From Caballeronia sp. M1242 (GTDB lineage Bacteria > Pseudomonadota > Gammaproteobacteria > Burkholderiales > Burkholderiaceae): a stretch of 64,000 bases of DNA. A program made the translations under genes and the position numbers. Where the stretch lies: NCBI RefSeq assembly GCF_017220215.1, contig NZ_CP071130.1, positions 558,001 through 622,000 on the forward strand, read 5' to 3'. The notes under the pieces are model-generated. The model was not told where the DNA came from, did no database searches, and was given only the letters and a program-made list of their open reading frames with translations. Shown here piece after piece: positions 1 to 64,000 of this stretch; positions within the stretch are counted from its first letter, which is position 1, and every line of letters begins with the position of its first letter.

Positions 1-730
1 CGCACGCATCGAGCATCGTGCGCACCAGCGCGCGCGCCGTATTCGGATACAGGGCGACGAAATCGCGCCGGCAGGCGAGCACCTTCTCAGGATGATCCGG
101 CCATATCTCGCTCGTATGGACGACCGTGCGTCCCGCGCCGCGCGCTTCGGCCACCGCATGCCACGGCTCGCCCGCGCAGAAGCCGTCGAGTGTGCCTTCG
201 GCGAGCGCCTCGGCCATGCGCGGCGGCGGAATCACCACGCTGCGCACGTCGCGCAGCGGATGCACGCCATTCGCCGCGAGCCAGTAGTAGAGCCACATCG
301 CATGCGTGCCGGTCGGGAACGTCTGCGCGATAACCGGCACGCGACCGAGCGATGCCAGCGCGTCCTTCACGCTGGCCCCTTCGCGGATCGCGTTGGCAAT
401 CGGATTCGAGAGCGTGATCGCCTGTCCGTTGCGATTGAGCACCATGAGCACGGCCATGTCGGCCTGCGGCCCGCCGATGCCGAGTTGCACGCCATACACG
501 AGCCCGTATAGCGCGTGCGCCGCGTCGAGTTCGCCCGACAGAAGTTTGTCGCGCACGACGGCCCACGACGGCTGCCGGCACAACTCGATCTCGATGCCGT
601 GGCGCTGTCCCATCTCGCGCAGCGCGGCGGCGGCGAGCGGCGCGGCGTCGCTGAGCGCGACGAAGCCGAGCCGCAGATGGGCGCGTTCGGGCGCGTGCGT
701 GGCAGATGAAGCGGATTTGGGCGAATTCAT
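1..730 (-). CDS. nasS: NasS-like nitrate-binding sensor (partial, C-terminus off the left edge)
   Basis: About 243 codons are visible, starting at the ATG at 730 (MNSPKSASSATH) and running off the window. The protein resembles the solute-binding part of NrtA/CmpA-type nitrate ABC transporters (LRLGFVALSDAAPLAAAAL near the N-terminus, later FPTGTHAMWLYYWLAANG and GFCAGEPW). No signal peptide is visible, which fits a cytoplasmic sensor rather than a transporter component. In known NasS/NasT pairs, NasS holds the ANTAR protein NasT inactive until nitrate or nitrite binds. The gene lies 20 bp downstream of nasT on the same strand, which supports that role. A transport-only role is less likely because no permease or ATPase gene is adjacent within view. 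Confidence 0.85.
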   Translation of the reverse strand, partial: MNSPKSASSATHAPERAHLRLGFVALSDAAPLAAAALREMGQRHGIEIELCRQPSWAVVRDKLLSGELDAAHALYGLVYGVQLGIGGPQADMAVLMVLNRNGQAITLSNPIANAIREGASVKDALASLGRVPVIAQTFPTGTHAMWLYYWLAANGVHPLRDVRSVVIPPPRMAEALAEGTLDGFCAGEPWHAVAEARGAGRTVVHTSEIWPDHPEKVLACRRDFVALYPNTARALVRTMLDAC

Positions 731-750
731 GACTTGATAGGGAGTACTTT

Positions 751-1326
751 CTAACCGAGCAGATCGGCCACGGAAAGAAGCTGACGGGCGATTTCCGCGA
801 CTTTCACGCCCTGATCCATCGCGCGTTTGCGCAGCGTGGCGTAAGCGTCGTTTTCCGACATGCCGCGCCGTTCCATCAGCAGACGCTTCGCGCGGTCGAT
901 CAGCTTGCGTTGCGCGAGTTCGTTCTCGACTTGTTCCAGCCGCAGCCGCAGCCGCGCCTCGTGAGCGAAGCGCGCGAGCGCGACCTCGATGATCGGCGCG
1001 AGCCGCTCGGGCGCGAGGCCCTCCACCGAATAGGCGGTCACGCCCGCGCCGACGGCCGCGCGGATGAACTGCTGGTCCGCGTCGTTGCTGAACATCAGCA
1101 CGGGGCGCGGGGCGGCCTGATTCATCACCGCGAGTTGTTCGAGCGTGTCGCGCGAAGGGGAGTCCGTGTCGATGATGACGACATCCGGCTTCTGGCTCTC
1201 GACGGCCGCATGCAGCTGGGCAGGCGCGGCGACCTCGGCGAGCATCTCATAGCCCATGCGGGCGAGCTGATCGCGAAGATCGCCGATGGGCTTGTCTGTG
1301 TCGGTGACGAGTAGGACGCGAAGCAT
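751..1326 (-). CDS. nasT: NasT-type ANTAR antiterminator response regulator
   Basis: 191 aa from the ATG at 1326 (MLRVLLVTDTDKPIG). An in-frame extension upstream to 1485 is possible but does not look like receiver sequence. The N-terminal half is a receiver-like domain (VVIIDTDSP carries the candidate acceptor aspartate). The C-terminal part is an ANTAR RNA-binding domain (AKRLLMERRGMSENDAYATLRKRAM). ANTAR proteins bind paired hexaloop stem-loops in leader RNA and prevent termination. Two such leaders lie at 2266-2367 and 2665-2781. The gene sits between cobA and nasS in one transcription direction, so it is probably under one of its own leaders. Confidence 0.9.
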   Translation of the reverse strand: MLRVLLVTDTDKPIGDLRDQLARMGYEMLAEVAAPAQLHAAVESQKPDVVIIDTDSPSRDTLEQLAVMNQAAPRPVLMFSNDADQQFIRAAVGAGVTAYSVEGLAPERLAPIIEVALARFAHEARLRLRLEQVENELAQRKLIDRAKRLLMERRGMSENDAYATLRKRAMDQGVKVAEIARQLLSVADLLG

Positions 1327-1432
1327 CTGTTGAGCGGAAAGCGGTGTTCGAGGTATCGGTGGATTCGACTCTAACGCACGGCGCCACGAGCGAAAACCTG
1401 GCCGAATGGCATAGTCCGCACGACGGCGTCGC

Positions 1433-2218
1433 TCAGGCCGCGTGAGCGAAACCGTGCTCGCGGCGCGCCGCCGAATCAACCGCAAAGCCCACCGCTTCGC
1501 CGATCGCTCCGCCCACGAAGATCACAGCTGGGCTGCCGAGTCCGGCTGCCGCAGCATCGGTGGCGAGGCGATCGAGCGTGGTCACGAGCCGCTTCTCATG
1601 CGCCGAGCCCGCATGCTGAACGACCGCCGCCGGCGTGCTGGCGGGCAGCGCGTCGAGCAGCGTCGCCGCGATGCTCGCGATGCGGCTCATGCCCATGTAG
1701 ATGGCGAGCGTCATGCCGGTGGCCGCGAGCGCGCGCCAGTCGGGCTCGCCGTGGTCCTGCATGTGCGCGGTCACGAAGGTCACGCCCTGGCAATGATCGC
1801 GATGCGTGAGCGACACGCCGAGGCTCGCCGCCGCCGCAAAGCCCGACGACACCCCGTTGACGATATCCACCGGAATGCCTGCGCTGCGCAGCGCGGTCAA
1901 CTCCTCGCCTGCGCGACCGAAGAGCAGCGCGTCGCCGCCCTTCACGCGCACTACGTGCAGGCCCTTTTTCGCGTAACGCTGCATGAGGCGCTCGATGAAC
2001 GCTTGCGGCGTGGACTTGCAGCCGCCGCGTTTTCCCACGCGAATCACGCGAGCGCGCGGCGCGAGCGTGACGATGTCCTGATTCGCGAGGTCGTCGAGCA
2101 GCAGGATGTCCGCTGCGGCAAGCACCTTGGCGGCGCGGATGGTCAGCAGATCGAGGTCGCCCGGGCCTGCGCTCAGCAGCGTGACTTTGCCTGGGTTCTT
2201 CGCGGGAGTGGTGCTCAT
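1433..2218 (-). CDS. cobA: Uroporphyrinogen-III C-methyltransferase
   Basis: 261 aa from the ATG at 2218 (MSTTPAKNPGKVTLL). The SUMT signature SAGPGDLDLLTIRA lies close to the N-terminus and the core VVRVKGGDALLFGRAGEE further on, typical of single-domain CobA/SirA methylases of about 260 aa. The enzyme methylates uroporphyrinogen III at C2 and C7 to precorrin-2, the branch point to siroheme and cobalamin. Here it heads the unit that continues into nasT and nasS (106 bp to nasT). It is divergent from nirB, whose product needs siroheme, so the likely purpose is siroheme supply during nitrate growth. The leader carries a NasT-type antitermination element. Confidence 0.92.
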   Translation of the reverse strand: MSTTPAKNPGKVTLLSAGPGDLDLLTIRAAKVLAAADILLLDDLANQDIVTLAPRARVIRVGKRGGCKSTPQAFIERLMQRYAKKGLHVVRVKGGDALLFGRAGEELTALRSAGIPVDIVNGVSSGFAAAASLGVSLTHRDHCQGVTFVTAHMQDHGEPDWRALAATGMTLAIYMGMSRIASIAATLLDALPASTPAAVVQHAGSAHEKRLVTTLDRLATDAAAAGLGSPAVIFVGGAIGEAVGFAVDSAARREHGFAHAA

Positions 2219-2265
2219 ATTCGGTCCTGTATCGCATGTTGCTGGAATCGGCGCGGCGAACGCGC

Positions 2266-2298
2266 AAAGCGTCCGCTCGTGTCGGGCACGAGGGACGC
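2266..2298 (-). terminator. Leader terminator of the cobA-nasT-nasS unit, overlapping hexaloop stem-loop P2
   Basis: On the minus strand GCGTCC-CTCGTG pairs with CACGAG-C-GGACGC around the loop CCCGA, followed by a short T run (TTT). Its 5' arm uses the same bases as the 3' arm of the P2 hexaloop hairpin at 2293-2306, so the two structures exclude each other. It lies about 50 bp before the cobA start. This is the geometry expected for antitermination by an ANTAR protein. The short T run makes it weaker than the matching element on the other side. Confidence 0.75.
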
Positions 2299-2367
2299 CG
2301 TTGTCCGTGGTTCGCAGTCGGTGCGTTCGATCCGTCAATACTCATGCGCCAACGGCGCCGTTGCCGT
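2293..2367 (-). promoter_or_regulatory. NasT (ANTAR) target leader, cobA side: two AACGGC hexaloop hairpins
   Basis: P1 at 2352-2367 is stem ACGGC / loop AACGGC / stem GCCGT. P2 at 2293-2306 is stem GGAC / loop AACGGC / stem GTCC. Both loops have A at position 1 and G at position 4, the bases known to be conserved in ANTAR-binding hexaloops. The linker between the hairpins is 45 nt. P2 overlaps the terminator at 2266-2298. The element starts only a few bases after the predicted start of the sigma-54 transcript. Confidence 0.85.
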
Positions 2368-2381
2368 GGCCTTCGTTTCAA

Positions 2382-2397
2382 TGCAATAAGCGGGCCA
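2382..2397 (-). promoter_or_regulatory. Sigma-54 (-24/-12) promoter for cobA-nasT-nasS
   Basis: Minus-strand TGGCCC-GCTTA-TTGCA matches the RpoN consensus (TGGCAC-N5-TTGCA) with the exact 5-bp spacer and both invariant GG and GC pairs. Transcription would start near 2371, just upstream of hairpin P1. Confidence 0.82.
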
Positions 2398-2497
2398 TTT
2401 TCTTTGCAGATGCCGTTCGCCACGAAGAAGTCGCGCGGACAATGGGTATCAGCGTGCGCTAACCGGTTCGTACACATGCGGCCATGCATCGCCCTTC

Positions 2498-2580
2498 GCA
2501 CGCGATGAGTGCTGCGTCGCACCATCGCTGTGCCGGCGTGCATCCGAATGCGACGCGCGATGAATGCACGCATCGAGTGC
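2498..2580. promoter_or_regulatory. Three NtrC-type enhancer dyads between divergent sigma-54 promoters
   Basis: Three copies of GCAC-N7-GTGC, the NtrC core palindrome, lie at 2498-2512, 2519-2533 and 2566-2580. The first two are 21 bp apart centre to centre (two helical turns) and the third 47 bp further. They sit about 80-150 bp upstream of both predicted start points, a normal distance for NtrC bound as oligomers, and can serve both directions. Confidence 0.75.
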
Positions 2581-2633
2581 GCGCTCGTTGCCGAGCCTTA
2601 TGCAGCAAGCGAAAGCGGGCGATGCCACGCGCA

Positions 2634-2649
2634 TGGCATAGCCCTTGCC
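2634..2649 (+). promoter_or_regulatory. Sigma-54 (-24/-12) promoter for the nitrate/nitrite assimilation operon
   Basis: TGGCAT-AGCCC-TTGCC has the GG and GC pairs at the correct -24/-12 spacing. The predicted transcript start near 2660 is five bases before hairpin P1 of the leader. Confidence 0.82.
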
Positions 2650-2664
2650 TTTAGTCTCGCCATC

Positions 2665-2736
2665 GGATCAACGGCGATCCGTCCTGAACATAGCGCCCGG
2701 CTGATTGAAGCCAAGTGGGCACGGACAACGGCGTCC
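2665..2736 (+). promoter_or_regulatory. NasT (ANTAR) target leader, nitrate transporter side: two AACGGC hexaloop hairpins
   Basis: P1 at 2665-2680 is GGATC / AACGGC / GATCC, and P2 at 2723-2736 is GGAC / AACGGC / GTCC. The hexaloops are identical to those in the opposing cobA leader, and 18 bases around P2 are an exact inverted copy of 2291-2310. The linker is 42 nt. The 3' arm of P2 is also the 5' arm of the terminator at 2730-2781. Confidence 0.87.
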
Positions 2737-2781
2737 CCTGCATCTGGCCATCGGCCCGATGCGCGGGACGCCTTTCTTTTT
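2730..2781 (+). terminator. Leader intrinsic terminator before the nitrate transporter gene
   Basis: A long interrupted stem: GGCGTCCC (2730-2737) pairs with GGGACGCC (2765-2772), with inner helices GCATC/GATGC and GGCC/GGCC, followed by TTTCTTTTT (2773-2781). It ends 11 bp before the start codon, so it can only serve to abort transcription in the leader. It is mutually exclusive with hexaloop hairpin P2. Confidence 0.88.
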
Positions 2782-2792
2782 GCGGAAAGACG

Positions 2793-4118
2793 ATGGATAA
2801 AGCCACCCGAATCGATCTATTCAGCTTGCGCACGGCGCCTATGCGCGCCTTCCATCTCACGTGGATGGCGTTCTTCGTGTGCTTCTTCGCGTGGTTCGCG
2901 TGCGCGCCGCTCATGCCGCTCATCAAGCGCGAATACGGACTCAACGCGGACCAGATCGCCAACATCAACATCGCGGCGGTCGCGGTGACGATTCTCGTGC
3001 GGCTCGTGGTCGGCCCGATGTGCGACCGCTTCGGCCCGCGCAAGGTGTATAGCGCGCTGTTGCTCGTCGGCGCGGTGCCGGTCATCGGCGCGGCGCTTTC
3101 CACGGGATACGACAGCTTCTTGTGGTGCCGGCTCGCGATCGGCGCTATCGGCGCGAGCTTCGTCATCACGCAGTACCACACGTCGGTGATGTTCGCGCCG
3201 AACGTCGTCGGCACGGCCAACGCGACGACCGCAGGCTGGGGCAACGCAGGCGCGGGCGCGGCGCAAGCCGTCGTGCCCTTGCTCGTTGCGGCGGCGATCG
3301 CATTGGGCGCAGGTGAAGCATCGGCATGGCGTATCGCGCTCATCGTGCCCGGCCTGGCGATGCCTGTGATGGCCTTCTTCTACTGGCGTTATACGCAGGA
3401 CTGTCCGCAAGGCGACTTCGCGCAACTGCGTCGCGCGGGCATCGCCATCGACGGCGGCAAGAAGGGCGGCTGGCAGAGCTTTGTGACCGCGTGCGTGAAC
3501 TATCGCGTATGGATGCTCTTCGTGACGTATGGCGCGTGCTTCGGCGTCGAGGTGTTCATCCACAACATCGCGGCGGTCTATTATGTCGATCACTTCGGGT
3601 TGTCGCTGGGTCAGGCGGGCATGGCAGCGGGCAGCTTCGGCTTGCTTGCGTTGTTCGCCCGCGCGCTCGGCGGCTGGCTCTCGGATAAGGCCGCCGCGCG
3701 GCGCGGTCTCGACATTCGCGCGACGCTGCTCTTCGTGCTGATCGCGGGCGAGGGCGTCGGTCTCTATGCGTTCGCGCATGCGGACAGCATCGCGCTTGCC
3801 GTCATCGCGATGATCGCGTTCGGTCTCTTCACGCACATGGCATGCGGTGCGACGTATGCGCTCGTGCCGTTCATCGACCGCAAGGCGCTCGGCGGCGTGG
3901 CCGGCGTGATCGGCGCGGGCGGCAATGCGGGCGCGGTAGCCGCGGGCTTTCTGATGAAAGGCGTCGGCAACGTGCAGCAGACGCTTTCGCTGCTCGGCGT
4001 GCTGGTCGCGGGCTCTGCGTTGTGCGCCATCGCCGTGCGCTTCTCTCCCGAACACAAGGCACGCGAAGCCGCGCTGCGCGAAAGCGCGCTCGCAGTCAAT
4101 AACGGCGTTGCCCACTGA
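2793..4118 (+). CDS. MFS nitrate/nitrite transporter (NarK/NasA family)
   Basis: 441 aa from the ATG at 2793 (MDKATRIDLFSLRTAPMRAFHLTW), preceded by GGAAAG. A farther in-frame ATG at 2715 lies inside the leader hairpin region and is rejected. The protein is a 12-segment major facilitator. The opening WMAFFVCFFAWFACAPLMPLIK, then RLVVGPMCDRFGPRKVY, and the glycine-rich segment AGWGNAGAGAAQ are typical of nitrate/nitrite porters. It is the first gene of the operon leading into nirB, nirD and nasA, 15 bp before nirB, and therefore most likely imports nitrate for assimilation. Confidence 0.92.
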   Translation: MDKATRIDLFSLRTAPMRAFHLTWMAFFVCFFAWFACAPLMPLIKREYGLNADQIANINIAAVAVTILVRLVVGPMCDRFGPRKVYSALLLVGAVPVIGAALSTGYDSFLWCRLAIGAIGASFVITQYHTSVMFAPNVVGTANATTAGWGNAGAGAAQAVVPLLVAAAIALGAGEASAWRIALIVPGLAMPVMAFFYWRYTQDCPQGDFAQLRRAGIAIDGGKKGGWQSFVTACVNYRVWMLFVTYGACFGVEVFIHNIAAVYYVDHFGLSLGQAGMAAGSFGLLALFARALGGWLSDKAAARRGLDIRATLLFVLIAGEGVGLYAFAHADSIALAVIAMIAFGLFTHMACGATYALVPFIDRKALGGVAGVIGAGGNAGAVAAGFLMKGVGNVQQTLSLLGVLVAGSALCAIAVRFSPEHKAREAALRESALAVNNGVAH

Positions 4119-4133
4119 GGAAAGGTCCCTGTC

Positions 4134-6674
4134 ATGAAGATCGTTGTCATCGGCCACGGGATGGTCGGCCATAAATTCCTCGAATGCCTCGCTGAAAGCG
4201 CCAACGAAGCACTGCATGTCACGGTGCTGTGCGAGGAACCGCGCGCAGCGTACGACCGCGTGCATCTGTCGGAGTTTTTCGCGGGCAAGTCGGCGGACGA
4301 CCTCTCGCTCGTCGAAGCGGGCTTCTTCGAGCGTTGCGGTTACGCGCTGAAGCTGAATGCCAGAGCCGTCGCGATAGACCGCGCGGCGCGCACCGTCACG
4401 ACATCGACCGGTGAAACGCTCGCCTACGACAAGCTCGTCCTGGCGACCGGATCGTATCCCTTCGTCCCGCCGGTAGAAGGTAAGGACCGCGAAGGATGTT
4501 TCGTCTATCGCACGATCGAAGACCTGCAAGCGATGCAGGCATTCGGCGCGCGTTCGAAGACGGGCACGGTGGTGGGCGGCGGTTTGCTCGGGCTCGAAGC
4601 CGCGAAGGCGCTGCGCGACATGGGGCTTCAAACGCACGTCGTCGAATTCGCGCCGCGCCTGATGGCCGTGCAGGTGGACGAAGGCGGCGGCCGCGTGCTG
4701 CGAAGCAAGATCGAGGCGCTCGGCGTGACGGTGCATACGAACCGCAACACGCTTGCCATCGTCGACGGCGAAGGCGCGGTCAACCGCATGAACTTCGCGG
4801 ACGGCGCGCATCTCGACACGGACATGATCGTGTTCTCCGCAGGCATTCGTCCGCGCGACGATATCGCGCGTTCCGCAGGCCTCGAAGTCGGCCCGCGCGG
4901 CGGCATCGTGATCGACGACGCCTGCCGCACGAGCGACGAGCATATCTACGCGATCGGCGAATGCGCATCGTGGAACGGCCAGGTGTTCGGCCTCGTCGCG
5001 CCGGGCTACGACATGGCGCGCATCGTCGCGAAGCAGTTGCTGGGCGAAGAGGCGTCGTTCGTGGGCGCGGACATGAGCACGAAGCTCAAGCTGATGGGCG
5101 TGGACGTGGCGAGCATCGGCGATGCACACGCGAAGACGCCCGGCAGCCGCTCGTATCAATTCAGCGATGAACGCAAGCAGGTCTACAAGAAGCTCGTCGT
5201 ATCGGAATGCGGCAAGTATTTGCTCGGCGGCGTGATGGTCGGCGATGCGACGGAATACGGCACGCTCTTGCAGTTGATGCTGAACAAGATGGAATTGCCC
5301 GAAGCGCCGGAATTCCTCATTCTTCCGCAAGCAGACGGCAAGGCCAAACCGGCGCTCGGCGTCGAGGCATTGCCGGACGCAGCGCAGATCTGCTCGTGCA
5401 ACAACGTGAGCAAAGCCGAGATCTGCGCGGCGGTCTGCGCGGGCGCGACGAGCATCGGTGCATTGAAGAGCGCGTGCAAGGCGGGCGCATCGTGCGGCGG
5501 CTGCGTGCCGCTCGTCACGCAAGTGATGAAGTCGGAGATGAGTCGTCAGGGCCTGGCGGTGAACAATCACCTGTGCGAACACTTCGCTTATTCGCGGCAA
5601 GAGCTGTATCACATCGCGCGAGTCGAAGGACATCGCACGTTTGCGTCCCTGCTCGCGAAACACGGCAAGGGCCTTGGCTGCGATATCTGCAAGCCCGTGG
5701 TCGCAAGCATTCTCGCTTCGTGCTGGAACGAATTCGTGCTCAAGAAAGAGCACGCCAGCTTGCAGGATTCGAACGACTACTACCTCGCCAACATTCAGCG
5801 CGACGGCACGTATTCCGTCGTGCCGCGCATGGCGGGCGGGGAAGTCACGCCCGATGGCCTGATTGCCGTCGGTCAGATCGCGAAGAAATACGGGCTCTAC
5901 ACGAAGATCACCGGCGGGCAGCGTGTGGATATGTTCGGCGCGCGCGTCGAGCAATTGCCGCTCATCTGGGAGGAACTCATTGCGGCCGGCTTCGAATCCG
6001 GACATGCGTACGGCAAGGCGCTGCGCACGGTGAAGTCGTGCGTCGGCTCGACGTGGTGCCGCTACGGAGTCGGCGATTCGGTCGGCCTCGCGGTGCAACT
6101 CGAAAATCGCTATAAGGGCTTGCGCACGCCGCACAAGATCAAGTTCGGCGTATCGGGCTGCACGCGCGAATGCGCCGAAGCGCAGGGCAAAGATATCGGC
6201 GTCATCGCGACCGAGAAAGGGTGGAACCTGTACGTCTGCGGCAACGGCGGCATGAAGCCGCGTCACGCGGAACTGCTCGCGTCCGATCTGGATCAGGCGA
6301 CGCTCGTGCGTTACATCGATCGCTTCCTGATGTTCTACGTGCGCACCGCCGACCGCCTGCAGCGTACGAGCGTATGGCGCGACAACCTCGAAGGCGGTCT
6401 GGACTATCTGATCGATGTGGTCGTCAACGACAAGCTCGATATCGCCGATGAACTGGAAGCCGAGATGCAACTCGTCGTGGATACGTACGAAGACGAGTGG
6501 AAGAAGGCCGTCACCGACCCCGAAACGCGCAAGCGCTTCCGTCACTTCGTGAACAGCGACAAGGGCGATGAAACCGTGACCTTCGTGGAAGAGCGCGGCC
6601 AGATCCGGCCCGCGACGCCGGATGAACGCAAGACGAAGCGCATCGATATTCCCGTGGTTGTCGAAACCGTCTGA
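4134..6674 (+). CDS. nirB: NADH-dependent nitrite reductase large subunit
   Basis: 846 aa, the usual NirB length. The order of domains is: FAD/NAD(P)H-binding region with an N-terminal VVIGHGMVGHKF nucleotide-binding turn; a BFD-like [2Fe-2S] domain with C420, C422, C454 and C457 (CSCNN ... CGGC); and the sulfite/nitrite reductase half, whose siroheme/[4Fe-4S] ligands are C636, C642, C676 and C680 (CVGSTWC ... CTREC). It reduces nitrite to ammonium with NADH in the cytoplasm. It lies between the transporter gene and nirD (15 bp to nirD) and is controlled from the upstream NasT leader. Siroheme supply comes from the divergent cobA. Confidence 0.96.
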   Translation: MKIVVIGHGMVGHKFLECLAESANEALHVTVLCEEPRAAYDRVHLSEFFAGKSADDLSLVEAGFFERCGYALKLNARAVAIDRAARTVTTSTGETLAYDKLVLATGSYPFVPPVEGKDREGCFVYRTIEDLQAMQAFGARSKTGTVVGGGLLGLEAAKALRDMGLQTHVVEFAPRLMAVQVDEGGGRVLRSKIEALGVTVHTNRNTLAIVDGEGAVNRMNFADGAHLDTDMIVFSAGIRPRDDIARSAGLEVGPRGGIVIDDACRTSDEHIYAIGECASWNGQVFGLVAPGYDMARIVAKQLLGEEASFVGADMSTKLKLMGVDVASIGDAHAKTPGSRSYQFSDERKQVYKKLVVSECGKYLLGGVMVGDATEYGTLLQLMLNKMELPEAPEFLILPQADGKAKPALGVEALPDAAQICSCNNVSKAEICAAVCAGATSIGALKSACKAGASCGGCVPLVTQVMKSEMSRQGLAVNNHLCEHFAYSRQELYHIARVEGHRTFASLLAKHGKGLGCDICKPVVASILASCWNEFVLKKEHASLQDSNDYYLANIQRDGTYSVVPRMAGGEVTPDGLIAVGQIAKKYGLYTKITGGQRVDMFGARVEQLPLIWEELIAAGFESGHAYGKALRTVKSCVGSTWCRYGVGDSVGLAVQLENRYKGLRTPHKIKFGVSGCTRECAEAQGKDIGVIATEKGWNLYVCGNGGMKPRHAELLASDLDQATLVRYIDRFLMFYVRTADRLQRTSVWRDNLEGGLDYLIDVVVNDKLDIADELEAEMQLVVDTYEDEWKKAVTDPETRKRFRHFVNSDKGDETVTFVEERGQIRPATPDERKTKRIDIPVVVETV

Positions 6675-6689
6675 ACTCAGGAGCACACC

Positions 6690-7034
6690 ATGAACGACCG
6701 TATCGAACCGGACTGGACCGCCGTTTGCGAACTGGACGATATCGTGCCCGACACGGGCGTCTGCGCGCTCGTCAACGGCGCGCAGGTCGCCGTGTTTCAC
6801 GTCGCGGCGGATTCGAACACGGTGTATGCCATCGATAACGTCGACCCGCACTCGCAGGCCGCCGTGCTCTCGCGCGGCATCGTCGGCAGTCTCGGCGAAC
6901 GCATTGTCGTGGCGTCGCCGCTCTACAAACAGCACTTCGATCTGCGCACGGGCGAATGCCTCGAAGCGCCGGAGCGTTCGGTCAATGCGTATCGCGCGCG
7001 CGTCGCGGGCGGCAAAGTCTGGATCGCGGCATGA
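6690..7034 (+). CDS. nirD: Nitrite reductase small subunit (Rieske-like)
   Basis: 114 aa from the ATG at 6690 after AGGAGCACACC, a clear ribosome site. It matches NirD in size and pattern (CELDDIVPDTGVCALVNGAQVAVF, later YKQHFDLRTGECLEAPERSVNAY). NirD has a Rieske fold but lacks the iron-sulfur ligands in enterobacterial forms. Here too no CxH...CxxH pair is present, so it is a structural partner of NirB. Its stop overlaps the start of the next gene (ATGA at 7031-7034). Confidence 0.93.
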   Translation: MNDRIEPDWTAVCELDDIVPDTGVCALVNGAQVAVFHVAADSNTVYAIDNVDPHSQAAVLSRGIVGSLGERIVVASPLYKQHFDLRTGECLEAPERSVNAYRARVAGGKVWIAA

Positions 7035-8293
7035 GAACCGAATATGCGGTTGCGGCTGCGGCAGGCGCGGCTCGCGCCGAGAGGCAAAAGCTCGTGGTGG
7101 TCGGCAACGGCATGGCCGGCATGCGCACCGTCGAAGAGTTGCTGAAGATCGCGCCCGAGCTGTACGACATCACCGTGTTCGGTGCCGAACCTCACGGCAA
7201 CTACAACCGCATCATGCTTTCGCCGGTGCTCGCCGGTGAAAAGAGCATCGACGACATCGTCATCAACACGCGCGAATGGTACGACGCGAATGGCATCACG
7301 CTGCATGCGGGCGATGCGGTCGTCGAAATCGATCGTGCGCGCCGTATCGTACGCTCCGAGAAGGGACGCGAGGCCCGATACGACCGCTTGCTGATCGCGA
7401 CCGGATCGACGCCGTTCGTGATTCCCGTGCCGGGGCGCGATCTTGAAGGCGTCATCGCGTTTCGAGACATTCAGGATGTCGAAACAATGCGCGAGGCCGC
7501 GCGTCATCATCGGCGTGCCGTTGTCATCGGTGGCGGACTGCTCGGACTCGAAGCGGCGAACGGGTTGCAGCGGCAGGGCATGTCCGTGACCGTCGTGCAT
7601 GCGAGCGATAGCCTGATGGATCGGCAACTCGACGCGAGTGCGTCCGCGTTGCTCAAGCGTTCGCTCGAAGCAAAGGGCCTGTGCTTTGCGATGGCCGCGC
7701 AAACCACCGAGATCGTCGGCGAGGAACGCGTGCGTGCCGTGCGTTTTGCCGACGGCACGGAGATCGAGGCTGACCTCGTCGTGATGACCGCCGGCGTGCG
7801 CCCGAATATCGCGCTGGCGAAGGCTTCGGGTCTGCACTGCGATCGCGCGATCGTCGTGGACGATACGCTGCAAACGTTCGATCCGCGCGTGTATGCGGTC
7901 GGCGAATGCGTGCAGCATCGCTCGGCCACGTTCGGTCTGGTCGCGCCGATCTGGGATCAGGCGCGCGTGGCCGGCGCGCATCTCGCAGGCGCGGGGCATC
8001 GGCGTTACGTGCAGCGTGCAACCGCGACGAAGCTGAAAGTGACCGGCGTAGACCTGTATTCCGCAGGCGATCTAATCGGTGGCGAAGGCAGCGAAGATCT
8101 CGTGCTGCGCGACCCGCGCCGCGGCGTGTACAAGCGACTCGTGCTGCAAGCGGGCCGCGTCATCGGCACGGTCCTGTATGGCGACGTGAAGGACGGCGGC
8201 TGGTACTTCGATCTGATTCAGAGCGGCACGGATGTTTCGCGCTATCGCGACCGATTGTTGTTCGGCAAGACACTTTGCGAAGGGGCCGCATGA
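7031..8293 (+). CDS. FAD/NAD(P)H-dependent oxidoreductase, probable nitrate reductase electron-transfer subunit
   Basis: 420 aa from the ATG at 7031, translationally coupled to nirD. The N-terminal KLVVVGNGMAGMRTVEELL and the central VVIGGGLLGLEAANGLQ are the two dinucleotide-binding motifs of the NirB-N-terminus/rubredoxin-reductase family. GVRPNIALAKASGL and YAVGECVQH are also typical. It is homologous to the flavin half of NirB but stands alone. It also overlaps the nitrate reductase gene by four bases (ATGA at 8290-8293), so the likely job is passing electrons from NADH to NasA. In Klebsiella and Bacillus the equivalent roles are filled by NasC and NasB, so no symbol is given. Confidence 0.82.
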   Translation: MRTEYAVAAAAGAARAERQKLVVVGNGMAGMRTVEELLKIAPELYDITVFGAEPHGNYNRIMLSPVLAGEKSIDDIVINTREWYDANGITLHAGDAVVEIDRARRIVRSEKGREARYDRLLIATGSTPFVIPVPGRDLEGVIAFRDIQDVETMREAARHHRRAVVIGGGLLGLEAANGLQRQGMSVTVVHASDSLMDRQLDASASALLKRSLEAKGLCFAMAAQTTEIVGEERVRAVRFADGTEIEADLVVMTAGVRPNIALAKASGLHCDRAIVVDDTLQTFDPRVYAVGECVQHRSATFGLVAPIWDQARVAGAHLAGAGHRRYVQRATATKLKVTGVDLYSAGDLIGGEGSEDLVLRDPRRGVYKRLVLQAGRVIGTVLYGDVKDGGWYFDLIQSGTDVSRYRDRLLFGKTLCEGAA

Positions 8294-11037
8294 GTAGCAT
8301 CGACATCATTCCCATCACGCGCGCCGATCCGGTCGGCGTACGCACGACATGCCCTTATTGCGGCGTGGGATGCGGCGTCGTCGCGACACGGCGCACGCCG
8401 GTCGACGTTGCGATTGCAGGCGACGAAGCGCATCCGTCGAACTTCGGCCGTCTATGCGTGAAAGGCTCGGCGCTCGGCGATACGGTCGGCCTCGAAGGGC
8501 GGCTGCTGCATCCAAAGCTGCGCGACAAGGCGACGGGCGAGCTCAGCGACGTGTCGTGGGACGATGCGATCGGCACGGTGGCGAGCGGCTTTGCGCGGAT
8601 TATCGCCGAACACGGGGCCGATGCCGTCGCGTTCTATGTGTCCGGGCAACTGCTGACCGAGGACTACTACGTCGCGAACAAGCTCATGAAGGGCTATATC
8701 GGCAGCGCGAACATCGATACGAATTCGCGGCTCTGCATGTCGTCGTCGGTGGCGGGGCACAAGCGCGCATTCGGCGAAGACCTGGTGCCGATGAACTACG
8801 AAGACCTCGAACTCGCGGACCTGATCGTGCTCGTCGGATCGAACACGGCGTGGTGCCATCCGATCCTTTTTCAGCGCATGATGAAGGTGAAGGAAGCGCG
8901 GCCGGACGTGAAGATCGTCGTGATCGATCCGCGCTACACCGCGACGTGCGAGATGGCGGACCTGCATCTCCCATTGAAACCCGGCAGCGACGTCCGGCTT
9001 TTCAACGGACTGTTGGCGTTTCTCGCGGCGCATGGCGCAACGGATGCCGCGTTCGTCGACGCTCATACCGATGGCTACGACGCGGCGCTTTCGGCAGCGG
9101 GAGCCGCGGACATCGAACAAGTGGCGCGCGACTGCAAGGCGGATGCGCACGACCTGCTCGCGTTCTATCGACTCTTCACGCGCACCGAGCGTGTCGTCAC
9201 GGTCTATTCGCAAGGCGTCAATCAATCGAGCGCGGGAACGGACAAGGTCAACAGCATCATCAACTGTCATCTGGCGACGGGGCGCATCGGCAAGCCGGGC
9301 ATGGGACCTTTCTCGTTCACGGGCCAGCCCAATGCGATGGGCGGCCGCGAAGTCGGCGGCCTCGCCAACACCCTCGCCGCGCATCTCGAACTGGATAACG
9401 CGATGCACCGCGACACGGTGCAGACGTTCTGGTCTTCGCCACGCATGGCTGCGCGCTTGGGTCTGAAAGCCGTCGAACTGTTTGACGCCATCGAAACGGG
9501 CCGCGTGAAGGCAGTGTGGATCATGGGCACGAATCCGGTGGTGAGTCTGCCCGACGGCGATCGCGTCAAGCGGGCGCTCGACAAGTGCGAACTGGTCGTC
9601 GTATCGGACATCATCGAGAAGACGGACACCAATGCCTTCGCGCATGTGCTGTTGCCCGCGCTCGGATGGGGCGAGAAGGAAGGAACGGTGACCAACTCGG
9701 AACGGCGCATCTCGCGTCAACGCGCGTTTCTGCCCGCGCCGGGACAAGCGCGTGCCGACTGGCGCATCATCTGCGATGTCGCGCGGCGCATGGGCTTCGA
9801 TGGTTTCGACTTCGACGCGCCGCACGAGATTTTCGATGAGCACGCGCGTCTTTCCTCGTATCGCAACGATGCGGGAAGCGGCGTGTATCGCGCATTCGAT
9901 ATTGGCGGGCTGAGCGATCTGACACGCGAGCAGTTCGATGCACTGGAGCCGGTGCAATGGCCGCTTCCTGCCACGAAAGCCGCCAGCAGCACGCGCTTAT
10001 TCGAAACGGGCCGGTTCAGTCATGCGGACGGCCGCGCGCGTTTCATCGCAACGCCGCCGCGCGCGCCCGTCAATGCGGCTGACAGCGAATATCCGTTCGT
10101 GCTCAATACCGGACGCGTGCGCGACCAGTGGCACACGATGACGCGTACGGGTCGTTCAGCAAAGCTCGCAGGACATATCAGCGAGTCGTTCCTCGACATG
10201 CATCCGCAAGACGCGCTCGCATGCGGCGTGCGTGAAGGCGAACTGGCGCGGATCACGAGCCGCTGGGGTTCGATGATCGCTCGCGTGCAACACAGCGGCG
10301 GCATGCAGCGCGGCAGCGTCTTCGTGCCGATTCACTGGAACGACCAAGTAGCATCGGATGCGCGCGTGGGCGCAGTAGTGAATCCCGTTGTCGATCCGGT
10401 GTCGGGCGAGCCCGAGTTCAAGCATACGCCCGTGGCCGTCGAGAAATTCCATGTGACGTGGCACGGTTTCTCGCTTTCGCGCAGCACGCCGGTGCTCGAT
10501 TCGGTCACGCACTGGACGCGCGTTCATGGCGACCGTTTCATGCGTTATGAACTCGCAGGACGCAATCGCTTCGATGCGTCGCATGACAATCATCACGACT
10601 GGGCGCGCGCGTTTCTCGGCGTCGACGATCCGCACGCCGACTGGATCGAGTATGAAGACAAGAGCGCGGGCGTGTATCGCGCGGCGCATGTGGTGAACGA
10701 TCGCATCGAGAGTTGCGTGTTCATCAGCGAGCGCCCGGACCTGCCGGCGCGCGCATGGCTCGCGAGTCTCTTCGATAAGGAGCGTCTGAGCGATGAAGAC
10801 CGCGCGAGCCTCTTGCTCGGTCAAGCCATCGGCAAGGGCGAGGATACGGGACCGACGGTGTGCTCGTGCTTCGGCGTGGGCCGCAAAACGATCTGCAACG
10901 CGATCCGCGAGAAAGGGCTGAAAACAGCGGCGCAAGTCACCGCCTGCGTGAAGGCGGGCGGCAATTGCGGGTCGTGCGTGCCGGAGTTGAAGAAGCTCAT
11001 CGTGGAGACAGAGATGGCACAACTGAGCGTCGGTTGA
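8290..11037 (+). CDS. nasA: Assimilatory nitrate reductase catalytic subunit with C-terminal [2Fe-2S] domain
   Basis: 915 aa from the ATG at 8290. Cysteines C21, C24, C28 and C56 (CPYCGVGC ... GRLCVKG) bind the N-terminal [4Fe-4S] cluster. The molybdopterin-binding core follows (YVSGQLLTEDYYVANKLMKG, IMGTNPVVSLPDGD) and then a molydopterin dinucleotide-binding C-lobe. A BFD-like [2Fe-2S] domain closes the protein, with C858, C860, C893 and C896. This is the cytoplasmic bis-MGD enzyme that reduces nitrate to nitrite. It is the last gene of the operon and ends 13 bp before a convergent sensor-kinase gene. Confidence 0.94.
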   Translation: MSSIDIIPITRADPVGVRTTCPYCGVGCGVVATRRTPVDVAIAGDEAHPSNFGRLCVKGSALGDTVGLEGRLLHPKLRDKATGELSDVSWDDAIGTVASGFARIIAEHGADAVAFYVSGQLLTEDYYVANKLMKGYIGSANIDTNSRLCMSSSVAGHKRAFGEDLVPMNYEDLELADLIVLVGSNTAWCHPILFQRMMKVKEARPDVKIVVIDPRYTATCEMADLHLPLKPGSDVRLFNGLLAFLAAHGATDAAFVDAHTDGYDAALSAAGAADIEQVARDCKADAHDLLAFYRLFTRTERVVTVYSQGVNQSSAGTDKVNSIINCHLATGRIGKPGMGPFSFTGQPNAMGGREVGGLANTLAAHLELDNAMHRDTVQTFWSSPRMAARLGLKAVELFDAIETGRVKAVWIMGTNPVVSLPDGDRVKRALDKCELVVVSDIIEKTDTNAFAHVLLPALGWGEKEGTVTNSERRISRQRAFLPAPGQARADWRIICDVARRMGFDGFDFDAPHEIFDEHARLSSYRNDAGSGVYRAFDIGGLSDLTREQFDALEPVQWPLPATKAASSTRLFETGRFSHADGRARFIATPPRAPVNAADSEYPFVLNTGRVRDQWHTMTRTGRSAKLAGHISESFLDMHPQDALACGVREGELARITSRWGSMIARVQHSGGMQRGSVFVPIHWNDQVASDARVGAVVNPVVDPVSGEPEFKHTPVAVEKFHVTWHGFSLSRSTPVLDSVTHWTRVHGDRFMRYELAGRNRFDASHDNHHDWARAFLGVDDPHADWIEYEDKSAGVYRAAHVVNDRIESCVFISERPDLPARAWLASLFDKERLSDEDRASLLLGQAIGKGEDTGPTVCSCFGVGRKTICNAIREKGLKTAAQVTACVKAGGNCGSCVPELKKLIVETEMAQLSVG

Positions 11038-11050
11038 CCGCTTGCCTCGA

Positions 11051-12592
11051 CTATCCGGCGGGCCGCACGCCGATCTTGCCTTCGCGCGTGTGCGATGACT
11101 GCGGCGCGCCGTTCTTCGCGAGGGCATGCGCGGTGCCGTGCATGCGTAGATCTTGCATCGGCCGTTCGTCGTTGCCGAAGCGCGCGACGGAGAACGCGAA
11201 TGTATTGATGCCGTTCTCGCTCGTGGCCGACACCGTGCCGCGATGCATCTCCGCGACCGCTTTCACGATGGCAAGCCCGAGCCCGTGATTTTCGCGGCTA
11301 TTCGTTCGCGAACTCTCCGCGCGATAGAAGCGGTCGAACAAATGTTCCATGATGTGCGGCGCAATCGGCTCGCCGGGATTGGCGACGGCTATGCTCACGC
11401 GTGTCTGCTCGCGCTTGATCGACACCGATATGGTCGCGCCCGGCGCGCAATGCTGAATCGCGTTCATCACGAGATTCGACAACGCGCGTCCGAATAGCGA
11501 TGTGTTCACGAAAGCCCGCGCATCTCCGCTCGATACCGCGCGCACGTGCGCTTCTTCGAGCGGAATCTCGAGGAAGTCCAGCGTGCGTTGCACTTCCGCG
11601 GCAAGCGACACTTCCACGAGGCCCGTCGCGCGTTCGCCCTGATCGGCGCGCGCGAGGAACAGCATGTCGTTGATGATCGCGCGCACGCGCTCGAATTCTT
11701 CCAGATTCGACTGCAACGTATGACGCAGTTCTTCTATCGGACGATCCCGCGTCAATGCTACTTCGGTCTGACCGATGAGAATGGTGACAGGCGTGCGCAA
11801 TTCGTGCGCGACATCGGCGTTGAATGCTTCGAGACGACCGTATGCATGATCGAGCCGTTCAAGCGCGCCGTTGAACGACTTCGCGAGGTCTTCCAGTTCG
11901 AGCGGCAACGAGCGCGTGTTCAGGCGTTGCGAGCGATTGTTCGGGCTCACGCTCTGTGCATCGCGTGTGAGCCGCGTGAGCGGCGCCAGCCCGAGCCGCG
12001 CGACCGAGTAACTCAGCAGCAATACAGCGACCGTCGCGAGCGCCGTCAGTGCGGCGAGCGCCACACCGAATACGCGCATGGTCCGCACGTTCGGCGAGCA
12101 ATCCACCGCGACGAAAAGCTGTAGCGGCGGACGGTCGGCGTTGGGCGGGATCGTGAGCGTGGTCATCAGCATGTCGTACGCGCGGCCTTCGGGCTTGAAG
12201 CGCGCATAGCCGCCGAGCACGCGCTTCGTGACGTGCCCCGCAGGCGGCGTGCCGTAGCTGAAGCGCGCGTCGTTGCTCGTCACTGCGAAAAGCGTGGAGC
12301 CATCGCGCGGCGTGATATCCGCGAGCTTCTCTTTCGCGATCTTCCACTTGTCCGCGTTGGACACATGGGTGACGATGAGCCGCGCAATCTCGGCGCGGTT
12401 ATCGAGCGAATCGCGCAAGTGCTGTTCGAGCTGCACGCGAAGCACGAGAAATAGCCCCGAGCCCACGAGCGAGAATACGAACAGCGCGACGAGCGCGAAC
12501 ATGACCGCGAGCCGCCGCGCGATTGAACGCTGCGAACGCGGCAGATTCTGTGCGTTCGATCCCTCGTGCGATGCTGCCCACGGAACGTTCAT
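11051..12592 (-). CDS. Heavy-metal-type sensor histidine kinase
   Basis: 513 aa, membrane bound. It has an N-terminal hydrophobic segment (MFALVALFVFSLVGSGLFLVL), a periplasmic sensor part, a second segment near residues 175-195 (LAALTALATVAVLLLSYSVA), then HAMP. The phosphoacceptor H263 sits in VAHELRTPVTIL, and the ATPase G-box GLGLAIVKAVAEMH is near the end. The architecture matches the CusS/IrlS (heavy metal sensor kinase) family of about 460-510 aa. Its start overlaps the response regulator stop by four bases. It sits at the end of an RND efflux locus and probably controls it. The true ligand is unknown. Confidence 0.85.
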   Translation of the reverse strand: MNVPWAASHEGSNAQNLPRSQRSIARRLAVMFALVALFVFSLVGSGLFLVLRVQLEQHLRDSLDNRAEIARLIVTHVSNADKWKIAKEKLADITPRDGSTLFAVTSNDARFSYGTPPAGHVTKRVLGGYARFKPEGRAYDMLMTTLTIPPNADRPPLQLFVAVDCSPNVRTMRVFGVALAALTALATVAVLLLSYSVARLGLAPLTRLTRDAQSVSPNNRSQRLNTRSLPLELEDLAKSFNGALERLDHAYGRLEAFNADVAHELRTPVTILIGQTEVALTRDRPIEELRHTLQSNLEEFERVRAIINDMLFLARADQGERATGLVEVSLAAEVQRTLDFLEIPLEEAHVRAVSSGDARAFVNTSLFGRALSNLVMNAIQHCAPGATISVSIKREQTRVSIAVANPGEPIAPHIMEHLFDRFYRAESSRTNSRENHGLGLAIVKAVAEMHRGTVSATSENGINTFAFSVARFGNDERPMQDLRMHGTAHALAKNGAPQSSHTREGKIGVRPAG

Positions 12593-13302
12593 GATGGCCT
12601 CGCGTCTTCCCTCGTGTCACGTGCATCGCGCGGCTCGCGCACTTCGAGCACATAGCCCATGCCGCGCACCGTATGCAGCAGCTTCGTGCGAAACGGTCCG
12701 TCGAGTTTCGCGCGCAAGCGTTTGATCGCGGTCTCGACCACGTTCGTATGGCTTTCGAAATCCACTTCCCATACGAGCTCGGTGATCGCCGTCTTCGACA
12801 GGATATCGCCGTGACGACGCGCGAGCACGCTCAAAAGCTGAAACTCCTTCGCGGTCAGATCAAGGCGCACGCCGTCGCGGGTCGCGCGTCGTCCGATCAG
12901 ATCGACGTAAAGATCTCCGACCGAAATCAGCGTGGATTCCTGCGCGCGCGTGCGCCGCGCAAGCGCATGCAGCCGCTCGACGAGTTCCAGAAAAGAGAAC
13001 GGCTTCGTGAGGTAGTCGTCTGCGCCTTCGCGCAGTCCGCGCACGCGGTCATTGATGTGATCGCGTGCGGTGAGCATGATGACCGGCGTCGACTTCTGCA
13101 TGCGCAACGCCTTGAGCACGGCGAAGCCGTCGCGCCGCGGCAGCATCACGTCGAGCACGATCACGTCGTAGTCGTATTCGACGGCGAGATGCGTGCCTTC
13201 TTCGCCATCCATCGCGACATCGACGACCCATCCTTGCTCGGTCAGGCCGGAACGCAGGTAATCGACCACCTTGTGTTCGTCTTCCACTATCAGGACTTTC
13301 AT
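12589..13302 (-). CDS. OmpR/PhoB-family response regulator of the RND efflux locus
   Basis: 237 aa. Receiver domain with acidic pocket E7/D8, phosphoacceptor D51 (VIVLDVMLPRRDG) and K103-region TKPF. The C-terminal winged helix (LTAKEFQLLSVLARRHGDILSK ... HTNVVETAIKRLRAKLD) is typical of the CopR/CusR/IrlR class. It is coupled to the kinase gene downstream and begins 47 bp after the end of the outer-membrane factor gene, so it may be transcribed with the efflux genes or from the short gap. Confidence 0.88.
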   Translation of the reverse strand: MKVLIVEDEHKVVDYLRSGLTEQGWVVDVAMDGEEGTHLAVEYDYDVIVLDVMLPRRDGFAVLKALRMQKSTPVIMLTARDHINDRVRGLREGADDYLTKPFSFLELVERLHALARRTRAQESTLISVGDLYVDLIGRRATRDGVRLDLTAKEFQLLSVLARRHGDILSKTAITELVWEVDFESHTNVVETAIKRLRAKLDGPFRTKLLHTVRGMGYVLEVREPRDARDTREDARPS

Positions 13303-13349
13303 GCCTGCACCTGTGTGTTCAGTGTGTGCTTATTGTGTCGCGGCTGTTC

Positions 13350-14801
13350 TCACTTGGCCCGCGCATCGGCGACATCTTGCGTCTGCGCCGGCTCGCTCAC
13401 ATCCCATCCGCCGCCCAATGCCTTCACGAGTGAGACCGATACCGTATGCTGCTGGCCGCGAATCTGCACGTCCTGCCGCTCGCTCGTGAGCAACTGCTGC
13501 TGCGCCGTGATGACATCGAGATAGGCGACGAGGCCGCCGGAATAGCGGTCATTCGCAAGCGAGAGCAGACGCTGCGCATCCATCACGGCGGCATGAGACT
13601 GCTTCGCTGCGCCATCCAGCACGGAGAGCCCGACGATGCCATCCTGTACTTGCTGGAACGCGTTCAACACGGTCTGACGATAGTTCGCTTCGGTTGCGCG
13701 ATACCCCTCGCTCGCGAATGCGACCGCCGCCGAGCGACGGCCGCCATCGAACACGACCTGGCTCGCCATCGTGCCGATGGTCCACAAGAGACTCGGCGCA
13801 GAGATCAGGCTCGTGAGCGCGGTGCTTTCCCAGCCGATGGAGCCGTGCAACGTGAGGCTCGGAAAGAACGCGGCCTTCGCGACGCCGATCTGCGCGTTGG
13901 CGGCGGCCATCGCGCGTTCCGCGGACGCGACATCGGGTCTGCGTTGCAGCACGTCGCTCGGCACGCCGAGCGGTATCGGCGGAATCGGGCCTTCATCGAC
14001 CTTCGAGGCAATCGAGAACTGTGGCGCGGGCGTGCCGACCAGCGCGGCGATCGCATGCTCGTATTGCGCGCGCTGATTGAGCAGCAGTTGCGCTTGCACA
14101 CGCGTCGAATCGAGTTGCGATTGCTGTTGCAACACATCGAGGCCGGATACCGCGCCGAGACTGTGCTGTGTGTTCACGTAGTCGAGCGCCTTCTCCTGCA
14201 ACTGCACCGAGCGATTGAGCACGTCGATTTCCGCATCGAGTTCGCGCATCGAGAAGTAAGCGCTCGCGAGATCGGTGGTCAAGATTAGACGCGCGTTGGC
14301 GAGGTCATCGCGCGTCTGGTCTTCCGATGCCTGCGCGCTTTCCACTTCGCGGCGAATGCGGCCGAAGAGATCGAGGTCGTAATCGACCGTGGGCGCGAGC
14401 TTGATATCGTTCTGCACGGTCGACATGCTCGGCGTGCTGTAGTTGTTCACCGGGCGATTGCGCGAGGTGCGCGTGCGTGCCGCTTGTGCGCCGAGATCCA
14501 CTTCGGGCAGCGCGAGCGATGACGTTTGCGCAAGTGTCGCGCGAGCCTGCTCGTAATGCGCGCTCGCGGCGGCGAGCGTCTGGTTCTGCGCGAGCGCCTG
14601 CGTTTCGAGTCCGTCGAGAATGTCGTCATTGAAGCCGCGCCACCAGTCGAGAGCAAGCGGCGCGTGCGAGGGCTCGCCCACGCGCCAGTACGAGTCCGTC
14701 TTCCATGTCGGCGGCGTCTCTGCAAGCGGGCGCTGATAGTCGGGGCCGACCGTGCAGGCGGCGAGCATCGACAGCAACGCGATAGAGGCGATGCGTCTCA
14801 T
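13350..14801 (-). CDS. RND efflux outer-membrane factor lipoprotein (NodT/OprM family)
   Basis: 483 aa. The N-terminus MRRIASIALLSMLAACTVGPDYQRP carries a lipobox (LAAC) with cysteine at residue 16 and the family hallmark TVGPDYQRP. Two TolC-like repeats follow (for example GVPSDVLQRRPDVASAERAMAAANAQIGVAKAAFFPSL). It forms the outer-membrane channel of the tripartite pump. Its start overlaps the stop of the membrane-fusion gene by four bases, so the two are translated together. Confidence 0.92.
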   Translation of the reverse strand: MRRIASIALLSMLAACTVGPDYQRPLAETPPTWKTDSYWRVGEPSHAPLALDWWRGFNDDILDGLETQALAQNQTLAAASAHYEQARATLAQTSSLALPEVDLGAQAARTRTSRNRPVNNYSTPSMSTVQNDIKLAPTVDYDLDLFGRIRREVESAQASEDQTRDDLANARLILTTDLASAYFSMRELDAEIDVLNRSVQLQEKALDYVNTQHSLGAVSGLDVLQQQSQLDSTRVQAQLLLNQRAQYEHAIAALVGTPAPQFSIASKVDEGPIPPIPLGVPSDVLQRRPDVASAERAMAAANAQIGVAKAAFFPSLTLHGSIGWESTALTSLISAPSLLWTIGTMASQVVFDGGRRSAAVAFASEGYRATEANYRQTVLNAFQQVQDGIVGLSVLDGAAKQSHAAVMDAQRLLSLANDRYSGGLVAYLDVITAQQQLLTSERQDVQIRGQQHTVSVSLVKALGGGWDVSEPAQTQDVADARAK

Positions 14802-16072
14802 GATGCGGCCTTCTTGTCGCTCGCCTGCTGCTCGGTTTGCTGCGGTTGTTGCTGCTGCTCGTGCTGCTGGCCTTGTTGCGGCGCGATCACGACATGATCG
14901 CCGTCCGCCACCGAGTCGCTCGGGTTGATGATGATCTTGTCGTTCGCTTCGATGCCGCTCTCGATTTCCAGCGTCTGCCCGAGGTCCTGCGCGATGACGA
15001 TCTTGTGCAGATGCACGTGTCCGCTCGAATCGACGACGGCCAGGCGCGGACCTTCCGAGCGAAACAGCAACGCATTGCCGGGAACGATCAGACGCGCGTG
15101 CGCGACGGACGGCACCGCGACCTGCACATACGCACCGGGGCGCAGACGTCCATCGGCATTGGGCAGCGTCACTTCGATTTGCAGCGAACGCGTGGGCACG
15201 TCGATCGCGCCGGAGATATGCGTGATCTTGCCGTGGAACTGTTGCCCGGGGAGCTCGGCTTGCGTGACGACCACCTGCTGCCCGACCGACACGTTCTGCG
15301 CGTAGGCCTGCGGCAGTTGCACATACACGCGCAACGGATCGGACTGCGCGAGCGCGAAGAGCGCACGACTCGCGCCACTGCCTGCATCGATGAGATCGCC
15401 GACATCGACATTGCGCTGCGTGACGACGCCGGCGAACGGCGCGACGATACGCTTGAACGATTCGAGCTGGCGCAGGCGCTTCACGTTGGCATCGGCTGCC
15501 GCGAGGTTGGCGACATCCTGGTTATAGGTGCTCTGGCGTTCATCCAGTTCCTGCTGGGAAACGGCATCGCGTTGGCGCAATTGCTTCCACCGTTCGAGCG
15601 ATGTCTTCGCGAGCCCGAGACTCGATGCGGTCTGGTCGCGTTGCGCGACGGCCTGCGCGAGTTCCTGATCGATCTCGGGCGTGTCGAGATCGGCGAGCAA
15701 TTGTCCCTGCTTCACGCGCGCGCCGATATCGACGTACCAGTGCAGCAGATAACCGGTTGCGCGCGCGTAGATCGGCGACTCGACGAAGCCGCGCAACGTG
15801 CCCGGCAGCGTGGTTTCGCCGCTGCCGTCTGTCTGTGTCGGCGACGCCACGTTGACGTATTGCTGCGCGTTCTGCTGCGTGCGCGTGGCGACCGAACGGC
15901 TATGCATGAGGTCGCTCACGACCGTGCGCGCGGCGCCTATCGCAAGCAGCGCGAGCACGATCACGATTGCAATCTTCGCGCGCTTCCATTCGAGGTTGCG
16001 CGGCGGCAACGCCGGGCCTTCGTCGGGATCGCGAGCGGGAATGGCCAGCGATGCGTGGTTCTTTTCAGTCAT
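14798..16072 (-). CDS. RND efflux membrane fusion protein
   Basis: 424 aa with a single N-terminal membrane anchor (KIAIVIVLALLAIGAARTVV). A lipoyl/biotinyl half (ATGYLLHWYVDIGARVKQGQLLADLDTPEIDQEL), an alpha-hairpin, the second lipoyl half (IVAPFAGVVTQRNVDVGDLI) and beta-barrel domains follow. The C-terminal tail is glutamine-rich. It bridges the inner-membrane pump and the outer-membrane factor. It is placed between them, 24 bp after the pump gene. The substrate cannot be told from sequence. Confidence 0.92.
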   Translation of the reverse strand: MTEKNHASLAIPARDPDEGPALPPRNLEWKRAKIAIVIVLALLAIGAARTVVSDLMHSRSVATRTQQNAQQYVNVASPTQTDGSGETTLPGTLRGFVESPIYARATGYLLHWYVDIGARVKQGQLLADLDTPEIDQELAQAVAQRDQTASSLGLAKTSLERWKQLRQRDAVSQQELDERQSTYNQDVANLAAADANVKRLRQLESFKRIVAPFAGVVTQRNVDVGDLIDAGSGASRALFALAQSDPLRVYVQLPQAYAQNVSVGQQVVVTQAELPGQQFHGKITHISGAIDVPTRSLQIEVTLPNADGRLRPGAYVQVAVPSVAHARLIVPGNALLFRSEGPRLAVVDSSGHVHLHKIVIAQDLGQTLEIESGIEANDKIIINPSDSVADGDHVVIAPQQGQQHEQQQQPQQTEQQASDKKAAS

Positions 16073-16096
16073 GTTCGGCTTCGGGCGTGATGCGGT

Positions 16097-19000
16097 TCAA
16101 TGTTGATCGTGATGCTGCGCTTCGTCTTTGCGCCGCGCGCGGCGTGCGAGCCGCGCGTGAATGCCGGCGAACACGAGCGGCACGAAGAAGAGCGTCGATA
16201 CCGTTGCGAAGAGCAGGCCGCCGATCACCGCGCGGCCGAGCGGCGCGTTCTGCTCCGCGCCTTCGCCGAGGCCGAGCGCCATCGGAATCATGCCGATGAT
16301 CATCGCGAAGGCCGTCATCAACACGGGGCGAATGCGGCTCGCGCCGGCTTCGAGCGCGGCCGTGAGCGGCGGCGCGCCCGCCGCGAGGCGTTGCCTTGCG
16401 AAGGACACCATCAGGATGCTGTTGGCGGTGGCGACGCCCATCGTCATGATTGCGCCGGTCAGCGCCGGAACGGACAGATGCGTGCCGGTGAGAAAGAGCA
16501 TCCAGATGATGCCTGCAAGCGCGGCAGGCAATGCGCTCACGATGATGAGCGGATCGATCCATGACTGAAAGTTCACGACGATCAGCAGATACACGAGCAC
16601 GATCGCCATCGCGACGCCGACGCCCAGGCCGAAGAACGATGTGCGCATGGTCTCCACCTGTCCGCGCACGGCGATCTGGCTTCCGCGTGGCAGCGTGCCG
16701 CGCGCCTGATCGACGAGCTCGTTCACGCGACGCGCGACGCTGCCGAGATCGCGTCCTTCCACGCTCACGAAGATATCGATGACAGGGCGGATGTTGTAGT
16801 GCGACACGACCGCGAACTGACTCTGCGGCGAGAGGCGCACGAGATTGCCGAGCAATTGCGTCGGCCCCGTGCCGGGCGCGGAGACGGGCGTGCGCATCAG
16901 TTCATCGACCGACGATATCTGATACTGCGGCGTCTGCACCGCCATGTTGTATTCGACGCCGTTGCGCGGATTGAACCAGAAGCCCGGCGACGTCTGCGAA
17001 CTGCCCGACAGCGAAATGAGCACGTTCTGCGCGACATTGCTCGCAGACAGATTGAGCTGCTGCAAACGCGTACGGTCCATCACGAGATTGAGCGTGGGTT
17101 GGTCGAGCTTTTGCTGGATATGCGTATCCACGTTGCCGGGGATCATGCGTATCTGCTTCATCAGGTTGCTGGCCACCTGAAAATTGCCTTGCTGGTTTTG
17201 CCCTTGAATCTGCACGTCGATGGCCGCGGGCAGACCGAAGTTCAGAATCTGCGTGACGATATCCGCTGGCTGAAAGAAGAATTCGACGCCGGGAAAAAGG
17301 CGCGGCAGCAGGGAGCGCAACTGGTCGATGTAGGTTTGAGTCGGCGCATGATCGGGCTTGAGCGCGACCTGTATCTCGCCATCCAGCGTGCCGATCGTGC
17401 CCGCGTTGCTATACGACAAGTTGATGCCGCTATACGGCAGGCCGAGGTTGTCGAGAATGGTGGCGAGTTCGTCCTGCGGCACGACCTTGCGCACGACTTT
17501 CTCCACTTCGTCCGCAAGACGCGCCGTTTCCTCGATGCGCGTGCCGGTCGGGGCGCGCATGTGCATGCGGATATCGCCGGCATCCACGCTCGGGAAAAAG
17601 TCTTCGCCGAGCACGAATACCAGTCCTGCCGACAACAGACAGAACCCCAGAAATAACGAGCCGAACGCGCGTCGCCGCACGAGCAGGCTGCTCAGAATGA
17701 CGATGTAGGCGGCGCGCATGCGTTCGAAGCCATGATCGAACCGGCGATGCAGCCGCATGAAAAGATTTGGCCGGGCCTTCGCATCCGCTGCGTGCGCGTG
17801 GCCCATCAAAAGCATCGCGAGCGTCGGCACGAGTGTGCGCGAGAGGACATACGACGCGAGCATCGCGAAGACGACGGCTTCCGCGAGCGGCACGAACAGG
17901 TAGCGAGCGACGCCGGTCAAGAAGAACATCGGCACGAACACGATGCAGATGCATAGCGTGGAAACGAGCGCAGGCACGGCGATTTCGCCCGCGCCTTCGA
18001 GAATCGCTTCGTGCAGGGCCGTGCCCATGTGCAGATGACGCTCGATGTTCTCGATCGTCACGGTCGCGTCGTCGACCAGAATGCCGACAGCAAGCGCCAG
18101 GCCGCCGAGCGTCATGATGTTTATGGTCTGCCCGAGCGCATGCAATGCGAGCAGCGAAGAAAGAATCGACAACGGAATCGAGACAGCGATGATGCACGTG
18201 CTGCGCCAGTTGCCGAGAAAGAGCAGGATCATCGCGGCGGTCAGCGCGGCGGCAATCAGCGCTTCGCGTACCACGCCTTCGACGGCGGCCTTGACGAAGA
18301 CGGACTGGTCGAACAGTGCCGTGATCTTGAGATCTTGCGGCAGCGCGGCGCGCGCTTGTGGCAACAGGCTATGCAACGTATTGACGATGGCGAGCGTCGA
18401 TGCATTGCCGTTCTTCAGCACGGAGATGAGCACGCCGCGTCGCCCGTCCTGCCGCACGATATTTGTCTGCGGCGAGGAGCCGTCGCGCACGTGCGCCACT
18501 TCGCGCAAGTACGTGGTGGCGCCGTTCACCGTGCGCACCGGAATGTCGTTCAGGCCCGCAACCGTCGTCGGCGAGCCGTTCATGTTGATCGTGTATTCCT
18601 TGGAGCCGATCTTCGCGGTTCCGGTCGGAAGAATCAGGTTTTGCGCGTTGACGGCGCTCACCACGTCTATCGGCGTGAGGCCCTTGGCGAGAAGCGCGCG
18701 GGTGTTGAGGTCCACCGAAATCAGGCGCGTCTTGCCGCCATACGGATACGGCACGGCCGCGCCCGGAATGGTCACCAGTTGCGGGCGCAGAAAGTTGAGG
18801 GCGGTGTCGTTCAGTTCCTGCTCCGACTGCTTGGGACTCGACAGGCCGAGCTGGATCACCGGAATACTCGACGCCGAATAACTGATGACGAGCGGCGGCG
18901 TCGCGCCCGGCGGCATCTGCTTGAGCTGCGCCTGTTCGACGGCGACCGTCTGCGCAATCGCCGTCTGAATGTTGGCGGTCGGCTGCAGGAACAGCTTGAT

Positions 19001-19273
19001 GATGGCGATGCCCGGAAGCGATTGCGACTCGATGTGCTCGATGTTATTGACCGTCGTCGTGAGACTGCGCTCGTTGACGGACGTGATGCGATTGGCGATG
19101 TCCTGCGAGGACAAGCCCGTGTACGTCCAGATGATGCTGACCACGGGAATGTCGATCTCGGGCAGCACGTCTACCGGCGTCGTCAAGAGGGCGAACGGCG
19201 TGGCCAGCACGATCATGATGGCCATGACGATGAACGTATAGGGGCGCTTCAGCGCAACGTTGACGATCCACAT
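16097..19273 (-). CDS. RND family efflux pump, inner-membrane transporter
   Basis: 1058 aa from the ATG at 19273 (MWIVNVALKRPYTFIVMAIM), the normal length for a resistance-nodulation-division permease. TM4 carries the proton-relay aspartate pair (GLALAVGILVDDATVTIENIER). Two large periplasmic loops and the internal repeat are present. The sequence type is a drug or solvent exporter of the MdtB/MexF-like group rather than CusA-like, although the adjoining two-component system is of the heavy-metal sensor kinase class. It heads the minus-strand pump/adaptor/channel/regulator/kinase series. Confidence 0.92.
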   Translation of the reverse strand: MWIVNVALKRPYTFIVMAIMIVLATPFALLTTPVDVLPEIDIPVVSIIWTYTGLSSQDIANRITSVNERSLTTTVNNIEHIESQSLPGIAIIKLFLQPTANIQTAIAQTVAVEQAQLKQMPPGATPPLVISYSASSIPVIQLGLSSPKQSEQELNDTALNFLRPQLVTIPGAAVPYPYGGKTRLISVDLNTRALLAKGLTPIDVVSAVNAQNLILPTGTAKIGSKEYTINMNGSPTTVAGLNDIPVRTVNGATTYLREVAHVRDGSSPQTNIVRQDGRRGVLISVLKNGNASTLAIVNTLHSLLPQARAALPQDLKITALFDQSVFVKAAVEGVVREALIAAALTAAMILLFLGNWRSTCIIAVSIPLSILSSLLALHALGQTINIMTLGGLALAVGILVDDATVTIENIERHLHMGTALHEAILEGAGEIAVPALVSTLCICIVFVPMFFLTGVARYLFVPLAEAVVFAMLASYVLSRTLVPTLAMLLMGHAHAADAKARPNLFMRLHRRFDHGFERMRAAYIVILSSLLVRRRAFGSLFLGFCLLSAGLVFVLGEDFFPSVDAGDIRMHMRAPTGTRIEETARLADEVEKVVRKVVPQDELATILDNLGLPYSGINLSYSNAGTIGTLDGEIQVALKPDHAPTQTYIDQLRSLLPRLFPGVEFFFQPADIVTQILNFGLPAAIDVQIQGQNQQGNFQVASNLMKQIRMIPGNVDTHIQQKLDQPTLNLVMDRTRLQQLNLSASNVAQNVLISLSGSSQTSPGFWFNPRNGVEYNMAVQTPQYQISSVDELMRTPVSAPGTGPTQLLGNLVRLSPQSQFAVVSHYNIRPVIDIFVSVEGRDLGSVARRVNELVDQARGTLPRGSQIAVRGQVETMRTSFFGLGVGVAMAIVLVYLLIVVNFQSWIDPLIIVSALPAALAGIIWMLFLTGTHLSVPALTGAIMTMGVATANSILMVSFARQRLAAGAPPLTAALEAGASRIRPVLMTAFAMIIGMIPMALGLGEGAEQNAPLGRAVIGGLLFATVSTLFFVPLVFAGIHARLARRARRKDEAQHHDQH

Positions 19274-19502
19274 TGAGTCGTTAGAGAGTGCGGGAGAAGG
19301 GCGCCGGGGTCGTGCTTGTCAGCGCGCGGCGTTTCATGAAGAGGCGATCGCTTTGCGTTCAGTGCCGCTATGGTAGTGCGTGGGCACCAACGAGATAATG
19401 ACGCGAAAATGGCGCTGTCGTCATATTCGATTCATTACGCGCGAACGTTCGGACGTTTTTGATAGCGGAGCAACCGCGCGAGGCGGTCGCTCCATGAGGG
19501 CA

Positions 19503-19766
19503 TCAGTTCACGTTGACGTTGGTGTCGTTGGATGAGGATTGCGGAGTCGCGGAGCGATACACGCTTGCGCCGGTATAGATGCCCTCGCGTCGGTCGAGGA
19601 AGCTGCCGGGATATCGTTGGTCGTCGACGCCCGGAAAGTATCCGGCCCGCTCGGCTCGGATCAGGTCGTCGCGGACTTGCTGCCGCGTCAGACTGCTCGA
19701 CTGCGCGGCGGCGGCAAGCGGCGAGAGTGCGAACACAACGATGGCAATGCGCGTGACTGGCTTCAT
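19503..19766 (-). CDS. DUF4148 domain protein, secreted
   Basis: 87 aa from the ATG at 19766, preceded by GAGGAGTTCGCC. A signal peptide (MKPVTRIAIVVFALSPLAAAAQ) is followed by the family signature LTRQQVRDDLIRAERAGYFPG and RYPGSF. DUF4148 proteins are small, exported, and very common in Burkholderiaceae; no function is established. It is the first of two in tandem (see 19930-20208); the shared ribosome-site sequence suggests duplication. Confidence 0.85.
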   Translation of the reverse strand: MKPVTRIAIVVFALSPLAAAAQSSSLTRQQVRDDLIRAERAGYFPGVDDQRYPGSFLDRREGIYTGASVYRSATPQSSSNDTNVNVN

Positions 19767-19929
19767 GGCGAACTCCTCATGCAGATGATGGACGGACGCA
19801 ATCCAATGCGCGTCCACGGCAGAGCCGCCGCGGACCGGTCCATTGTAAGCACGAGCGTTAGCAAGATTTCGCCTGTTTGCGGCGGTTTTATCGAACGCTG
19901 CGAGGCAATGCAGTGAACGAATGCGCGGA

Positions 19930-20208
19930 CTATTGCGGCATCTGCTGCGAAGGCGTATTCGACAACGCACCGCCCGAGGCCGACGTGCCTTCCGGCGATG
20001 CGCCATACGCCGTGCCTCCATGCACGCGCGCTTCCGCGGCCTCGATGTCATTGGGATAGAACGCCTCGCGTGCCGCCGGCCGATAGCCGGCCTGCTCCAG
20101 TTGCTGAAGGTCCTGCTTGACCTGATCGCGCGTGAGGCCTTGCTGGGCCATCGCGGCGACGGGCGAGGCGATGAGCGCGGCGGCGACGATACGCATGACG
20201 AGTTTCAT
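19930..20208 (-). CDS. DUF4148 domain protein, secreted
   Basis: 92 aa from the ATG at 20208 with a near-identical upstream context to the neighbouring paralogue (AGGAGTTCGCC). The signal peptide MKLVMRIVAAALIASPVAAMAQ precedes LTRDQVKQDLQQLEQAGYRPAAREAFYPNDIEAAEARV, the DUF4148 core. The tail is low-complexity. It is 163 bp upstream of the second copy on the same strand. The function is unknown. Confidence 0.85.
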   Translation of the reverse strand: MKLVMRIVAAALIASPVAAMAQQGLTRDQVKQDLQQLEQAGYRPAAREAFYPNDIEAAEARVHGGTAYGASPEGTSASGGALSNTPSQQMPQ

Positions 20209-20381
20209 GGCGAACTCCTGTTACGGGTGAAAAGCGATCGCGGCATGCGGTCGGGAATGAGGAGCGAAAGCAGAGAAGACCGCTTTCGACACGGCTGAAT
20301 TCTATTCGTCGTACCGTGGCGAGATGCTGGCGAGCACATGGCGTTTTCGTCAGCGGCGCGCGGGTGTCGGCTGCCTGAAAG

Positions 20382-21804
20382 ATGGCGCGGCCAGTGATAG
20401 ACTCGCCTGCGCGCGAGGCCCGCCCATCCGGCGAAGCGCTCGACGCCTCGCCTTTTCATCCAACCGGATACGATCAATTGCCGTTCAAGCTGCCGACTAC
20501 CGCTACCGCTCCGTTCTGCCCGTCCGAAGTCAAAGGCTCCGTCATCGTTGCGCCGGGCACGCCGCTCTGGAAGAAGCTGTTGCAATTCGCGGGGCCAGGG
20601 CTGCTGATCTCGATCGGCTACATGGACCCGGGCAATTGGGCAACCGACATCGAAGCAGGCTCGCGCTACGGCTATAGCCTGCTGTTCGTCGTCGTGTTGT
20701 CGAGCATCGCGGCGATGGTGCTGCAATGCCTGTCGATGCGCCTCGGCATCGTCACCGGTCGCGATCTCGCGCAGTTATCGCGCGAGCGCTACGCGAAGCC
20801 TGTCGCCAATGCGCAATGGATGCTCGCGGAGTTGTCGATTATCGCGTGCGATCTCGCCGAAGTGCTCGGCGGCGCGCTCGCGTTTCATCTGCTCTTCGGC
20901 TGTTCGCTGATGTGGGGCGTGATTCTCACGGCATTCGATACGCTGATCGTGCTGGGGCTGAAAGAACTTCCGCGACCTCGAAGCGATCATGCTCGGGCTC
21001 ATCGCGACCATCGGCGTGGGATACATCGTGGAGTTGGCGCTCGTCAAACCGCACTGGCCGTCCGTCGCGGCGGGACTCGTGCCGTCGTTCAACGTGCTGT
21101 CCGAGCGCGAGCCGCTTTATCTCGCCATCGGCATTCTGGGCGCGACCGTGATGCCGCATAACCTGTATCTGCATTCGTCCATCGTGCAGACACGCGTGGT
21201 CACTCGCGAGCCGAAAGACCTTGCTTCATCGATCAGGCTTTCGCGGCTCGACACTATCGCGTCATTGATGCTTGCGCTCCTGATCAACGCCGCGATCCTG
21301 ATTCTCGCGGCTTCCGCGTTTCATGCGACAGGTCACACGCAAGTGACCGAGATCGAGGACGCATACAAGCTGCTCGCGCCCATCGTCGGGAGCGGGCTTG
21401 CGGCGATTCTGTTCGCGGTGACGCTCTTCGCTTCGGGGCAAAGCTCCACCTTCACGGGGACCATTGCAGGGCAGGTCATCATGGAAGGCTTTCTGCGCCT
21501 GAAGATTCCGTGTTATCAGCGCCGCTTCATCACGCGGGCGCTCGCGCTCGTGCCTGCGCTGATCGGTGTCTATATGCTCGGCAACGGCGCGGTCGGCAAG
21601 CTGCTCGTCGCGAGCCAGGTCGTGCTGAGCCTGCAATTGCCGTTCGCGCTGTATCCGCTGATTCGCATGACGAGCGATCGCGCGCTCATGGGCAGCTTCG
21701 CGAACGCGTCGCATACGAAGGTTATCGCGTGGTTGCTTTTCGTCGTGATCAGCGCCGCGAACATCTGGCTCGTCGTGCAGACCGCGACGGAGTGGTTCGC
21801 GTAA
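20382..21804 (+). pseudogene. mntH: Nramp-family Mn2+/H+ symporter, reading frame broken
   Basis: Residues from 20382 (MARPVIDSPAREARPSG) read through the Nramp TM1 motif MDPGNWATDIEAGS up to DTLIVLGLK. The frame then breaks at about 20961-20965. The continuation NFRDLEAIMLGLIATIGVGYIVELAL is one frame over and runs to 21804, including the TM6 motif MPHNLYLHSS. Joined, the two parts give a full-length protein of about 470 aa, so either one base was gained, two or five were lost, or the assembly has an error. Nramp proteins import Mn2+ with protons. If the shift is real the product is truncated after about 195 residues and the gene is dead. Confidence 0.85.
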
Positions 21805-21827
21805 GCGCGAGGCTCACGCGAACCACT
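21791..21827. terminator. Bidirectional hairpin at the end of mntH and motB
   Basis: AGTGGTTCGCGT (21791-21802) pairs perfectly with ACGCGAACCACT (21816-21827) around a 13-nt loop. The 5' arm includes the last mntH codons and its stop. It ends 7 bp before the convergent motB stop. There is no T run, so termination is only inferred. Confidence 0.55.
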
Positions 21828-21833
21828 TACGGC

Positions 21834-22817
21834 TTACTTGACGACAGCGACCGGCGTATTCGATTTCGCCGCGACGGCAGCGGGAATCGCGGCGTCGGCA
21901 GGGAGAGCCTGATCGACCGTCGTGCGTCCGCCATCGCGGAAGAACGCGAGTTCAGCCGCCTTGTTCAGCACGAGAATGCTGATACGCCGGTTCGTCGGCT
22001 CGTCGATGACGTCCTTGTTGAGCGGCAGGACGTCGGAGAGACCGCGCACCTGCAGCACCTTGCCTTCGTTCATGCCGCCCGCGACCAGCGCACGCCGCGC
22101 CGCGTTCGCGCGCTCGCTCGACAGTTCCCAGTTCGAATAGCCTTTCTGATTGCCGGAGTAGGGCACGGCATCCGTATGGCCTGCAATCGACACGCGATTG
22201 TCCACGTCGTTGAGCGATGCGCCGATGTTCGACAGAATCGTCGTCACATAGCTTTCGAGCTTCGAGCTGCCCGATGCGAACATCGGCCGCTTGAGTGAAT
22301 CGACGATCTCGATGCGCAAGCCTTCGCTCGTGATCGCAATGCGGATCTGATCCTTGAACGCGCGCAATGCCGGCGTGTTCTCGATCAGCGCGGTCAGCTT
22401 TTGCTTCAACTGTTGCAGACGCTGCATGTCGTCGACAGCGACGGCCGCGCGCGCGACCGAAGGCGGCACGGGCTGCGTCTGGCTCTTGTTGGCTTCGCCG
22501 GGACGCGAGCTCGACAGATCCTTGCCGCCGCCGTTGACGACGCTCGTATGCGCGGAGGCGCCGCCTTCGTTGCCGAACAGCGCCGAGAGCGGCGTATTGA
22601 AGTATTGCTCGATGCCTTCCTTGTCGTACTTCGACGTCGAGCCGAGCAGCCACATTAAGAGGAAGAACGCCATCATTGCGGTCACGAAGTCCGCGTAGGC
22701 GATCTTCCACGCGCCGCCATGATGGCCGCCGTGGCCGCCGCCCTTCTTCTTGCGACGCACGACGACAGTGGGCGCGAGCACGGATTGCAACGGGTCGCGT
22801 GACGGTCTTTCAGCCAT
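21834..22817 (-). CDS. motB: Flagellar motor stator protein MotB
   Basis: 327 aa. The plug/TM region KIAYADFVTAMMAFFLLMWLLGS contains the conserved ion-binding aspartate (AYADFVTAMMAFF). The C-terminal OmpA-like peptidoglycan-binding domain is seen in VSIAGHTDAVPYS and NWELSSERANAARRALVAGG. It anchors the stator to the cell wall and, with MotA, conducts protons to drive the flagellum. It follows motA by 33 bp on the same strand. Confidence 0.95.
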   Translation of the reverse strand: MAERPSRDPLQSVLAPTVVVRRKKKGGGHGGHHGGAWKIAYADFVTAMMAFFLLMWLLGSTSKYDKEGIEQYFNTPLSALFGNEGGASAHTSVVNGGGKDLSSSRPGEANKSQTQPVPPSVARAAVAVDDMQRLQQLKQKLTALIENTPALRAFKDQIRIAITSEGLRIEIVDSLKRPMFASGSSKLESYVTTILSNIGASLNDVDNRVSIAGHTDAVPYSGNQKGYSNWELSSERANAARRALVAGGMNEGKVLQVRGLSDVLPLNKDVIDEPTNRRISILVLNKAAELAFFRDGGRTTVDQALPADAAIPAAVAAKSNTPVAVVK

Positions 22818-22850
22818 GAACGATGCTCCTTGTGTCTACGCAGGCGCGGG

Positions 22851-23720
22851 TCAGGCCGACTTCGGCGACTTGGTGGCGCGCACGGCGTCGTCCAGTTCCT
22901 TGAAGCTCGGACGGTCCGCCGTGAAGAGCACCTTGCGGCCGAATTCGACAGCGACCGTCGGCGCGTAGCCGTTCATCGATGCGAGCAGCACGGACTTCAC
23001 GCACTGGAACGGCTTGGCTTCTGCCGCGCCCTTCGCGTTGAGCAGGTCCGCGAGCGGGCCGATGAAGCCGTATGCGAGCAAGATGCCGAGGAACGTGCCG
23101 ACCAGCGCGCCCGCGATCATCTCGCCGAGCACGGCGGGCGCGGCGCCCACCGAGCCCATCGTATGCACCACGCCCATCACCGCGGCGACGATGCCGAATG
23201 CCGGCAAGCCATCGGCCATCTTCTGAATGGCGTTCGCGGCCACCGCGCTTTCCGTGTGATGCGTCTCCAGTTCTTCGTCCATCAGGTCCTGCAATTCGAG
23301 CGCGTTCACGTTGCCCGCCGACATCATGCGCAGGTAATCGACGATGAAGTCGAGCAGGTGATGATCCGCCATCACGTGTTCGTACTTCTGGAAGACCGGG
23401 CTGGACTCCGGCGCGTCGACGTCTGCTTCGAGCGCCATCATTCCTTCCTTACGGGCCTTTTGCAGGAGTTCGTACAGCAACGCGATCAGCGACAGGTATT
23501 TCTCTTTGGTGTACCCGCCGCCTTTGAATACCTTCGGCAGCGCCTGCAAGGTTTTCTTGAGCGTGGACGTGGGGTTCGATACGACGAAAGCCCCGATGGC
23601 CGCGCCGAAAATACACAGCAATTCAAAAGGCTGAACGAGGGCTGCCAGGTGACCGCCGACCCCCATGAAGCTCCCGATCACGGAGCCGATGACGACTACC
23701 CATCCGATAACGACAAACAT
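22851..23720 (-). CDS. motA: Flagellar motor stator protein MotA
   Basis: 289 aa from the ATG at 23720 (MFVVIGWVVVIGSVIGSFMGVGG), preceded by GGAGAAATC. Four membrane segments with the cytoplasmic loop between TM2 and TM3 are visible; KMADGLPAFGIVAAVMGVVHTMGS is the conserved TM3 region with the Pro-Ala-Phe-Gly motif. It is the torque-generating stator partner of MotB. The leader contains a candidate sigma-28 promoter and a perfect 14-bp inverted repeat. Confidence 0.95.
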   Translation of the reverse strand: MFVVIGWVVVIGSVIGSFMGVGGHLAALVQPFELLCIFGAAIGAFVVSNPTSTLKKTLQALPKVFKGGGYTKEKYLSLIALLYELLQKARKEGMMALEADVDAPESSPVFQKYEHVMADHHLLDFIVDYLRMMSAGNVNALELQDLMDEELETHHTESAVAANAIQKMADGLPAFGIVAAVMGVVHTMGSVGAAPAVLGEMIAGALVGTFLGILLAYGFIGPLADLLNAKGAAEAKPFQCVKSVLLASMNGYAPTVAVEFGRKVLFTADRPSFKELDDAVRATKSPKSA

Positions 23721-23744
23721 GATTTCTCCGCAAATGTCCGGGCG

Positions 23745-23789
23745 TTGCGAGCCGTGCGCGCTCGTTAGCGAAACACGCACGGCTCGCAA
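23745..23789 (-). promoter_or_regulatory. 14-bp perfect inverted repeat in the motA leader
   Basis: TTGCGAGCCGTGCG (23745-23758) and its exact reverse complement (23776-23789) flank a 17-nt spacer, 25-69 bp before the motA start. In RNA it would be a strong hairpin between the promoter and the ribosome site. It could be an mRNA-stabilising or attenuating structure, or an operator. Confidence 0.6.
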
Positions 23790-23816
23790 TGCATTGTCTG
23801 CATGATGCTGGGCTTT

Positions 23817-23844
23817 TTAACGGCGCAGTACACGCCGACATTTA
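23817..23844 (-). promoter_or_regulatory. Candidate sigma-28 (FliA) promoter for motAB
   Basis: Minus strand TAAA-N16-GCCGTTAA resembles TAAA-N15-GCCGATAA, with one mismatch in the -10 and a spacer one base longer than the usual form. Its position about 97 bp before motA fits class 3 flagellar genes. Confidence 0.5.
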
Positions 23845-23955
23845 GGGTGGCGCCCGCAAACATTTCGACGCGGCCTCGCCCAAGGTAAAACTTACGCGCG
23901 TGCTTTACGCGCAAGGTAATGGATTGCTGCCATGCGCTTCGTCTAACATCGGCGC

Positions 23956-24792
23956 ATGGACACGACACTCACAGAAGCGAAGTCGCGCGCGCCGGGCATC
24001 ACGCCTGCCACGGTCGGCATGTTGCTGCGCGAATGGCGTCAACGCAGGCGCATGAGTCAGCTCGAGCTTGCCTGTATAGCGGACGTTTCGACGCGCCACT
24101 TGAGCTTCATCGAATCCGGACGCTCCGTGCCGAGCCGCGATATGTTGATCCGGCTCGCCGAGCAACTGGACGTGCCTTTGCGCGAGCGCAACGCGCTCTT
24201 TCTCGCAGCGGGCTATGCGCCGCTGTACAAGGAGCGGGCATTCGCGGACCCCGATCTTGAACCCGCGCGGCGTGCAGTCGAGCTCGTGCTCAAGGGCCAC
24301 GAGCCGTATCCCGCGCTCGCGGTGGATCGTCACTGGACGATGATTGCCGCCAACGCCGCGCTGCAACCGCTCGTCGCGTCGGCGGATGCGTCGTTGCTTG
24401 CGCCGCCGGTCAACGTGCTGCGCCTCGCGCTGCATCCGCTCGGGCTCGCGAGCGTGATCGAGAACTGGCACGAGTGGCGCGCGCATCTGCTCGCGCGGCT
24501 GCATCGGCAGATAGACGTGTCAGGCGACCCGACGCTCGCCGCGCTGCTCGACGAACTCGAAGCGTATCCCGCGCCGCCGCACGCGGGACGCGTCGAACGC
24601 GGCGCAACCGATTCTGTCGTCGTGCCGCTGCGCTTGCGCACGGAGTTCGGCGTGCTGTCGCTCATCAGCACGACGACGGTGTTCGGCACGCCGGTCGATA
24701 TCACGCTTTCCGAGCTCGCAATCGAAGCCTTTTTCCCCGCAGACGACGCCACCGCGCGCATACTCCATCGGGCGCACGGCGAGCGTCGCTGA
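23956..24792 (+). CDS. XRE-family transcriptional regulator with MmyB-like ligand domain
   Basis: 278 aa. The N-terminal helix-turn-helix (LREWRQRRRMSQLELACIADVSTRHLSFIESGRS) is followed by LAEQLDVPLRERNALFLAAGYAPLY. The C-terminal MmyB-type PAS-like ligand-binding domain begins near residue 110 (ALAVDRHWTMIAANAALQPL). Family members usually regulate a neighbouring oxidoreductase or transporter gene and may sense a fatty-acid-like ligand. No such partner is adjacent here apart from a small unknown gene downstream. Confidence 0.85.
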   Translation: MDTTLTEAKSRAPGITPATVGMLLREWRQRRRMSQLELACIADVSTRHLSFIESGRSVPSRDMLIRLAEQLDVPLRERNALFLAAGYAPLYKERAFADPDLEPARRAVELVLKGHEPYPALAVDRHWTMIAANAALQPLVASADASLLAPPVNVLRLALHPLGLASVIENWHEWRAHLLARLHRQIDVSGDPTLAALLDELEAYPAPPHAGRVERGATDSVVVPLRLRTEFGVLSLISTTTVFGTPVDITLSELAIEAFFPADDATARILHRAHGERR

Positions 24793-24914
24793 CGGGTGAT
24801 GTGGAACCTGCTGCTGCCGCGCGAATCAATCAACAGGAGGGGAGCGGCGCGCGCTGCCATACGCGCGCGCCGGTGCCTGCGTCAGCTTTTGTCCAACCAA
24901 CGCAGAAGGCAGCC

Positions 24915-25187
24915 ATGATTCAGACATTCGAACACGTGATCGGCGGCGAGCGCATGCAGTTTTGCGCGAGCATCGCGGAAGGCGGCGGACCGCAGCGCGT
25001 CATCATCAGCCGGGCGGACTCGGCGGAATCGCTCGTCATCGTCCAGGCCGATGGCATCATCGGCACGATCAGGGCGGAAGTGGAAGCGCCGGATACGTTC
25101 GTCGCGGACGCCGTGCGCAAGGCGCAGCAGGACGCGTTGATCGAACGCGCGCTGGAAACCGGCGAGGTTCAGACGACAAGCCTCTAG
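24915..25187 (+). CDS. Small hypothetical protein
   Basis: 90 aa from the ATG at 24915 (MIQTFEHVIGGERMQF). It is mixed alpha/beta and slightly acidic, with no signal peptide, membrane segment or recognised motif. It begins 122 bp after the XRE gene and is followed 17 bp later by a strong hairpin terminator. That, and sustained codon bias over 90 codons, supports a real gene. I do not recognise the family. Confidence 0.65.
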   Translation: MIQTFEHVIGGERMQFCASIAEGGGPQRVIISRADSAESLVIVQADGIIGTIRAEVEAPDTFVADAVRKAQQDALIERALETGEVQTTSL

Positions 25188-25203
25188 CGTGTTTCTATCC
25201 GAC

Positions 25204-25238
25204 AATGCCCGCGCAGCCCCGAAGGGCGCGCGGGCATT
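25204..25238. terminator. Hairpin terminator after the 90-aa hypothetical gene
   Basis: AATGCCCGCGC (25204-25214) pairs perfectly with GCGCGGGCATT (25228-25238) around a 13-nt loop that can itself fold (GCCC/GGGC). It lies between convergent genes and may serve both. Confidence 0.7.
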
Positions 25239-25265
25239 CGTCATGCGGACACGAAGGAGGAGCCG

Positions 25266-25433
25266 CTACATGCGCGGCTCGCCGTTCTTTGGATCGGCCG
25301 GGACGAGCGGCATCGCCGAATCGGGGCCGTCCGGCATGTCGGGATCGTCGGGATTCGGCGCCGCATCCGGATCGAGCAACTTGTCCGGATCCGGTTCGAC
25401 GGTTTCTTCCGGGGCGTGTGGCTGGCTGGACAT
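25266..25433 (-). CDS. Small acidic Pro/Asp-rich hypothetical protein
   Basis: 55 aa from the ATG at 25433, with AAGGAG 9-14 bp upstream. The sequence is low-complexity, dominated by Asp, Pro and Glu (for example EPDPDKLLDPDAAPNPDDPD), and is probably disordered. There is no signal peptide. It lies directly downstream of the MFS gene on the same strand. I do not recognise a family; the good ribosome site is the main evidence. Confidence 0.55.
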   Translation of the reverse strand: MSSQPHAPEETVEPDPDKLLDPDAAPNPDDPDMPDGPDSAMPLVPADPKNGEPRM

Positions 25434-25499
25434 GATGCGGGTTCTCCTTGAAGTGACTTGAGCCGGTTCGCAACCTGTGTTCCCGCCGATGCCCACGCG

Positions 25500-26936
25500 C
25501 TATTTCACCGCGCGTCGCAACCGGTTCGCGGCTTCATTGCCGTCCGCCGCCGTGCCGCCGCGCACGCCACGCGCGATGAGCGCCGCGCACGCCAGCATCG
25601 CCACCGACGCAGCCGCCGACCAGCGCACCGCATCGACGATTTGCGCCGATGCCGCCGTGCCTCCCGCGTGGCCCGCCAACGCGCCGAACGCGGCCACGCC
25701 CATTGCGCCGGCAGCCTGCCGCGCGGTGTTCAGCACGGCCGAGGCCGTTCCCGCGCGTCGCTGGCCGACGGTGCCGAGGAGCGCCGTGGTCATCGCGGGA
25801 ACGGCCACGCCCATGCCCGACGGAATCAGCAGAAACGGAAGCAGCAGAGCGACTGTCGGCGTGTGGGCATCGACAAATGCGAGCGACGCGAAACCCGCCG
25901 CGTCGAGCAAGGCGCCTGCGATCATCGGGCCGCGCGAGCCGAAGCGCGCCACCACCGGACCGCTCGCGAGATTCGACAGCAGGAAGCCGCCCGTGAGCGG
26001 CAAAAACGCGAGGCCGGTCTGCAACGGCGTCTGGCCGAGCACGCGTTGCAAATACAGGCTCAGCACGAACACGCTTCCATAGTAGGTGAAGTTCACGGCG
26101 ATGCCGAACAGCACCGCGGCGCTGAAGGTGCGCTCGCCGAAGAGCGCGAGCGGGAGCATCGGCGCGGGGCTTCTTCTCTCGACTGCGATGAACGCGGCCG
26201 TCGCCGTCACCGCAATCGCGAATGCCCCGGTCACGAGCGGATGCGACAGCCCGAGCGGCCGCGCTTCGATTACCGCGCCGACCAGCGCCGTGAGCGCGAC
26301 GATGGCGAGCGCATGGCCGCTCAGGTCGATGCCGTCGCCGCGCCCGTGCGACGGCGACTCGTCCACACATGCGAGCGTCGCCGCGACGCCCGCCGCGCAG
26401 ATCGGCAGATTGACCCAGAAGATGCTGCGCCAGCCGAACGTTGCGATCAGCGCTCCACCGACAATCGGGCCTGCCGCGATAGAGACCGCGCCCGCCGCCG
26501 TCCATAAGCCGACCGCGCGCGCCCGCACGCGCCGATCATGCCCACACGCGGCGTTCAGCAGCGCGAGCGAATTCGGCAGCATCGCTGCCGCGCCGACGCC
26601 TTGGATCGCGCGGGCGGCGATCAACTGCGCGGCATCGCGCGAAAAGGCGCAGGCGAGCGAAGCGAACGCGAAGACCGCGAGACCACCGACGAACAGCCGC
26701 CGCGCGCCGAGCCGGTCGCCGAGCGAGCCGGCCAGAAGCATCAGCGCGGCGAATGCGAGCGCGTAGGCGTCCACGGTCCATTGCAGGCTCGCGACGCTCG
26801 CGCCGAGATCATGTGCGATGCTCGCGAGCGCGACGTTCACGATCGACACATCGAGCTGCGAGACGACGAAGCCGACGCTCGTCGCGGCCACGACGCACAA
26901 CTGGCGGGAAGACAGGTTCGAGTTCATGCCGTTCAT
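25500..26936 (-). CDS. MFS drug-resistance transporter (DHA2, EmrB/QacA type)
   Basis: 478 aa with about 14 predicted membrane segments. Motifs: LDVSIVNVALASIAHDLG in TM1 (the DHA2 hallmark), LAGSLGDRLGARRLFVGG (motif A) and IQGVGAAAMLPNSLALL (motif C region). Such proteins export toxic compounds by proton antiport. It is followed by a small acidic gene and preceded by a terminator shared with the next MFS gene, so it forms its own unit. The substrate is unknown. Confidence 0.88.
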   Translation of the reverse strand: MNGMNSNLSSRQLCVVAATSVGFVVSQLDVSIVNVALASIAHDLGASVASLQWTVDAYALAFAALMLLAGSLGDRLGARRLFVGGLAVFAFASLACAFSRDAAQLIAARAIQGVGAAAMLPNSLALLNAACGHDRRVRARAVGLWTAAGAVSIAAGPIVGGALIATFGWRSIFWVNLPICAAGVAATLACVDESPSHGRGDGIDLSGHALAIVALTALVGAVIEARPLGLSHPLVTGAFAIAVTATAAFIAVERRSPAPMLPLALFGERTFSAAVLFGIAVNFTYYGSVFVLSLYLQRVLGQTPLQTGLAFLPLTGGFLLSNLASGPVVARFGSRGPMIAGALLDAAGFASLAFVDAHTPTVALLLPFLLIPSGMGVAVPAMTTALLGTVGQRRAGTASAVLNTARQAAGAMGVAAFGALAGHAGGTAASAQIVDAVRWSAAASVAMLACAALIARGVRGGTAADGNEAANRLRRAVK

Positions 26937-26982
26937 CGTAGGCGCGTGGCGCTCGGGATGTTTCGGCCTCGCCTGAAATGAA

Positions 26983-27011
26983 AATGGCGCACCGCCGAGG
27001 CGTGCGCCATT
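26983..27011 (-). terminator. Intrinsic terminator of the MHS transporter gene
   Basis: AATGGCGCAC pairs perfectly with GTGCGCCATT around a 9-nt loop; on the minus strand it continues as TTTTCATTT. It lies 33 bp after the stop of the 27044-28336 gene. Confidence 0.8.
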
Positions 27012-27043
27012 GTCTTGCCGTCACGATGAAACGGCTCGCGGCC

Positions 27044-28336
27044 TCAGCGTGCTTCCTTGATGAAGAGCGCGGTCACCGCGCCGACCACGCACAGCGCGCC
27101 GACGTAGAGCGCGGGCGCGGCCGGGCTCGATTTCATCATCAGCGAAACGACGATCGGCGTGAGTCCGCCGAACACCGCATACGCGACGTTGTACGAGAAC
27201 GAGATGCCCGAAAAGCGCACGGCGGGCGGGAACGACTTGACCATCACGAACGGAATGGCGCCGATCACGCCGACCGTGAAGCCCGTGAGCGCGTACCACG
27301 GCAGCAGCGTCGAGGCATCGACCGCGACTTGCTGGAACAGCGCGTAGTACGAGCCCGCCAGCAGGAACGCGCCGACGAAAAGCGTCTTGCCCGCGCCGAT
27401 GCGGCCGGCAATCGCGCCCGCGAGCACGCAGCCGACCGTGAGACACAGCGTCGCGGCGCAGTTCGCGATCAGCACCGTGGCCGGCGCAATGTGGAACTGC
27501 TTCTGGAGCAGCGTGGGCGTCATCAGGATCACGACGACGATGGCGGCCGAGAGCATCCACGTCAGCAGCATCGACACGATGACGGCGCGGCCGTGGTCGC
27601 GCAAAACGGCCTTCAGCGGAAGTTCAGCCGCCAGCGACTTGCGCTTCTGGAGTTCGGCGAACACCGGCGTTTCATGCAGCCAGCGGCGCAGATAGACCGA
27701 GCAGAGCCCGAACAACCCGCCGAGCAGGAACGGCAGACGCCACGCGAAGCTCGCGACATCGGCAGGAGAAAACGTCTTGTTGATGGCCGTCGCGATCAGC
27801 GAGCCGAGCAGAATCCCCGCGGTCAGGCCGGCCGTGAGCGTGCCGCACGCATAGCCGATATGACGGGTCGGCACGTGTTCCGAGACGAATACCCACGCGC
27901 CCGGCACTTCGCCGCCGACCGCCGCGCCCTGCATCACGCGAAAAACCAGCAGCAGAACGGGCGCCATCAGCCCGAGGGACGCGTATGTGGGCAAGAGGCC
28001 CATCAGGAGCGTCGGGACCGACATCAGCAGGACGGAAAGCGTGAACATGCGCTTGCGTCCGAGCAGATCGCCGAAATGCGCCATCACGATACCGCCGAGC
28101 GGCCGCGCCAGATACCCGGCGGCAAAGATGCCGAAAGTCTGCAATTGGCGCAGCCAATCAGGAATGGACGCCGGGAAAAACAGCTGGCCGATGACCGGCG
28201 CGAAAAACACGAAGATGATGAAGTCGTAGAACTCGAGCGCGCCGCCGAGCGCGGCGAGCGCGAGCGTCTTGTAATCGCCGCGCGTAAGGGCGCGGCCGGC
28301 GGCGTGCGACGCGCCGTCGAAAGGTGTTGCCTGCAT
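27044..28336 (-). CDS. MFS metabolite:proton symporter (MHS family)
   Basis: 430 aa from the ATG at 28336 (MQATPFDGASHAAGRALTRGDYKTL). An upstream in-frame ATG (MRRSTARVAF) would add 17 residues and has no better ribosome site. Twelve membrane segments. The family signature ALGGALEFYDFIIFVFFAPVIGQLFFP, then GGIVMAHFGDLLGRKRMFTLSVLLM and RVMQGAAVGGEVPGAWVFV, match the citrate/ProP/shikimate symporter group. It would take up an organic acid or osmolyte with protons. The gene is divergent from an orphan response regulator 489 bp away. Confidence 0.88.
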   Translation of the reverse strand: MQATPFDGASHAAGRALTRGDYKTLALAALGGALEFYDFIIFVFFAPVIGQLFFPASIPDWLRQLQTFGIFAAGYLARPLGGIVMAHFGDLLGRKRMFTLSVLLMSVPTLLMGLLPTYASLGLMAPVLLLVFRVMQGAAVGGEVPGAWVFVSEHVPTRHIGYACGTLTAGLTAGILLGSLIATAINKTFSPADVASFAWRLPFLLGGLFGLCSVYLRRWLHETPVFAELQKRKSLAAELPLKAVLRDHGRAVIVSMLLTWMLSAAIVVVILMTPTLLQKQFHIAPATVLIANCAATLCLTVGCVLAGAIAGRIGAGKTLFVGAFLLAGSYYALFQQVAVDASTLLPWYALTGFTVGVIGAIPFVMVKSFPPAVRFSGISFSYNVAYAVFGGLTPIVVSLMMKSSPAAPALYVGALCVVGAVTALFIKEAR

Positions 28337-28825
28337 CGAATGAGAACCCGTAATGAGAAAAGCCACGCGTGCGGTCGAGCGACGCATGGGACGAGGCGAT
28401 GCCCTGCGGGATGTCGGACGCGCCGGGTGAGCGCGAAACGGGAACGACTTGGGGCACGGTCTGAAACCGCGCCCGTCACCGCGCTGCGCATGCCGGCGGA
28501 CAGCCGTGTCGCAGCTTGCACTTGCGCCGTCTCGGTAAGGCGGCGGAAGCGGGGACTTTCGGCTCGATGTAAGCCGAAGGCGGCATGTTACAGGATGTAA
28601 GTCGCCACTACACAAAAAATCACGTTTGAGTGTCGCGCGTTCGCGCCATGGGCGGCGCGCGGCGTTACATGCGTTGACATTTCGGACGAGTCCGATGGGC
28701 AAGGGTGGTCGCGCTGACCAGAATGCGTGCCTGTATTTGCCGTCTCTTTTTGTAACGAGACGCCCGGGGAAATGCCGCGAGAAGCGGCATCGGCCCATGT
28801 CCTCAGACTCATCAGGCTTGACTCT
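28337..28825. other. Non-coding divergent region, 489 bp
   Basis: No open frame here has convincing coding character. It contains two direct copies of GATGTAAGYCG (28566-28576 and 28594-28604) that could be binding sites for the adjacent regulator, and a TTGACA hexamer at about 28676 without a clear -10 partner. Confidence 0.5.
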
Positions 28826-29569
28826 ATGCGCGTCGCCGTTTTGCAAACCGACCCAAGTTACCGAAATCTCATCGCCGAAGTCGTCAAACGACTCGGTCAC
28901 ACTGTCGTCACCTTCGGCGACGGCCTGCTGCTTTCCAAGGCGCTGTCGCGTTCGACCGTCGATCTGCTGATCCTCGACTGGAACTCGACGGGGCTCTGCG
29001 GTCTCGATCTGCTGAAATCCGTGCGCTCGAGCTTCGGCGAGCGCGTTCCCGTGATGTTCGCTACTGCCGACGGCGCCGAGCACAACGTCGTCTGCGCGCT
29101 GACGGCGGGCGCGGACGACTTCGTGGTGTATCCCATCCGTCCGGGCGAATTTGGCGCGCGCGTCGAAGCGTTGCTGCGCCGCGCGTACCCGACGACGTCC
29201 AGCGCGTGCCTGGAGATCGGGCCGTATCGCTTCGATTCGCGTCAGCAGACCGTCACCGTGCGGGGCCGCCCGGTGCAATTGAGCGGCACGCAGTTCCGGC
29301 TGGCGCAGCTTTTCTTCTCGAATATCGGCCGCGTGTTGTCGCGCGATCACATTTTCGCGATGGTGTGGGGCCGGGAATTCCGCGAAACCACGCGCACCAT
29401 CGATAGCCACGTGTCGCGCCTGCGTCTCGCGCTGGAAATCGAGCCGGTGAACCACTTTCGCCTGCAGCCGGTGTACAAGAGCGGCTATCGGCTGCTTCAT
29501 CTGTACGACGACGGTGAAGACGCGGGCGACGATCGCGTGGAAACGGAGCATGCGCGAATCGCTGCTTGA
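28826..29569 (+). CDS. Orphan OmpR-family response regulator
   Basis: 247 aa from the ATG at 28826 (MRVAVLQTDPSYRNLIAEVV); an upstream in-frame start would add 33 residues of poor character. The receiver has D9 and phosphoacceptor D51 (LLILDWNSTGLCGLDLL), but the usual first acidic residue of the pocket is replaced (Q7-T8-D9), so phosphorylation may be atypical. The C-terminal winged helix is clear (LSGTQFRLAQLFFSNIGRVLSRDHIF ... TRTIDSHVSRLRLALE). No kinase gene is adjacent. A terminator follows at 29595. Confidence 0.87.
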   Translation: MRVAVLQTDPSYRNLIAEVVKRLGHTVVTFGDGLLLSKALSRSTVDLLILDWNSTGLCGLDLLKSVRSSFGERVPVMFATADGAEHNVVCALTAGADDFVVYPIRPGEFGARVEALLRRAYPTTSSACLEIGPYRFDSRQQTVTVRGRPVQLSGTQFRLAQLFFSNIGRVLSRDHIFAMVWGREFRETTRTIDSHVSRLRLALEIEPVNHFRLQPVYKSGYRLLHLYDDGEDAGDDRVETEHARIAA

Positions 29570-29594
29570 GGCGATTGAACGAAGCTGAACGAGG

Positions 29595-29625
29595 ATGCCG
29601 TCGCGAGACGGCATTTTCGTTTTTG
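29595..29625 (+). terminator. Intrinsic terminator of the orphan response regulator
   Basis: ATGCCGTC-GCGA-GACGGCAT followed by TTTCGTTTTT, 25 bp after the stop codon. Confidence 0.88.
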
Positions 29626-30136
29626 GGAGCCGGGTGCAGCGCTTTGGCTTGCGACGCTCGTCGCACGCGAGCGGCAAGCGCGGCGGGGGCTTGCCCTCTC
29701 TGGCCGCGCGATGGATTCCGCAAATTATCAGCGTGGGAATTCGCCGGGCTGGCGGCCGCCGTGCGTCGGTCGCAGTGAGCTAGGCGCGGCATCGGCGGCG
29801 CGATTTCGGCCAGCATTAGCAACATCGCCGCGAGGAAAGAAGCGCCCGCATAGCTCGCGCTTTCCCAGCTCGCGCGGCGTCGGACTTGCGCAGACGCGAC
29901 GCCTCCTGCGCAGCGGCAAGCTCTTTCTCAACGGCGGGCGGGCCGAAGTGTCCCATGCCGCCGCGCTGCGCCTCTCAGTCGCTTAACGCGAGACTTCGGG
30001 GACCATATGTGAGCCGGTGATTTCTCAGCCATTCGCGACTGCCCTAATGCGCGGGATTAGATAACCAAGCCGGGTGAATCGAATGCAGCCGTCCACTTGT
30101 TCAGACGTTGCATAGCAACCCAGTTCAGACACTGTC
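29626..30136. other. Gene-free stretch, about 510 bp
   Basis: I see no gene here. A 91-codon frame at 29711-29986 lacks a ribosome site and has arginine/serine/proline-rich low-complexity composition. The base composition becomes noticeably less GC-rich after about 30000, which may mark a junction with acquired or decaying DNA around the DUF2628 remnant. Confidence 0.4.
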
Positions 30137-30644
30137 TCACGCGCAAATTACCGCCATGACCGTGAGCACAATAATCGCAATACCGAGAAGCCACGCGGCG
30201 ACGGGATTCGTGCCTCCACGACGGACTAACTCAGCGTCGCGTATTTCGGCCGGTAAGGGAGAATCGCTTACCTTCTTGAGAATCTTTTCGGCGTGCGCCA
30301 AGTAAATGGAATTGCCGCACAACCCCATTGCCACCGGCAATGCGTAGGAAAGCGCATGATTGATGCCCTCACTCAGCGAAGACGTCGCTACGGTACAAAC
30401 CAGAGCGATTGCAATGTAGGCGGCGGCTTGCCAAGCGCATTTTCCTGTACACGAGCCAGACCGGCCCTAAGAGAAACGCGGCGCCGTTCCACGTTCGCTT
30501 CGACATGCGCGTGTTTTGAATCACCCATTTGCGACTGTAATACTCAATGTTCTTTCCGACGAACAGTGCCATGTCGCGATCAAGTTGGAATGATGCGGAG
30601 TGTGCGTCAGTTTGCGGTGCGGCTTGTTCGTTGATTTGATTCAT
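30137..30644 (-). pseudogene. DUF2628 membrane protein, reading frame broken
   Basis: The first part, from the ATG at 30644, reads MNQINEQAAPQTDAHSASFQ ... FVGKNIEYYSRKW ... WNGAAFLLGPVWLVYRKMRL, a typical DUF2628 N-terminus. One extra base (a second A on the minus strand near 30428-30429) shifts the frame. Restoring it gives AAYIAIALVCTVATSSLSEG, then NHALSYALPVAMGLCGNSIYLAHAEKIL and a final hydrophobic helix to 30137. The family is a small inner-membrane protein of unknown function. As read, the product would end about 20 residues past the shift. Confidence 0.75.
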
Positions 30645-31074
30645 CGGCGATTTTTAATTGTATTAATCAAAGCGAGCAGCTTCGCACGATCAGCGTAGCG
30701 CGTCCATGTGTTCGCCTCCGTTTGATCGAATGTTTTGATTCGTTAGGCAGGCTAAACGACGATGAAAATCGACTTTCGGAGCTCCGCCATTTGATGCCCT
30801 GCGCCCGTCGATTAATGCAAAAGTGAAGCGAGCAGGTGTGCAAGCGTCTCAAGCATTGTCGTCGGCACCGCATCGTTAAGGGAATTGCGGCGCACGTCAG
30901 ACGCGCGGGACAGGGCTGCGACATCGATCAGGAAGAAGGGGCTCATGATTCGTTACCTCGGTTGCGTTTCGGACAGGTCTAATTTTGAGATGGGGTGCTT
31001 TCCCTTGCCATCGGATGTATCTCAAAATTGCGCCGGCGTTGCGCTACGGAGGAAACGCGCCCAGGTAGAACCGG
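30645..31074. other. Gene-free stretch with one 11-bp perfect inverted repeat
   Basis: No convincing gene is visible. AATTTTGAGAT at 30981-30991 and its exact reverse complement at 31019-31029 are separated by 27 bp, 46 bp beyond the stop of the minus-strand lipoprotein gene. They could be its terminator or the footprint of a small element. Confidence 0.45.
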
Positions 31075-31356
31075 TTATTTTTGGTCTGGCGAGCATTGGC
31101 CGCGGAGCAGCGCCCATTCCTCGCACGACTTGCCGCCTGGGAAGCGGCACATGCCGATCTGGCCGTCGCCGCTCTCGACGATTTGCAGCGTCCCGCCTTG
31201 GCGGATGCAGTTCGTGGAAGCCGGGTTGGGAAGTCCTGTGTGCGAATCGGGCCGCGAGGCGGGCTGGTCTGCAACCACGTCAGTGGCGGAAGGGACGGGC
31301 GACCTGCACGCTGCCAATAAAGTAGCAACGGCAAATGAGGTGGCGAGCTTGAACAC
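31075..31356 (-). CDS. DUF333-type small lipoprotein
   Basis: 93 aa. The signal peptide MFKLATSFAVATLLAAC ends in a lipobox with cysteine at residue 17. The C-terminal half carries the DUF333 signature PNPASTNCIRQGGTLQIV ... GQIGMCRFPGGKSCEEWALLRGQC, with four cysteines likely to be disulfide-bonded in the periplasm. Related proteins include YoaF-type putative hemolysin inhibitors; no reaction is known. The gene stands alone between the DUF2628 remnant and the HtrA-like gene. Confidence 0.82.
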   Translation of the reverse strand: MFKLATSFAVATLLAACRSPVPSATDVVADQPASRPDSHTGLPNPASTNCIRQGGTLQIVESGDGQIGMCRFPGGKSCEEWALLRGQCSPDQK

Positions 31357-31478
31357 GAACGAGCGACATCAATCGGAAACCTGAGCGCCGCGACTATATC
31401 AAGCGCTTTCCGCGCCGTCGAATTCTCGCGCCGTGGGTTCCAGTTGAGCGGCGCGCGGCCGGCGCGGCCCGCCCACGC

Positions 31479-32513
31479 TCATCCCGTCTGCTCGACCGGC
31501 GTCACATCGACATCGATCATCTGCGTCCCGCGCAGCACCGCGACCTTCACCGCGCGCTCGATACGCGAAGCATCCAGCGCGCGCTGCAAGCCGTCGACGC
31601 TATCGACGTTCACGCCATCCACCGCGACGATACGGTCGCCCGTGCGCAGCCCGCCCAGCGCGGCCGGGCTGCCTTTGACGACTTCCATGACGTGCACCGC
31701 GCTCGCCGACGTCAGCCCGAAGAAGCGTTGCACGCGCCGCGACACCGGCGCCGTCGTTCCCGCCACGCCGATATACGCGCGCCGCACGCGTCCGTACGCG
31801 AAGATCTGCATGATGACCCACTTGGCCGTATCGATGGCAGTCGCGAACGAAATGGCTTGCGCGCCCGAAATGATGGCCGTGTTCACGCCGATCACCTGTC
31901 CCGCCGAATTGATGAGCGGACCGCCCGAGTTGCCGGGATTGAGCGCGGCATCGGTCTGGATCACGTCGTAGATCATGCGGCCGGAGGTCGAGCGCAGCGA
32001 CCGTCCGAGCGCCGAGACGACGCCTGTCGTCACCGTCTGAGCAAGGCCGAGCGGATTGCCCACCGCGATCGCGATCTGGCCGACGCGCAGATTGCCCGAT
32101 TCCCCCAGTTCGACGTGCGGCAGCGGCTCAGGCGAGCCGATGCGCAGCACCGCGAGATCGCTGCCCGGATCGTCGCCGACGAGATCGGCGTAAAAGTGCG
32201 CGCCGTCGGCAAGCGTCACGGTGATGCGCGTCGCGCCGTGAACGACGTGGCTATTGGTCAGCAGATAACCGTCGGGCGTGAAAATGAAACCCGAGCCGGT
32301 GCCGCCCGCCTGACGGCGCGCGCCGCGGGCATCGGCGAGTTCGCGCTCGACCGAAATGAAAACGACGGCCTGCTGCACGCGCTCCAGCGCGCCGATCACG
32401 GTGCGCGAATACGCATCGAGCAGCGCGGTGTCGTCGAGCGGCTGCGGCTGGGACTGCGGAGCGTCTTGCGAGCCGCGCGCAAGATCGTCGATGAATTGTG
32501 GTCGGCTTCCCAT
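31479..32513 (-). CDS. HtrA/Deg-like trypsin-family serine protease with PDZ domain
   Basis: 344 aa. The catalytic triad is visible: His in LLTNSHVVHGA, Asp in DPGSDLAVLRI, Ser in NPGNSGGPLIN. A single PDZ domain follows (VMEVVKGSPAALGGLRTGDRIVAVDGVNVDS). The N-terminus MGSRPQFIDDLARGSQ has no signal peptide or membrane anchor, unlike DegP/DegS, so it may act in the cytoplasm, or the true start may lie elsewhere. It begins 49 bp after the Ap4A phosphorylase-like gene on the same strand and is probably co-transcribed. Confidence 0.88.
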   Translation of the reverse strand: MGSRPQFIDDLARGSQDAPQSQPQPLDDTALLDAYSRTVIGALERVQQAVVFISVERELADARGARRQAGGTGSGFIFTPDGYLLTNSHVVHGATRITVTLADGAHFYADLVGDDPGSDLAVLRIGSPEPLPHVELGESGNLRVGQIAIAVGNPLGLAQTVTTGVVSALGRSLRSTSGRMIYDVIQTDAALNPGNSGGPLINSAGQVIGVNTAIISGAQAISFATAIDTAKWVIMQIFAYGRVRRAYIGVAGTTAPVSRRVQRFFGLTSASAVHVMEVVKGSPAALGGLRTGDRIVAVDGVNVDSVDGLQRALDASRIERAVKVAVLRGTQMIDVDVTPVEQTG

Positions 32514-32562
32514 GTCGGACTCCCGATATTGAGAGGCGACATGCGGGTCGCGCCGGCGCTTT

Positions 32563-33456
32563 TCAACCCCGCGCGGCGCGGGCGAGCAACTTCATCGGCC
32601 CCAGCGTTTCGACGATGCGGCGCTGGGCATCGTCCCGCACGAAAAGCGAGCCGGCGAAGCCGAGCGCGTTGATCGCGATGCCTTCGACATCGGCCACGGT
32701 GCGCGGAACCGCGAGCATCCAGCGGCGCGTGACGAGCAAGTTGTACGGCGCGGCCTGATGCGTTGCCCCGGCGACATCCAGCGGTTCGACGCCGATCGCG
32801 TCCAGCAACCGTCGATACGTGTGGTGCGCGCGTTGCGGCGTGTTGTCGGACGGGGCGTCGAACCACGCCGCCGCGTGACCGAACGCGAGCCCCGGCACGC
32901 GAAAGATCGCGCCGTTCCGCGCGTTCTGGATCAACGGCTCGATGGGCGCCGCGAGACCGTCGAGCGGCAGCCGCACCATCTGCATGTGCTTATGCGGCTG
33001 GCTCGATCCGGCGACGGCGCCGCCGTTGTAGAAGCCGAGCCCGTCATACTGGTTCAGGCACGCGAGCAGGGCGGCGAAATCGTCGGTATCGAGCAGGGCT
33101 TCCTGTGGCTCGAACTGCGTGGTCACGATCAGCAGATGGTGCGCGAGGACATTGAACTTGTTCAACAACAGGAAATGCCGCTCGCCGATATCACCGACGC
33201 GCAGCGCGTCCTCGCATGGCGAGAACGGATCGCGCCACGCGCTTGCTGCATCGGTGGCAGACTTGGCCGCCAGCTTCGCGGCCTCTTCCTTGCGCGCCAG
33301 ATTCGCCGTTTGCCGCACGAGGAAGCGCACGCCGCCTTCCTCGACGACGTGCTCTACCGTGTCGAACGGGCGCAGCGCGCCACACGCGAGCGCGCGCGCC
33401 GTCTGCTCGACGACTACTTGCCATGAAGGCGCTTCTGGCAGTGGATATGGGCTCAT
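32563..33456 (-). CDS. ATP adenylyltransferase / Ap4A phosphorylase-like protein
   Basis: 297 aa from the ATG at 33456 (MSPYPLPEAPSWQVVVEQT). The HIT-like histidine triad is seen in GSSQPHKHMQMV (HxHxQ), with the middle histidine as the expected nucleophile. The segment FLLLNKFNVLAHHLLIVTTQFEPQEALL is characteristic of the APA1/APA2 family, which splits diadenosine tetraphosphate with phosphate to ATP and ADP. Coupling with a downstream protease gene suggests a stress-related role. An in-frame extension to 33636 lacks family similarity. Confidence 0.83.
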   Translation of the reverse strand: MSPYPLPEAPSWQVVVEQTARALACGALRPFDTVEHVVEEGGVRFLVRQTANLARKEEAAKLAAKSATDAASAWRDPFSPCEDALRVGDIGERHFLLLNKFNVLAHHLLIVTTQFEPQEALLDTDDFAALLACLNQYDGLGFYNGGAVAGSSQPHKHMQMVRLPLDGLAAPIEPLIQNARNGAIFRVPGLAFGHAAAWFDAPSDNTPQRAHHTYRRLLDAIGVEPLDVAGATHQAAPYNLLVTRRWMLAVPRTVADVEGIAINALGFAGSLFVRDDAQRRIVETLGPMKLLARAARG

Positions 33457-33755
33457 GTTTCTCGCGAGTTGTTGCCGGAATGTGCATTCTGCTGCCTTTG
33501 CGCATATTGCGTGCAGAAGCTGTTTGCGGGCGGCTGTTATATAGCATCTGCGCAGCAAAACAGCACCGAATTGTTCCGATAGTTCAGACTTTTCGGCGTT
33601 CATTTTGGCCGGTGACTTCGATAGACTTTCTCGCACTCAGTCGTTCGCAAACGCAGTTATCCGTTCGTTGTACTTAGCGAATAGACGTCATGACTGAGCG
33701 CGACGCTGGCCGGCGTATTACCCACATTCTATTGTTTTCAGCGAAAGGCACTCTC
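33457..33755. other. Upstream region of the tandem peptide genes
   Basis: No gene seen. The region is comparatively AT-rich from about 33520 and must hold the promoters of the divergent Ap4A phosphorylase-like gene and of the first peptide gene. I could not assign a convincing -35/-10 pair. Confidence 0.4.
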
Positions 33756-33869
33756 ATGCAAAAGATCGACCGCGCAGCTCTGGTTCAGGCAAACATCGCT
33801 GGTGGCACCGCCAAGGCGTCGAGCACGTCTTCGTCCACCACCAACGTCTCCGTGACGATCACGGCTTAA
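33756..33869 (+). CDS. 37-aa peptide, copy 1 of a tandem paralogous pair
   Basis: The ATG at 33756 follows AAAGG and ends at TAA. The N-terminal half MQKIDRAALVQANIAGG is nearly the same as in copy 2. The C-terminal half is Ser/Thr-rich and ends in an alternating pattern (NVSVTITA) that suggests one beta strand. A Gly-Gly at 16-17 with Ile at -4 resembles, partly, double-glycine export leaders, but the usual Leu at -7 is missing. Differences between the two copies over the first 23 codons are mostly synonymous, which points to selection on the peptide. No modification or export gene is adjacent. The function is unknown. Confidence 0.75.
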   Translation: MQKIDRAALVQANIAGGTAKASSTSSSTTNVSVTITA

Positions 33870-33928
33870 GGCTGCGACCTCGGCGTTACAGCACTATCGC
33901 TTCAACCGTTATTCAAGAAGGTATGCAC

Positions 33929-34042
33929 ATGCAAAAGATCGAACGCGCTGCTCTGGCTCAAGCAAACATCGCTGGCGGTACCGCCAAGGCATCGAGCTCG
34001 TCGTCGACCAACACGACCGTCGATATCAACATCTCGGCGTAA
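33929..34042 (+). CDS. 37-aa peptide, copy 2 of a tandem paralogous pair
   Basis: The ATG at 33929 follows AGAAGG; stop TAA. MQKIERAALAQANIAGG is shared with copy 1, followed by a serine-rich stretch and the alternating end TTVDINISA. It is exactly the same length (37 aa) and 59 bp after copy 1. A hairpin terminator follows at 34083-34107, so both copies probably form one short transcript. I do not recognise the family; possible roles (secreted peptide, self-assembling strand, peptide precursor) are speculation. Confidence 0.75.
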   Translation: MQKIERAALAQANIAGGTAKASSSSSTNTTVDINISA

Positions 34043-34082
34043 GAGTGCCGCTCTCTTCGTGAGAGCGAACCCCGGTTGTTCG

Positions 34083-34107
34083 AAGGCTCCCTTTCATGGG
34101 AGCCTTT
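34083..34107. terminator. Terminator between the peptide pair and the Lrp-type gene
   Basis: AAGGCTCCC (34083-34091) pairs with GGGAGCCTT (34098-34106) around a 6-nt loop, then TTTG. It may serve both converging units. Confidence 0.78.
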
Positions 34108-34120
34108 GTCATCGGACAAG

Positions 34121-34651
34121 TCACGCCCAGTCTTCCTCTGCGTTCTTTGGCTCCGGCAACGTCAGACCGGACGCTGGTAGCGGCAGCGCCGTTTTGTAGC
34201 GCACCTGCTTGAGTGCGAAGCTCGAGCGAATGTTCGACACGCCCGGCATCTTTGTGAGCCGCTCCAGGATGAAGCGCTCCAGCGCTGCCACGTCGGGCAG
34301 CACCACGCGCAGCAGATAGTCGGCATCCCCCGTCATCAGATAACACTCCATGACCTCCGGGCGCTCGCTGATCGCCTGCTCGAAGCGCGCCAGCGCGTCC
34401 TTGATCTGCTTCTCCAGACTCACCTGAATGAACACGTTGATGCTGAGTCCCAGCGCCTCTGGACTGAGCAGCGTGACGTGTTGCCTGAAAAGCCCGGCTT
34501 TCTCCAGCGCGCGCACGCGATTGAAGCACGGCGTCGGCGACAGATTGACGGCGCGGGCAAGCTCCGAATTCGTGATGCGCGCATTCTGTTGAAGCTCGTT
34601 GAGAATGCCGATGTCGATGCGGTCGAGCCGCTGCTTCGTCTGTGAGCTCAT
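34121..34651 (-). CDS. Lrp/AsnC-family transcriptional regulator
   Basis: 176 aa. N-terminal helix-turn-helix ([47 protein letters not shown]) and a C-terminal RAM ligand domain ([32 protein letters not shown]). It is close to the leucine-responsive/BkdR-type regulators. It is divergent from the pyruvate dehydrogenase E1-like gene across 138 bp and probably controls it, as in known Lrp-E1 pairs such as the mde locus of Pseudomonas putida. Confidence 0.88.
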
Positions 34652-34789
34652 AGTTCAGATGTTCCTGTTTCGTGCCTTTTCGCAGAATAAGAACACTACC
34701 GCAAAGCGATCTCGCAGCCAAATGAGATGCACATTCTGCGCGCGACTGGTTATCCTCGACTGATACTAGCCTGCCAGCGGAGCCGCGCC

Positions 34790-37504
34790 ATGACCGATTT
34801 GTCGAACGGAACCAGTCAGCTTCTTTCTCTTGCGCGGGGGCGTGAAGACGCGGACCCCGGCGAAACAGCCGAGTGGCTCGATGCGCTCGATGCGGTCGTT
34901 GCTCACGTCGGGAAGGAGCGCGCGCAGTATCTGTTCGACCGCCTCGCGGAGCATGCGCTGTCGGTCGGCGTCGAATCGGCGCGGGCCCGCGCGACGCCAT
35001 ACGCCAACACCATTCCTGTCGAACAGCAGCCGCCGTATCCGGGCAACTTCAAGATCGAAGAGAAACTCGCCGGCGTGCTGCGCTGGAACGCGCTGGCAAT
35101 GGTCGTGCACGCGAACCGCGCCTACGGCGAACTCGGCGGCCATATCGCGAGCTACGCGTCGGCCGCGGATCTCTTCGAAGTGGGCTTCAATCACTTCTTT
35201 CGCGCAGCGGGCGGCGACCACGGCGGCGATCTCGTCTACTTTCAGCCGCACTCGTCGCCGGGCGTGTATGCGCGGGCCTTTCTCGAAGGCTTCCTCGACG
35301 AAGCGCACTTGCAGCACTACCGGCGCGAGATCGGCGGGCCGGGGCTGTGCTCGTATCCGCATCCGTGGCTGATGCCTGATTTCTGGCAATTTCCGACGGG
35401 CTCGATGGGCATAGGGCCAATCAACTCGATCTACCAAGCGCGCTTCATGCGCTATCTGCAAAACCGTGGCCTGAAGCAGACGGAAGGGCGCAAGGTCTGG
35501 GGCTTTTTCGGCGATGGCGAGATGGACGAGCCTGAGTCGATCGGCGCGCTGTCGCTGGCTTCGCGTGAACGGCTCGACAACCTCGTGTTCGTCATCAATT
35601 GCAATTTGCAGCGGCTGGATGGACCGGTGCGCAGCAACGGGCGCATTGTCGACGAACTGGAAGCGCAGTTCACCGGCGCGGGCTGGAATGTGATCAAGGT
35701 GCTGTGGGGATCGGACTGGGACGCGCTTTTCGCGCGCGACCGCACCGGCGCGCTGCTGCGCGCGTTCGCGCATACCGTCGACGGCCAGTTTCAGACGTTC
35801 TCCGCGAACGACGGCCGCTACAACCGCGAGCGCTTTTTCGGCCAGAACCCGGAACTGGCCGCGCTCGCCGCGCATTTGTCGGATGAAGATATCGACCGTT
35901 TGCGGCGCGGCGGCCACGACGTGCGCAAGCTGCATGCGGCGTACGCAAAAGCGCTCGCCCACAAGGGCCAGCCGACGGTGATCCTCGCGAAGACGATGAA
36001 AGGCTTCGGCATGGGAACGGTCGGGCAGGGCCGCATGACGACGCATCAGCAAAAGAAGCTGGATCTCGACGACCTGAAAGCGTTCCGTGACCGCTTTCGC
36101 TTGCCGCTTTCCGATGCCGACGTCGAGGCGCTGAAGTTCTACAAGCCCGCCGACGACGCCCCGGAGATGCGGTATCTGCACGAACGCCGCGCGGCGCTCG
36201 GCGGCTACCTGCCGCGGCGACGCGCGAAGGCGTCGGAATCGCTCGTGCCGCCTGCGCTCGGCACCTGGGCGCAATTTGCGCTCGACAGCGCCGGCAAGGA
36301 GATGTCCACGACGATGGCGTTCGTGCGCATGCTCGGCAGTCTGATGAAGGACGCGACGCTCGGCCCGCGCATCGTGCCCGTTGTGGCCGACGAAGCGCGC
36401 ACCTTCGGCATGGCGAATCTGTTCCGGCAGGTGGGCATCTATTCGCCGCTCGGCCAGCTTTACGAGCCGGAAGACATGGGCTCGATGCTCTACTACCGCG
36501 AGGACACGCGCGGGCAGATTCTCGAAGAGGGCATTTCCGAGGCCGGCGCGATTTCATCGTGGATCGCGGCGGCGACGTCCTATAGCGTCCACGATCTGCC
36601 GATGCTGCCGTTCTACATCTACTACTCGATGTTCGGCTTCCAGCGCATCGGCGATCTGATTTTCGCGGCGGCCGACCAGCGTTCGCGTGGCTTCCTGATC
36701 GGCGCGACGTCCGGGCGCACGACGCTCGGCGGCGAGGGCTTGCAGCATCAGGACGGCACGAGTCATCTGACGGCATCGACCATTCCGAACTGCCGCGCCT
36801 ACGATCCCGCGTTTGCGTACGAAGTCGCGGCGATCGTCGACGAGGGCATGCAGGAGATGTTGACGCGTCAACGCGACGTGTTCTACTACCTCACCGTCAC
36901 AAACGAGAACTACGCGCAACCGTCCGCGCCCGGCCAGACGCTGGATTCGGCTACGCGCGAAGGCATTCTGCGCGGCATCCACCGCATTTCCGGCGACGAC
37001 GAGGCGAGTAGCGCTCAGGTGCAACTGCTCGGTTCGGGCGCGATCCTGAACGAGGCGATCGCTGCGCGCGCCATGCTCGAAGCCGACTGGAACATCGCGG
37101 CGGCCGTTTGGAGCGTGACGAGCTATGCGGAACTGCATCGCGATGGCGCGGCGTGCGAGCGCATGGACCGCCTCTCCGACGACGCGCCGACGCCCTATGT
37201 GACGCGCGCGCTGCAGGCATCGCGCGGGCCGGTGATCGCCGCGACCGACTACGTGCGCGCGGTGCCCGAGCTGATTCGCGCGTATGTGCCGCGCCGTTAC
37301 GTGACGCTCGGCACCGACGGGTTCGGGCGCAGCGACACGCGGCAGTCGCTGCGCGCGTTCTTCGAGGTGGACCGCGTGGCCATCGTGTTAGCGGCGCTGA
37401 AAGCGCTGGCGGACGACGGCCTGATCGAGCGCGCGGTGCTGCGGCTCGCGCGGCAGAAGTACGGCGCGACGCATGCCGAACGCGACGCTCCGTGGACGCG
37501 CTAG
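34790..37504 (+). CDS. Homodimeric-type pyruvate dehydrogenase E1-like protein, stand-alone
   Basis: 904 aa from the ATG at 34790 (MTDLSNGTSQLL). The AceE family pattern is clear: PYPGNFKIEEKLAGVLRWNALAMVV, the ThDP-binding motif GDGEMDEPESIGAL ending in NCN, and DEARTFGMANLFRQVGIYS in the second half. AceE decarboxylates pyruvate to feed lipoyl E2. No E2 or E3 genes follow, and a divergent Lrp-type regulator is present, so this is more like MdeB of Pseudomonas putida, which uses 2-oxobutyrate from methionine, than the housekeeping AceE. The stop codon overlaps the convergent phosphoribosyltransferase stop within CTAG. Confidence 0.87.
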   Translation: MTDLSNGTSQLLSLARGREDADPGETAEWLDALDAVVAHVGKERAQYLFDRLAEHALSVGVESARARATPYANTIPVEQQPPYPGNFKIEEKLAGVLRWNALAMVVHANRAYGELGGHIASYASAADLFEVGFNHFFRAAGGDHGGDLVYFQPHSSPGVYARAFLEGFLDEAHLQHYRREIGGPGLCSYPHPWLMPDFWQFPTGSMGIGPINSIYQARFMRYLQNRGLKQTEGRKVWGFFGDGEMDEPESIGALSLASRERLDNLVFVINCNLQRLDGPVRSNGRIVDELEAQFTGAGWNVIKVLWGSDWDALFARDRTGALLRAFAHTVDGQFQTFSANDGRYNRERFFGQNPELAALAAHLSDEDIDRLRRGGHDVRKLHAAYAKALAHKGQPTVILAKTMKGFGMGTVGQGRMTTHQQKKLDLDDLKAFRDRFRLPLSDADVEALKFYKPADDAPEMRYLHERRAALGGYLPRRRAKASESLVPPALGTWAQFALDSAGKEMSTTMAFVRMLGSLMKDATLGPRIVPVVADEARTFGMANLFRQVGIYSPLGQLYEPEDMGSMLYYREDTRGQILEEGISEAGAISSWIAAATSYSVHDLPMLPFYIYYSMFGFQRIGDLIFAAADQRSRGFLIGATSGRTTLGGEGLQHQDGTSHLTASTIPNCRAYDPAFAYEVAAIVDEGMQEMLTRQRDVFYYLTVTNENYAQPSAPGQTLDSATREGILRGIHRISGDDEASSAQVQLLGSGAILNEAIAARAMLEADWNIAAAVWSVTSYAELHRDGAACERMDRLSDDAPTPYVTRALQASRGPVIAATDYVRAVPELIRAYVPRRYVTLGTDGFGRSDTRQSLRAFFEVDRVAIVLAALKALADDGLIERAVLRLARQKYGATHAERDAPWTR

Positions 37505-38148
37505 GCGCTGAGTCCTAGAAGCGCGCGCACTTCGTCGTCGCTCGTCTGGTCGAAGTCGATGTAGAACTGCCCGACGCCCAGAAAGTGACGCGGCTGAAGC
37601 ACGCAGACGCAAGAATCGACGACTTCGGCGAAGCGCGACGCCGCATCCAGCGGCGCGACCGGCAACGCCGCGATCAGGCGCGCGGGCGCGGCGCCGCCGT
37701 TGCGCAGCGACATCGCGGCCGCGCGCATGGTGGCGCCGGTGGCCATGCCGTCGTCCACGACGATCGCGACCTTGCCGGCGGTATCGAGCGGCGGACGCGA
37801 TCCGCGATACATCGCCTCGCGCCGGGCCAGTTCGGCGCGCTCGCCCTCGATCACGGCGTCGAGTTGGGGCTTGCTGACGCCCGCATAGCCGACGATGCGG
37901 TCATCGAGATAGAAAGCATCGCCGGACGCGATAGCGCCCATCGCAAGCTCGGGCTGCGACGGCACGCCCAGCTTGCGCACGATGAGTGCGTCCAACGCAG
38001 CGCCAAGCGCGCTCGCCACTTCGAAGGCTACCGGCACGCCGCCGCGCGGGAGGCCGAGCACGATCACGTCGTCGCGGTTCGCGTAATCCGCGAGCAGCGT
38101 GGCGAGTTCGCGGCCGGCTTCGCGCCGGTCCTTGAAGAAGGAGTTCAT
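37501..38148 (-). CDS. Phosphoribosyltransferase-family protein
   Basis: 215 aa from the ATG at 38148 (MNSFFKDRREAGRELATLL), with AAGGAG just upstream. The PRPP loop VAIVVDDGMATGATMRAAA is the family signature, and VIVLGLPRGGVPVAFEVA is typical of the group of ComF-distant phosphoribosyltransferases that often lie near dienelactone hydrolase or stress genes. The actual substrate is unknown. The stop overlaps the stop of the E1-like gene on the other strand. Confidence 0.85.
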   Translation of the reverse strand: MNSFFKDRREAGRELATLLADYANRDDVIVLGLPRGGVPVAFEVASALGAALDALIVRKLGVPSQPELAMGAIASGDAFYLDDRIVGYAGVSKPQLDAVIEGERAELARREAMYRGSRPPLDTAGKVAIVVDDGMATGATMRAAAMSLRNGGAAPARLIAALPVAPLDAASRFAEVVDSCVCVLQPRHFLGVGQFYIDFDQTSDDEVRALLGLSA

Positions 38149-38350
38149 GTGGCTTGGGTCTTGCCTGCGCGTGGGGCTGTCGTCCTGATCGACATCACGC
38201 CGAGGCGCGCGTGATGGGCGCACGGCGCGGGTCGCCGGGCGTTCGCGCGCATCCGCCAAGGGAGCTTTCCTACATCGTAGGCGATAAATCGTCTGTTACA
38301 CATGTGAACGCGCGCACGCGCACGGCGGCGCGCCACGAACCGCCCCGGCG

Positions 38351-38381
38351 AAAAAAAAGCGCCCCGACTCGGGGGCGCTTT
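38351..38381 (-). terminator. Strong intrinsic terminator of the 65-aa peptide gene
   Basis: On the minus strand AAGCGCCCCC-GAGTC-GGGGCGCTT is followed by eight T residues. It ends 51 bp after the peptide stop codon. Confidence 0.9.
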
Positions 38382-38401
38382 CGCATGAGGGATTTGAACG
38401 C

Positions 38402-38599
38402 TCAGAGATTCGCGCGCACTGCGTCCCTGAGAGCGTCCATCACGATACCGTAATTGAGCGGAATGTCCAGCGAGTCCGAGTAGCCCGTTTTCTCGGCTGA
38501 CTCGGCGGGCGCAGCGCCGACCGGAATCGGCTCGTAGGCAGTCTCGCCTGCCGGATTGTTGCGTCCTTCGATGGCACTCTGCAATTGCGGATTCTTCAC
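38402..38599 (-). CDS. 65-aa small protein with GTG start, unknown
   Basis: The GTG at 38599 is chosen because GGAAAGGAG lies at an ideal distance upstream and no ATG occurs in frame nearby. The protein starts KNPQLQSAIEGRNNPAG, has an acidic alanine/proline-rich middle and ends in a likely helix (PLNYGIVMDALRDAVRANL). There is no signal peptide or cysteine. A textbook terminator follows, so this is a complete small transcription unit. I do not recognise the family. It could be a regulatory or precursor peptide, but nothing nearby supports a specific role. Confidence 0.72.
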   Translation of the reverse strand: MKNPQLQSAIEGRNNPAGETAYEPIPVGAAPAESAEKTGYSDSLDIPLNYGIVMDALRDAVRANL

Positions 38600-39035
38600 G
38601 ATTAACTCCTTTCCGGTAAGGGAGCGGCGAGGACCTGCAAGATAAACCAGTGTCGTGACAAATTGACGACTTCGATTGAGCACGCATCCGAAACACACGC
38701 GTCCGGCGCGCCGGTATTCGCCGTAATGACGCAATGTCAAAGAGCGCGGGGGCTCTAGTGTAACGGCGGCGCGCCTCGGGCGAAGCGATTTTTTCTTATG
38801 ACGCAGCCGGAGCGGTATCGGGTGCGGATGCGACAAAGCGGCGCGGAAATTGCATCCCCGCATCGGGCGCGTCGCTCGAGCGAGCGGCGTGCCGTACGAT
38901 CGTTCTCGCCAAAGGCTGTTCGCGGAAAGGAATCCGAACCATCAGGACCGCTCACTCGACGTTCCTTATCGGCATCCGGCGCGAGAGGCGCGCGCGACGA
39001 CCATGCGCGCGCGGTAAAACAAGGAGAAAAGAAAC
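38600..39035. other. Intergenic region, 436 bp
   Basis: Holds the ribosome site of the 65-aa gene (just above 38600) and the AAGGAG-type site of the downstream gene (about 39020-39030). No gene was seen between them. Confidence 0.45.
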
Positions 39036-39650
39036 ATGAGCAGGATCGCGATCATCGGCGCTACCGGCAATGTCGGAAGCCGGCTCACGCACGAAGCGTT
39101 GCGGCGCGGACACACCGTGACGGCGCTTGCCCGCGACACGTCGAAGCTGGAAACGCGCGAAGGTCTCGACGCGCGAGACGTGGATGCGCTCGATCTCGAC
39201 GCGCTCGCCGATGCCATCGCCGGACACGACGCCGTCTTCAGCGCGACGCGTTTTTCGACCGTGCCCGAGAGCGCGATCGTGGGCGCGGTGAAGCGCGCGG
39301 GCGTGGAGCGGCTCTTGGTCGTGGGCGGGGCGGGCAGCCTGTATCTCGCGCCCGGCCAGCGCCTGCTCGACGCCCCGGGCTTTCCGGACGCCTACCGCGC
39401 GGAAGCGACAGCGGGCGCCGCGTTTCTCGACGCCCTGCGCCGCGACCGCGAACTGAACTGGACGTTCGTGTCGCCGTCGGCGGAGTTCGTGAGCGGCCCG
39501 CGCACGCAGCGGTTTCGCACGGGCGTCGACGAACTACTGGTCGATGCCAACGGCCGAAGCTGGATTTCCTTCGACGATTTCGCGATCGCGTTCCTCGACG
39601 AGTTCGAACGCGGGGCGCATATCAAGCAGCGGTTCACGGTCGGCTATTGA
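39036..39650 (+). CDS. NAD(P)-binding SDR/NmrA-like protein
   Basis: 204 aa from the ATG at 39036, preceded by AAGGAGAAAAGAAAC. The Rossmann motif IAIIGATGNVGSRLTHEALRRGHTVTALARD opens the protein, followed by short-chain-dehydrogenase-like strands (VERLLVVGGAGSLYLAPG). The YxxxK catalytic pair is not obvious, in line with the YwnB/atypical SDR group. It is probably a cytosolic NAD(P)-dependent reductase or sensor of unknown substrate. It stands alone. Confidence 0.85.
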   Translation: MSRIAIIGATGNVGSRLTHEALRRGHTVTALARDTSKLETREGLDARDVDALDLDALADAIAGHDAVFSATRFSTVPESAIVGAVKRAGVERLLVVGGAGSLYLAPGQRLLDAPGFPDAYRAEATAGAAFLDALRRDRELNWTFVSPSAEFVSGPRTQRFRTGVDELLVDANGRSWISFDDFAIAFLDEFERGAHIKQRFTVGY

Positions 39651-39706
39651 CCGCAGGCGGCCGCACGGAGCGGCGCCGCCTGCGCCGCCCGCCCGCCCCC
39701 CATTCG

Positions 39707-40171
39707 TCAGCCGTGGACGTCGGCTTCGACTTCCTCGGTCTTGGGCATGGCGGCGGCGAGAATCATCGCCGATGCGTTCTGGGGCTTCGGATCGCGCTGC
39801 GACGGCCGATAAACCTGATCCCCGCGATGAATCGGCATGCCCGAGAGCGAGCACACGCCGTCGCCGGACGCGGTGGTGGCGCGCCAGCCCTGATAGCCGT
39901 AATGGCACGTTCCCGGATCGGACCAATAAACGAGCGCGGTCGCGCTGCTCGGGCGCTCGATGACGCGCACGATGGCTTGCGGGAAAGGCAAGCGGTCATT
40001 CGACTCGCGCGGATGCGTGCGATTCCAGTCGCGCGTCAGGCGTTCGAGGAAGGCGCTTTCGGCGCGAGCCGTCTTCTGCGACGGCGCGGTCCGCCCCGAC
40101 TCGACGGGGATGGTTTCAAGTTGGTGGACGGTCTGTGACCACGGGTCCGCTCTTTTCGAAAAAGCTGTCAT
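39707..40171 (-). CDS. DUF3331 family protein
   Basis: 154 aa from the ATG at 40171 (MTAFSKRADPWSQTVHQLE); an ATG at 40213 would add 14 residues and neither start has a good ribosome site. The C-terminal part TCHYGYQGWRATTASGDGVCSLSGMPIHRGDQVYRP is the DUF3331 signature, including a paired cysteine/histidine arrangement that might bind metal. The family is restricted largely to Burkholderiaceae and its function is unknown. The gene is convergent with the SDR gene. Confidence 0.78.
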   Translation of the reverse strand: MTAFSKRADPWSQTVHQLETIPVESGRTAPSQKTARAESAFLERLTRDWNRTHPRESNDRLPFPQAIVRVIERPSSATALVYWSDPGTCHYGYQGWRATTASGDGVCSLSGMPIHRGDQVYRPSQRDPKPQNASAMILAAAMPKTEEVEADVHG

Positions 40172-40213
40172 GGCATTGTTCCAGGCTTTGACTCGACCTA
40201 GAACGTACGTCAT

Positions 40214-40930
40214 TAAGCATATTCCGATAAATACGGGATAGGTGAAAACACTGTCCCGTTAGTGCGAATAATCCGAAAAAGTAGCGAGCGGGGTGCGATT
40301 GCGGGCCGCCGGGTTGATATATGGACCCTCGCGGAGCCTTATGTGGCGAGGCTTTGCGGCGGGTCTCGCCTTTGACCGAAGGCCGAACGGCGTGGCACTG
40401 TTTAGTCGCGGCAGGGAGACAACGGCGCGCTTTTCCGTACGGGCGACGTGGGTTTCTCGGGCAGAACAGGCGGCCACGCTCGCGAGGGAGCCCCGGCCGT
40501 TCGGTTTGGCGCTCGTGCGCGGGTCGCGTCCGAGGCGCAAGGATGCGACCGATCGGGCTGGCTCAGATGGCTGCACGCGGCCCTATGGCGACCCCTGTCG
40601 CGCAAGGCAACACGCGGGTCCGCCGTCGCGGTCTCGGCCCACTACCGCGCACGTACGTGCCGCTTAGAGACCGCGCAGGCGCCGGTCGAAAACAGATGCA
40701 CAAGCGCGCGTGCGGCAATGGGCCGACACTTGACGCTTGCCCGAGCAGTTCAGATTAGTCGGCTCAAGCGACGAAAGCGCGACGACGCGTTGATATAAGA
40801 ATGGCTGCGGACGAGAAACGAGCACGAGAGCAACCGACGGCAGAGGACCGGCAGCGCGGGCGGGCAAGAAGAGGCGCCTTGCCCACAAGGGCGGATGAGC
40901 GCGCGGAGTCTACGCCCGGCGGCGAGCGCC
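40214..40930. other. Gene-free stretch upstream of the 260-bp repeats
   Basis: Several open frames exist on both strands, but all are arginine/alanine-rich with no ribosome site or family likeness. The motif TTGATATA occurs at about 40313 and 40791. The stretch may hold older, more eroded copies of the downstream repeat, but I could not align them with confidence. Confidence 0.4.
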
Positions 40931-41715
40931 GCCGTGGGCTCGGTTCCGGCTATAGTGAGGGCACGATTCGGCGGGCGTTGAGACCGAAAGAACCAGACCC
41001 TTGTGCGGGCGCGTGGCCCAGCGCGGGAGGCCGCCCTATAAGCCTGCGTTCTGATCCACCGCCACGGCCTCGGACCGAAATCGCCCGCGCCCAAGAGCTC
41101 TGCGAGCGCAAGTCGAAGCAATAGTCGGCGGTAAGCCGTTTCGCGGCCGAACCGGGGTTTGACGCCCTCAGGCGAGAAAGAGCGAGCGCCGCCGTGGGCT
41201 CAGGCCCGGCCATAGTGCGGCCCATTCAGCGGGCGTTTAGCCGGACTCGAAACGAACAGGCCCTAGTGCGGGCGCGCGGCCCAGCGCCGGAGCCCGCTGT
41301 ATAAGCCGCCAATCTGATCCATCGCCAAGGCCTCGGACCGCAATCGCCCGGGCTTAAAAGCGCTGCTAGCGCAAGTCGAAGCAACACTCGGCGGTAAGCC
41401 GTTTCCCGGCGGAACCGCGCTTCGGCCCGCTCAGGCGAGAAAGAGCGAGCACCGCCGTGGGCTCGGATCCGGCCATAGTGCGGGCCGCATTCAGCGGGCG
41501 TTGCGCCGGACTCGAAAGGAACAGGCCCTAGGGCGGGCGCGTGGCCGGCGTCGAAGCTCGCGGGATAAGCCGGCGTTCTGATCCACGGCCACGGCGTTGG
41601 ACGCTATCGCCCGCGCCGGAAAGCCATGCGAGCGCAATAAAACACCATCCGGACGGCAAGCCAATTTCGCTGCGAATAATGCAGTTCGGCCCGCACAGGC
41701 GAGAACGAGCGTCAT
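40931..41715. repeat. Three degenerate tandem repeats of about 260 bp, apparently non-coding
   Basis: Units begin at 40931, 41191 and 41454 (periods 260 and 263 bp). Each starts GCCGTGGGCTC and shares in the same order CCGGC(T/C)ATAGTG, a CGGGCG block, (C/A)GGCCCTAG or similar, TTCTGATCCA, a CGGTAAGCCGTTT-like block and CAGGCGAGAAAGAGCGAG. Units 1 and 2 are closest; unit 3 has several indels. Reading frames are not conserved between units, which argues against a protein repeat. No terminal inverted repeats or transposase are visible. It could be an intergenic repetitive element, tandem non-coding RNA genes or decayed DNA. Confidence 0.8.
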
Positions 41716-41935
41716 GAGGATTCAGGGAGAGAGGGCGCCAGCAAGGCCAGCGCGCCCGCCGTCATTGCGGGGAGAAAAGCGGCAGCGCGGGGACTACCTC
41801 TCTGCCCGACGTACAACAGACCACTCAAGCCACCTTCGCAACAACTCCCGTCACGCGACTACAATGCCGCGCGCGCCTGTCTGAAGCCCAGATCGCGCCT
41901 GCATCCAACGAACGCATCGGCGCGACCGAGCGTGC
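41716..41935. other. Non-coding spacer between repeat array and 48-aa peptide gene
   Basis: No gene or clear signal is seen; the first bases are the divergent tail of repeat unit 3. Confidence 0.4.
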
Positions 41936-42082
41936 TCACGAAAGCGCCGCACAATCGCCGCATTCTTCCGCAACCTGCAACCCATCGGTAGATGCCGGCT
42001 GCACGAACGGCCGCCACACGGGCGCGGTCGGCGCGAAGTCGTCGAGCATGGAGAATTGTTCGAGCGACGTGTTATCGAACAT
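41936..42082 (-). CDS. 48-aa peptide with C-terminal CxxC
   Basis: Start ATG at 42082 with GAGG six bases upstream; an ATG at 42094 would add MRSI but has no site. The sequence begins MFDNTSLEQFSMLDDFAPT, has a Trp/Pro-containing middle (VWRPFVQPAS) and ends AEECGDCAALS. There is no signal peptide or membrane segment. It lies 40 bp downstream of a DUF4148 gene on the same strand and may be co-transcribed. The size, acidic N-terminal half and cysteine-bearing tail resemble peptide-precursor or metal-binding peptides, but I recognise no family and no modifying enzyme is nearby. Confidence 0.6.
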   Translation of the reverse strand: MFDNTSLEQFSMLDDFAPTAPVWRPFVQPASTDGLQVAEECGDCAALS

Positions 42083-42122
42083 GATCGACCTCATTGCTAT
42101 GTAGTTAGTTTGACGAAGTAAA

Positions 42123-42461
42123 TCAACGCGCGACCACATTGTTTCGTACCGGCGACCCATTCGCATACTCGACGATCCCGCGATTGCGCGCTTCCGCTTG
42201 AGCGGCGACCGCATCGCCCCACATGCTGCGCGACGGATAGCTATTGCGATTCAGCGCCGGAAGCGAGCCGTCGGAGTAAGCCGCTGCAAGCTCGGCACGG
42301 ACTTGCGCGCGAGTCTTCGGTGCTTCGCTCGTGCTCGACGTGGTCTGAGTCAGATACGTCCCCGCACGGCCAATGCCTTGTCCGCCTTCAGCGAAAGCCG
42401 TGCTCGAAATGACGGCAGAGATAGCGGCAAGCGAGACACTCGCGACGATAAAGCTTTTCAT
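42123..42461 (-). CDS. DUF4148 domain protein, secreted
   Basis: 112 aa from the ATG at 42461 after AAAGGAGTCGCAAC. The signal peptide MKSFIVASVSLAAISAVISSTAFA is followed by the DUF4148 core (TRAQVRAELAAAYSDGSLPALNRNSYPS). It is the third member of this family in the window. The function is unknown. The gene is followed by the 48-aa peptide gene. Confidence 0.87.
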   Translation of the reverse strand: MKSFIVASVSLAAISAVISSTAFAEGGQGIGRAGTYLTQTTSSTSEAPKTRAQVRAELAAAYSDGSLPALNRNSYPSRSMWGDAVAAQAEARNRGIVEYANGSPVRNNVVAR

Positions 42462-42714
42462 GTTGCGACTCCTTTCGATCCGTTCCATATGCATCGGGAT
42501 ACGGCGCACTGTTCACTTTGAGCGATGCGTCGTGGCAGGACGAAATGTAGTCGCGCGGTGTCGGCGGATAAATGCCCCATCCGCGAATAGATTTATCGAC
42601 ATCCGCGAATAATCGCTCGCGGCGTCGTCATTGAAGTAAGCGGGAAATGAGAGAAATGCTTTCCATCATGGCGATGGAAAGCATGTGAGCAACGAGAAGA
42701 ACAGCAGTGTTTCG

Positions 42715-43725
42715 TTAAACGACGACGTCTGCCGTGCCCGCCACTTCGGGCGTGCCATGACGCACGATCATCGGCGATGCGGTGCTCGTCGGCAGGCAAC
42801 GCTCTTCCGCATCCTTCTGTCCTTGCAGCAGCGGGCAGCGTTCGAATAGCTCGGCAACCCAGTCCACGAACACGCGCACTTTCGGCGACAAGTGCCGGTT
42901 GTGCGGATAGACCGCGGAAATAGGCATCGGCAAGGGATTCCATTGCGGCAAGACTTCGACGAGTTCGCCCGAGCGCAAATAAGGCAGCGCCATGAAACGC
43001 GCGACCTGCACGATGCCGACGCCCTTCAGGCCGCAGCTGAGATACGCTTCGGCGTCGTTCACCGCGATCATGCCGCGCATCTTCACTTCGATGGTTTCAC
43101 CGTCCACGACGAAATCCATATCCATGATGCGGCCCGTGCGGCTCGAGAAATAATTCACTGCCGTGTGGTTCTGCAAATCGTCGAGCGTCTTGGGCGTGCC
43201 GTGGCGCTCCAGATATTGCGGACTCGCCACCGTCACGCCCTGAAACACGCCGATGCGCCGCGCGACGAGACTCGAATCCTGCAGCGTGCCCACGCGAATC
43301 ACGCAGTCGACGCCTTCCTGAATGAGATCGACGGGCTTGTCGCCGAAGCCCATCATCAGTTCGATATCCGGGTAGCGCGTGTGGAAATCGCATAGCTGAG
43401 GCATCACGATCAGACGCCCGATTGCGCCCGGCATATCCACGCGCAGCTTGCCGTGCGGGCCTTTGCCGTTGTTGGAGAACGTGCTTTCCGCTTCTTCGAT
43501 GTCCGCGAGAATGCGCACGCAGCGCTCGTAATAAGCCGCGCCGTCCGGAGTGAGATTGAGCCTGCGTGTCGTGCGCTGAAGCAGGCGCACGTTGAGAAAC
43601 GCTTCGAGGTTTTGAATGATGGTCGTCACGGACGCGCGCGGCAGATTGAGCGTATCCGCTGCCCGCGAAAAGCTGTTCGTGTCGACGACGCGGGTAAAGA
43701 CCTGCATTGCTTGTAGCCGATCCAT
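42715..43725 (-). CDS. ceoR: LysR-family regulator of the adjacent RND operon (CeoR/BpeT-like)
   Basis: 336 aa from the ATG at 43725 (MDRLQAMQVFTRVVDTNSFSRAADTL). The N-terminal winged helix is of the CrgA-like LysR group (LPRASVTTIIQNLEAFLNVRLLQRTTRRLNLTPDG), with the periplasmic-binding-like co-inducer domain after it. It is divergent from an esterase-like gene and an RND pump, the same order as ceoR-llpE-ceoAB-opcM of Burkholderia cenocepacia and bpeT-llpE-bpeEF-oprC of B. pseudomallei. In those, salicylate-like inducers or regulator mutations raise chloramphenicol/trimethoprim efflux. The symbol is by gene order and similarity, not by alignment. Confidence 0.78.
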   Translation of the reverse strand: MDRLQAMQVFTRVVDTNSFSRAADTLNLPRASVTTIIQNLEAFLNVRLLQRTTRRLNLTPDGAAYYERCVRILADIEEAESTFSNNGKGPHGKLRVDMPGAIGRLIVMPQLCDFHTRYPDIELMMGFGDKPVDLIQEGVDCVIRVGTLQDSSLVARRIGVFQGVTVASPQYLERHGTPKTLDDLQNHTAVNYFSSRTGRIMDMDFVVDGETIEVKMRGMIAVNDAEAYLSCGLKGVGIVQVARFMALPYLRSGELVEVLPQWNPLPMPISAVYPHNRHLSPKVRVFVDWVAELFERCPLLQGQKDAEERCLPTSTASPMIVRHGTPEVAGTADVVV

Positions 43726-43804
43726 GTTCTCGTACCTTCGATGCTGAGTGAGCGAGGAATTAAGCGGGTGGCTAAGAAATGAATTGCGCGGTCTAGCCAC
43801 GATT

Positions 43805-43822
43805 GCCCCGATTGTTCGGGGC
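43805..43822. promoter_or_regulatory. Perfect palindrome in the ceoR-llpE divergent region
   Basis: GCCCCGATTGTTCGGGGC has 7-bp perfect arms and a 4-bp centre, 83 bp from the ceoR-like start and 120 bp from llpE. The position suits a LysR-type operator; a short transcript hairpin is the alternative. Confidence 0.5.
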
Positions 43823-43941
43823 GACCGAATTGTGTTGCCGGATTATAGGCATTTATCTAAAAAGGCGTGGACTCCAGAATTCGCACCATCGCAACTCATG
43901 CGCGGACGCCTTGTACGCAAGGCCGTGCGAACGGAATAACC

Positions 43942-44760
43942 ATGGCAACACTGCTGGATCAGGAGCAACGCCCGAGACTGTGCATCGAAGAGGTGCATAT
44001 CGCAGGGCACGTCCAGCCAATCGTGCTGCGAAGCTATCGCCCGGCATCCGATGGCACTGTCTTGCCCATCGTGCTCTATTTTCATGGCGGTGGTTTTACA
44101 CACGGCAATCTGGACGATGCCGACATCGCCGCTTCGACCATCGCAGGCGATACGCCGGCGTGGGTCGTCTCCGTCGGCTATTCGCTCGCGCCGGCCTATC
44201 CGTTTCCCGCCGCGCCGGAAGACGGCTATCGCGCGGCGCAATGGGCCTTCGCGCATGCACGCGGCCAGCGCGCGGACCCGCAGCGCATGGGCGTCGCGGG
44301 CCACGATGCAGGCGGCAACCTCGCGACGTGCGTAGCTGCCATCGCTCGCGATCGCGGCGACATTCGCGTGTCGGCGCAGGCGCTGCTCGCGCCGCTGCTC
44401 GATCCGAGCATGACGCGCGTGGCCGATGAGCGCAAGGTTCTGTGCCCCGATCTCGAACTCAGCGAGTGCGCGCGGTGCTATCGCGCGTACTTGCCGAACC
44501 CGTCGCAACGTTTGCATCCGTACGCGGCGCCGCTCGAATCGCGGCGTCTCGCTGGCTTGCCTCCTGCATTGATCGCGAGCGCGGAGCATGACCTGCTGCA
44601 TATCGAAGCCGAGAAATACGCGGCCGAACTCATTGCGGCGGGCGTGCCGACCGAAGTCACGCGCCACTGCAAGGCATCGCACCAGGCGCTCGCGGCGCAC
44701 GCGGCGGCATTGAAGGATGTCGTCGCCTTCTTCAGGAAACGGCTCGCGCGCACCACATAA
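43942..44760 (+). CDS. llpE: Alpha/beta-hydrolase (LlpE-like) with altered nucleophile motif
   Basis: 272 aa from the ATG at 43942 (MATLLDQEQRPRLCIEEVHIAG); an upstream in-frame start at 43867 has no support. The oxyanion-hole motif YFHGGGFTHGN identifies the hormone-sensitive-lipase-like group, and EHDLLHIEAEKY and KASHQALAAH supply the expected Asp and His. The nucleophile elbow, normally GDSAGG, reads GHDAGGNLAT, so the serine is replaced by aspartate. It is the first gene of the efflux operon, 55 bp before the adaptor gene, matching llpE in ceo/bpe loci. Its role in efflux is not known. Confidence 0.78.
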   Translation: MATLLDQEQRPRLCIEEVHIAGHVQPIVLRSYRPASDGTVLPIVLYFHGGGFTHGNLDDADIAASTIAGDTPAWVVSVGYSLAPAYPFPAAPEDGYRAAQWAFAHARGQRADPQRMGVAGHDAGGNLATCVAAIARDRGDIRVSAQALLAPLLDPSMTRVADERKVLCPDLELSECARCYRAYLPNPSQRLHPYAAPLESRRLAGLPPALIASAEHDLLHIEAEKYAAELIAAGVPTEVTRHCKASHQALAAHAAALKDVVAFFRKRLARTT

Positions 44761-44815
44761 GCGCAAAGCCACGCACCACAACAATACGAACTCAACGCAA
44801 CCGGAGCTTTCCATC

Positions 44816-46018
44816 ATGATGTTCACTCGCAAACGCATCTACGCCGCGCTAGGCGCGACGCTGATCATCGCAGGCGCGGGCGGCTATACCGTCTGGCGCG
44901 GCCAGGGCGACGCGGCCATCAATCAGGCGCACGCCGCGGCACAGGCACATAGTCCGACCGCCACCGAAGTGGACGTGGCGACCGTCGTGTCGAAGACCAT
45001 CACGGATTGGCAAAGCTATTCCGGCAGGCTCGAAGCGGTGAATCACGTGGACATTCGTCCGCTCGTGCCCGGCACCATCGTCGCGGTTCATTTCAAGGAC
45101 GGCGCGCTCGTGAAGAAGGGCGATCCGCTCTTCACCATCGATCCGCGTCCCTACGAAGCCGAAGTGGATCGCGCACAGGCGCAGCTCGCGGCGGCGCAGG
45201 CCCGTAACGGCTATACGTCGACGGACGCGGCGCGCGCCGAACGTCTGCTCGCCGACAACGCCATTGCCAAGCGCGACTACGACGAGAAGCAGAACGCCGC
45301 CCGCGAGGCCGTCGCGAATCTGAAGGCCGCGCAGGCCGCGCTCGAAGCCGCGAAGATCAACCTCGCGTACACGCATATCGTCGCGCCGGTGTCGGGCCGC
45401 GTCTCGCGCGCTGAACTGACGGTCGGGAACATCGTGTCGACGGGCGCGAACGCGCCGCTTCTGACGACGCTCGTCTCGGTTTCGCCGATCTACGCCTCGT
45501 TCGATGTGGACGAGCAGACGTACCTGCGTTATCTGGGCCGCGATGCGGGCAGCACCGTGCCGGTCTCGTTGGGCCTGGCGAACGAGGACGGCTATTCGCG
45601 CGAAGGCGTCGTCGATTCGGTCGATAACCGTCTCGATACGACCTCCGGCACCATCCGCGTGCGCGCGCGCTTCAACAACCCGGATGGATCGCTCGTGCCG
45701 GGGCTCTACGCGCGCATCAAGGTGGGCGGCGGCACGCCGCATCCGGCAGTGCTCGTCGACGACTCGGCCATCGGCACGGATCAGGACAAGAAGTACGTGA
45801 TGGTCGTGGACAAGGACAACCGCGTGCAGTACCGCGAAGTCACGCTGGGCCAGACGCATGACGGCCTGCGCGTCATCGCGAAGGGACTTGCTCCGGGCGA
45901 ACGCATCGTCGTGAACGGCTTGCAGCGCGTGCGTCCAAACGATGTCGTGAAGGTCAACGCCGTCGCCATGAACAACGCCGGCGAAGCGCCCGCGGTGAAG
46001 ACGGCATCGGCACAGTGA
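44816..46018 (+). CDS. ceoA: RND efflux membrane fusion protein (CeoA/BpeE-like)
   Basis: 400 aa from the ATG at 44816 with CCGGAG upstream. N-terminal anchor (RIYAALGATLIIAGAGGYTVW), then the lipoyl halves GTIVAVHFKDGALVKKGDPLFTIDPRPYEAEVDRAQAQL and INLAYTHIVAPVSGRVSRAELTVGNIV with an alpha-hairpin between, and the AcrA-type membrane-proximal domain near the end (YREVTLGQTHDGLRVIAKGL). It connects the pump with OpcM. The neighbours support the ceo/bpeEF assignment. Confidence 0.88.
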   Translation: MMFTRKRIYAALGATLIIAGAGGYTVWRGQGDAAINQAHAAAQAHSPTATEVDVATVVSKTITDWQSYSGRLEAVNHVDIRPLVPGTIVAVHFKDGALVKKGDPLFTIDPRPYEAEVDRAQAQLAAAQARNGYTSTDAARAERLLADNAIAKRDYDEKQNAAREAVANLKAAQAALEAAKINLAYTHIVAPVSGRVSRAELTVGNIVSTGANAPLLTTLVSVSPIYASFDVDEQTYLRYLGRDAGSTVPVSLGLANEDGYSREGVVDSVDNRLDTTSGTIRVRARFNNPDGSLVPGLYARIKVGGGTPHPAVLVDDSAIGTDQDKKYVMVVDKDNRVQYREVTLGQTHDGLRVIAKGLAPGERIVVNGLQRVRPNDVVKVNAVAMNNAGEAPAVKTASAQ

Positions 46019-46049
46019 TGCGCGTCATTCGTAACGAACAGAACCCGTC

Positions 46050-49000
46050 ATGAACATATCCAAATTCTTCATCGACCGCCCGATTTTTGCGGGCGTGTTA
46101 TCGGTGGTCGTGCTGCTGGCCGGGATCATCGCGATGTTCCGGCTGCCGATCTCCGAGTATCCGGAAGTCGTGCCGCCTTCGGTGGTCGTGCATGCGCAGT
46201 ATCCGGGCGCGAATCCGAAGGTGATCGCAGAGACCGTCGCTTCGCCGCTCGAAGAGCAGATTAACGGCGTAGAGGACATGCTCTACATGCAGTCGCAAGC
46301 CAACAGCGACGGCAACCTGACCACCACGGTCACGTTCAAGCTCGGCACCGATCCGGACAAGAACACGCAGCTCGTGCAGAACCGCGTGAATCAGGCGTTG
46401 CCGCGTCTGCCGCAAGACGTGCAGCGGCTCGGCGTGACGACCATCAAGTCGTCGCCCACGCTCACGATGGTGGTCCACCTGAACTCGCCCAACGGCCGTT
46501 ACGACATGACGTATCTGCGCAATTACGCGCTGATCAACGTGAAGGACCGGCTCGAGCGCATCGCCGGTGTCGGCGAAGTGCAACTGTGGGGCTCGGGCGA
46601 TTACTCGATGCGTGTATGGCTCGATCCGCAAAAGGTCGCGCAGCGCGGCCTGACGGCGACCGATGTCGTCAACGCCATTCGCGAGCAGAACGTGCAGGTC
46701 GCGGCCGGCGTGATCGGCGGTTCGCCCACGCTGCCGAACGTGCCGCTGCAACTCAACGTGAATGCGCGCGGCCGCTTGCAGAACGAGTCGGAGTTCCGCG
46801 ATATCGTGCTGAAAACGTCGCCGGACGGCGCGGTCACGCATCTCGGCGACGTCGCGCGTGTCGAACTCGCGGCATCCGAATACGGCTTGCGCTCGCTTCT
46901 CGACAACAAGTCGGCCGTGGCCATCGCGATCAATCAGCAGCCTGGCGCTAACTCGCTGCAAATCTCCGACGAAGTGCGCAAGACGATGAAGGAACTGCAG
47001 GCGGACATGCCCGCGGGCCTCGAATACCAGATCGTCTATGACCCGACGCAGTTTGTGCGCTCCAGTATCGAAGCCGTGATTCATACGCTCGCCGAAGCCA
47101 TTGCGCTCGTCGTGCTCGTGGTGATCGTATTCTTGCAGACGTGGCGTGCGTCGATCATTCCGCTTCTCGCGGTGCCGGTATCGATCGTGGGTACGTTCTC
47201 GCTGTTGCTCGCGTTTGGTTTCTCGATCAACGCGCTCTCGCTTTTCGGCATGGTGCTCGCCATCGGTATCGTCGTGGACGATGCGATCGTGGTGGTCGAG
47301 AACGTCGAGCGCAACATCGAAGCGGGCTTGTCCGCGCGAGAGGCGACGTATCAGGCCATGCGCGAAGTGAGCGGGCCGATCATCGCGATTGCGCTGACGC
47401 TGGTGGCCGTGTTCGTGCCGCTCGCGTTCATGTCCGGCTTGACCGGCCAGTTCTACAAGCAGTTCGCGATGACCATCGCCATCTCGACGGTCATCTCCGC
47501 GTTCAACTCGCTGACGCTGTCGCCCGCGCTGGCCGCGCTGCTGCTCAAGGGTCACGACGAGCCGAAGGACTGGCTCACGCGCGGCATGGATCGCGTGTTC
47601 GGTGGCTTCTTCCGGCGCTTCAACGCGGTGTTTCATCGTGGTTCCGAGTCGTACAGCAAGGGCGTGAAAGGCGTCATCAACCGCAAGGCGATCATGATGG
47701 TGCTCTATGCGGTGCTGCTCGGCGGCGCGGTATTGATGGGCAAGATCGTCCCCGGCGGCTTCGTGCCCGCGCAGGACAAGGAGTATCTGATCAGCTTCGC
47801 GCAGTTGCCGAACGGCGCATCGCTCGACCGTACAGAAGGCGTGATCCGCGAAATGAGCGCCATCGCTCTGAAGCAGCCGGGCGTGGAAAGCGCGGTGGAG
47901 TTTCCGGGCTTGTCAGTGAATGGCTTCACCAATTCGTCGAGCGCGGGCATCGTGTTCGTCACGCTCAAGCCCTTCAAGGACCGCGTGCATGACAAGGCGC
48001 TTTCCGCGAATGCCATCGCAGGCGCGCTGAATCAGAAGTACGCGGGCATCAAGGGATCGTTCATCGCCGTGTTCCCGCCGCCGCCGGTGCTCGGCCTGGG
48101 CACGCTCGGTGGCTTCAAGATGCAGCTCGAAGATCGCGGCGCGCTCGGCTATGCGGCGCTCGCCGATGCCACGCAGGCATTCATCAAGCGTGCATCGCAA
48201 ACGCCGGAACTGGGGCCGACGTTCTCCAGCTATCAGATCAACGTGCCGCAGCTGAACGTCGATCTGGATCGCGTGAAGGCGAAGCAACTGGGCGTCTCCG
48301 TCACCGACGTGTTCGACACGATGCAGGTGTATCTCGGCTCGCTGTATGTGAACGACTTCAATCGCTTCGGCCGCGTGTATCAGGTGCGCGTGCAAGCGGA
48401 TGCGCCGTTCCGCGCGAATCCGGAGGACATCGGCCTGCTGAAGACGCGCAACGCGAATGGCGACATGGTGCCTTTGTCGTCGCTCGTGAAAGTCTCGCCG
48501 ACGTACGGCCCCGAAATGGTAGTGCGCTACAACGGCTATACCGCAGCGGACATCAACGGCGGTCCCGCGCCCGGCTATTCGTCGGGGCAGGCGCAGGCGG
48601 CGGCCGAACGCATCGCAGCGGAAGTGTTGCCGCGCGGGATCAAGTTCGAATGGACCGATCTCACGTATCAGCAGATCCTCGCGGGCAATGCGGCGCTGTG
48701 GGTCTTCCCGATCAGCGTGCTGCTCGTGTTCCTCGTGCTGGCCGCGCTGTATGAAAGCCTGACGCTGCCGCTCGCGGTCATCCTGATCGTGCCGATGAGT
48801 ATCTTGTCCGCGCTGCTCGGCGTATGGCTCACCGACGGCGACAACAACATCTTCACGCAGATCGGCTTGATGGTCCTCGTGGGCTTGTCCGCGAAGAACG
48901 CGATTCTGATCGTCGAATTCGCACGCGAACTGGAAATGCAGGGGCGCTCCATCGTGCAGGCCGCGATCGAAGCCAGCCGTCTGCGTCTGCGTCCGATTCT

Positions 49001-49250
49001 GATGACGTCCATCGCGTTCATCATGGGCGTGGTGCCGCTCGTATTGTCGTCGGGCGCAGGCTCTGAGATGCGGCATGCAATGGGCGTCGCGGTGTTCTTC
49101 GGCATGTTGGGCGTGACGCTCTTCGGCCTGATGCTCACGCCGGTGTTCTACGTGATTCTGCGCAAGCTGAGCCGCACCGAACATGTGACGGACAAGCATG
49201 GCACGCATCCGCAGATGCGCGGTATCGGCGCTTCGTACGAGGCGCAATGA
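46050..49250 (+). CDS. ceoB: RND efflux pump HAE1 family (CeoB/BpeF-like)
   Basis: 1066 aa. MNISKFFIDRPIFAGVLSVVVLLAGIIAM is the classic HAE1 N-terminus. TM4 carries GMVLAIGIVVDDAIVVVENVER with the proton-relay Asp pair. Also typical are TYLRNYALINVKDRLERIAGVGEVQLWGSGDYSMRVWLDP and the C-terminal MGVAVFFGMLGVTLFGLMLTPVFYVILR. It is a MexF-like exporter; in related loci it exports chloramphenicol, fluoroquinolones and trimethoprim. It overlaps the possible first start of opcM, so it is translationally linked. Confidence 0.92.
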   Translation: MNISKFFIDRPIFAGVLSVVVLLAGIIAMFRLPISEYPEVVPPSVVVHAQYPGANPKVIAETVASPLEEQINGVEDMLYMQSQANSDGNLTTTVTFKLGTDPDKNTQLVQNRVNQALPRLPQDVQRLGVTTIKSSPTLTMVVHLNSPNGRYDMTYLRNYALINVKDRLERIAGVGEVQLWGSGDYSMRVWLDPQKVAQRGLTATDVVNAIREQNVQVAAGVIGGSPTLPNVPLQLNVNARGRLQNESEFRDIVLKTSPDGAVTHLGDVARVELAASEYGLRSLLDNKSAVAIAINQQPGANSLQISDEVRKTMKELQADMPAGLEYQIVYDPTQFVRSSIEAVIHTLAEAIALVVLVVIVFLQTWRASIIPLLAVPVSIVGTFSLLLAFGFSINALSLFGMVLAIGIVVDDAIVVVENVERNIEAGLSAREATYQAMREVSGPIIAIALTLVAVFVPLAFMSGLTGQFYKQFAMTIAISTVISAFNSLTLSPALAALLLKGHDEPKDWLTRGMDRVFGGFFRRFNAVFHRGSESYSKGVKGVINRKAIMMVLYAVLLGGAVLMGKIVPGGFVPAQDKEYLISFAQLPNGASLDRTEGVIREMSAIALKQPGVESAVEFPGLSVNGFTNSSSAGIVFVTLKPFKDRVHDKALSANAIAGALNQKYAGIKGSFIAVFPPPPVLGLGTLGGFKMQLEDRGALGYAALADATQAFIKRASQTPELGPTFSSYQINVPQLNVDLDRVKAKQLGVSVTDVFDTMQVYLGSLYVNDFNRFGRVYQVRVQADAPFRANPEDIGLLKTRNANGDMVPLSSLVKVSPTYGPEMVVRYNGYTAADINGGPAPGYSSGQAQAAAERIAAEVLPRGIKFEWTDLTYQQILAGNAALWVFPISVLLVFLVLAALYESLTLPLAVILIVPMSILSALLGVWLTDGDNNIFTQIGLMVLVGLSAKNAILIVEFARELEMQGRSIVQAAIEASRLRLRPILMTSIAFIMGVVPLVLSSGAGSEMRHAMGVAVFFGMLGVTLFGLMLTPVFYVILRKLSRTEHVTDKHGTHPQMRGIGASYEAQ

Positions 49251-49258
49251 GGTCGATA

Positions 49259-50764
49259 ATGAACAAGATGCCTATACAAAAATGGCTGGGTTTGCCCGCG
49301 CTGATGAGCGCGTTGCTGGTGGTCGCGGGATGTTCGCTCGCGCCCACGTATGAAAAGCCGGACGTGAACGCGCCGAGCGCCTATAAGGAAACGCCGACGC
49401 TCGCGCCTTCGGAAGCGGGCACCTGGAAGACCGCGCAGCCTTCGGAAGAGATGATGCGCGGCGAATGGTGGACGCTTTTCGACGATGCCACGCTCAACGA
49501 TCTCGAACGTCAGGCGCAGGATGCGAATCAGAACCTGAAAGCCGCGGCGGCGCGCGTGAAGGAAGCGCGGGCGATCAATCAGACCGCGCGTGCTGGGCTC
49601 TTTCCGACGCTCGACGCAGGCTTCGGTCCGACGCGCGAGAAGTTCTCGCCCGCATCGCAGTTCCTGCCTCCGAACGCGAACGTTCCGGCGCAGACCTTGT
49701 GGCGCGCGCAGGCGAGCGTGTCGTACGAGGTGGATCTGTTCGGGCGCGTGTTCAATACCGTGCAGGCCGCCAACGCCGACACGCAGCAAAGCGAAGCGTT
49801 GTTCCGTTCCGTGCAACTCGCGTTGCAGGCGGATGTGGCGCAGAACTACTTCGAGCTGCGCGAGCGCGATGCCGAACTGGACGTGTACACGCGTACCGTG
49901 TCGCTGCGTGAAGAAGCGCTGAAGCTCGCGGAGCGACGGTTCGCCGAAGGCGATATCAGCGAGTTGGATGTGGCGCGCGCCAAGTCGGAACTCGCGACCG
50001 CGCGTTCGGATGCGATGACGGTGCAACGGCTGCGGGCGGCATCCGAGCATAGTCTCGCGGTATTGCTCGGCAAGACGCCCGCCGAGTTTTCGATGGCCGC
50101 TAATCCGCTCAAGCCTGTCACCGTGCACGTGCCGCCCGGCTTGCCGTCTTCCTTGCTCGAACGTCGCCCGGACATTGCGGCAGCGGAGCGGTCGATGGCG
50201 GCGGCCAACGCGCGCATCGGCGTGGCGAAGGCGGCGTTCTTTCCGTCGCTCACGCTGACAGGCTCGGGCGGCTTCGAGTCGGCTACGCTCGGCGATCTCT
50301 TCAACTGGTCGAGCCGCACGTTCTTGCTCGGACCGTTCGCGGGCACCATGCTGAACCTGCCGATCTTCGACGGCGGACGTCGCAAGGGCAATCTCGCCAA
50401 TGCGCGCGCCATCTACGAAGAGGACGTGGCGAATTATCGCCAGCAAGTGCTCGTGGCGTTTCGTGAAGTCGAGGACAACCTGTCGGACTTGCGCATTCTG
50501 GAGACGCAGACGGCGACGCAAGCGGATGCGGTGAATGCGTCGGTACGCGCCGCGCAACTGTCGCGCAGGCAGTACACGGAAGGCGCGGTGAACTATCTCG
50601 ACGTGATCGACGCGGACCGCACGGTGCTGCAATCGCAGCGCGCGGCGGTTCAGCTCGCGGGCGCGCAGGCGGTATCGACGGTCAATCTCGTTCGGGCTCT
50701 AGGCGGCGGCTGGGGCGATGCAATGCCCACGCCCGTGCCTGAACCGAGCCTCGCGCAGAAGTAA
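49259..50764 (+). CDS. opcM: RND efflux outer-membrane lipoprotein (OpcM/OprC-like)
   Basis: 501 aa from the ATG at 49259 with GAGG six bases upstream; an ATG at 49247 overlapping the pump stop adds four residues. The signal sequence MNKMPIQKWLGLPALMSALLVVAGC has a lipobox cysteine at residue 25, followed by SLAPTYEKPDV, the NodT family opening. TolC-like repeats include LPSSLLERRPDIAAAERSMAAANARIGVAKAAFFPSLTL. It is the last gene before a terminator at 50776. Confidence 0.92.
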   Translation: MNKMPIQKWLGLPALMSALLVVAGCSLAPTYEKPDVNAPSAYKETPTLAPSEAGTWKTAQPSEEMMRGEWWTLFDDATLNDLERQAQDANQNLKAAAARVKEARAINQTARAGLFPTLDAGFGPTREKFSPASQFLPPNANVPAQTLWRAQASVSYEVDLFGRVFNTVQAANADTQQSEALFRSVQLALQADVAQNYFELRERDAELDVYTRTVSLREEALKLAERRFAEGDISELDVARAKSELATARSDAMTVQRLRAASEHSLAVLLGKTPAEFSMAANPLKPVTVHVPPGLPSSLLERRPDIAAAERSMAAANARIGVAKAAFFPSLTLTGSGGFESATLGDLFNWSSRTFLLGPFAGTMLNLPIFDGGRRKGNLANARAIYEEDVANYRQQVLVAFREVEDNLSDLRILETQTATQADAVNASVRAAQLSRRQYTEGAVNYLDVIDADRTVLQSQRAAVQLAGAQAVSTVNLVRALGGGWGDAMPTPVPEPSLAQK

Positions 50765-50775
50765 TGCCAACGCAC

Positions 50776-50802
50776 AAAGCCCCGCTCGGAGCGGGGCTTT
50801 TG
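50776..50802 (+). terminator. Terminator of the llpE-ceoAB-opcM operon
   Basis: AAAGCCCCGCTC-GGAGCGGGGCTTTTG, a near-perfect hairpin 12 bp after the opcM stop. Confidence 0.88.
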
Positions 50803-50909
50803 TCATGAAGGCGATTGTTCGTCGCGAGGAACATATGTCTTCACCTGGCGCCCATTTATCCCGTGCGACGCGATCCCTAGAATCTCAATCATGGGAACGG
50901 GAGCGTGCA

Positions 50910-51131
50910 ATGAGAGCTTTGATCGAAAGACAGCTATATCAACCGTCAGTGGTCCTGCCACTGCTTCTTCTAACGCGCCTGATGGTGTCGCTCGACTTCA
51001 ATCTCGCGCAAGTCGCATTCGTGGTGCTGCTCAGAGGCTCGCAGCAGGTCTATCATTTCATGCATCAGGCGGCGCTGCGTCAGCGTGGCGGCGCGGCGGT
51101 GGAGCGCATCGCCTGCCGTCACTGCTGCTGA
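50910..51131 (+). CDS. Small hypothetical membrane-associated protein
   Basis: 73 aa from the ATG at 50910 with GGGAGCG upstream; an earlier ATG at 50835 would add 25 residues. A hydrophobic stretch VVLPLLLLTRLMVSLDFNLAQVAFVVLL may be one or two membrane helices, and the protein ends ERIACRHCC. I do not recognise a family. It converges on the PPK2 gene with 6 bp between stops. Confidence 0.45.
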   Translation: MRALIERQLYQPSVVLPLLLLTRLMVSLDFNLAQVAFVVLLRGSQQVYHFMHQAALRQRGGAAVERIACRHCC

Positions 51132-51137
51132 ACTGAC

Positions 51138-52034
51138 TCAATACACTTCGGGGACGTACATCGATTCCGGCACGGGCTGACGCAGATAATCGGGATTGAA
51201 CACGCGCTCGGGCAGCGTGATCTGCGGGTGTTCGATCTCGTGATACGGCACCTGGCTCAACAGGTGATGAATGCAGTTGAGGCGCGCGCGCTTCTTGTCG
51301 ACAGCCTGAACGACCCACCACGGCGCTTCGGGAATATGCGAGCGTTGCAGCATGACTTCCTTCGCGGCCGTGTACGCTTCCCAGCGACGGCGGCTCTCCA
51401 GATCCATCGGACTCAGCTTCCACTGCTTCAGCGGATCTTCGATTCGCGCCTGAAAGCGCACTTCCTGTTCGTCGTCGGTGATCGAGAACCAGTACTTGAT
51501 GATCTGGATGCCGCTGCGCACGAGCATCTTCTCGAACTCCGGTACCGAGCGAAAGAATTCCTCATACTCTTCGTCGGTGCAGAAGTGCATCACGCGCTCG
51601 ACGCCCGCGCGGTTGTACCAGCTACGGTCGAACAACACGATCTCGCCGCCCGCGGGCAAGTGCGAGACGTATCGCTGAAAGTACCATTGCGTGCGCTCGC
51701 GATTGTTCGGCGCGGGGAGAGCGGCGACGCGGCAGACACGCGGATTCAACCGCTGCGTGATGCGTTTTATCGCGCCGCCCTTGCCAGCGGCATCGCGCCC
51801 CTCGAAGATCACGACAAGCCGGTGGCCCGTATGAACCACCCAGTCCTGTAGCTTCACCAACTCGCCCTGTAGCCGGAACAACTCGCGGAAATAGGTCTTG
51901 CGAAGCTGCCGCTCTTCATCCGAGAACGCCGCTTCGCCATCGAGGAAGCGATCGTCGATTTCCATCTCGAACTCTTCGTCGTAGCTGTCGATCAGGTCGG
52001 CGTGAAAGCGGCGCTGCTTGTCCGTCGTGGTCAT
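51138..52034 (-). CDS. ppk2: Polyphosphate kinase 2
   Basis: 298 aa from the ATG at 52034 with GGAG upstream; a start at 52046 (MEHS) is less well placed. Walker A VIFEGRDAAGKGGAIKRI, the lid region and Walker B/arginine motif IVLFDRSWYNRAGVERVMHF are the PPK2 signature. DWVVHTGHRLVVIFEGRDAAGKGG and the length (about 300 aa) indicate a single-domain class I enzyme that phosphorylates a nucleoside diphosphate (GDP or ADP) with polyphosphate. It is monocistronic. Confidence 0.92.
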   Translation of the reverse strand: MTTTDKQRRFHADLIDSYDEEFEMEIDDRFLDGEAAFSDEERQLRKTYFRELFRLQGELVKLQDWVVHTGHRLVVIFEGRDAAGKGGAIKRITQRLNPRVCRVAALPAPNNRERTQWYFQRYVSHLPAGGEIVLFDRSWYNRAGVERVMHFCTDEEYEEFFRSVPEFEKMLVRSGIQIIKYWFSITDDEQEVRFQARIEDPLKQWKLSPMDLESRRRWEAYTAAKEVMLQRSHIPEAPWWVVQAVDKKRARLNCIHHLLSQVPYHEIEHPQITLPERVFNPDYLRQPVPESMYVPEVY

Positions 52035-52268
52035 TGAATGCTCCATGTGCGTGCTATGGCGTGCTTCTTGTGTGCAGTGCGCGGGCGGCGCTGAACGCCC
52101 GATGGTGACGTTCCCGCATGGCAGTCGTGTGACACTGCCTTCCGCGTCATCTCGCGTCATTCATTGTATGAAGCCGCGCGCTTTATGACACGAGCCGCGC
52201 GGCCCTTAGAATGGTCGAGCGTTTGACGGCATCACGTTGGCACAACCATTCCAGAGGCGAACCGCACG

Positions 52269-53210
52269 ATGATCGACACACCTGGCGCAATTCCCGTTTT
52301 CGACGCGGCGCAAACCGCGCGCCTTCTGCCTTACGACCGCTTGGCGGACACGCTCGCCGCGACGATGCTCGATTATGCAGCCGGCCGCATCGAGAGTCCT
52401 GAGCGAATGGTGGTCCCGCTTGCGCACGGCGGGGTCATGCTCTCGATGCCCGCGACGGCCGCCGACATTGCCATGCACAAGCTCGTGAACGTGTGCCCGG
52501 GCAATGGCGCGCGCGGCCTGGCGACGATTCACGGTCAGGTCACCGCTTTCGACGCCACCACGGGCGTGCCCCAGTTCATGCTCGACGGTCCCACGGTCAC
52601 GGGTCGCCGCACGGCCGCGGTCTCCATGCTGGCGATACGCGCGCTGGCGGCCGACATTCCGCGCGAAGTGCTTGTGATCGGCACCGGAAAGCAGGCGGTG
52701 TCGCATGTGGAAGCGCTCGCAAGCCTGTATCCGGAAGCGCGCCTGTTCATTCTCGGGTCGCGTGCGGAGCGCGCGAGTGCTTTCTGCGCGGACCATGCCG
52801 CGCTTTCGCCGAACCTGATCCCGCTCGAAGGTCCGGCGATACCGGATTCCATCGACGTGGTGATTACTACGACCACCAGCAAGACGCCGGTGTACACGCT
52901 TGCGGCCAGCGCGGCGCGACTCGTGATAGGCGTAGGCGCATTCACCGCCGATGCCGCCGAAATCGCGGCCTCGACCATTCATGCCAGCGCCTTGTTCGTC
53001 GACGATCTCGCAGGCGCGCGCCACGAAGCGGGCGATTTCATCCTCGCTGGAATCGACTGGAACGTGGTGCGGCCACTCGCGACGGCGCTTGCATCGCATG
53101 AAAGACCCGACGTTCCGGTGGTTTTCAAGTCGGTCGGATGCGCGGCATGGGACCTCGCGGCCTGCCGCGTTGCGAGGGCAGTCTTGTCCGACCAGAGCCA
53201 AGCCGGGTGA
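52269..53210 (+). CDS. Ornithine cyclodeaminase / mu-crystallin family protein
   Basis: 313 aa. The motifs DGPTVTGRRTAAVSMLAIRALA and EVLVIGTGKQAVSHVEAL are the substrate- and NAD(P)-binding signatures of the family. SIDVVITTTTSKTPVYTL and AADAAEIAASTIHASALFVDD-like segments follow. Members with this pattern in Burkholderiaceae are often delta-1-pyrroline/piperideine-2-carboxylate reductases (proline or hydroxyproline/lysine catabolism), more likely here than true ornithine cyclodeaminase. No catabolic operon is adjacent. Confidence 0.83.
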   Translation: MIDTPGAIPVFDAAQTARLLPYDRLADTLAATMLDYAAGRIESPERMVVPLAHGGVMLSMPATAADIAMHKLVNVCPGNGARGLATIHGQVTAFDATTGVPQFMLDGPTVTGRRTAAVSMLAIRALAADIPREVLVIGTGKQAVSHVEALASLYPEARLFILGSRAERASAFCADHAALSPNLIPLEGPAIPDSIDVVITTTTSKTPVYTLAASAARLVIGVGAFTADAAEIAASTIHASALFVDDLAGARHEAGDFILAGIDWNVVRPLATALASHERPDVPVVFKSVGCAAWDLAACRVARAVLSDQSQAG

Positions 53211-53280
53211 CAGGTGGAACAACCTTTGCTGTAAGTTTGCTCGATGACGATTGCGCAACGGCGCTCAAGCACTCCAGCGA

Positions 53281-53613
53281 ATGAACAGATCAATGAACAG
53301 TCGAATCGACACCGACCGGGCGGCATGGCCGGCAGAATACCGAACCGCCCATAGCAACGACCTTGCGGTGGCGCGGGCGCCGGCGCCTTCTGTGCAAGGG
53401 CGCGCCGCGCCGCCCGCCGCTTATTTCATCTCCGTCCTCGAAATGGCGACCGGCGAGCAGCTCGGCAACGAGGAACGCGTGCGCGCGGTGGCCATGCTGG
53501 AGACGGAATTTGGCGCGGGACGGCCGCGTACGCTAAAAGAGGCGGTGCGCATTTGCGCCGCCGCCATCGATTTCTCTACCTTGCAGCGCATGGCGCGCGG
53601 AGCCAAGGCCTGA
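53281..53613 (+). CDS. Hypothetical protein
   Basis: 110 aa from the ATG at 53281 (MNRSMNSRIDTDRAAWPAEY); a second ATG at 53293 is equally possible and neither has a clear ribosome site. The N-terminal half is disordered, and the C-terminal half is helical (NEERVRAVAMLETEFGAGRPRTLKEAVRICAAAIDFSTLQRMARG). No recognised family. It lies 70 bp after the cyclodeaminase-family gene and could be transcribed with it. Confidence 0.5.
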   Translation: MNRSMNSRIDTDRAAWPAEYRTAHSNDLAVARAPAPSVQGRAAPPAAYFISVLEMATGEQLGNEERVRAVAMLETEFGAGRPRTLKEAVRICAAAIDFSTLQRMARGAKA

Positions 53614-53686
53614 TTCGAAGCGCCGAAAGCGGTCATGGCAGACGCTCTTTAAGCACATTCTTTCATCAACGTGTAAAAGAAACGTG

Positions 53687-54001
53687 CTACTTGACGGTCT
53701 GAATGACTTCGAAGCCTTCGAATTCAGGGTGCCCGAGATAGAGCTGGCGCGTCTCGCCGCCTGCGTTGCGATGCGCGGCGCGAAAGGCGTCGGACCGCGT
53801 CCAGTCTTCGAACGCCGCCCGATTCGCCCAGATCGTGTGGCTCGAATAGAGGACGTGATCGTCCTTGGCCGGGCCCTTCAGCAAATGAAATTCGACGAAG
53901 CCGGCGACGTCCTTGAGATGCGTGTCGCGGCTCGTCCATAGGCGCTCGAAGTCGGCTTCTGCGCCGGGCACGATCTTGAAGCGATTCATGGCGATATACA
54001 T
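53687..54001 (-). CDS. Antibiotic-biosynthesis-monooxygenase (ABM) domain protein
   Basis: 104 aa from the ATG at 54001 with AAAGGGAAAC upstream. MNRFKIVPGAEADFERLWTSRDTHLKDVAGFVEFHLLKGP is typical of the ABM ferredoxin-like fold, close to HmoA/IsdG heme-degrading proteins; W/N active-site residues of IsdG are not all evident. It forms a minus-strand group with DUF1428 and the CobC-like phosphatase genes. Confidence 0.8.
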   Translation of the reverse strand: MYIAMNRFKIVPGAEADFERLWTSRDTHLKDVAGFVEFHLLKGPAKDDHVLYSSHTIWANRAAFEDWTRSDAFRAAHRNAGGETRQLYLGHPEFEGFEVIQTVK

Positions 54002-54040
54002 GTCGACGTTTCCCTTTGTGGTGATTGAACGAACGAAGGC

Positions 54041-54412
54041 TTAAGAGCGCGCCAGTTCGACTATCGTCGAAAAGCCGCCGAAGAACATGCGCTTCGCATC
54101 GAAAGGCGGCTCGCCGTGCTCCATCATCGCCTTCAGACGCGGGTCATTCATGACCTTTGCGTTGACTGCGTCGCGCTGCTCGCGCGATTCATAGAGTATC
54201 CACGAGAACGCAATCGTTTCACCTTCCTTCAATTGCACGCTCTGCGGGAATGAAGTGACTTTCCCGGGCTTCACGTCGTCGGCAATGCTCTCGACGAATT
54301 GCAGTGCGCCGTGTTCGAGCCATATCTTGCCCGCCTCTTCGGCCATGACGCGATACGCGTCGATCTTGCCGATGGGGACAGGTACGACGAATCCATCCAC
54401 ATAGTGCGCCAT
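54041..54412 (-). CDS. DUF1428 family protein
   Basis: 123 aa from the ATG at 54412 (MAHYVDGFVVPVPIGKIDAYRVMAEEAGKIW), with GGAGG just upstream. The sequence is characteristic of DUF1428, a dimeric alpha/beta-barrel family of unknown function (RMFFGGFSTIVEL at the end). It lies between the ABM gene (39 bp) and the phosphatase gene (72 bp) on one strand. Confidence 0.88.
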   Translation of the reverse strand: MAHYVDGFVVPVPIGKIDAYRVMAEEAGKIWLEHGALQFVESIADDVKPGKVTSFPQSVQLKEGETIAFSWILYESREQRDAVNAKVMNDPRLKAMMEHGEPPFDAKRMFFGGFSTIVELARS

Positions 54413-54484
54413 GTGAGCCTCCTTGAGCGGTATCGACAGCGTCATCCCGTCAATTGCATTGGAGCTTGAGCCGCGCGACGAAGT

Positions 54485-55060
54485 TCAGGCCACGGTCCAG
54501 ACGCCGCGCTGTCTGTCATAGTCGAGCGTTATGGACGACAGGGGCGCGAAGTCCATCGCGAAGATAGATTCGAGCGGGTCGCCTCGCACATGCGCCAGTG
54601 CGGCTTTGACGACGATGGCATGCGTGACGATCAAATAACGTCCGGTGCGGGCATCGTCGTTCACAAGAGTTGCCAGCGCGTTCGCAATGCGTTCGGACAG
54701 CATCGCAATACTCTCGCCGCCGTGCGGCCGCGCGGCGACATTCGCGAGCCATGCGTTCATGCCTTCAGGGTCCTTCTCGGCGATGGCGCGTATCGAATGC
54801 CCGCGCCAGCGGCCGTAGTCGATATCGCTGAAGGCGTCGCACGTTTCGACGCTGCATGCTATCCATGCGGCCGTCGCGCGGGCAACGGGCGCGGGACTCG
54901 CGATCACGCGGCCGTCGAAGCGTGCGAAGCGCTGTGCAAGCGCCGCGCGGTCATCCCATGCAGGCGGCTCGTCGCCCGTCGGAAAGCGGGCGGTTTTCAT
55001 CGCGTGCGTGGCGGCGTGGCAGAGAAGCGTGACGTTCAATGAAGGAGGCAATGGGCGCAT
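54485..55060 (-). CDS. Histidine phosphatase family protein, CobC-like, with altered catalytic motif
   Basis: 191 aa. The fold is recognisable: YGRWRGHSIRAIAEKDPEG, RPHGGESIAMLSERIANALATLV and RYLIVTHAIVVKAALAHVRGDP match the alpha-ribazole phosphatase/phosphoglycerate mutase family. The N-terminal catalytic motif, normally RHG, reads CHA (LLCHAAT, residues 12-18): the histidine nucleophile H15 is kept, while the phosphate-binding arginine and the glycine are lost. It is divergent from the cbtBA riboswitch, which links it by position with cobalamin metabolism. Activity is uncertain. Confidence 0.72.
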   Translation of the reverse strand: MRPLPPSLNVTLLCHAATHAMKTARFPTGDEPPAWDDRAALAQRFARFDGRVIASPAPVARATAAWIACSVETCDAFSDIDYGRWRGHSIRAIAEKDPEGMNAWLANVAARPHGGESIAMLSERIANALATLVNDDARTGRYLIVTHAIVVKAALAHVRGDPLESIFAMDFAPLSSITLDYDRQRGVWTVA

Positions 55061-55066
55061 CGTTGC

Positions 55067-55094
55067 TTTACTTTGCCCGCAATCGTCCTAGAAT
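55067..55094 (+). promoter_or_regulatory. Candidate promoter of cbtBA
   Basis: TTTACT and TAGAAT with a 16-bp spacer; transcription would start close to the 5' edge of the riboswitch at 55098. Confidence 0.45.
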
Positions 55095-55097
55095 GGC

Positions 55098-55201
55098 AAG
55101 CTTGCAGTGCGAGGAAGCCGGTGCAAGCCCGGCACGGTCGCGCCACTGTAAGCGGCTTTCGTGAGAACGACGGTCCGCGAGTCAGACCCCGCTGCAAGCT
55201 C
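55098..55201 (+). ncRNA. Cobalamin riboswitch (compact form) upstream of cbtBA
   Basis: The closing stem is a perfect 9-bp helix (55099-55107 with 55192-55200). Inside are GCCGGTGCAAGCCCGGCACGG, the conserved GCCACTG (55142-55148) and AGTCAGACCCC (B12-box-like, 55180-55190). This is the arrangement found ahead of cbtAB cobalt transporter genes. It ends 40 bp before the cbtB start, so translation control is possible. Confidence 0.85.
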
Positions 55202-55241
55202 TTTCGTCTATTGGGACGCGCTTTTCCCTCGGAGAAAATCA

Positions 55242-55478
55242 ATGAATGTCGCTCACGCGCCGGTTTATGCCGCCGCTTCTGCTTCGCCCGCCCTTGATGC
55301 GCCGGTGCCTATTCCGGTACGTGAAGTCGTGCCTTGGGCCGTGTTCATCGGCCTGATCCTTTTGATCGCTATCTATTTCGTCGGCGCGGAGCAGGGCGCG
55401 ACGTCGATCTTCTCCGGCATGGTCGTTCACGAATTCGTGCATGACGGCCGGCACTTGCTCGGCTTTCCCTGCCACTAA
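55242..55478 (+). CDS. cbtB: CbtB, small subunit of the predicted cobalt transporter
   Basis: 78 aa from the ATG at 55242 with CGGAG upstream. There is one membrane helix (VPWAVFIGLILLIAIYFVGA), and the histidine-rich end MVVHEFVHDGRHLLGFPCH is diagnostic for CbtB and likely binds cobalt. It is riboswitch-controlled and 9 bp before cbtA. The family is predicted, not proved, to import Co2+ for cobalamin synthesis. Confidence 0.9.
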   Translation: MNVAHAPVYAAASASPALDAPVPIPVREVVPWAVFIGLILLIAIYFVGAEQGATSIFSGMVVHEFVHDGRHLLGFPCH

Positions 55479-55487
55479 GGGCGCGCC

Positions 55488-56252
55488 ATGATTCGCAGCT
55501 TGTTGATACGCGGCATGATCGCGGGTTTCGTCGCGGGCCTGCTCGGCTTCGGTTTTGCGAAGATCGTCGGTGAGCCGTTCGTTGCGCAAGCCATCGCGTT
55601 CGAAGCAGAACATGCGCATGGACATAGCCATCAGGAGGCCACGGCTCATTCCCACGATCACGACGGCGACGAAGAGCTGGTGAGCCGGGACACGCAGGCG
55701 GGTCTCGGCCTCTTTACCGGCGTGGCAGTATTCAGCGCTGCGCTCGGCGGCATTTTCTCACTCGTCTTCGCGTTTGCTTATGGACGGCTCGGCGCATTGC
55801 ATGCGCGCGGCACATCGGCGTTGCTCGCGCTATTCGGCTTCTTAAGCGTGGCGGTCGTGCCTTTCCTGAAGTATCCGCCGAACCCGCCTTCGGTCGGCAA
55901 CGCGGCGACGATCGGTCCGCGCACCGCATTGTTCTTCGGCATGTTGGCCCTCTCCATCGCGGCAGCGGTGTTCGCCGTTGCGCTGCAAAGGCGGCTGCGC
56001 GTGCGGCGCGGCGAGTGGAACGCAACGATGATCGCAGCCGCTTTCTACATCGCGTCGATGCTGCTCGCGCAGTTCGCGCTGCCGCGTATCGAAGAAGTGC
56101 CGGCCGGCTTCTCCGCGTCGTTGCTCTGGGACTTTCGCGTCGCAGCCATCGGCATTCAGGTCATCATCTGGACAACGCTCGGGCTCGTGTTCGGCGCGCT
56201 CGCTGCCCGCGAACTCGAGCGGCCCGCATTGCGCAAAGTGGCGGCCGTCTAA
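55488..56252 (+). CDS. cbtA: CbtA, membrane subunit of the predicted cobalt transporter
   Basis: 254 aa. The opening MIRSLLIRGMIAGFVAGLLGFGFAKIVGEPFV, then a histidine/aspartate-rich loop (HAHGHSHQEATAHSHDHDGD, residues about 42-62) and five further hydrophobic segments match CbtA. FLKYPPNPPSVGN is also conserved in the family. The stop overlaps the stop of the convergent DUF1289 gene. Confidence 0.9.
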   Translation: MIRSLLIRGMIAGFVAGLLGFGFAKIVGEPFVAQAIAFEAEHAHGHSHQEATAHSHDHDGDEELVSRDTQAGLGLFTGVAVFSAALGGIFSLVFAFAYGRLGALHARGTSALLALFGFLSVAVVPFLKYPPNPPSVGNAATIGPRTALFFGMLALSIAAAVFAVALQRRLRVRRGEWNATMIAAAFYIASMLLAQFALPRIEEVPAGFSASLLWDFRVAAIGIQVIIWTTLGLVFGALAARELERPALRKVAAV

Positions 56253-56479
56253 GCGTTTTCTCGCGACAATGCCGCTTGCCTTGCGGGCAATTCATCCAAT
56301 AGCGCGAGTTTCGCGGCATCGTCCATCGAACGGAACGACTTGATCTCTTCGCGGCTCCTGAAGCATCCCGCGCACAGACCGTGTGCGGGATCGATCTTGC
56401 ATACGCCCGTGCAGGGCGAACCGACCGGCTCTTGCGACTTCGCGCGCGCAATGGTGAAGGCGAGGTCGATGATCGTCAT
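56249..56479 (-). CDS. DUF1289 small Fe-S/zinc-like protein
   Basis: 76 aa. The cysteine pattern SPCTGVCKIDPAHGLCAGCFRSREEI is the DUF1289 signature (CxxxC...CxxC), probably a metal site. Its start overlaps the cobB stop by four bases (ATGA at 56476-56479), making it the last gene of cobE-cobO-cobB. Its function in the pathway is not known. Confidence 0.87.
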   Translation of the reverse strand: MTIIDLAFTIARAKSQEPVGSPCTGVCKIDPAHGLCAGCFRSREEIKSFRSMDDAAKLALLDELPARQAALSRENA

Positions 56480-57795
56480 AGCGATTCACCGCGAAAGAGC
56501 GCCGCGGCGACGGCCGGATTCGATGGCCAATACGCGTGCATATACGTGGCCGTGATCGGACCGTGGCGAAAGAGGGCTTCGCCTTCGGCGCCTGTCGTTG
56601 CATGCTTCGAAAACAGATGCGGCTGCATGGGTGTATCGAGCGTGGAGTAATGGAACGTGTGACCGGTAAGCGCGCCATGCGCGGTATCGAGCCTTTGCAT
56701 TGCAAGACGCGCGAGACGGCGCTGCATGAAGGCGTTGCCGGGCAGAAGACCGAGCATTGCATGCTTCGTGCCTTCCACGTCCGTCAGCGTATCGAGCAGA
56801 TACAGCATGCCGCCGCATTCAGCGACGACGGTTCTTTCACGCGCCACATGCGCTTGAATCGCTGTCCGCGTGCGATGGTTCGCGGCAAGCGTGGACGCAT
56901 GCAGTTCCGGATAGCCGCCGGGAAGATAGAGGGCGTCGGCATCGGCGGGCACGGGTTCATCGGCGAGCGGGGAGAAGGTGCTCACGCGCGCGCCCATTGC
57001 GTGCAGCAAGTCGATATTGGCCGGATAGACGAATGAAAACGCGGCATCGCGCGCCACGGCGATATGCAAGCCTTCGAGCAAACGCGGCGGCGCTTCAGGC
57101 TTCGCGTCCTCGAAGCGCACAAGCGGCGGTAGATCGGCAAGCGTGGTAGCGGCAATGGCATCGGCGGCGCGATCGAGACGCGCATCCAGTCCCGCGACTT
57201 CTTGCGCCTGCGTCAAGCCCAGGTGACGCTCGGGCAGCGCGATGTCCTCTGCATTCGAAAGATGCCCGCAATAGCGCAGTCCATCGGGGATGGCTTCGGC
57301 CAACATCTGCGCATGCCGCGCCGATGCAACGCGATTGGCGAGCACGCCATGGAACGGCACGTCCGCGCGATAACGCGCCAGTCCGAACGCCACCGCGCCG
57401 AACGTCTGCGCCATGCCATGCGCGCCGATCACCGCAAGCACCGGCACGTTGAATGCGGCCGCGAGATCGGCGCTGCTCGGCGTGCCGTCGAAGAGACCCA
57501 TGACGCCTTCGATCAAGATGAGATCGGCCTCGCGCGCGGCCTGTGCGAGCAACGCGCGGCATGCGTCGAGACCGACCATCGACAGATGCAGCGAATAGAC
57601 GGGCGATCCGCATGCGCGTTCGAGAATCATCGGATCGAGAAAATCGGGACCGGTCTTGAATACGCGCACGCGCAGGCCACGCCGCGCATGATGCCGCGCA
57701 AGCGCGGCCGTCACCGTGGTCTTGCCTTGGTGCGACGCGCTCGCGCCGATGAAGAGTGCGGGGCAGGAGGGCATGAGGTCAGTACTCGACGCCAC
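56476..57795 (-). CDS. cobB: Cobyrinic acid a,c-diamide synthase
   Basis: 439 aa. The N-terminal synthetase domain has the P-loop FIGASASHQGKTTVTAAL and LILIEGVMGLFDG. The C-terminal glutaminase domain has the nucleophile cysteine in VVAECGGMLYLLD and ALYLPGGYPELHA. It amidates cobyrinic (or hydrogenobyrinic) acid at the a and c side chains using glutamine and ATP. Its start lies within the 3' end of cobO (17-bp overlap). Confidence 0.94.
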   Translation of the reverse strand: MASSTDLMPSCPALFIGASASHQGKTTVTAALARHHARRGLRVRVFKTGPDFLDPMILERACGSPVYSLHLSMVGLDACRALLAQAAREADLILIEGVMGLFDGTPSSADLAAAFNVPVLAVIGAHGMAQTFGAVAFGLARYRADVPFHGVLANRVASARHAQMLAEAIPDGLRYCGHLSNAEDIALPERHLGLTQAQEVAGLDARLDRAADAIAATTLADLPPLVRFEDAKPEAPPRLLEGLHIAVARDAAFSFVYPANIDLLHAMGARVSTFSPLADEPVPADADALYLPGGYPELHASTLAANHRTRTAIQAHVARERTVVAECGGMLYLLDTLTDVEGTKHAMLGLLPGNAFMQRRLARLAMQRLDTAHGALTGHTFHYSTLDTPMQPHLFSKHATTGAEGEALFRHGPITATYMHAYWPSNPAVAAALFRGESL

Positions 57796-58381
57796 GTTGC
57801 GCCTTGACGCCCTGCTCGCGATACGGATGCTTCACGAGCCGCATTTCCGTGACGAGGTCCGCCAGTTCGACGAGCGCATCCGGCGCATGACGCCCCGTCA
57901 CGACGACATGCAGCATCGCGGGGCGCGCCTTCAAAACATCGAGCACTTCGTCGAGCGGCAAGTACTCGTACTTGAGCACAGTGTTGAGCTCGTCGAGCAC
58001 GACCATCTGATATTCGCCGCTCTCGATCATGCGCCGCGCTTCGTTCCAGCCTTTGCGCGCGGTCGCCATGTCGGCCTCGCGGTTTTGCGTGTTCCATGTA
58101 TAGCCGTCGCCCATCGTCACGAAATCGCAATTGGCGACCGCGCTCAGAAAATCGCGCTCAGACGTATGCAGCGCGCCTTTGATGAACTGAACGACGCCGA
58201 GCTTCATGCCGTGCCCGAGCACGCGCACGGCCATGCCGAAAGCGGCCGTGGTCTTGCCCTTGCCATTGCCTGTGTTGACGATCAGGAGACCCTTCTCGTG
58301 ATCGGCGGCGGCCTGCTTCTTTTCGTGGCCTTCCTTGCGACGCTGCGTCATGCGCAGATGCGATTCCGTATCGGTTTTCAT
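57779..58381 (-). CDS. cobO: Cob(I)yrinic acid a,c-diamide adenosyltransferase
   Basis: 200 aa. The P-loop LIVNTGNGKGKTTAAFGMAVRVLGHG, GDGYTWNTQNREADM and VVLDELNTVLKYEYL define the CobO/BtuR/CobA(Salmonella) type adenosyltransferase. It transfers the adenosyl group of ATP to cobalt, giving adenosylcorrinoid. It is between cobE (8-bp gap) and cobB (overlap) in the riboswitch-controlled minus-strand unit. Confidence 0.95.
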   Translation of the reverse strand: MKTDTESHLRMTQRRKEGHEKKQAAADHEKGLLIVNTGNGKGKTTAAFGMAVRVLGHGMKLGVVQFIKGALHTSERDFLSAVANCDFVTMGDGYTWNTQNREADMATARKGWNEARRMIESGEYQMVVLDELNTVLKYEYLPLDEVLDVLKARPAMLHVVVTGRHAPDALVELADLVTEMRLVKHPYREQGVKAQRGVEY

Positions 58382-58389
58382 GGGCTCTT

Positions 58390-58782
58390 TCAGGCTTTCT
58401 TCGTTGCTATGGCGACGGTCACGTGACCGTCGATCATCTTCGGCGCCACAAGCTCTCCGCCATCGCTTGCGAGCAGCGCGCTAGGCTCGCACACGCCCTC
58501 GGCGGGCATGAGCGCGAGCTCGTCCGCGCGATAAAGGCGCAATGGCAGGGCATGACGCTCGCAGAAGACACGCAAGCCGGCTTCGTCGTGTTTGATGTCG
58601 ATGCTCGCGACCACCGCGATGTGCGCGAAGGTGAGTTCCGCTGCTTGAAGCGCACGAAGCACGGCCGCTTCAATCGCATCGGCGCTTACGCCGCGTTTGC
58701 AGCCGATGCCGACGGCGAGATGGCGCGGGCTCACGCAAGGAAGCATCATCGAACGAATGGACGGAATGCGTGCGCCGCGCAT
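58390..58782 (-). CDS. cobE: CobE / CbiG C-terminal-like cobalamin biosynthesis protein
   Basis: 130 aa from the ATG at 58782, chosen because GAGGG lies just upstream; ATG 58818 or GTG 58821 would place the start almost on the riboswitch, and ATG 58746 is the shortest option. HLAVGIGCKRGVSADAIEAAVLRAL is the CbiG C-terminal signature, and VASIDIKHDEAGLRVFCERHALPLRLYRADEL continues it. CobE is required in aerobic cobalamin synthesis, with an unclear role near the ring-contraction steps. It is the first gene after the riboswitch at 58845-59040. Confidence 0.82.
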   Translation of the reverse strand: MRGARIPSIRSMMLPCVSPRHLAVGIGCKRGVSADAIEAAVLRALQAAELTFAHIAVVASIDIKHDEAGLRVFCERHALPLRLYRADELALMPAEGVCEPSALLASDGGELVAPKMIDGHVTVAIATKKA

Positions 58783-58844
58783 GCGTCCCTCGCGGATGGC
58801 GGCGTTCGGCGAAGGCATCACGATGGCGAGATGCGCTTCGTCCC

Positions 58845-59040
58845 CTGCGCTGGCCGGTATCCGGGCTTGCGGCCGTCATCGCGCAGCCTTCCCACCGTGA
58901 ACGGGCAGTGGCCGTGTGCGCCATGCGCGATATCGTGCAAGCCGATACCGCCGGTCGCGTACCGTTGCGGGGACAGCACAGGTTGGCGAGCGCTTGCATG
59001 ATCGTGAAGACGCCGCTTCCTGTTTCCCGTTTAACTGCGC
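58845..59040 (-). ncRNA. Cobalamin riboswitch upstream of cobE-cobO-cobB
   Basis: On the minus strand, in order: GTTAAACGGGAAACAGGAAG, CCAACCTGTGCTGTCCCCGC followed by AACGGTACGCGACC, GGCCACTG, GGGAAGGCTGCGCG, and the B12 box AAGCCCGGATACCGGCC (58852-58868). All core elements of the cobalamin aptamer are present. It faces a second copy at 59180-59385. Confidence 0.92.
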
Positions 59041-59114
59041 GTTTCGTGTGAACGCGCGAGCACCAGTCGCGCGCCAACGATACCACATGCCCCCGCTTTT
59101 CGGCGGCGCTTTCC

Positions 59115-59143
59115 TTGACGCTCCTTCGTGAGGAGCCTAGACT
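59115..59143 (+). promoter_or_regulatory. Candidate sigma-70 promoter for cobW-cobN
   Basis: TTGACG and TAGACT with a 17-bp spacer, about 37 bp before the riboswitch 5' edge. Confidence 0.6.
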
Positions 59144-59179
59144 TCACGCAGTTCTGGTGCCCGCGTGCGAGCTTCTTTC

Positions 59180-59385
59180 GCGCGCAGTTAAACGGGAAGC
59201 AGGAAGCGCATCGCTCCATCATGCGATCGGACGCGCGCCAACCTGCGCTGCCCCCGCAACGGTAAGCGACCGGCGGTATCGGCGAGTACGATATCGCGCG
59301 TTGCGCACGAAGCCACTGTCGGTACACGGCAGGAAGGCTGCGCAACGAGGTCCCAAGCCCGGATACCGGCCAGACTTTCGCAGGG
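59180..59385 (+). ncRNA. Cobalamin riboswitch upstream of cobW-cobN
   Basis: In order: GCGCAGTTAAACGGGAAGC, CCAACCTGCGCTGCCCCCGC followed by AACGGTAAGCGACC, AAGCCACTG, GGCAGGAAGGCTGCGC, and the B12 box AAGCCCGGATACCGGCC near 59355-59371. It is highly similar, including the variable arms, to the divergent riboswitch at 58845-59040. A GCCGC/GCGGC hairpin downstream (about 59392-59407) may belong to the expression platform. Confidence 0.93.
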
Positions 59386-59514
59386 CCCACGCCGCGGGGA
59401 TGCGGCATGTCCCATGATCCATCAGTCGTGCGCTTTTTCCCGCAGATCTCGCCGGCGATACCTTCCTCGCGCGACGCACGCACGACGCACGCATACACGA
59501 GCCACGGAGCGACG

Positions 59515-60594
59515 ATGCAAACCCGCAAGATACCCGTCACGGTCGTGACCGGCTTTCTCGGCAGCGGCAAGACCACCTTGATGCGCCACATCATGTCGAA
59601 TGCGCAGGGCTTGCGCCTCGCTGTCATCGTGAACGAATTCGGCGAGCTCGGCATAGACGGGGAAATCCTGAAGGGTTGCGGCATCGGTTGCGACGACGAA
59701 GCCGGGTCCTCGGAGCGCAATCTCTATGAACTCGCTAACGGGTGCCTGTGTTGCACGGTGCAGGAAGAGTTTTATCCGGTGATGGAGCAGTTGCTGGAAC
59801 GCCGCGAGCGCATCGATCATGTGTTGATCGAGACGTCGGGCCTCGCGTTGCCGAAGCCGCTCGTGCAGGCATTCAACTGGCCGTCCATCAAAAATGCGTT
59901 CACGGTCGATGCCGTCATCACGGTGGTCGATGGTCCTGCCGCCGCAAGCGGACAGTTCGCCGTGAACCCCGCAGCGGTCGATGCGCAACGCAAGGCCGAC
60001 CCGAACCTCGATCACGAATCGCCGCTGCACGAGCTATTCGAAGATCAACTGTCCTCGGCTGATCTCGTGATCGTCAACAAGACCGACCTCATGGACGCCG
60101 ACGCACTGCGCCGCGTGGAAGCGCTCGTGCGGCCCGAGATTCCGCCGCAAGTGAAGGTCGTGCCCGCGCAAATGGGCAAGCTCGATCTGCATGCGCTGCT
60201 CGGTCTGCAATCGGCGTCCGAGGACAGCATTCATCTTCGCCACGATCATCACGGTTCTGCCGACGACGAAGGCCACGTGGACCATCACCATGACGAATTC
60301 GATTCGGTCGTCGTCGAAGGACAAGTGGAATCGCGCGAACAGGCCATTGCGGCGTTGCAGGCGCTCGTGGAGAGTCACACGATCTATCGCGTGAAAGGGT
60401 TCGCCGCGCTGCCGGGCGCGGGCATGCGTCTCGTGGTGCAAGGCGTGGGCCGGCGCTTCGACAGCTATTTCGACCGGCGCTGGAACGAAGGCGAAGCCGC
60501 GAGCCGCTTCGTGCTGATCGGAGAAGACCTCGATCGTCAAACGCTGCAAATAGCGTTGAACGCGGCGCTGGCGAACGCGCTCGCGCAGGCCTGA
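59515..60594 (+). CDS. cobW: CobW GTP-binding cobalt chaperone
   Basis: 359 aa from the ATG at 59515 (MQTRKIPVTVVTGFLGSGKTTL), with CGGAG upstream; in-frame starts further upstream lie at the riboswitch. The P-loop GFLGSGKTT, the metal motif NGCLCCTV (CxCC), VNKTDLMDADAL (NKxD) and a histidine-rich stretch (LRHDHHGSADDEGHVDHHHD) are all present. It is a G3E GTPase that delivers Co2+ to CobNST. It ends 4 bp before cobN. Confidence 0.94.
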   Translation: MQTRKIPVTVVTGFLGSGKTTLMRHIMSNAQGLRLAVIVNEFGELGIDGEILKGCGIGCDDEAGSSERNLYELANGCLCCTVQEEFYPVMEQLLERRERIDHVLIETSGLALPKPLVQAFNWPSIKNAFTVDAVITVVDGPAAASGQFAVNPAAVDAQRKADPNLDHESPLHELFEDQLSSADLVIVNKTDLMDADALRRVEALVRPEIPPQVKVVPAQMGKLDLHALLGLQSASEDSIHLRHDHHGSADDEGHVDHHHDEFDSVVVEGQVESREQAIAALQALVESHTIYRVKGFAALPGAGMRLVVQGVGRRFDSYFDRRWNEGEAASRFVLIGEDLDRQTLQIALNAALANALAQA

Positions 60595-60598
60595 CGCG

Positions 60599-63500
60599 AT
60601 GCATCTGTTACGCACGACGCCCGGAGGTTTTGTCGATGACGCGGCAGGCGTCATGCGTATCGAGCAGACGCGCGCACCGATCGTCGTGCTGAGTTCGGCG
60701 GATACCACGCTCGCGCTACTTGCAAGCGTGTTTCCGCGTCTGGAGCCGGGCTTTCCCGAAGTGCGGCTCGCGAATCAATCGTTTCTGCGCCAGCCCGCAT
60801 CGGTCGACTTCTATATCGACGATGTATTGCGTCATGCGCGCGTCGTCATCGTCGATCATCTCGGCGGTGAATCATACTGGCCTTATGGCATCGAGCGAAT
60901 CGTGGCGCTCGCCGAGCGCGAGAAGCAGATGCTCGCCATGTTCTCGGGCGATCTCACCGAAGACCCGAACCTGATCAGCAAGAGCACCGCGGAGGCCGCG
61001 TTCTGCCGCGAGTTGTCGCGCTATCTGCGCGAAGGCGGCGCGGGCAATGCCGAGGAATTTTTGCGCGCGATCGGTCATCGCGCGTTCGGCTTCGGTCGCG
61101 CGCCGCAAGCGCCGCGTCCGCTGCCTGTCGTGGCCATCTATCATCCCGAGCGCGACATCGCCGCAATCGACGACTGGCGCGCGCGATGGACCGAAGGCGC
61201 GCCCGTCGTCGCGATCCTGTTTTATCGCGCGCATCTGCAAGCGGGCAACACCGCTGTATTCGATGCGCTCATCGAAGCGCTCGAAAAGGAAGGGCTGAAT
61301 CCGCTGCCGATTGCGATCGCTTCCCTCAAGGAAAGCGTGAGCCGCGAAGTGATCGCGCGCTTGTGCATGGAGCATCGCGCATCGCTCGTATTGAACACGA
61401 CTGCGTTTGCAGCAAGCGTGATCGGCGAAAGCGAAGACTTCGACATCGCGGGCGATGCGCCCGTCCTGCAAGTGATATTGAGCGGCGGCAATCGCGAAGA
61501 CTGGGAAAAGGACAACCACGGCCTCAATTCGCGCGATGTAGCGATGCATGTCGCGCTGCCCGAGGTCGATGGCCGCATCATCACGCGCGCGGTCAGCTTC
61601 AAGGGACTCGCGTATCACTGTGCGCAGACGCAAGTGGACGTGGTCCGTTATCAGGCCGATGCCGAACGCGTGCGCTTCGTCGCCGAGTTGAGTCGCCGCT
61701 GGTGCAAGCTGCGGCATACGCCCAACCACGAGAAACGCATCGCGCTCGTGCTCGCCAACTATCCGGCGAGCGAAGGACGCATCGGAAACGGCGTGGGACT
61801 CGATACGCCGGCATCCGCGATCGGCATCCTGTCGATGCTCGCCCGCGAAGGCTATCGCGTGGGCGAATTGCCGGAGAGCGGCGACGCGCTCATCGCTGCG
61901 TTGACGCGAGGCGTGACGAACGATCCCGTGGTTCGCGATATGCGGCCGGCGTTGCAAAGCCTCTCGCTCGACGACTATCTCGACGCTTATCGCGCGTTGC
62001 CCGCCGATGCGCGCGCCGCGCTCGAAAAGACGTGGGGCGCGCCGCAAGACGATCCGACATTGAGGCGCGGCCGCTTCATGATCGCGGGCTATCGCTGCGG
62101 CGACGTGTTCGTCGGCATTCAGCCGTCGCGGTCGCGCGAGCGTAACGACTACGCGAGCTATCACGATGCCGAACTCGTTCCGCCGCACTCCTATCTCGCG
62201 TTCTATTTCTGGCTGCGCATGCGCTTCAACGCGGACGCGCTGGTGCATGTCGGCAAACACGGCAATCTGGAATGGCTGCCGGGCAAGAGCGTCGCGCTGT
62301 CGGCATCGTGCTGGCCTGATCTGATTCTCGGCCCGATGCCGCATCTTTATCCGTTCATCGTCAATGACCCGGGCGAGGGCAGTCAGGCCAAGCGGCGGGC
62401 ACAAGCGGTCATCATCGATCATCTGATGCCGCCGCTTACGCGCGCCGAGAACTATGGTCCGCTGCAAGACCTCGAACGGCAAGTCGATGAGTACTACGAA
62501 GCATTGATGGTCGACGTTCGACGCGCGAAGCTGTTGCGCAAGTCCATACTGGCGAGCATCGTCGAGAACAAGCTGCACGAAGAACTCGGCCTCGATGCCC
62601 CGCGCGATACATCGGGAGAAGACGCGTTGCTCACGCGCGCCGATGCTTACCTGTGCGAGCTGAAAGAAGCGCAGATTCGCGATGGGCTCCATGTTTTCGG
62701 CGTGTCTCCGGAAGGTGTGCACCGACGCGATACGCTGCTTGCGCTCGGGCGTTTTCCGATCGGCGACGGTCAGGGCGCGAATGCAAGTCTGATCACTGCG
62801 CTCGCACGCGACCTGCAATTAGGCGACGACTTCGATCCGCTCGACGCCGACTGGGCCGCGCCGTGGCAGGGACCGCGTCCGCAGGCATTGCAGTCGATGA
62901 GTGATGCTCCCTGGCGTCATCACGGCGACACGCGCGAGCGGCTGGAATGCCTCGCCATGCAACTTCTTGAAGGCGAAGCAACTGCGCCCGGTCCGCATAC
63001 GCAACGCGTGCTGGAACGCTTGCATGGCGATCTGCTCGCGCGGCTGGATGCATGCGGACCGCAAGAGTCGCTGCAACTGAAACGCGGCCTCGAAGGCCGC
63101 TTCGTTCCGCCGGGGCCGAGCGGTTCGCCATCGCGCGGCAGACCCGACGTGCTGCCGACAGGGCGTAACTTCTATTCGGTCGATACGCGAGCATTGCCGA
63201 CGCAAGCGGCCTGGTCGCTCGGGCTCAAGTCGGCAAACATGCTCGTCGAGCGGCACGTGCAGGACCACGGCGATTATCCGCGTGCCATCGGTCTGTCGGT
63301 GTGGGGCACCGCCACCATGCGCACCGGCGGCGACGACATCGCGCAGGCGTTCGCGCTCATCGGCGTGCGGCCGAAATGGGCGGCGGGCAGCCATCGCGTC
63401 ACCGACTTCGAGATTTTGCCGATCTCCATTTTCAACCGGCCGCGCATCGACGTGACGCTGCGTGTATCTGGCTTTTTCCGCGATGCATTCGCGAATCTCA

Positions 63501-64000
63501 TGCATCTGTTCGATGCAGCCGTGCAGGCCATCGCGGAACTCGAAGACGAGCCGGAAGACGTCAATCCGATTCGCGCGCGTATTCTGCGTGAGCGCGATGA
63601 GTTGATCGGACGCGGCATCGATGCCAAGGAAGCCCGGCTGCGTGCCGGCTGGCGCGTGTTCAGCACGAAGCCGGGCGCGTACGGCGCGGGCTTGCAAGAA
63701 CTCATCGACATGAAGCAATGGGAAACCGATGCCGACCTGTCCGCCGCTTATCAAAGCACGGGCGGCTATGCTTATTCGCAGGCCGGCGATGGCGTCGAAG
63801 CGCGTTCGACCTTCGGCGCGCGGCTCTCGACACTCGATGTGGTGCTTCAGAATCAGGATAACCGCGAGCACGACTTGCTCGATTCGAACGACTATCACCA
63901 GTTTCAGGGCGGAATGATCGCGGCGGTGCGTTACTTGGCGGGCGTGCAGCCGCAGGCGTACAACGCGGATCACAGCAACCCCGCCGCGCCGCGCATGCGC
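60599..64000 (+). CDS. cobN: Cobaltochelatase subunit CobN (partial, C-terminus off the right edge)
   Basis: 1134 codons are visible from the ATG at 60599 (MHLLRTTPGGFVDDAAGVMR), open to the window edge; family members have about 1270 residues. Characteristic segments: ILSGGNREDWEKDNHGLNSRDVAMHVALPEVDGRIITRAVSFKGL, HTPNHEKRIALVLANYP, the metal-site region LVHVGKHGNLEWLPGKSVALS, and IGLSVWGTATMRTGGDDIAQAFALIGVRP. It inserts Co2+ into hydrogenobyrinic acid a,c-diamide with ATP (with CobS and CobT), the hallmark of the aerobic pathway. The frame is uninterrupted throughout. Confidence 0.96.
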   Translation, partial: MHLLRTTPGGFVDDAAGVMRIEQTRAPIVVLSSADTTLALLASVFPRLEPGFPEVRLANQSFLRQPASVDFYIDDVLRHARVVIVDHLGGESYWPYGIERIVALAEREKQMLAMFSGDLTEDPNLISKSTAEAAFCRELSRYLREGGAGNAEEFLRAIGHRAFGFGRAPQAPRPLPVVAIYHPERDIAAIDDWRARWTEGAPVVAILFYRAHLQAGNTAVFDALIEALEKEGLNPLPIAIASLKESVSREVIARLCMEHRASLVLNTTAFAASVIGESEDFDIAGDAPVLQVILSGGNREDWEKDNHGLNSRDVAMHVALPEVDGRIITRAVSFKGLAYHCAQTQVDVVRYQADAERVRFVAELSRRWCKLRHTPNHEKRIALVLANYPASEGRIGNGVGLDTPASAIGILSMLAREGYRVGELPESGDALIAALTRGVTNDPVVRDMRPALQSLSLDDYLDAYRALPADARAALEKTWGAPQDDPTLRRGRFMIAGYRCGDVFVGIQPSRSRERNDYASYHDAELVPPHSYLAFYFWLRMRFNADALVHVGKHGNLEWLPGKSVALSASCWPDLILGPMPHLYPFIVNDPGEGSQAKRRAQAVIIDHLMPPLTRAENYGPLQDLERQVDEYYEALMVDVRRAKLLRKSILASIVENKLHEELGLDAPRDTSGEDALLTRADAYLCELKEAQIRDGLHVFGVSPEGVHRRDTLLALGRFPIGDGQGANASLITALARDLQLGDDFDPLDADWAAPWQGPRPQALQSMSDAPWRHHGDTRERLECLAMQLLEGEATAPGPHTQRVLERLHGDLLARLDACGPQESLQLKRGLEGRFVPPGPSGSPSRGRPDVLPTGRNFYSVDTRALPTQAAWSLGLKSANMLVERHVQDHGDYPRAIGLSVWGTATMRTGGDDIAQAFALIGVRPKWAAGSHRVTDFEILPISIFNRPRIDVTLRVSGFFRDAFANLMHLFDAAVQAIAELEDEPEDVNPIRARILRERDELIGRGIDAKEARLRAGWRVFSTKPGAYGAGLQELIDMKQWETDADLSAAYQSTGGYAYSQAGDGVEARSTFGARLSTLDVVLQNQDNREHDLLDSNDYHQFQGGMIAAVRYLAGVQPQAYNADHSNPAAPRMR

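Follow-up and report, generated by a model that had tools for sequence, protein, structure and literature searches.

We found that the intergenic region between the divergent cobA-nasT-nasS and transporter-nirBD-nasA genes of Caballeronia sp. M1242 carries two back-to-back RNA leaders, which we interpret, with a probability of about 0.84 on comparative sequence evidence, as NasT-type antitermination leaders under NtrC-sigma54 control. One nitrate-responsive protein would then switch on nitrate uptake and reduction, a cofactor operon and itself together. The features are collected in Table 1, with positions in the window, i.e., the whole stretch of 64,000 nucleotides that was analysed.

Table 1. 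Genes, promoter elements and leader hairpins at the left end of the window.
Feature	Position	Strand	Basis
nasS, NMT1-like nitrate sensor, cut by window start	1..730	-	domains
nasT, receiver-like domain plus ANTAR	751..1326	-	domains
cobA, uroporphyrinogen-III C-methyltransferase (siroheme)	1433..2218	-	profile matches
Left terminator-like hairpin, overlaps P2, followed by weak U-tract TTTGCGCGTT	2269..2298	-	fold
Left leader P2 hairpin, hexaloop AACGGC	2293..2306	-	sequence, nearly invariant in relatives
Left leader P1 hairpin ACGGC-AACGGC-GCCGT, hexaloop AACGGC	2352..2367	-	sequence, pair counts in relatives
Sigma54-type -24/-12 site TGGCCCGCTTATTGC, cobA-nasT-nasS operon	2383..2397	-	site on this side in 22/22 loci
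NtrC-like site GCAC-N7-GTGC	2498..2512	.	pattern and conservation
NtrC-like site, 21 bp from the 2498..2512 site	2519..2533	.	pair so spaced in 22/22 loci
Third NtrC-like site	2566..2580	.	absent from some relatives
Sigma54-type -24/-12 site TGGCATAGCCCTTGC, transporter-nirBD-nasA operon	2634..2648	+	site on this side in 22/22 loci
Right leader P1 hairpin CGGATC-AACGGC-GATCCG, hexaloop AACGGC	2664..2681	+	sequence, pair counts in relatives
Right leader P2 hairpin GGAC-AACGGC-GTCC, hexaloop AACGGC	2723..2736	+	sequence, nearly invariant in relatives
Right intrinsic terminator and U-tract	2730..2781	+	5' arm begins within P2 loop
MFS transporter, NarK-like	2793..4118	+	NCBIfam TIGR00886, 290.7 bits (cut-off 311.7)
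nirB	4134..6674	+	profile matches
nirD	6690..7034	+	profile matches
NAD(P)H/FAD oxidoreductase, nasB-like; start codon provisional	7022..8293	+	domains
Molybdopterin oxidoreductase with BFD domain	8290..11037	+	nasA by context

An ANTAR protein with a receiver-like domain adjoins an NMT1-like sensor, the arrangement of a NasS-NasT system. Since NCBIfam at 1e-20 returned nothing for either product, the names NasT and NasS rest on domains, context and homology. We assign the molybdopterin oxidoreductase as the assimilatory nitrate reductase NasA by its context, its matches to the nitrate reductase models of NCBIfam scoring below the cut-offs.

An ANTAR target has been defined as two hairpins with A at position 1 and G at position 4 of the loop (PMC3369931). 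Both leaders carry two such hairpins, P1 and P2, and all four loops read AACGGC with these two bases, as an earlier note on this DNA had claimed. The intergenic region holds four AACGGC hairpins with at least 4 bp; first-order Markov versions of this sequence gave one such hairpin in 231 of 20,000 cases and never two or more, and a stricter search for the module returned one match when run on a single strand of each of four mononucleotide shuffles of the window. The P1-P2 linkers, 41 and 45 nt long from the coordinates, fall outside the short EutV type, in which they measure 5-12 nt and an extension to 14 impaired induction, while the bioinformatic target definition permits a variable linker (PMC3369931). 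The 18-bp inverted copy around P2 that had also been described proved exact (CACGGACAACGGCGTCCC at 2720-2737 on the plus strand and 2292-2309 on the minus strand). It appears to reflect two similar P2 elements; a separate DNA element was ruled out, as the two P2 loops differ in relatives (AATGGC on the left and AACGGC on the right in locus L033).

The further claim that P2 shares bases with an intrinsic terminator on each side held in full on the right. There, P2 overlaps a strong terminator (hairpin at 2730-2772, dG -33.6, then TTTCTTTTT to 2781), and the leader folds better than its shuffles (z -4.23, 0 of 200 equally good). On the left, a terminator-like hairpin does overlap P2 (2269-2298, dG -19.8), but the U-tract TTTGCGCGTT that follows is poor, with three T in eight bases, and the left terminator is eroded in some relatives; the fold of this leader is not better than that of shuffles (z -1.01, 32 of 200 equally good). 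The right P1-P2 linker forms a hairpin of its own in the window fold (2695-2720) that might draw the two stems close to each other. In the RNAalifold prediction for 25 right leaders no hairpin appears in this linker, and we do not claim it as conserved.

NasT was sought in 120 genomes of the family and, besides the window's own, 69 genomes matched at E 1.9e-36 or better, 48 of them at 62% identity or more and 21 at 37-43%. We examined 60 loci, namely all 48 of the former and 12 of the 21 latter. The two operons are divergent in 21 of these 60 and in the window, giving 22 divergent loci with 44 leaders. Counted from the first base of the sigma54 site, an A..G hexaloop on at least 3 bp comes 35-38 bases downstream in 43 leaders; in the remaining one, the right leader of L079, the hexaloop sits on a mismatched stem. 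P2 was found by rule in 43 of the 44 as well, the left leader of L062 retaining three of four pairs, and it overlaps the terminator in all 22 right leaders.

Stem pairing was assessed in an alignment of 50 rows, comprising 10 of 27 Rfam narK matches, chosen by eye, and 40 of 67 located leaders, which had been picked by promoter and loop; a P1 stem was not required of these, and the 3' arm of P2 was used in part to find that hairpin. We found 97.6% of 497 cells paired and two-sided changes in seven of the ten pairs, five of six in P1 and two of four in P2, the latter amounting to three cells only. Covariation reached 0.587 against 0.185 in shuffles, none of 500 being as high, and slid controls were also far lower. 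The left leaders alone (23 rows, L079 being left out for its long linker) are 97.4% paired, with 18 two-sided cells in the P1 stem (0 of 500 shuffles); their number of two-sided pairs was matched by 32 of 500 shuffles. For the right leaders alone (25 rows) the figures are 98.8% paired and five two-sided cells (1 of 500 shuffles), the pair number being matched by 71 of 500, and RNAalifold recovered P1 and P2 unaided. The expected covariation of the stems in related genomes is thus strongly borne out for P1; P2 hardly varies and shows few compensatory changes, so in these alignments the case for its stem comes from conservation more than from covariation. Pairs that RNAalifold drew at columns 3-15 lie within the promoter and correspond to the sigma54 element, and were rejected as RNA structure.

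A feature that the earlier note had not mentioned is that each leader sits behind a sigma54-type promoter, with a pair of NtrC-like sites between the two. Both promoters match GG-N10-GC, which we take to be the consensus of the -24/-12 element. All 22 divergent loci have a sigma54-type site on both sides and, between them, an NtrC-like pair 21 bp apart. Over the whole window neither pattern is in excess (NtrC-like, 5 against 2.95 expected; sigma54-like, 5 against 3.09 expected), so the weight of these sites comes from their position and conservation.

RNA-seq of an ntrC mutant of B. cenocepacia H111 gave log2 changes of -11.4 for cobA, -8.1 for nasT and -4.2 for nasS, and of -6.6 for the transporter, -6.5 for nirB, -6.8 for nirD and -6.7 for the nitrate reductase (PMC5491218). 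Both H111 operons, which we take as orthologous to those of the window by gene name and locus-tag order, are strongly NtrC-dependent in these data. The cells had been shifted to low ammonium, and nitrate is not mentioned in the available part of that report (PMC5491218). The experiment is therefore no test of NasT, and the strong NtrC response of the structural genes suggests that nitrate need not dominate there.

We propose that the region operates as a bidirectional element with two inputs. When nitrogen is limiting, NtrC would bind in the space between the two divergent sigma54 promoters and activate both, a step based on the conservation described here and on the published RNA-seq in a relative, and each transcript would start almost directly with P1, followed by P2. 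Judging from homologous systems, in the absence of nitrate NasS would hold NasT and the P2 region would refold into the terminator. In its presence free NasT, probably a dimer, would bind the P1 and P2 hexaloops, hold P2 and block the terminator. Rightwards, this would release transporter-nirBD-nasA; leftwards, it would release cobA, providing siroheme for NirB, and nasT-nasS themselves in a positive feedback loop, the co-transcription of cobA-nasT-nasS being deduced from gene order. Because the left terminator is weak, basal NasT and NasS would be made before nitrate arrives. The region would offer a compact model of two-signal control, with nitrogen lack acting at initiation and nitrate at elongation; the NtrC-like sites lie between two leaders of unequal strength, and the positive self-control of NasST is directly testable.

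Whether self-control is what the left leader serves may be judged from the position of nasT. We considered 49 family loci, the window and the 48 whose NasT shares 62% identity or more. In 42 of them a leader on the same strand precedes nasT, in two gene orders: 22 are divergent, 17 collinear, and three (L041-L043) have the leader just past the fetched stretch. In the other seven, no leader was found upstream of nasT in the stretch examined. These counts, together with a Pseudomonas leader directly before nasS-nasT, argue against the idea that the real target is cobA, for siroheme alongside NirB, with nasTS placed downstream later and the feedback incidental. On the other hand, in five Paraburkholderia-type loci (L236, L237, L238, L241, L242) a cobA leader is divergent from nirBD-nasA with a 21-bp NtrC-like pair, nasTS is absent from the fetched stretch and nasT lies on another contig; hence self-control may be secondary. 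We would give this possibility somewhat less than even odds, and it is compatible with the NasT-NtrC reading.

The two leaders differ in their terminators. At least five T are present in the eight bases after the hairpin in 22 of 22 right leaders and in 9 of 22 left ones, and the median is 6.5 T of eight on the right against 4 on the left (Wilcoxon p 0.0004), where four left leaders with no qualifying terminator count as 0 and related genomes are treated as independent. The median terminator dG is -33.6 on the right (n=22) and -21.2 for the 18 left leaders having one; in the left leaders of L061, L064 and L066 no hairpin with at least three T in the next 10 bases was found. Left-hand control is probably leaky. 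Such leakiness would have a use, since some NasT has to be present before any leader can respond to it; the weakness may also be simple decay, which fits some relatives better. One might therefore regard the right leader alone as a working attenuator and the left one as a decaying relic, with cobA-nasT-nasS under NtrC and sigma54 only, a view favoured by the weaker left U-tracts, by the degenerate left leaders in several of the 22 loci and by the C. glathei locus L119, where neither a cobA match nor a leader before nasT was found at 5500-6001 and a sigma54-like site lies shortly upstream. We consider this unlikely in view of the compensatory P1 changes within the left leaders alone, the A..G hexaloop that all 22 of them have where it is expected (though this pattern is also the search rule) and the T-rich left terminators of L039, L040, L044, L045, L049 and L079. 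For the left leader we lean towards working attenuation. An effect of the hairpins on RNA stability or translation, or a role of the conserved blocks as DNA sites, with antitermination playing no part, is very improbable given the P2-terminator overlap on the right and the covarying P1 stem, even though actinobacterial ANTAR target RNAs are said to work at translation or transcription (PMC8164766).

The earlier note had suggested a covariance-model search for ANTAR targets and a single NasT for both operons. Our covariance model R1 found exactly the two leaders in the 5.76-Mb genome (E 7e-17 and 1e-13, these values being rough), with no further NasT target below E 1.15, the value of the next match. 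The genome encodes two ANTAR proteins, NasT and one that appears AmiR-like by context, which, as we read the translations at its locus (L002), has an ABC-type binding protein and an amidase-like gene as neighbours. Together with the stem covariation and the gene content, the single NasT and the two leader sites support control of both operons by one NasT, as far as sequence can tell. At E 0.01, R1 matches 77 of the 120 family genomes; the 11 genomes of the same genus (the window's and 10 others of the 120) have exactly two matches each, several of them having been in the training set, and 58 of 80 named NasT loci match, some being training rows. A match to the Rfam family 'SpR20', aligned mainly to the sigma54 site, was taken as chance.

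Two RNA families in Rfam share the anatomy of the window leaders, with a sigma54 site, paired AxxGxx hexaloops and an overlapping terminator. The narK RNA (RF03032) has the P1 loop AACGGC and a second hexaloop hairpin and is commonly next to nasT; the window leaders differ in having a longer P1-P2 linker and in scoring 22.2 and 17.5 bits, below the gathering score of 43.2. Against P11 (RF00625), whose hexaloops are mostly AACGAN and AAAGGC and which precedes nasB/nirB-like genes in Pseudomonas, they score 18.4 and 13.8 bits, the gathering score being 70. In 200 Burkholderiales genomes, narK RNA was found at E 0.001 in 23, three above the Rfam threshold. NasT (E 1e-25) is present in 20 of these 23 against 53 of the 177 others (Fisher p 1.7e-7), and nasT lies within 5.5 kb of narK in 18 of the 20; the remaining three have NasR-like NIT-ANTAR proteins, which were sought in the narK-positive genomes only. 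Rfam draws the 3' part of narK RNA unpaired, yet all four P2 pairs form in 22 of 27 hits (the 23 and four from named Pseudomonas loci), with the mis-registered L095 and L110 retained in this count. Such pairing is a better test than A1 and G4, present in 26 of the 27 but not independent, because the P2 loop letters are part of the Rfam consensus. A terminator-like hairpin starts in P2 in 21 of the 23 narK hits against 541 of 2300 random positions. One match (L115), with a pilin-like peptide downstream and lacking a terminator, is probably false and was retained in all counts.

Among 79 genomes from the genus of P. arsenicoxydans, 70 have a narK match and 58 a P11 match. Out of 30 narK loci examined, 28 fit the pattern, all with nasT upstream and a transporter downstream. 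Among 30 P11 loci, 26 fit, all with a P2 hexaloop and a nasB/nirB-like gene downstream and 25 with the terminator pattern; the other four do not fit, although they have matches to nirB and nasB. The P1 of P11 is less sure, since the only candidate is an AGAGAA loop in four of the 26. R1, whose training set contained no P11 sequence, detects the P11 in L168 (E 2.7e-7). A further narK match, on the same strand and 1.9-2.8 kb upstream of the first, is present in 19 of the 79 genomes, and in all 19 (L304-L322) a T-run comes after the match and nasS, then nasT, follow. A narK-type leader with a terminator also precedes nasS-nasT in Pseudomonas L162 (4642-4713) and L168 (4637-4713), unlike L158, where no such leader was found.

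Based on these comparisons, narK RNA and the P11 'sRNA' are most likely ANTAR leaders, to which NasT may bind. We consider it likely that they are nitrate-responsive NasT/NasR leaders near-fixed behind sigma54 promoters, and that NasT commonly reads through its own leader, forming a positive-feedback switch across Burkholderiaceae and Pseudomonas. Two RNA families listed in Rfam by name only would thereby gain a candidate binding protein. The literature that we searched did not tie narK RNA or P11 to any ANTAR protein, although an earlier description is possible.

The ANTAR two-hairpin antiterminator is already known as a kind, and Burkholderia is among its predicted carriers (PMC3369931). In Pseudomonas aeruginosa, NasT is reported to control nirBD-PA1779-cobA (Romeo 2012); as proposed for the window, nitrite reduction genes and cobA are under NasT antitermination, whereas in the window cobA heads a divergent transcript of its own that has a separate leader and also includes nasT-nasS. 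The Klebsiella oxytoca NasR-nasF leader is likewise nitrate-dependent, with an ANTAR protein, A at 1 and G at 4 of the hexaloop and a terminator, but its regulator is a one-protein NIT-ANTAR and a single leader is described there (PMC3369931). In Paracoccus, nitrate separates NasT from NasS, and the nasA leader is a binding target of NasT (PMC3795266), in line with our proposal, as is the NtrC input in Paracoccus denitrificans; in contrast, nasTS form a separate transcriptional unit there, and the leader hairpins lie between nasTS and nasA (PMC5424462). In the literature searched we found no description of the divergent pair, its unequal terminators or the self-control; an earlier one is possible.

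Two further observations concern other leaders. Three tandem A..G hexaloop hairpins, not two, occur near nasT in L138, L142, L146, L147, L178, L180, L187, L191, L192 and L195. The window also holds three cobalamin riboswitches (55088-55210, 58835-59082 and 59138-59388), of which the last two are divergent and 55 bp apart, a second back-to-back arrangement of RNA leaders in the same stretch.
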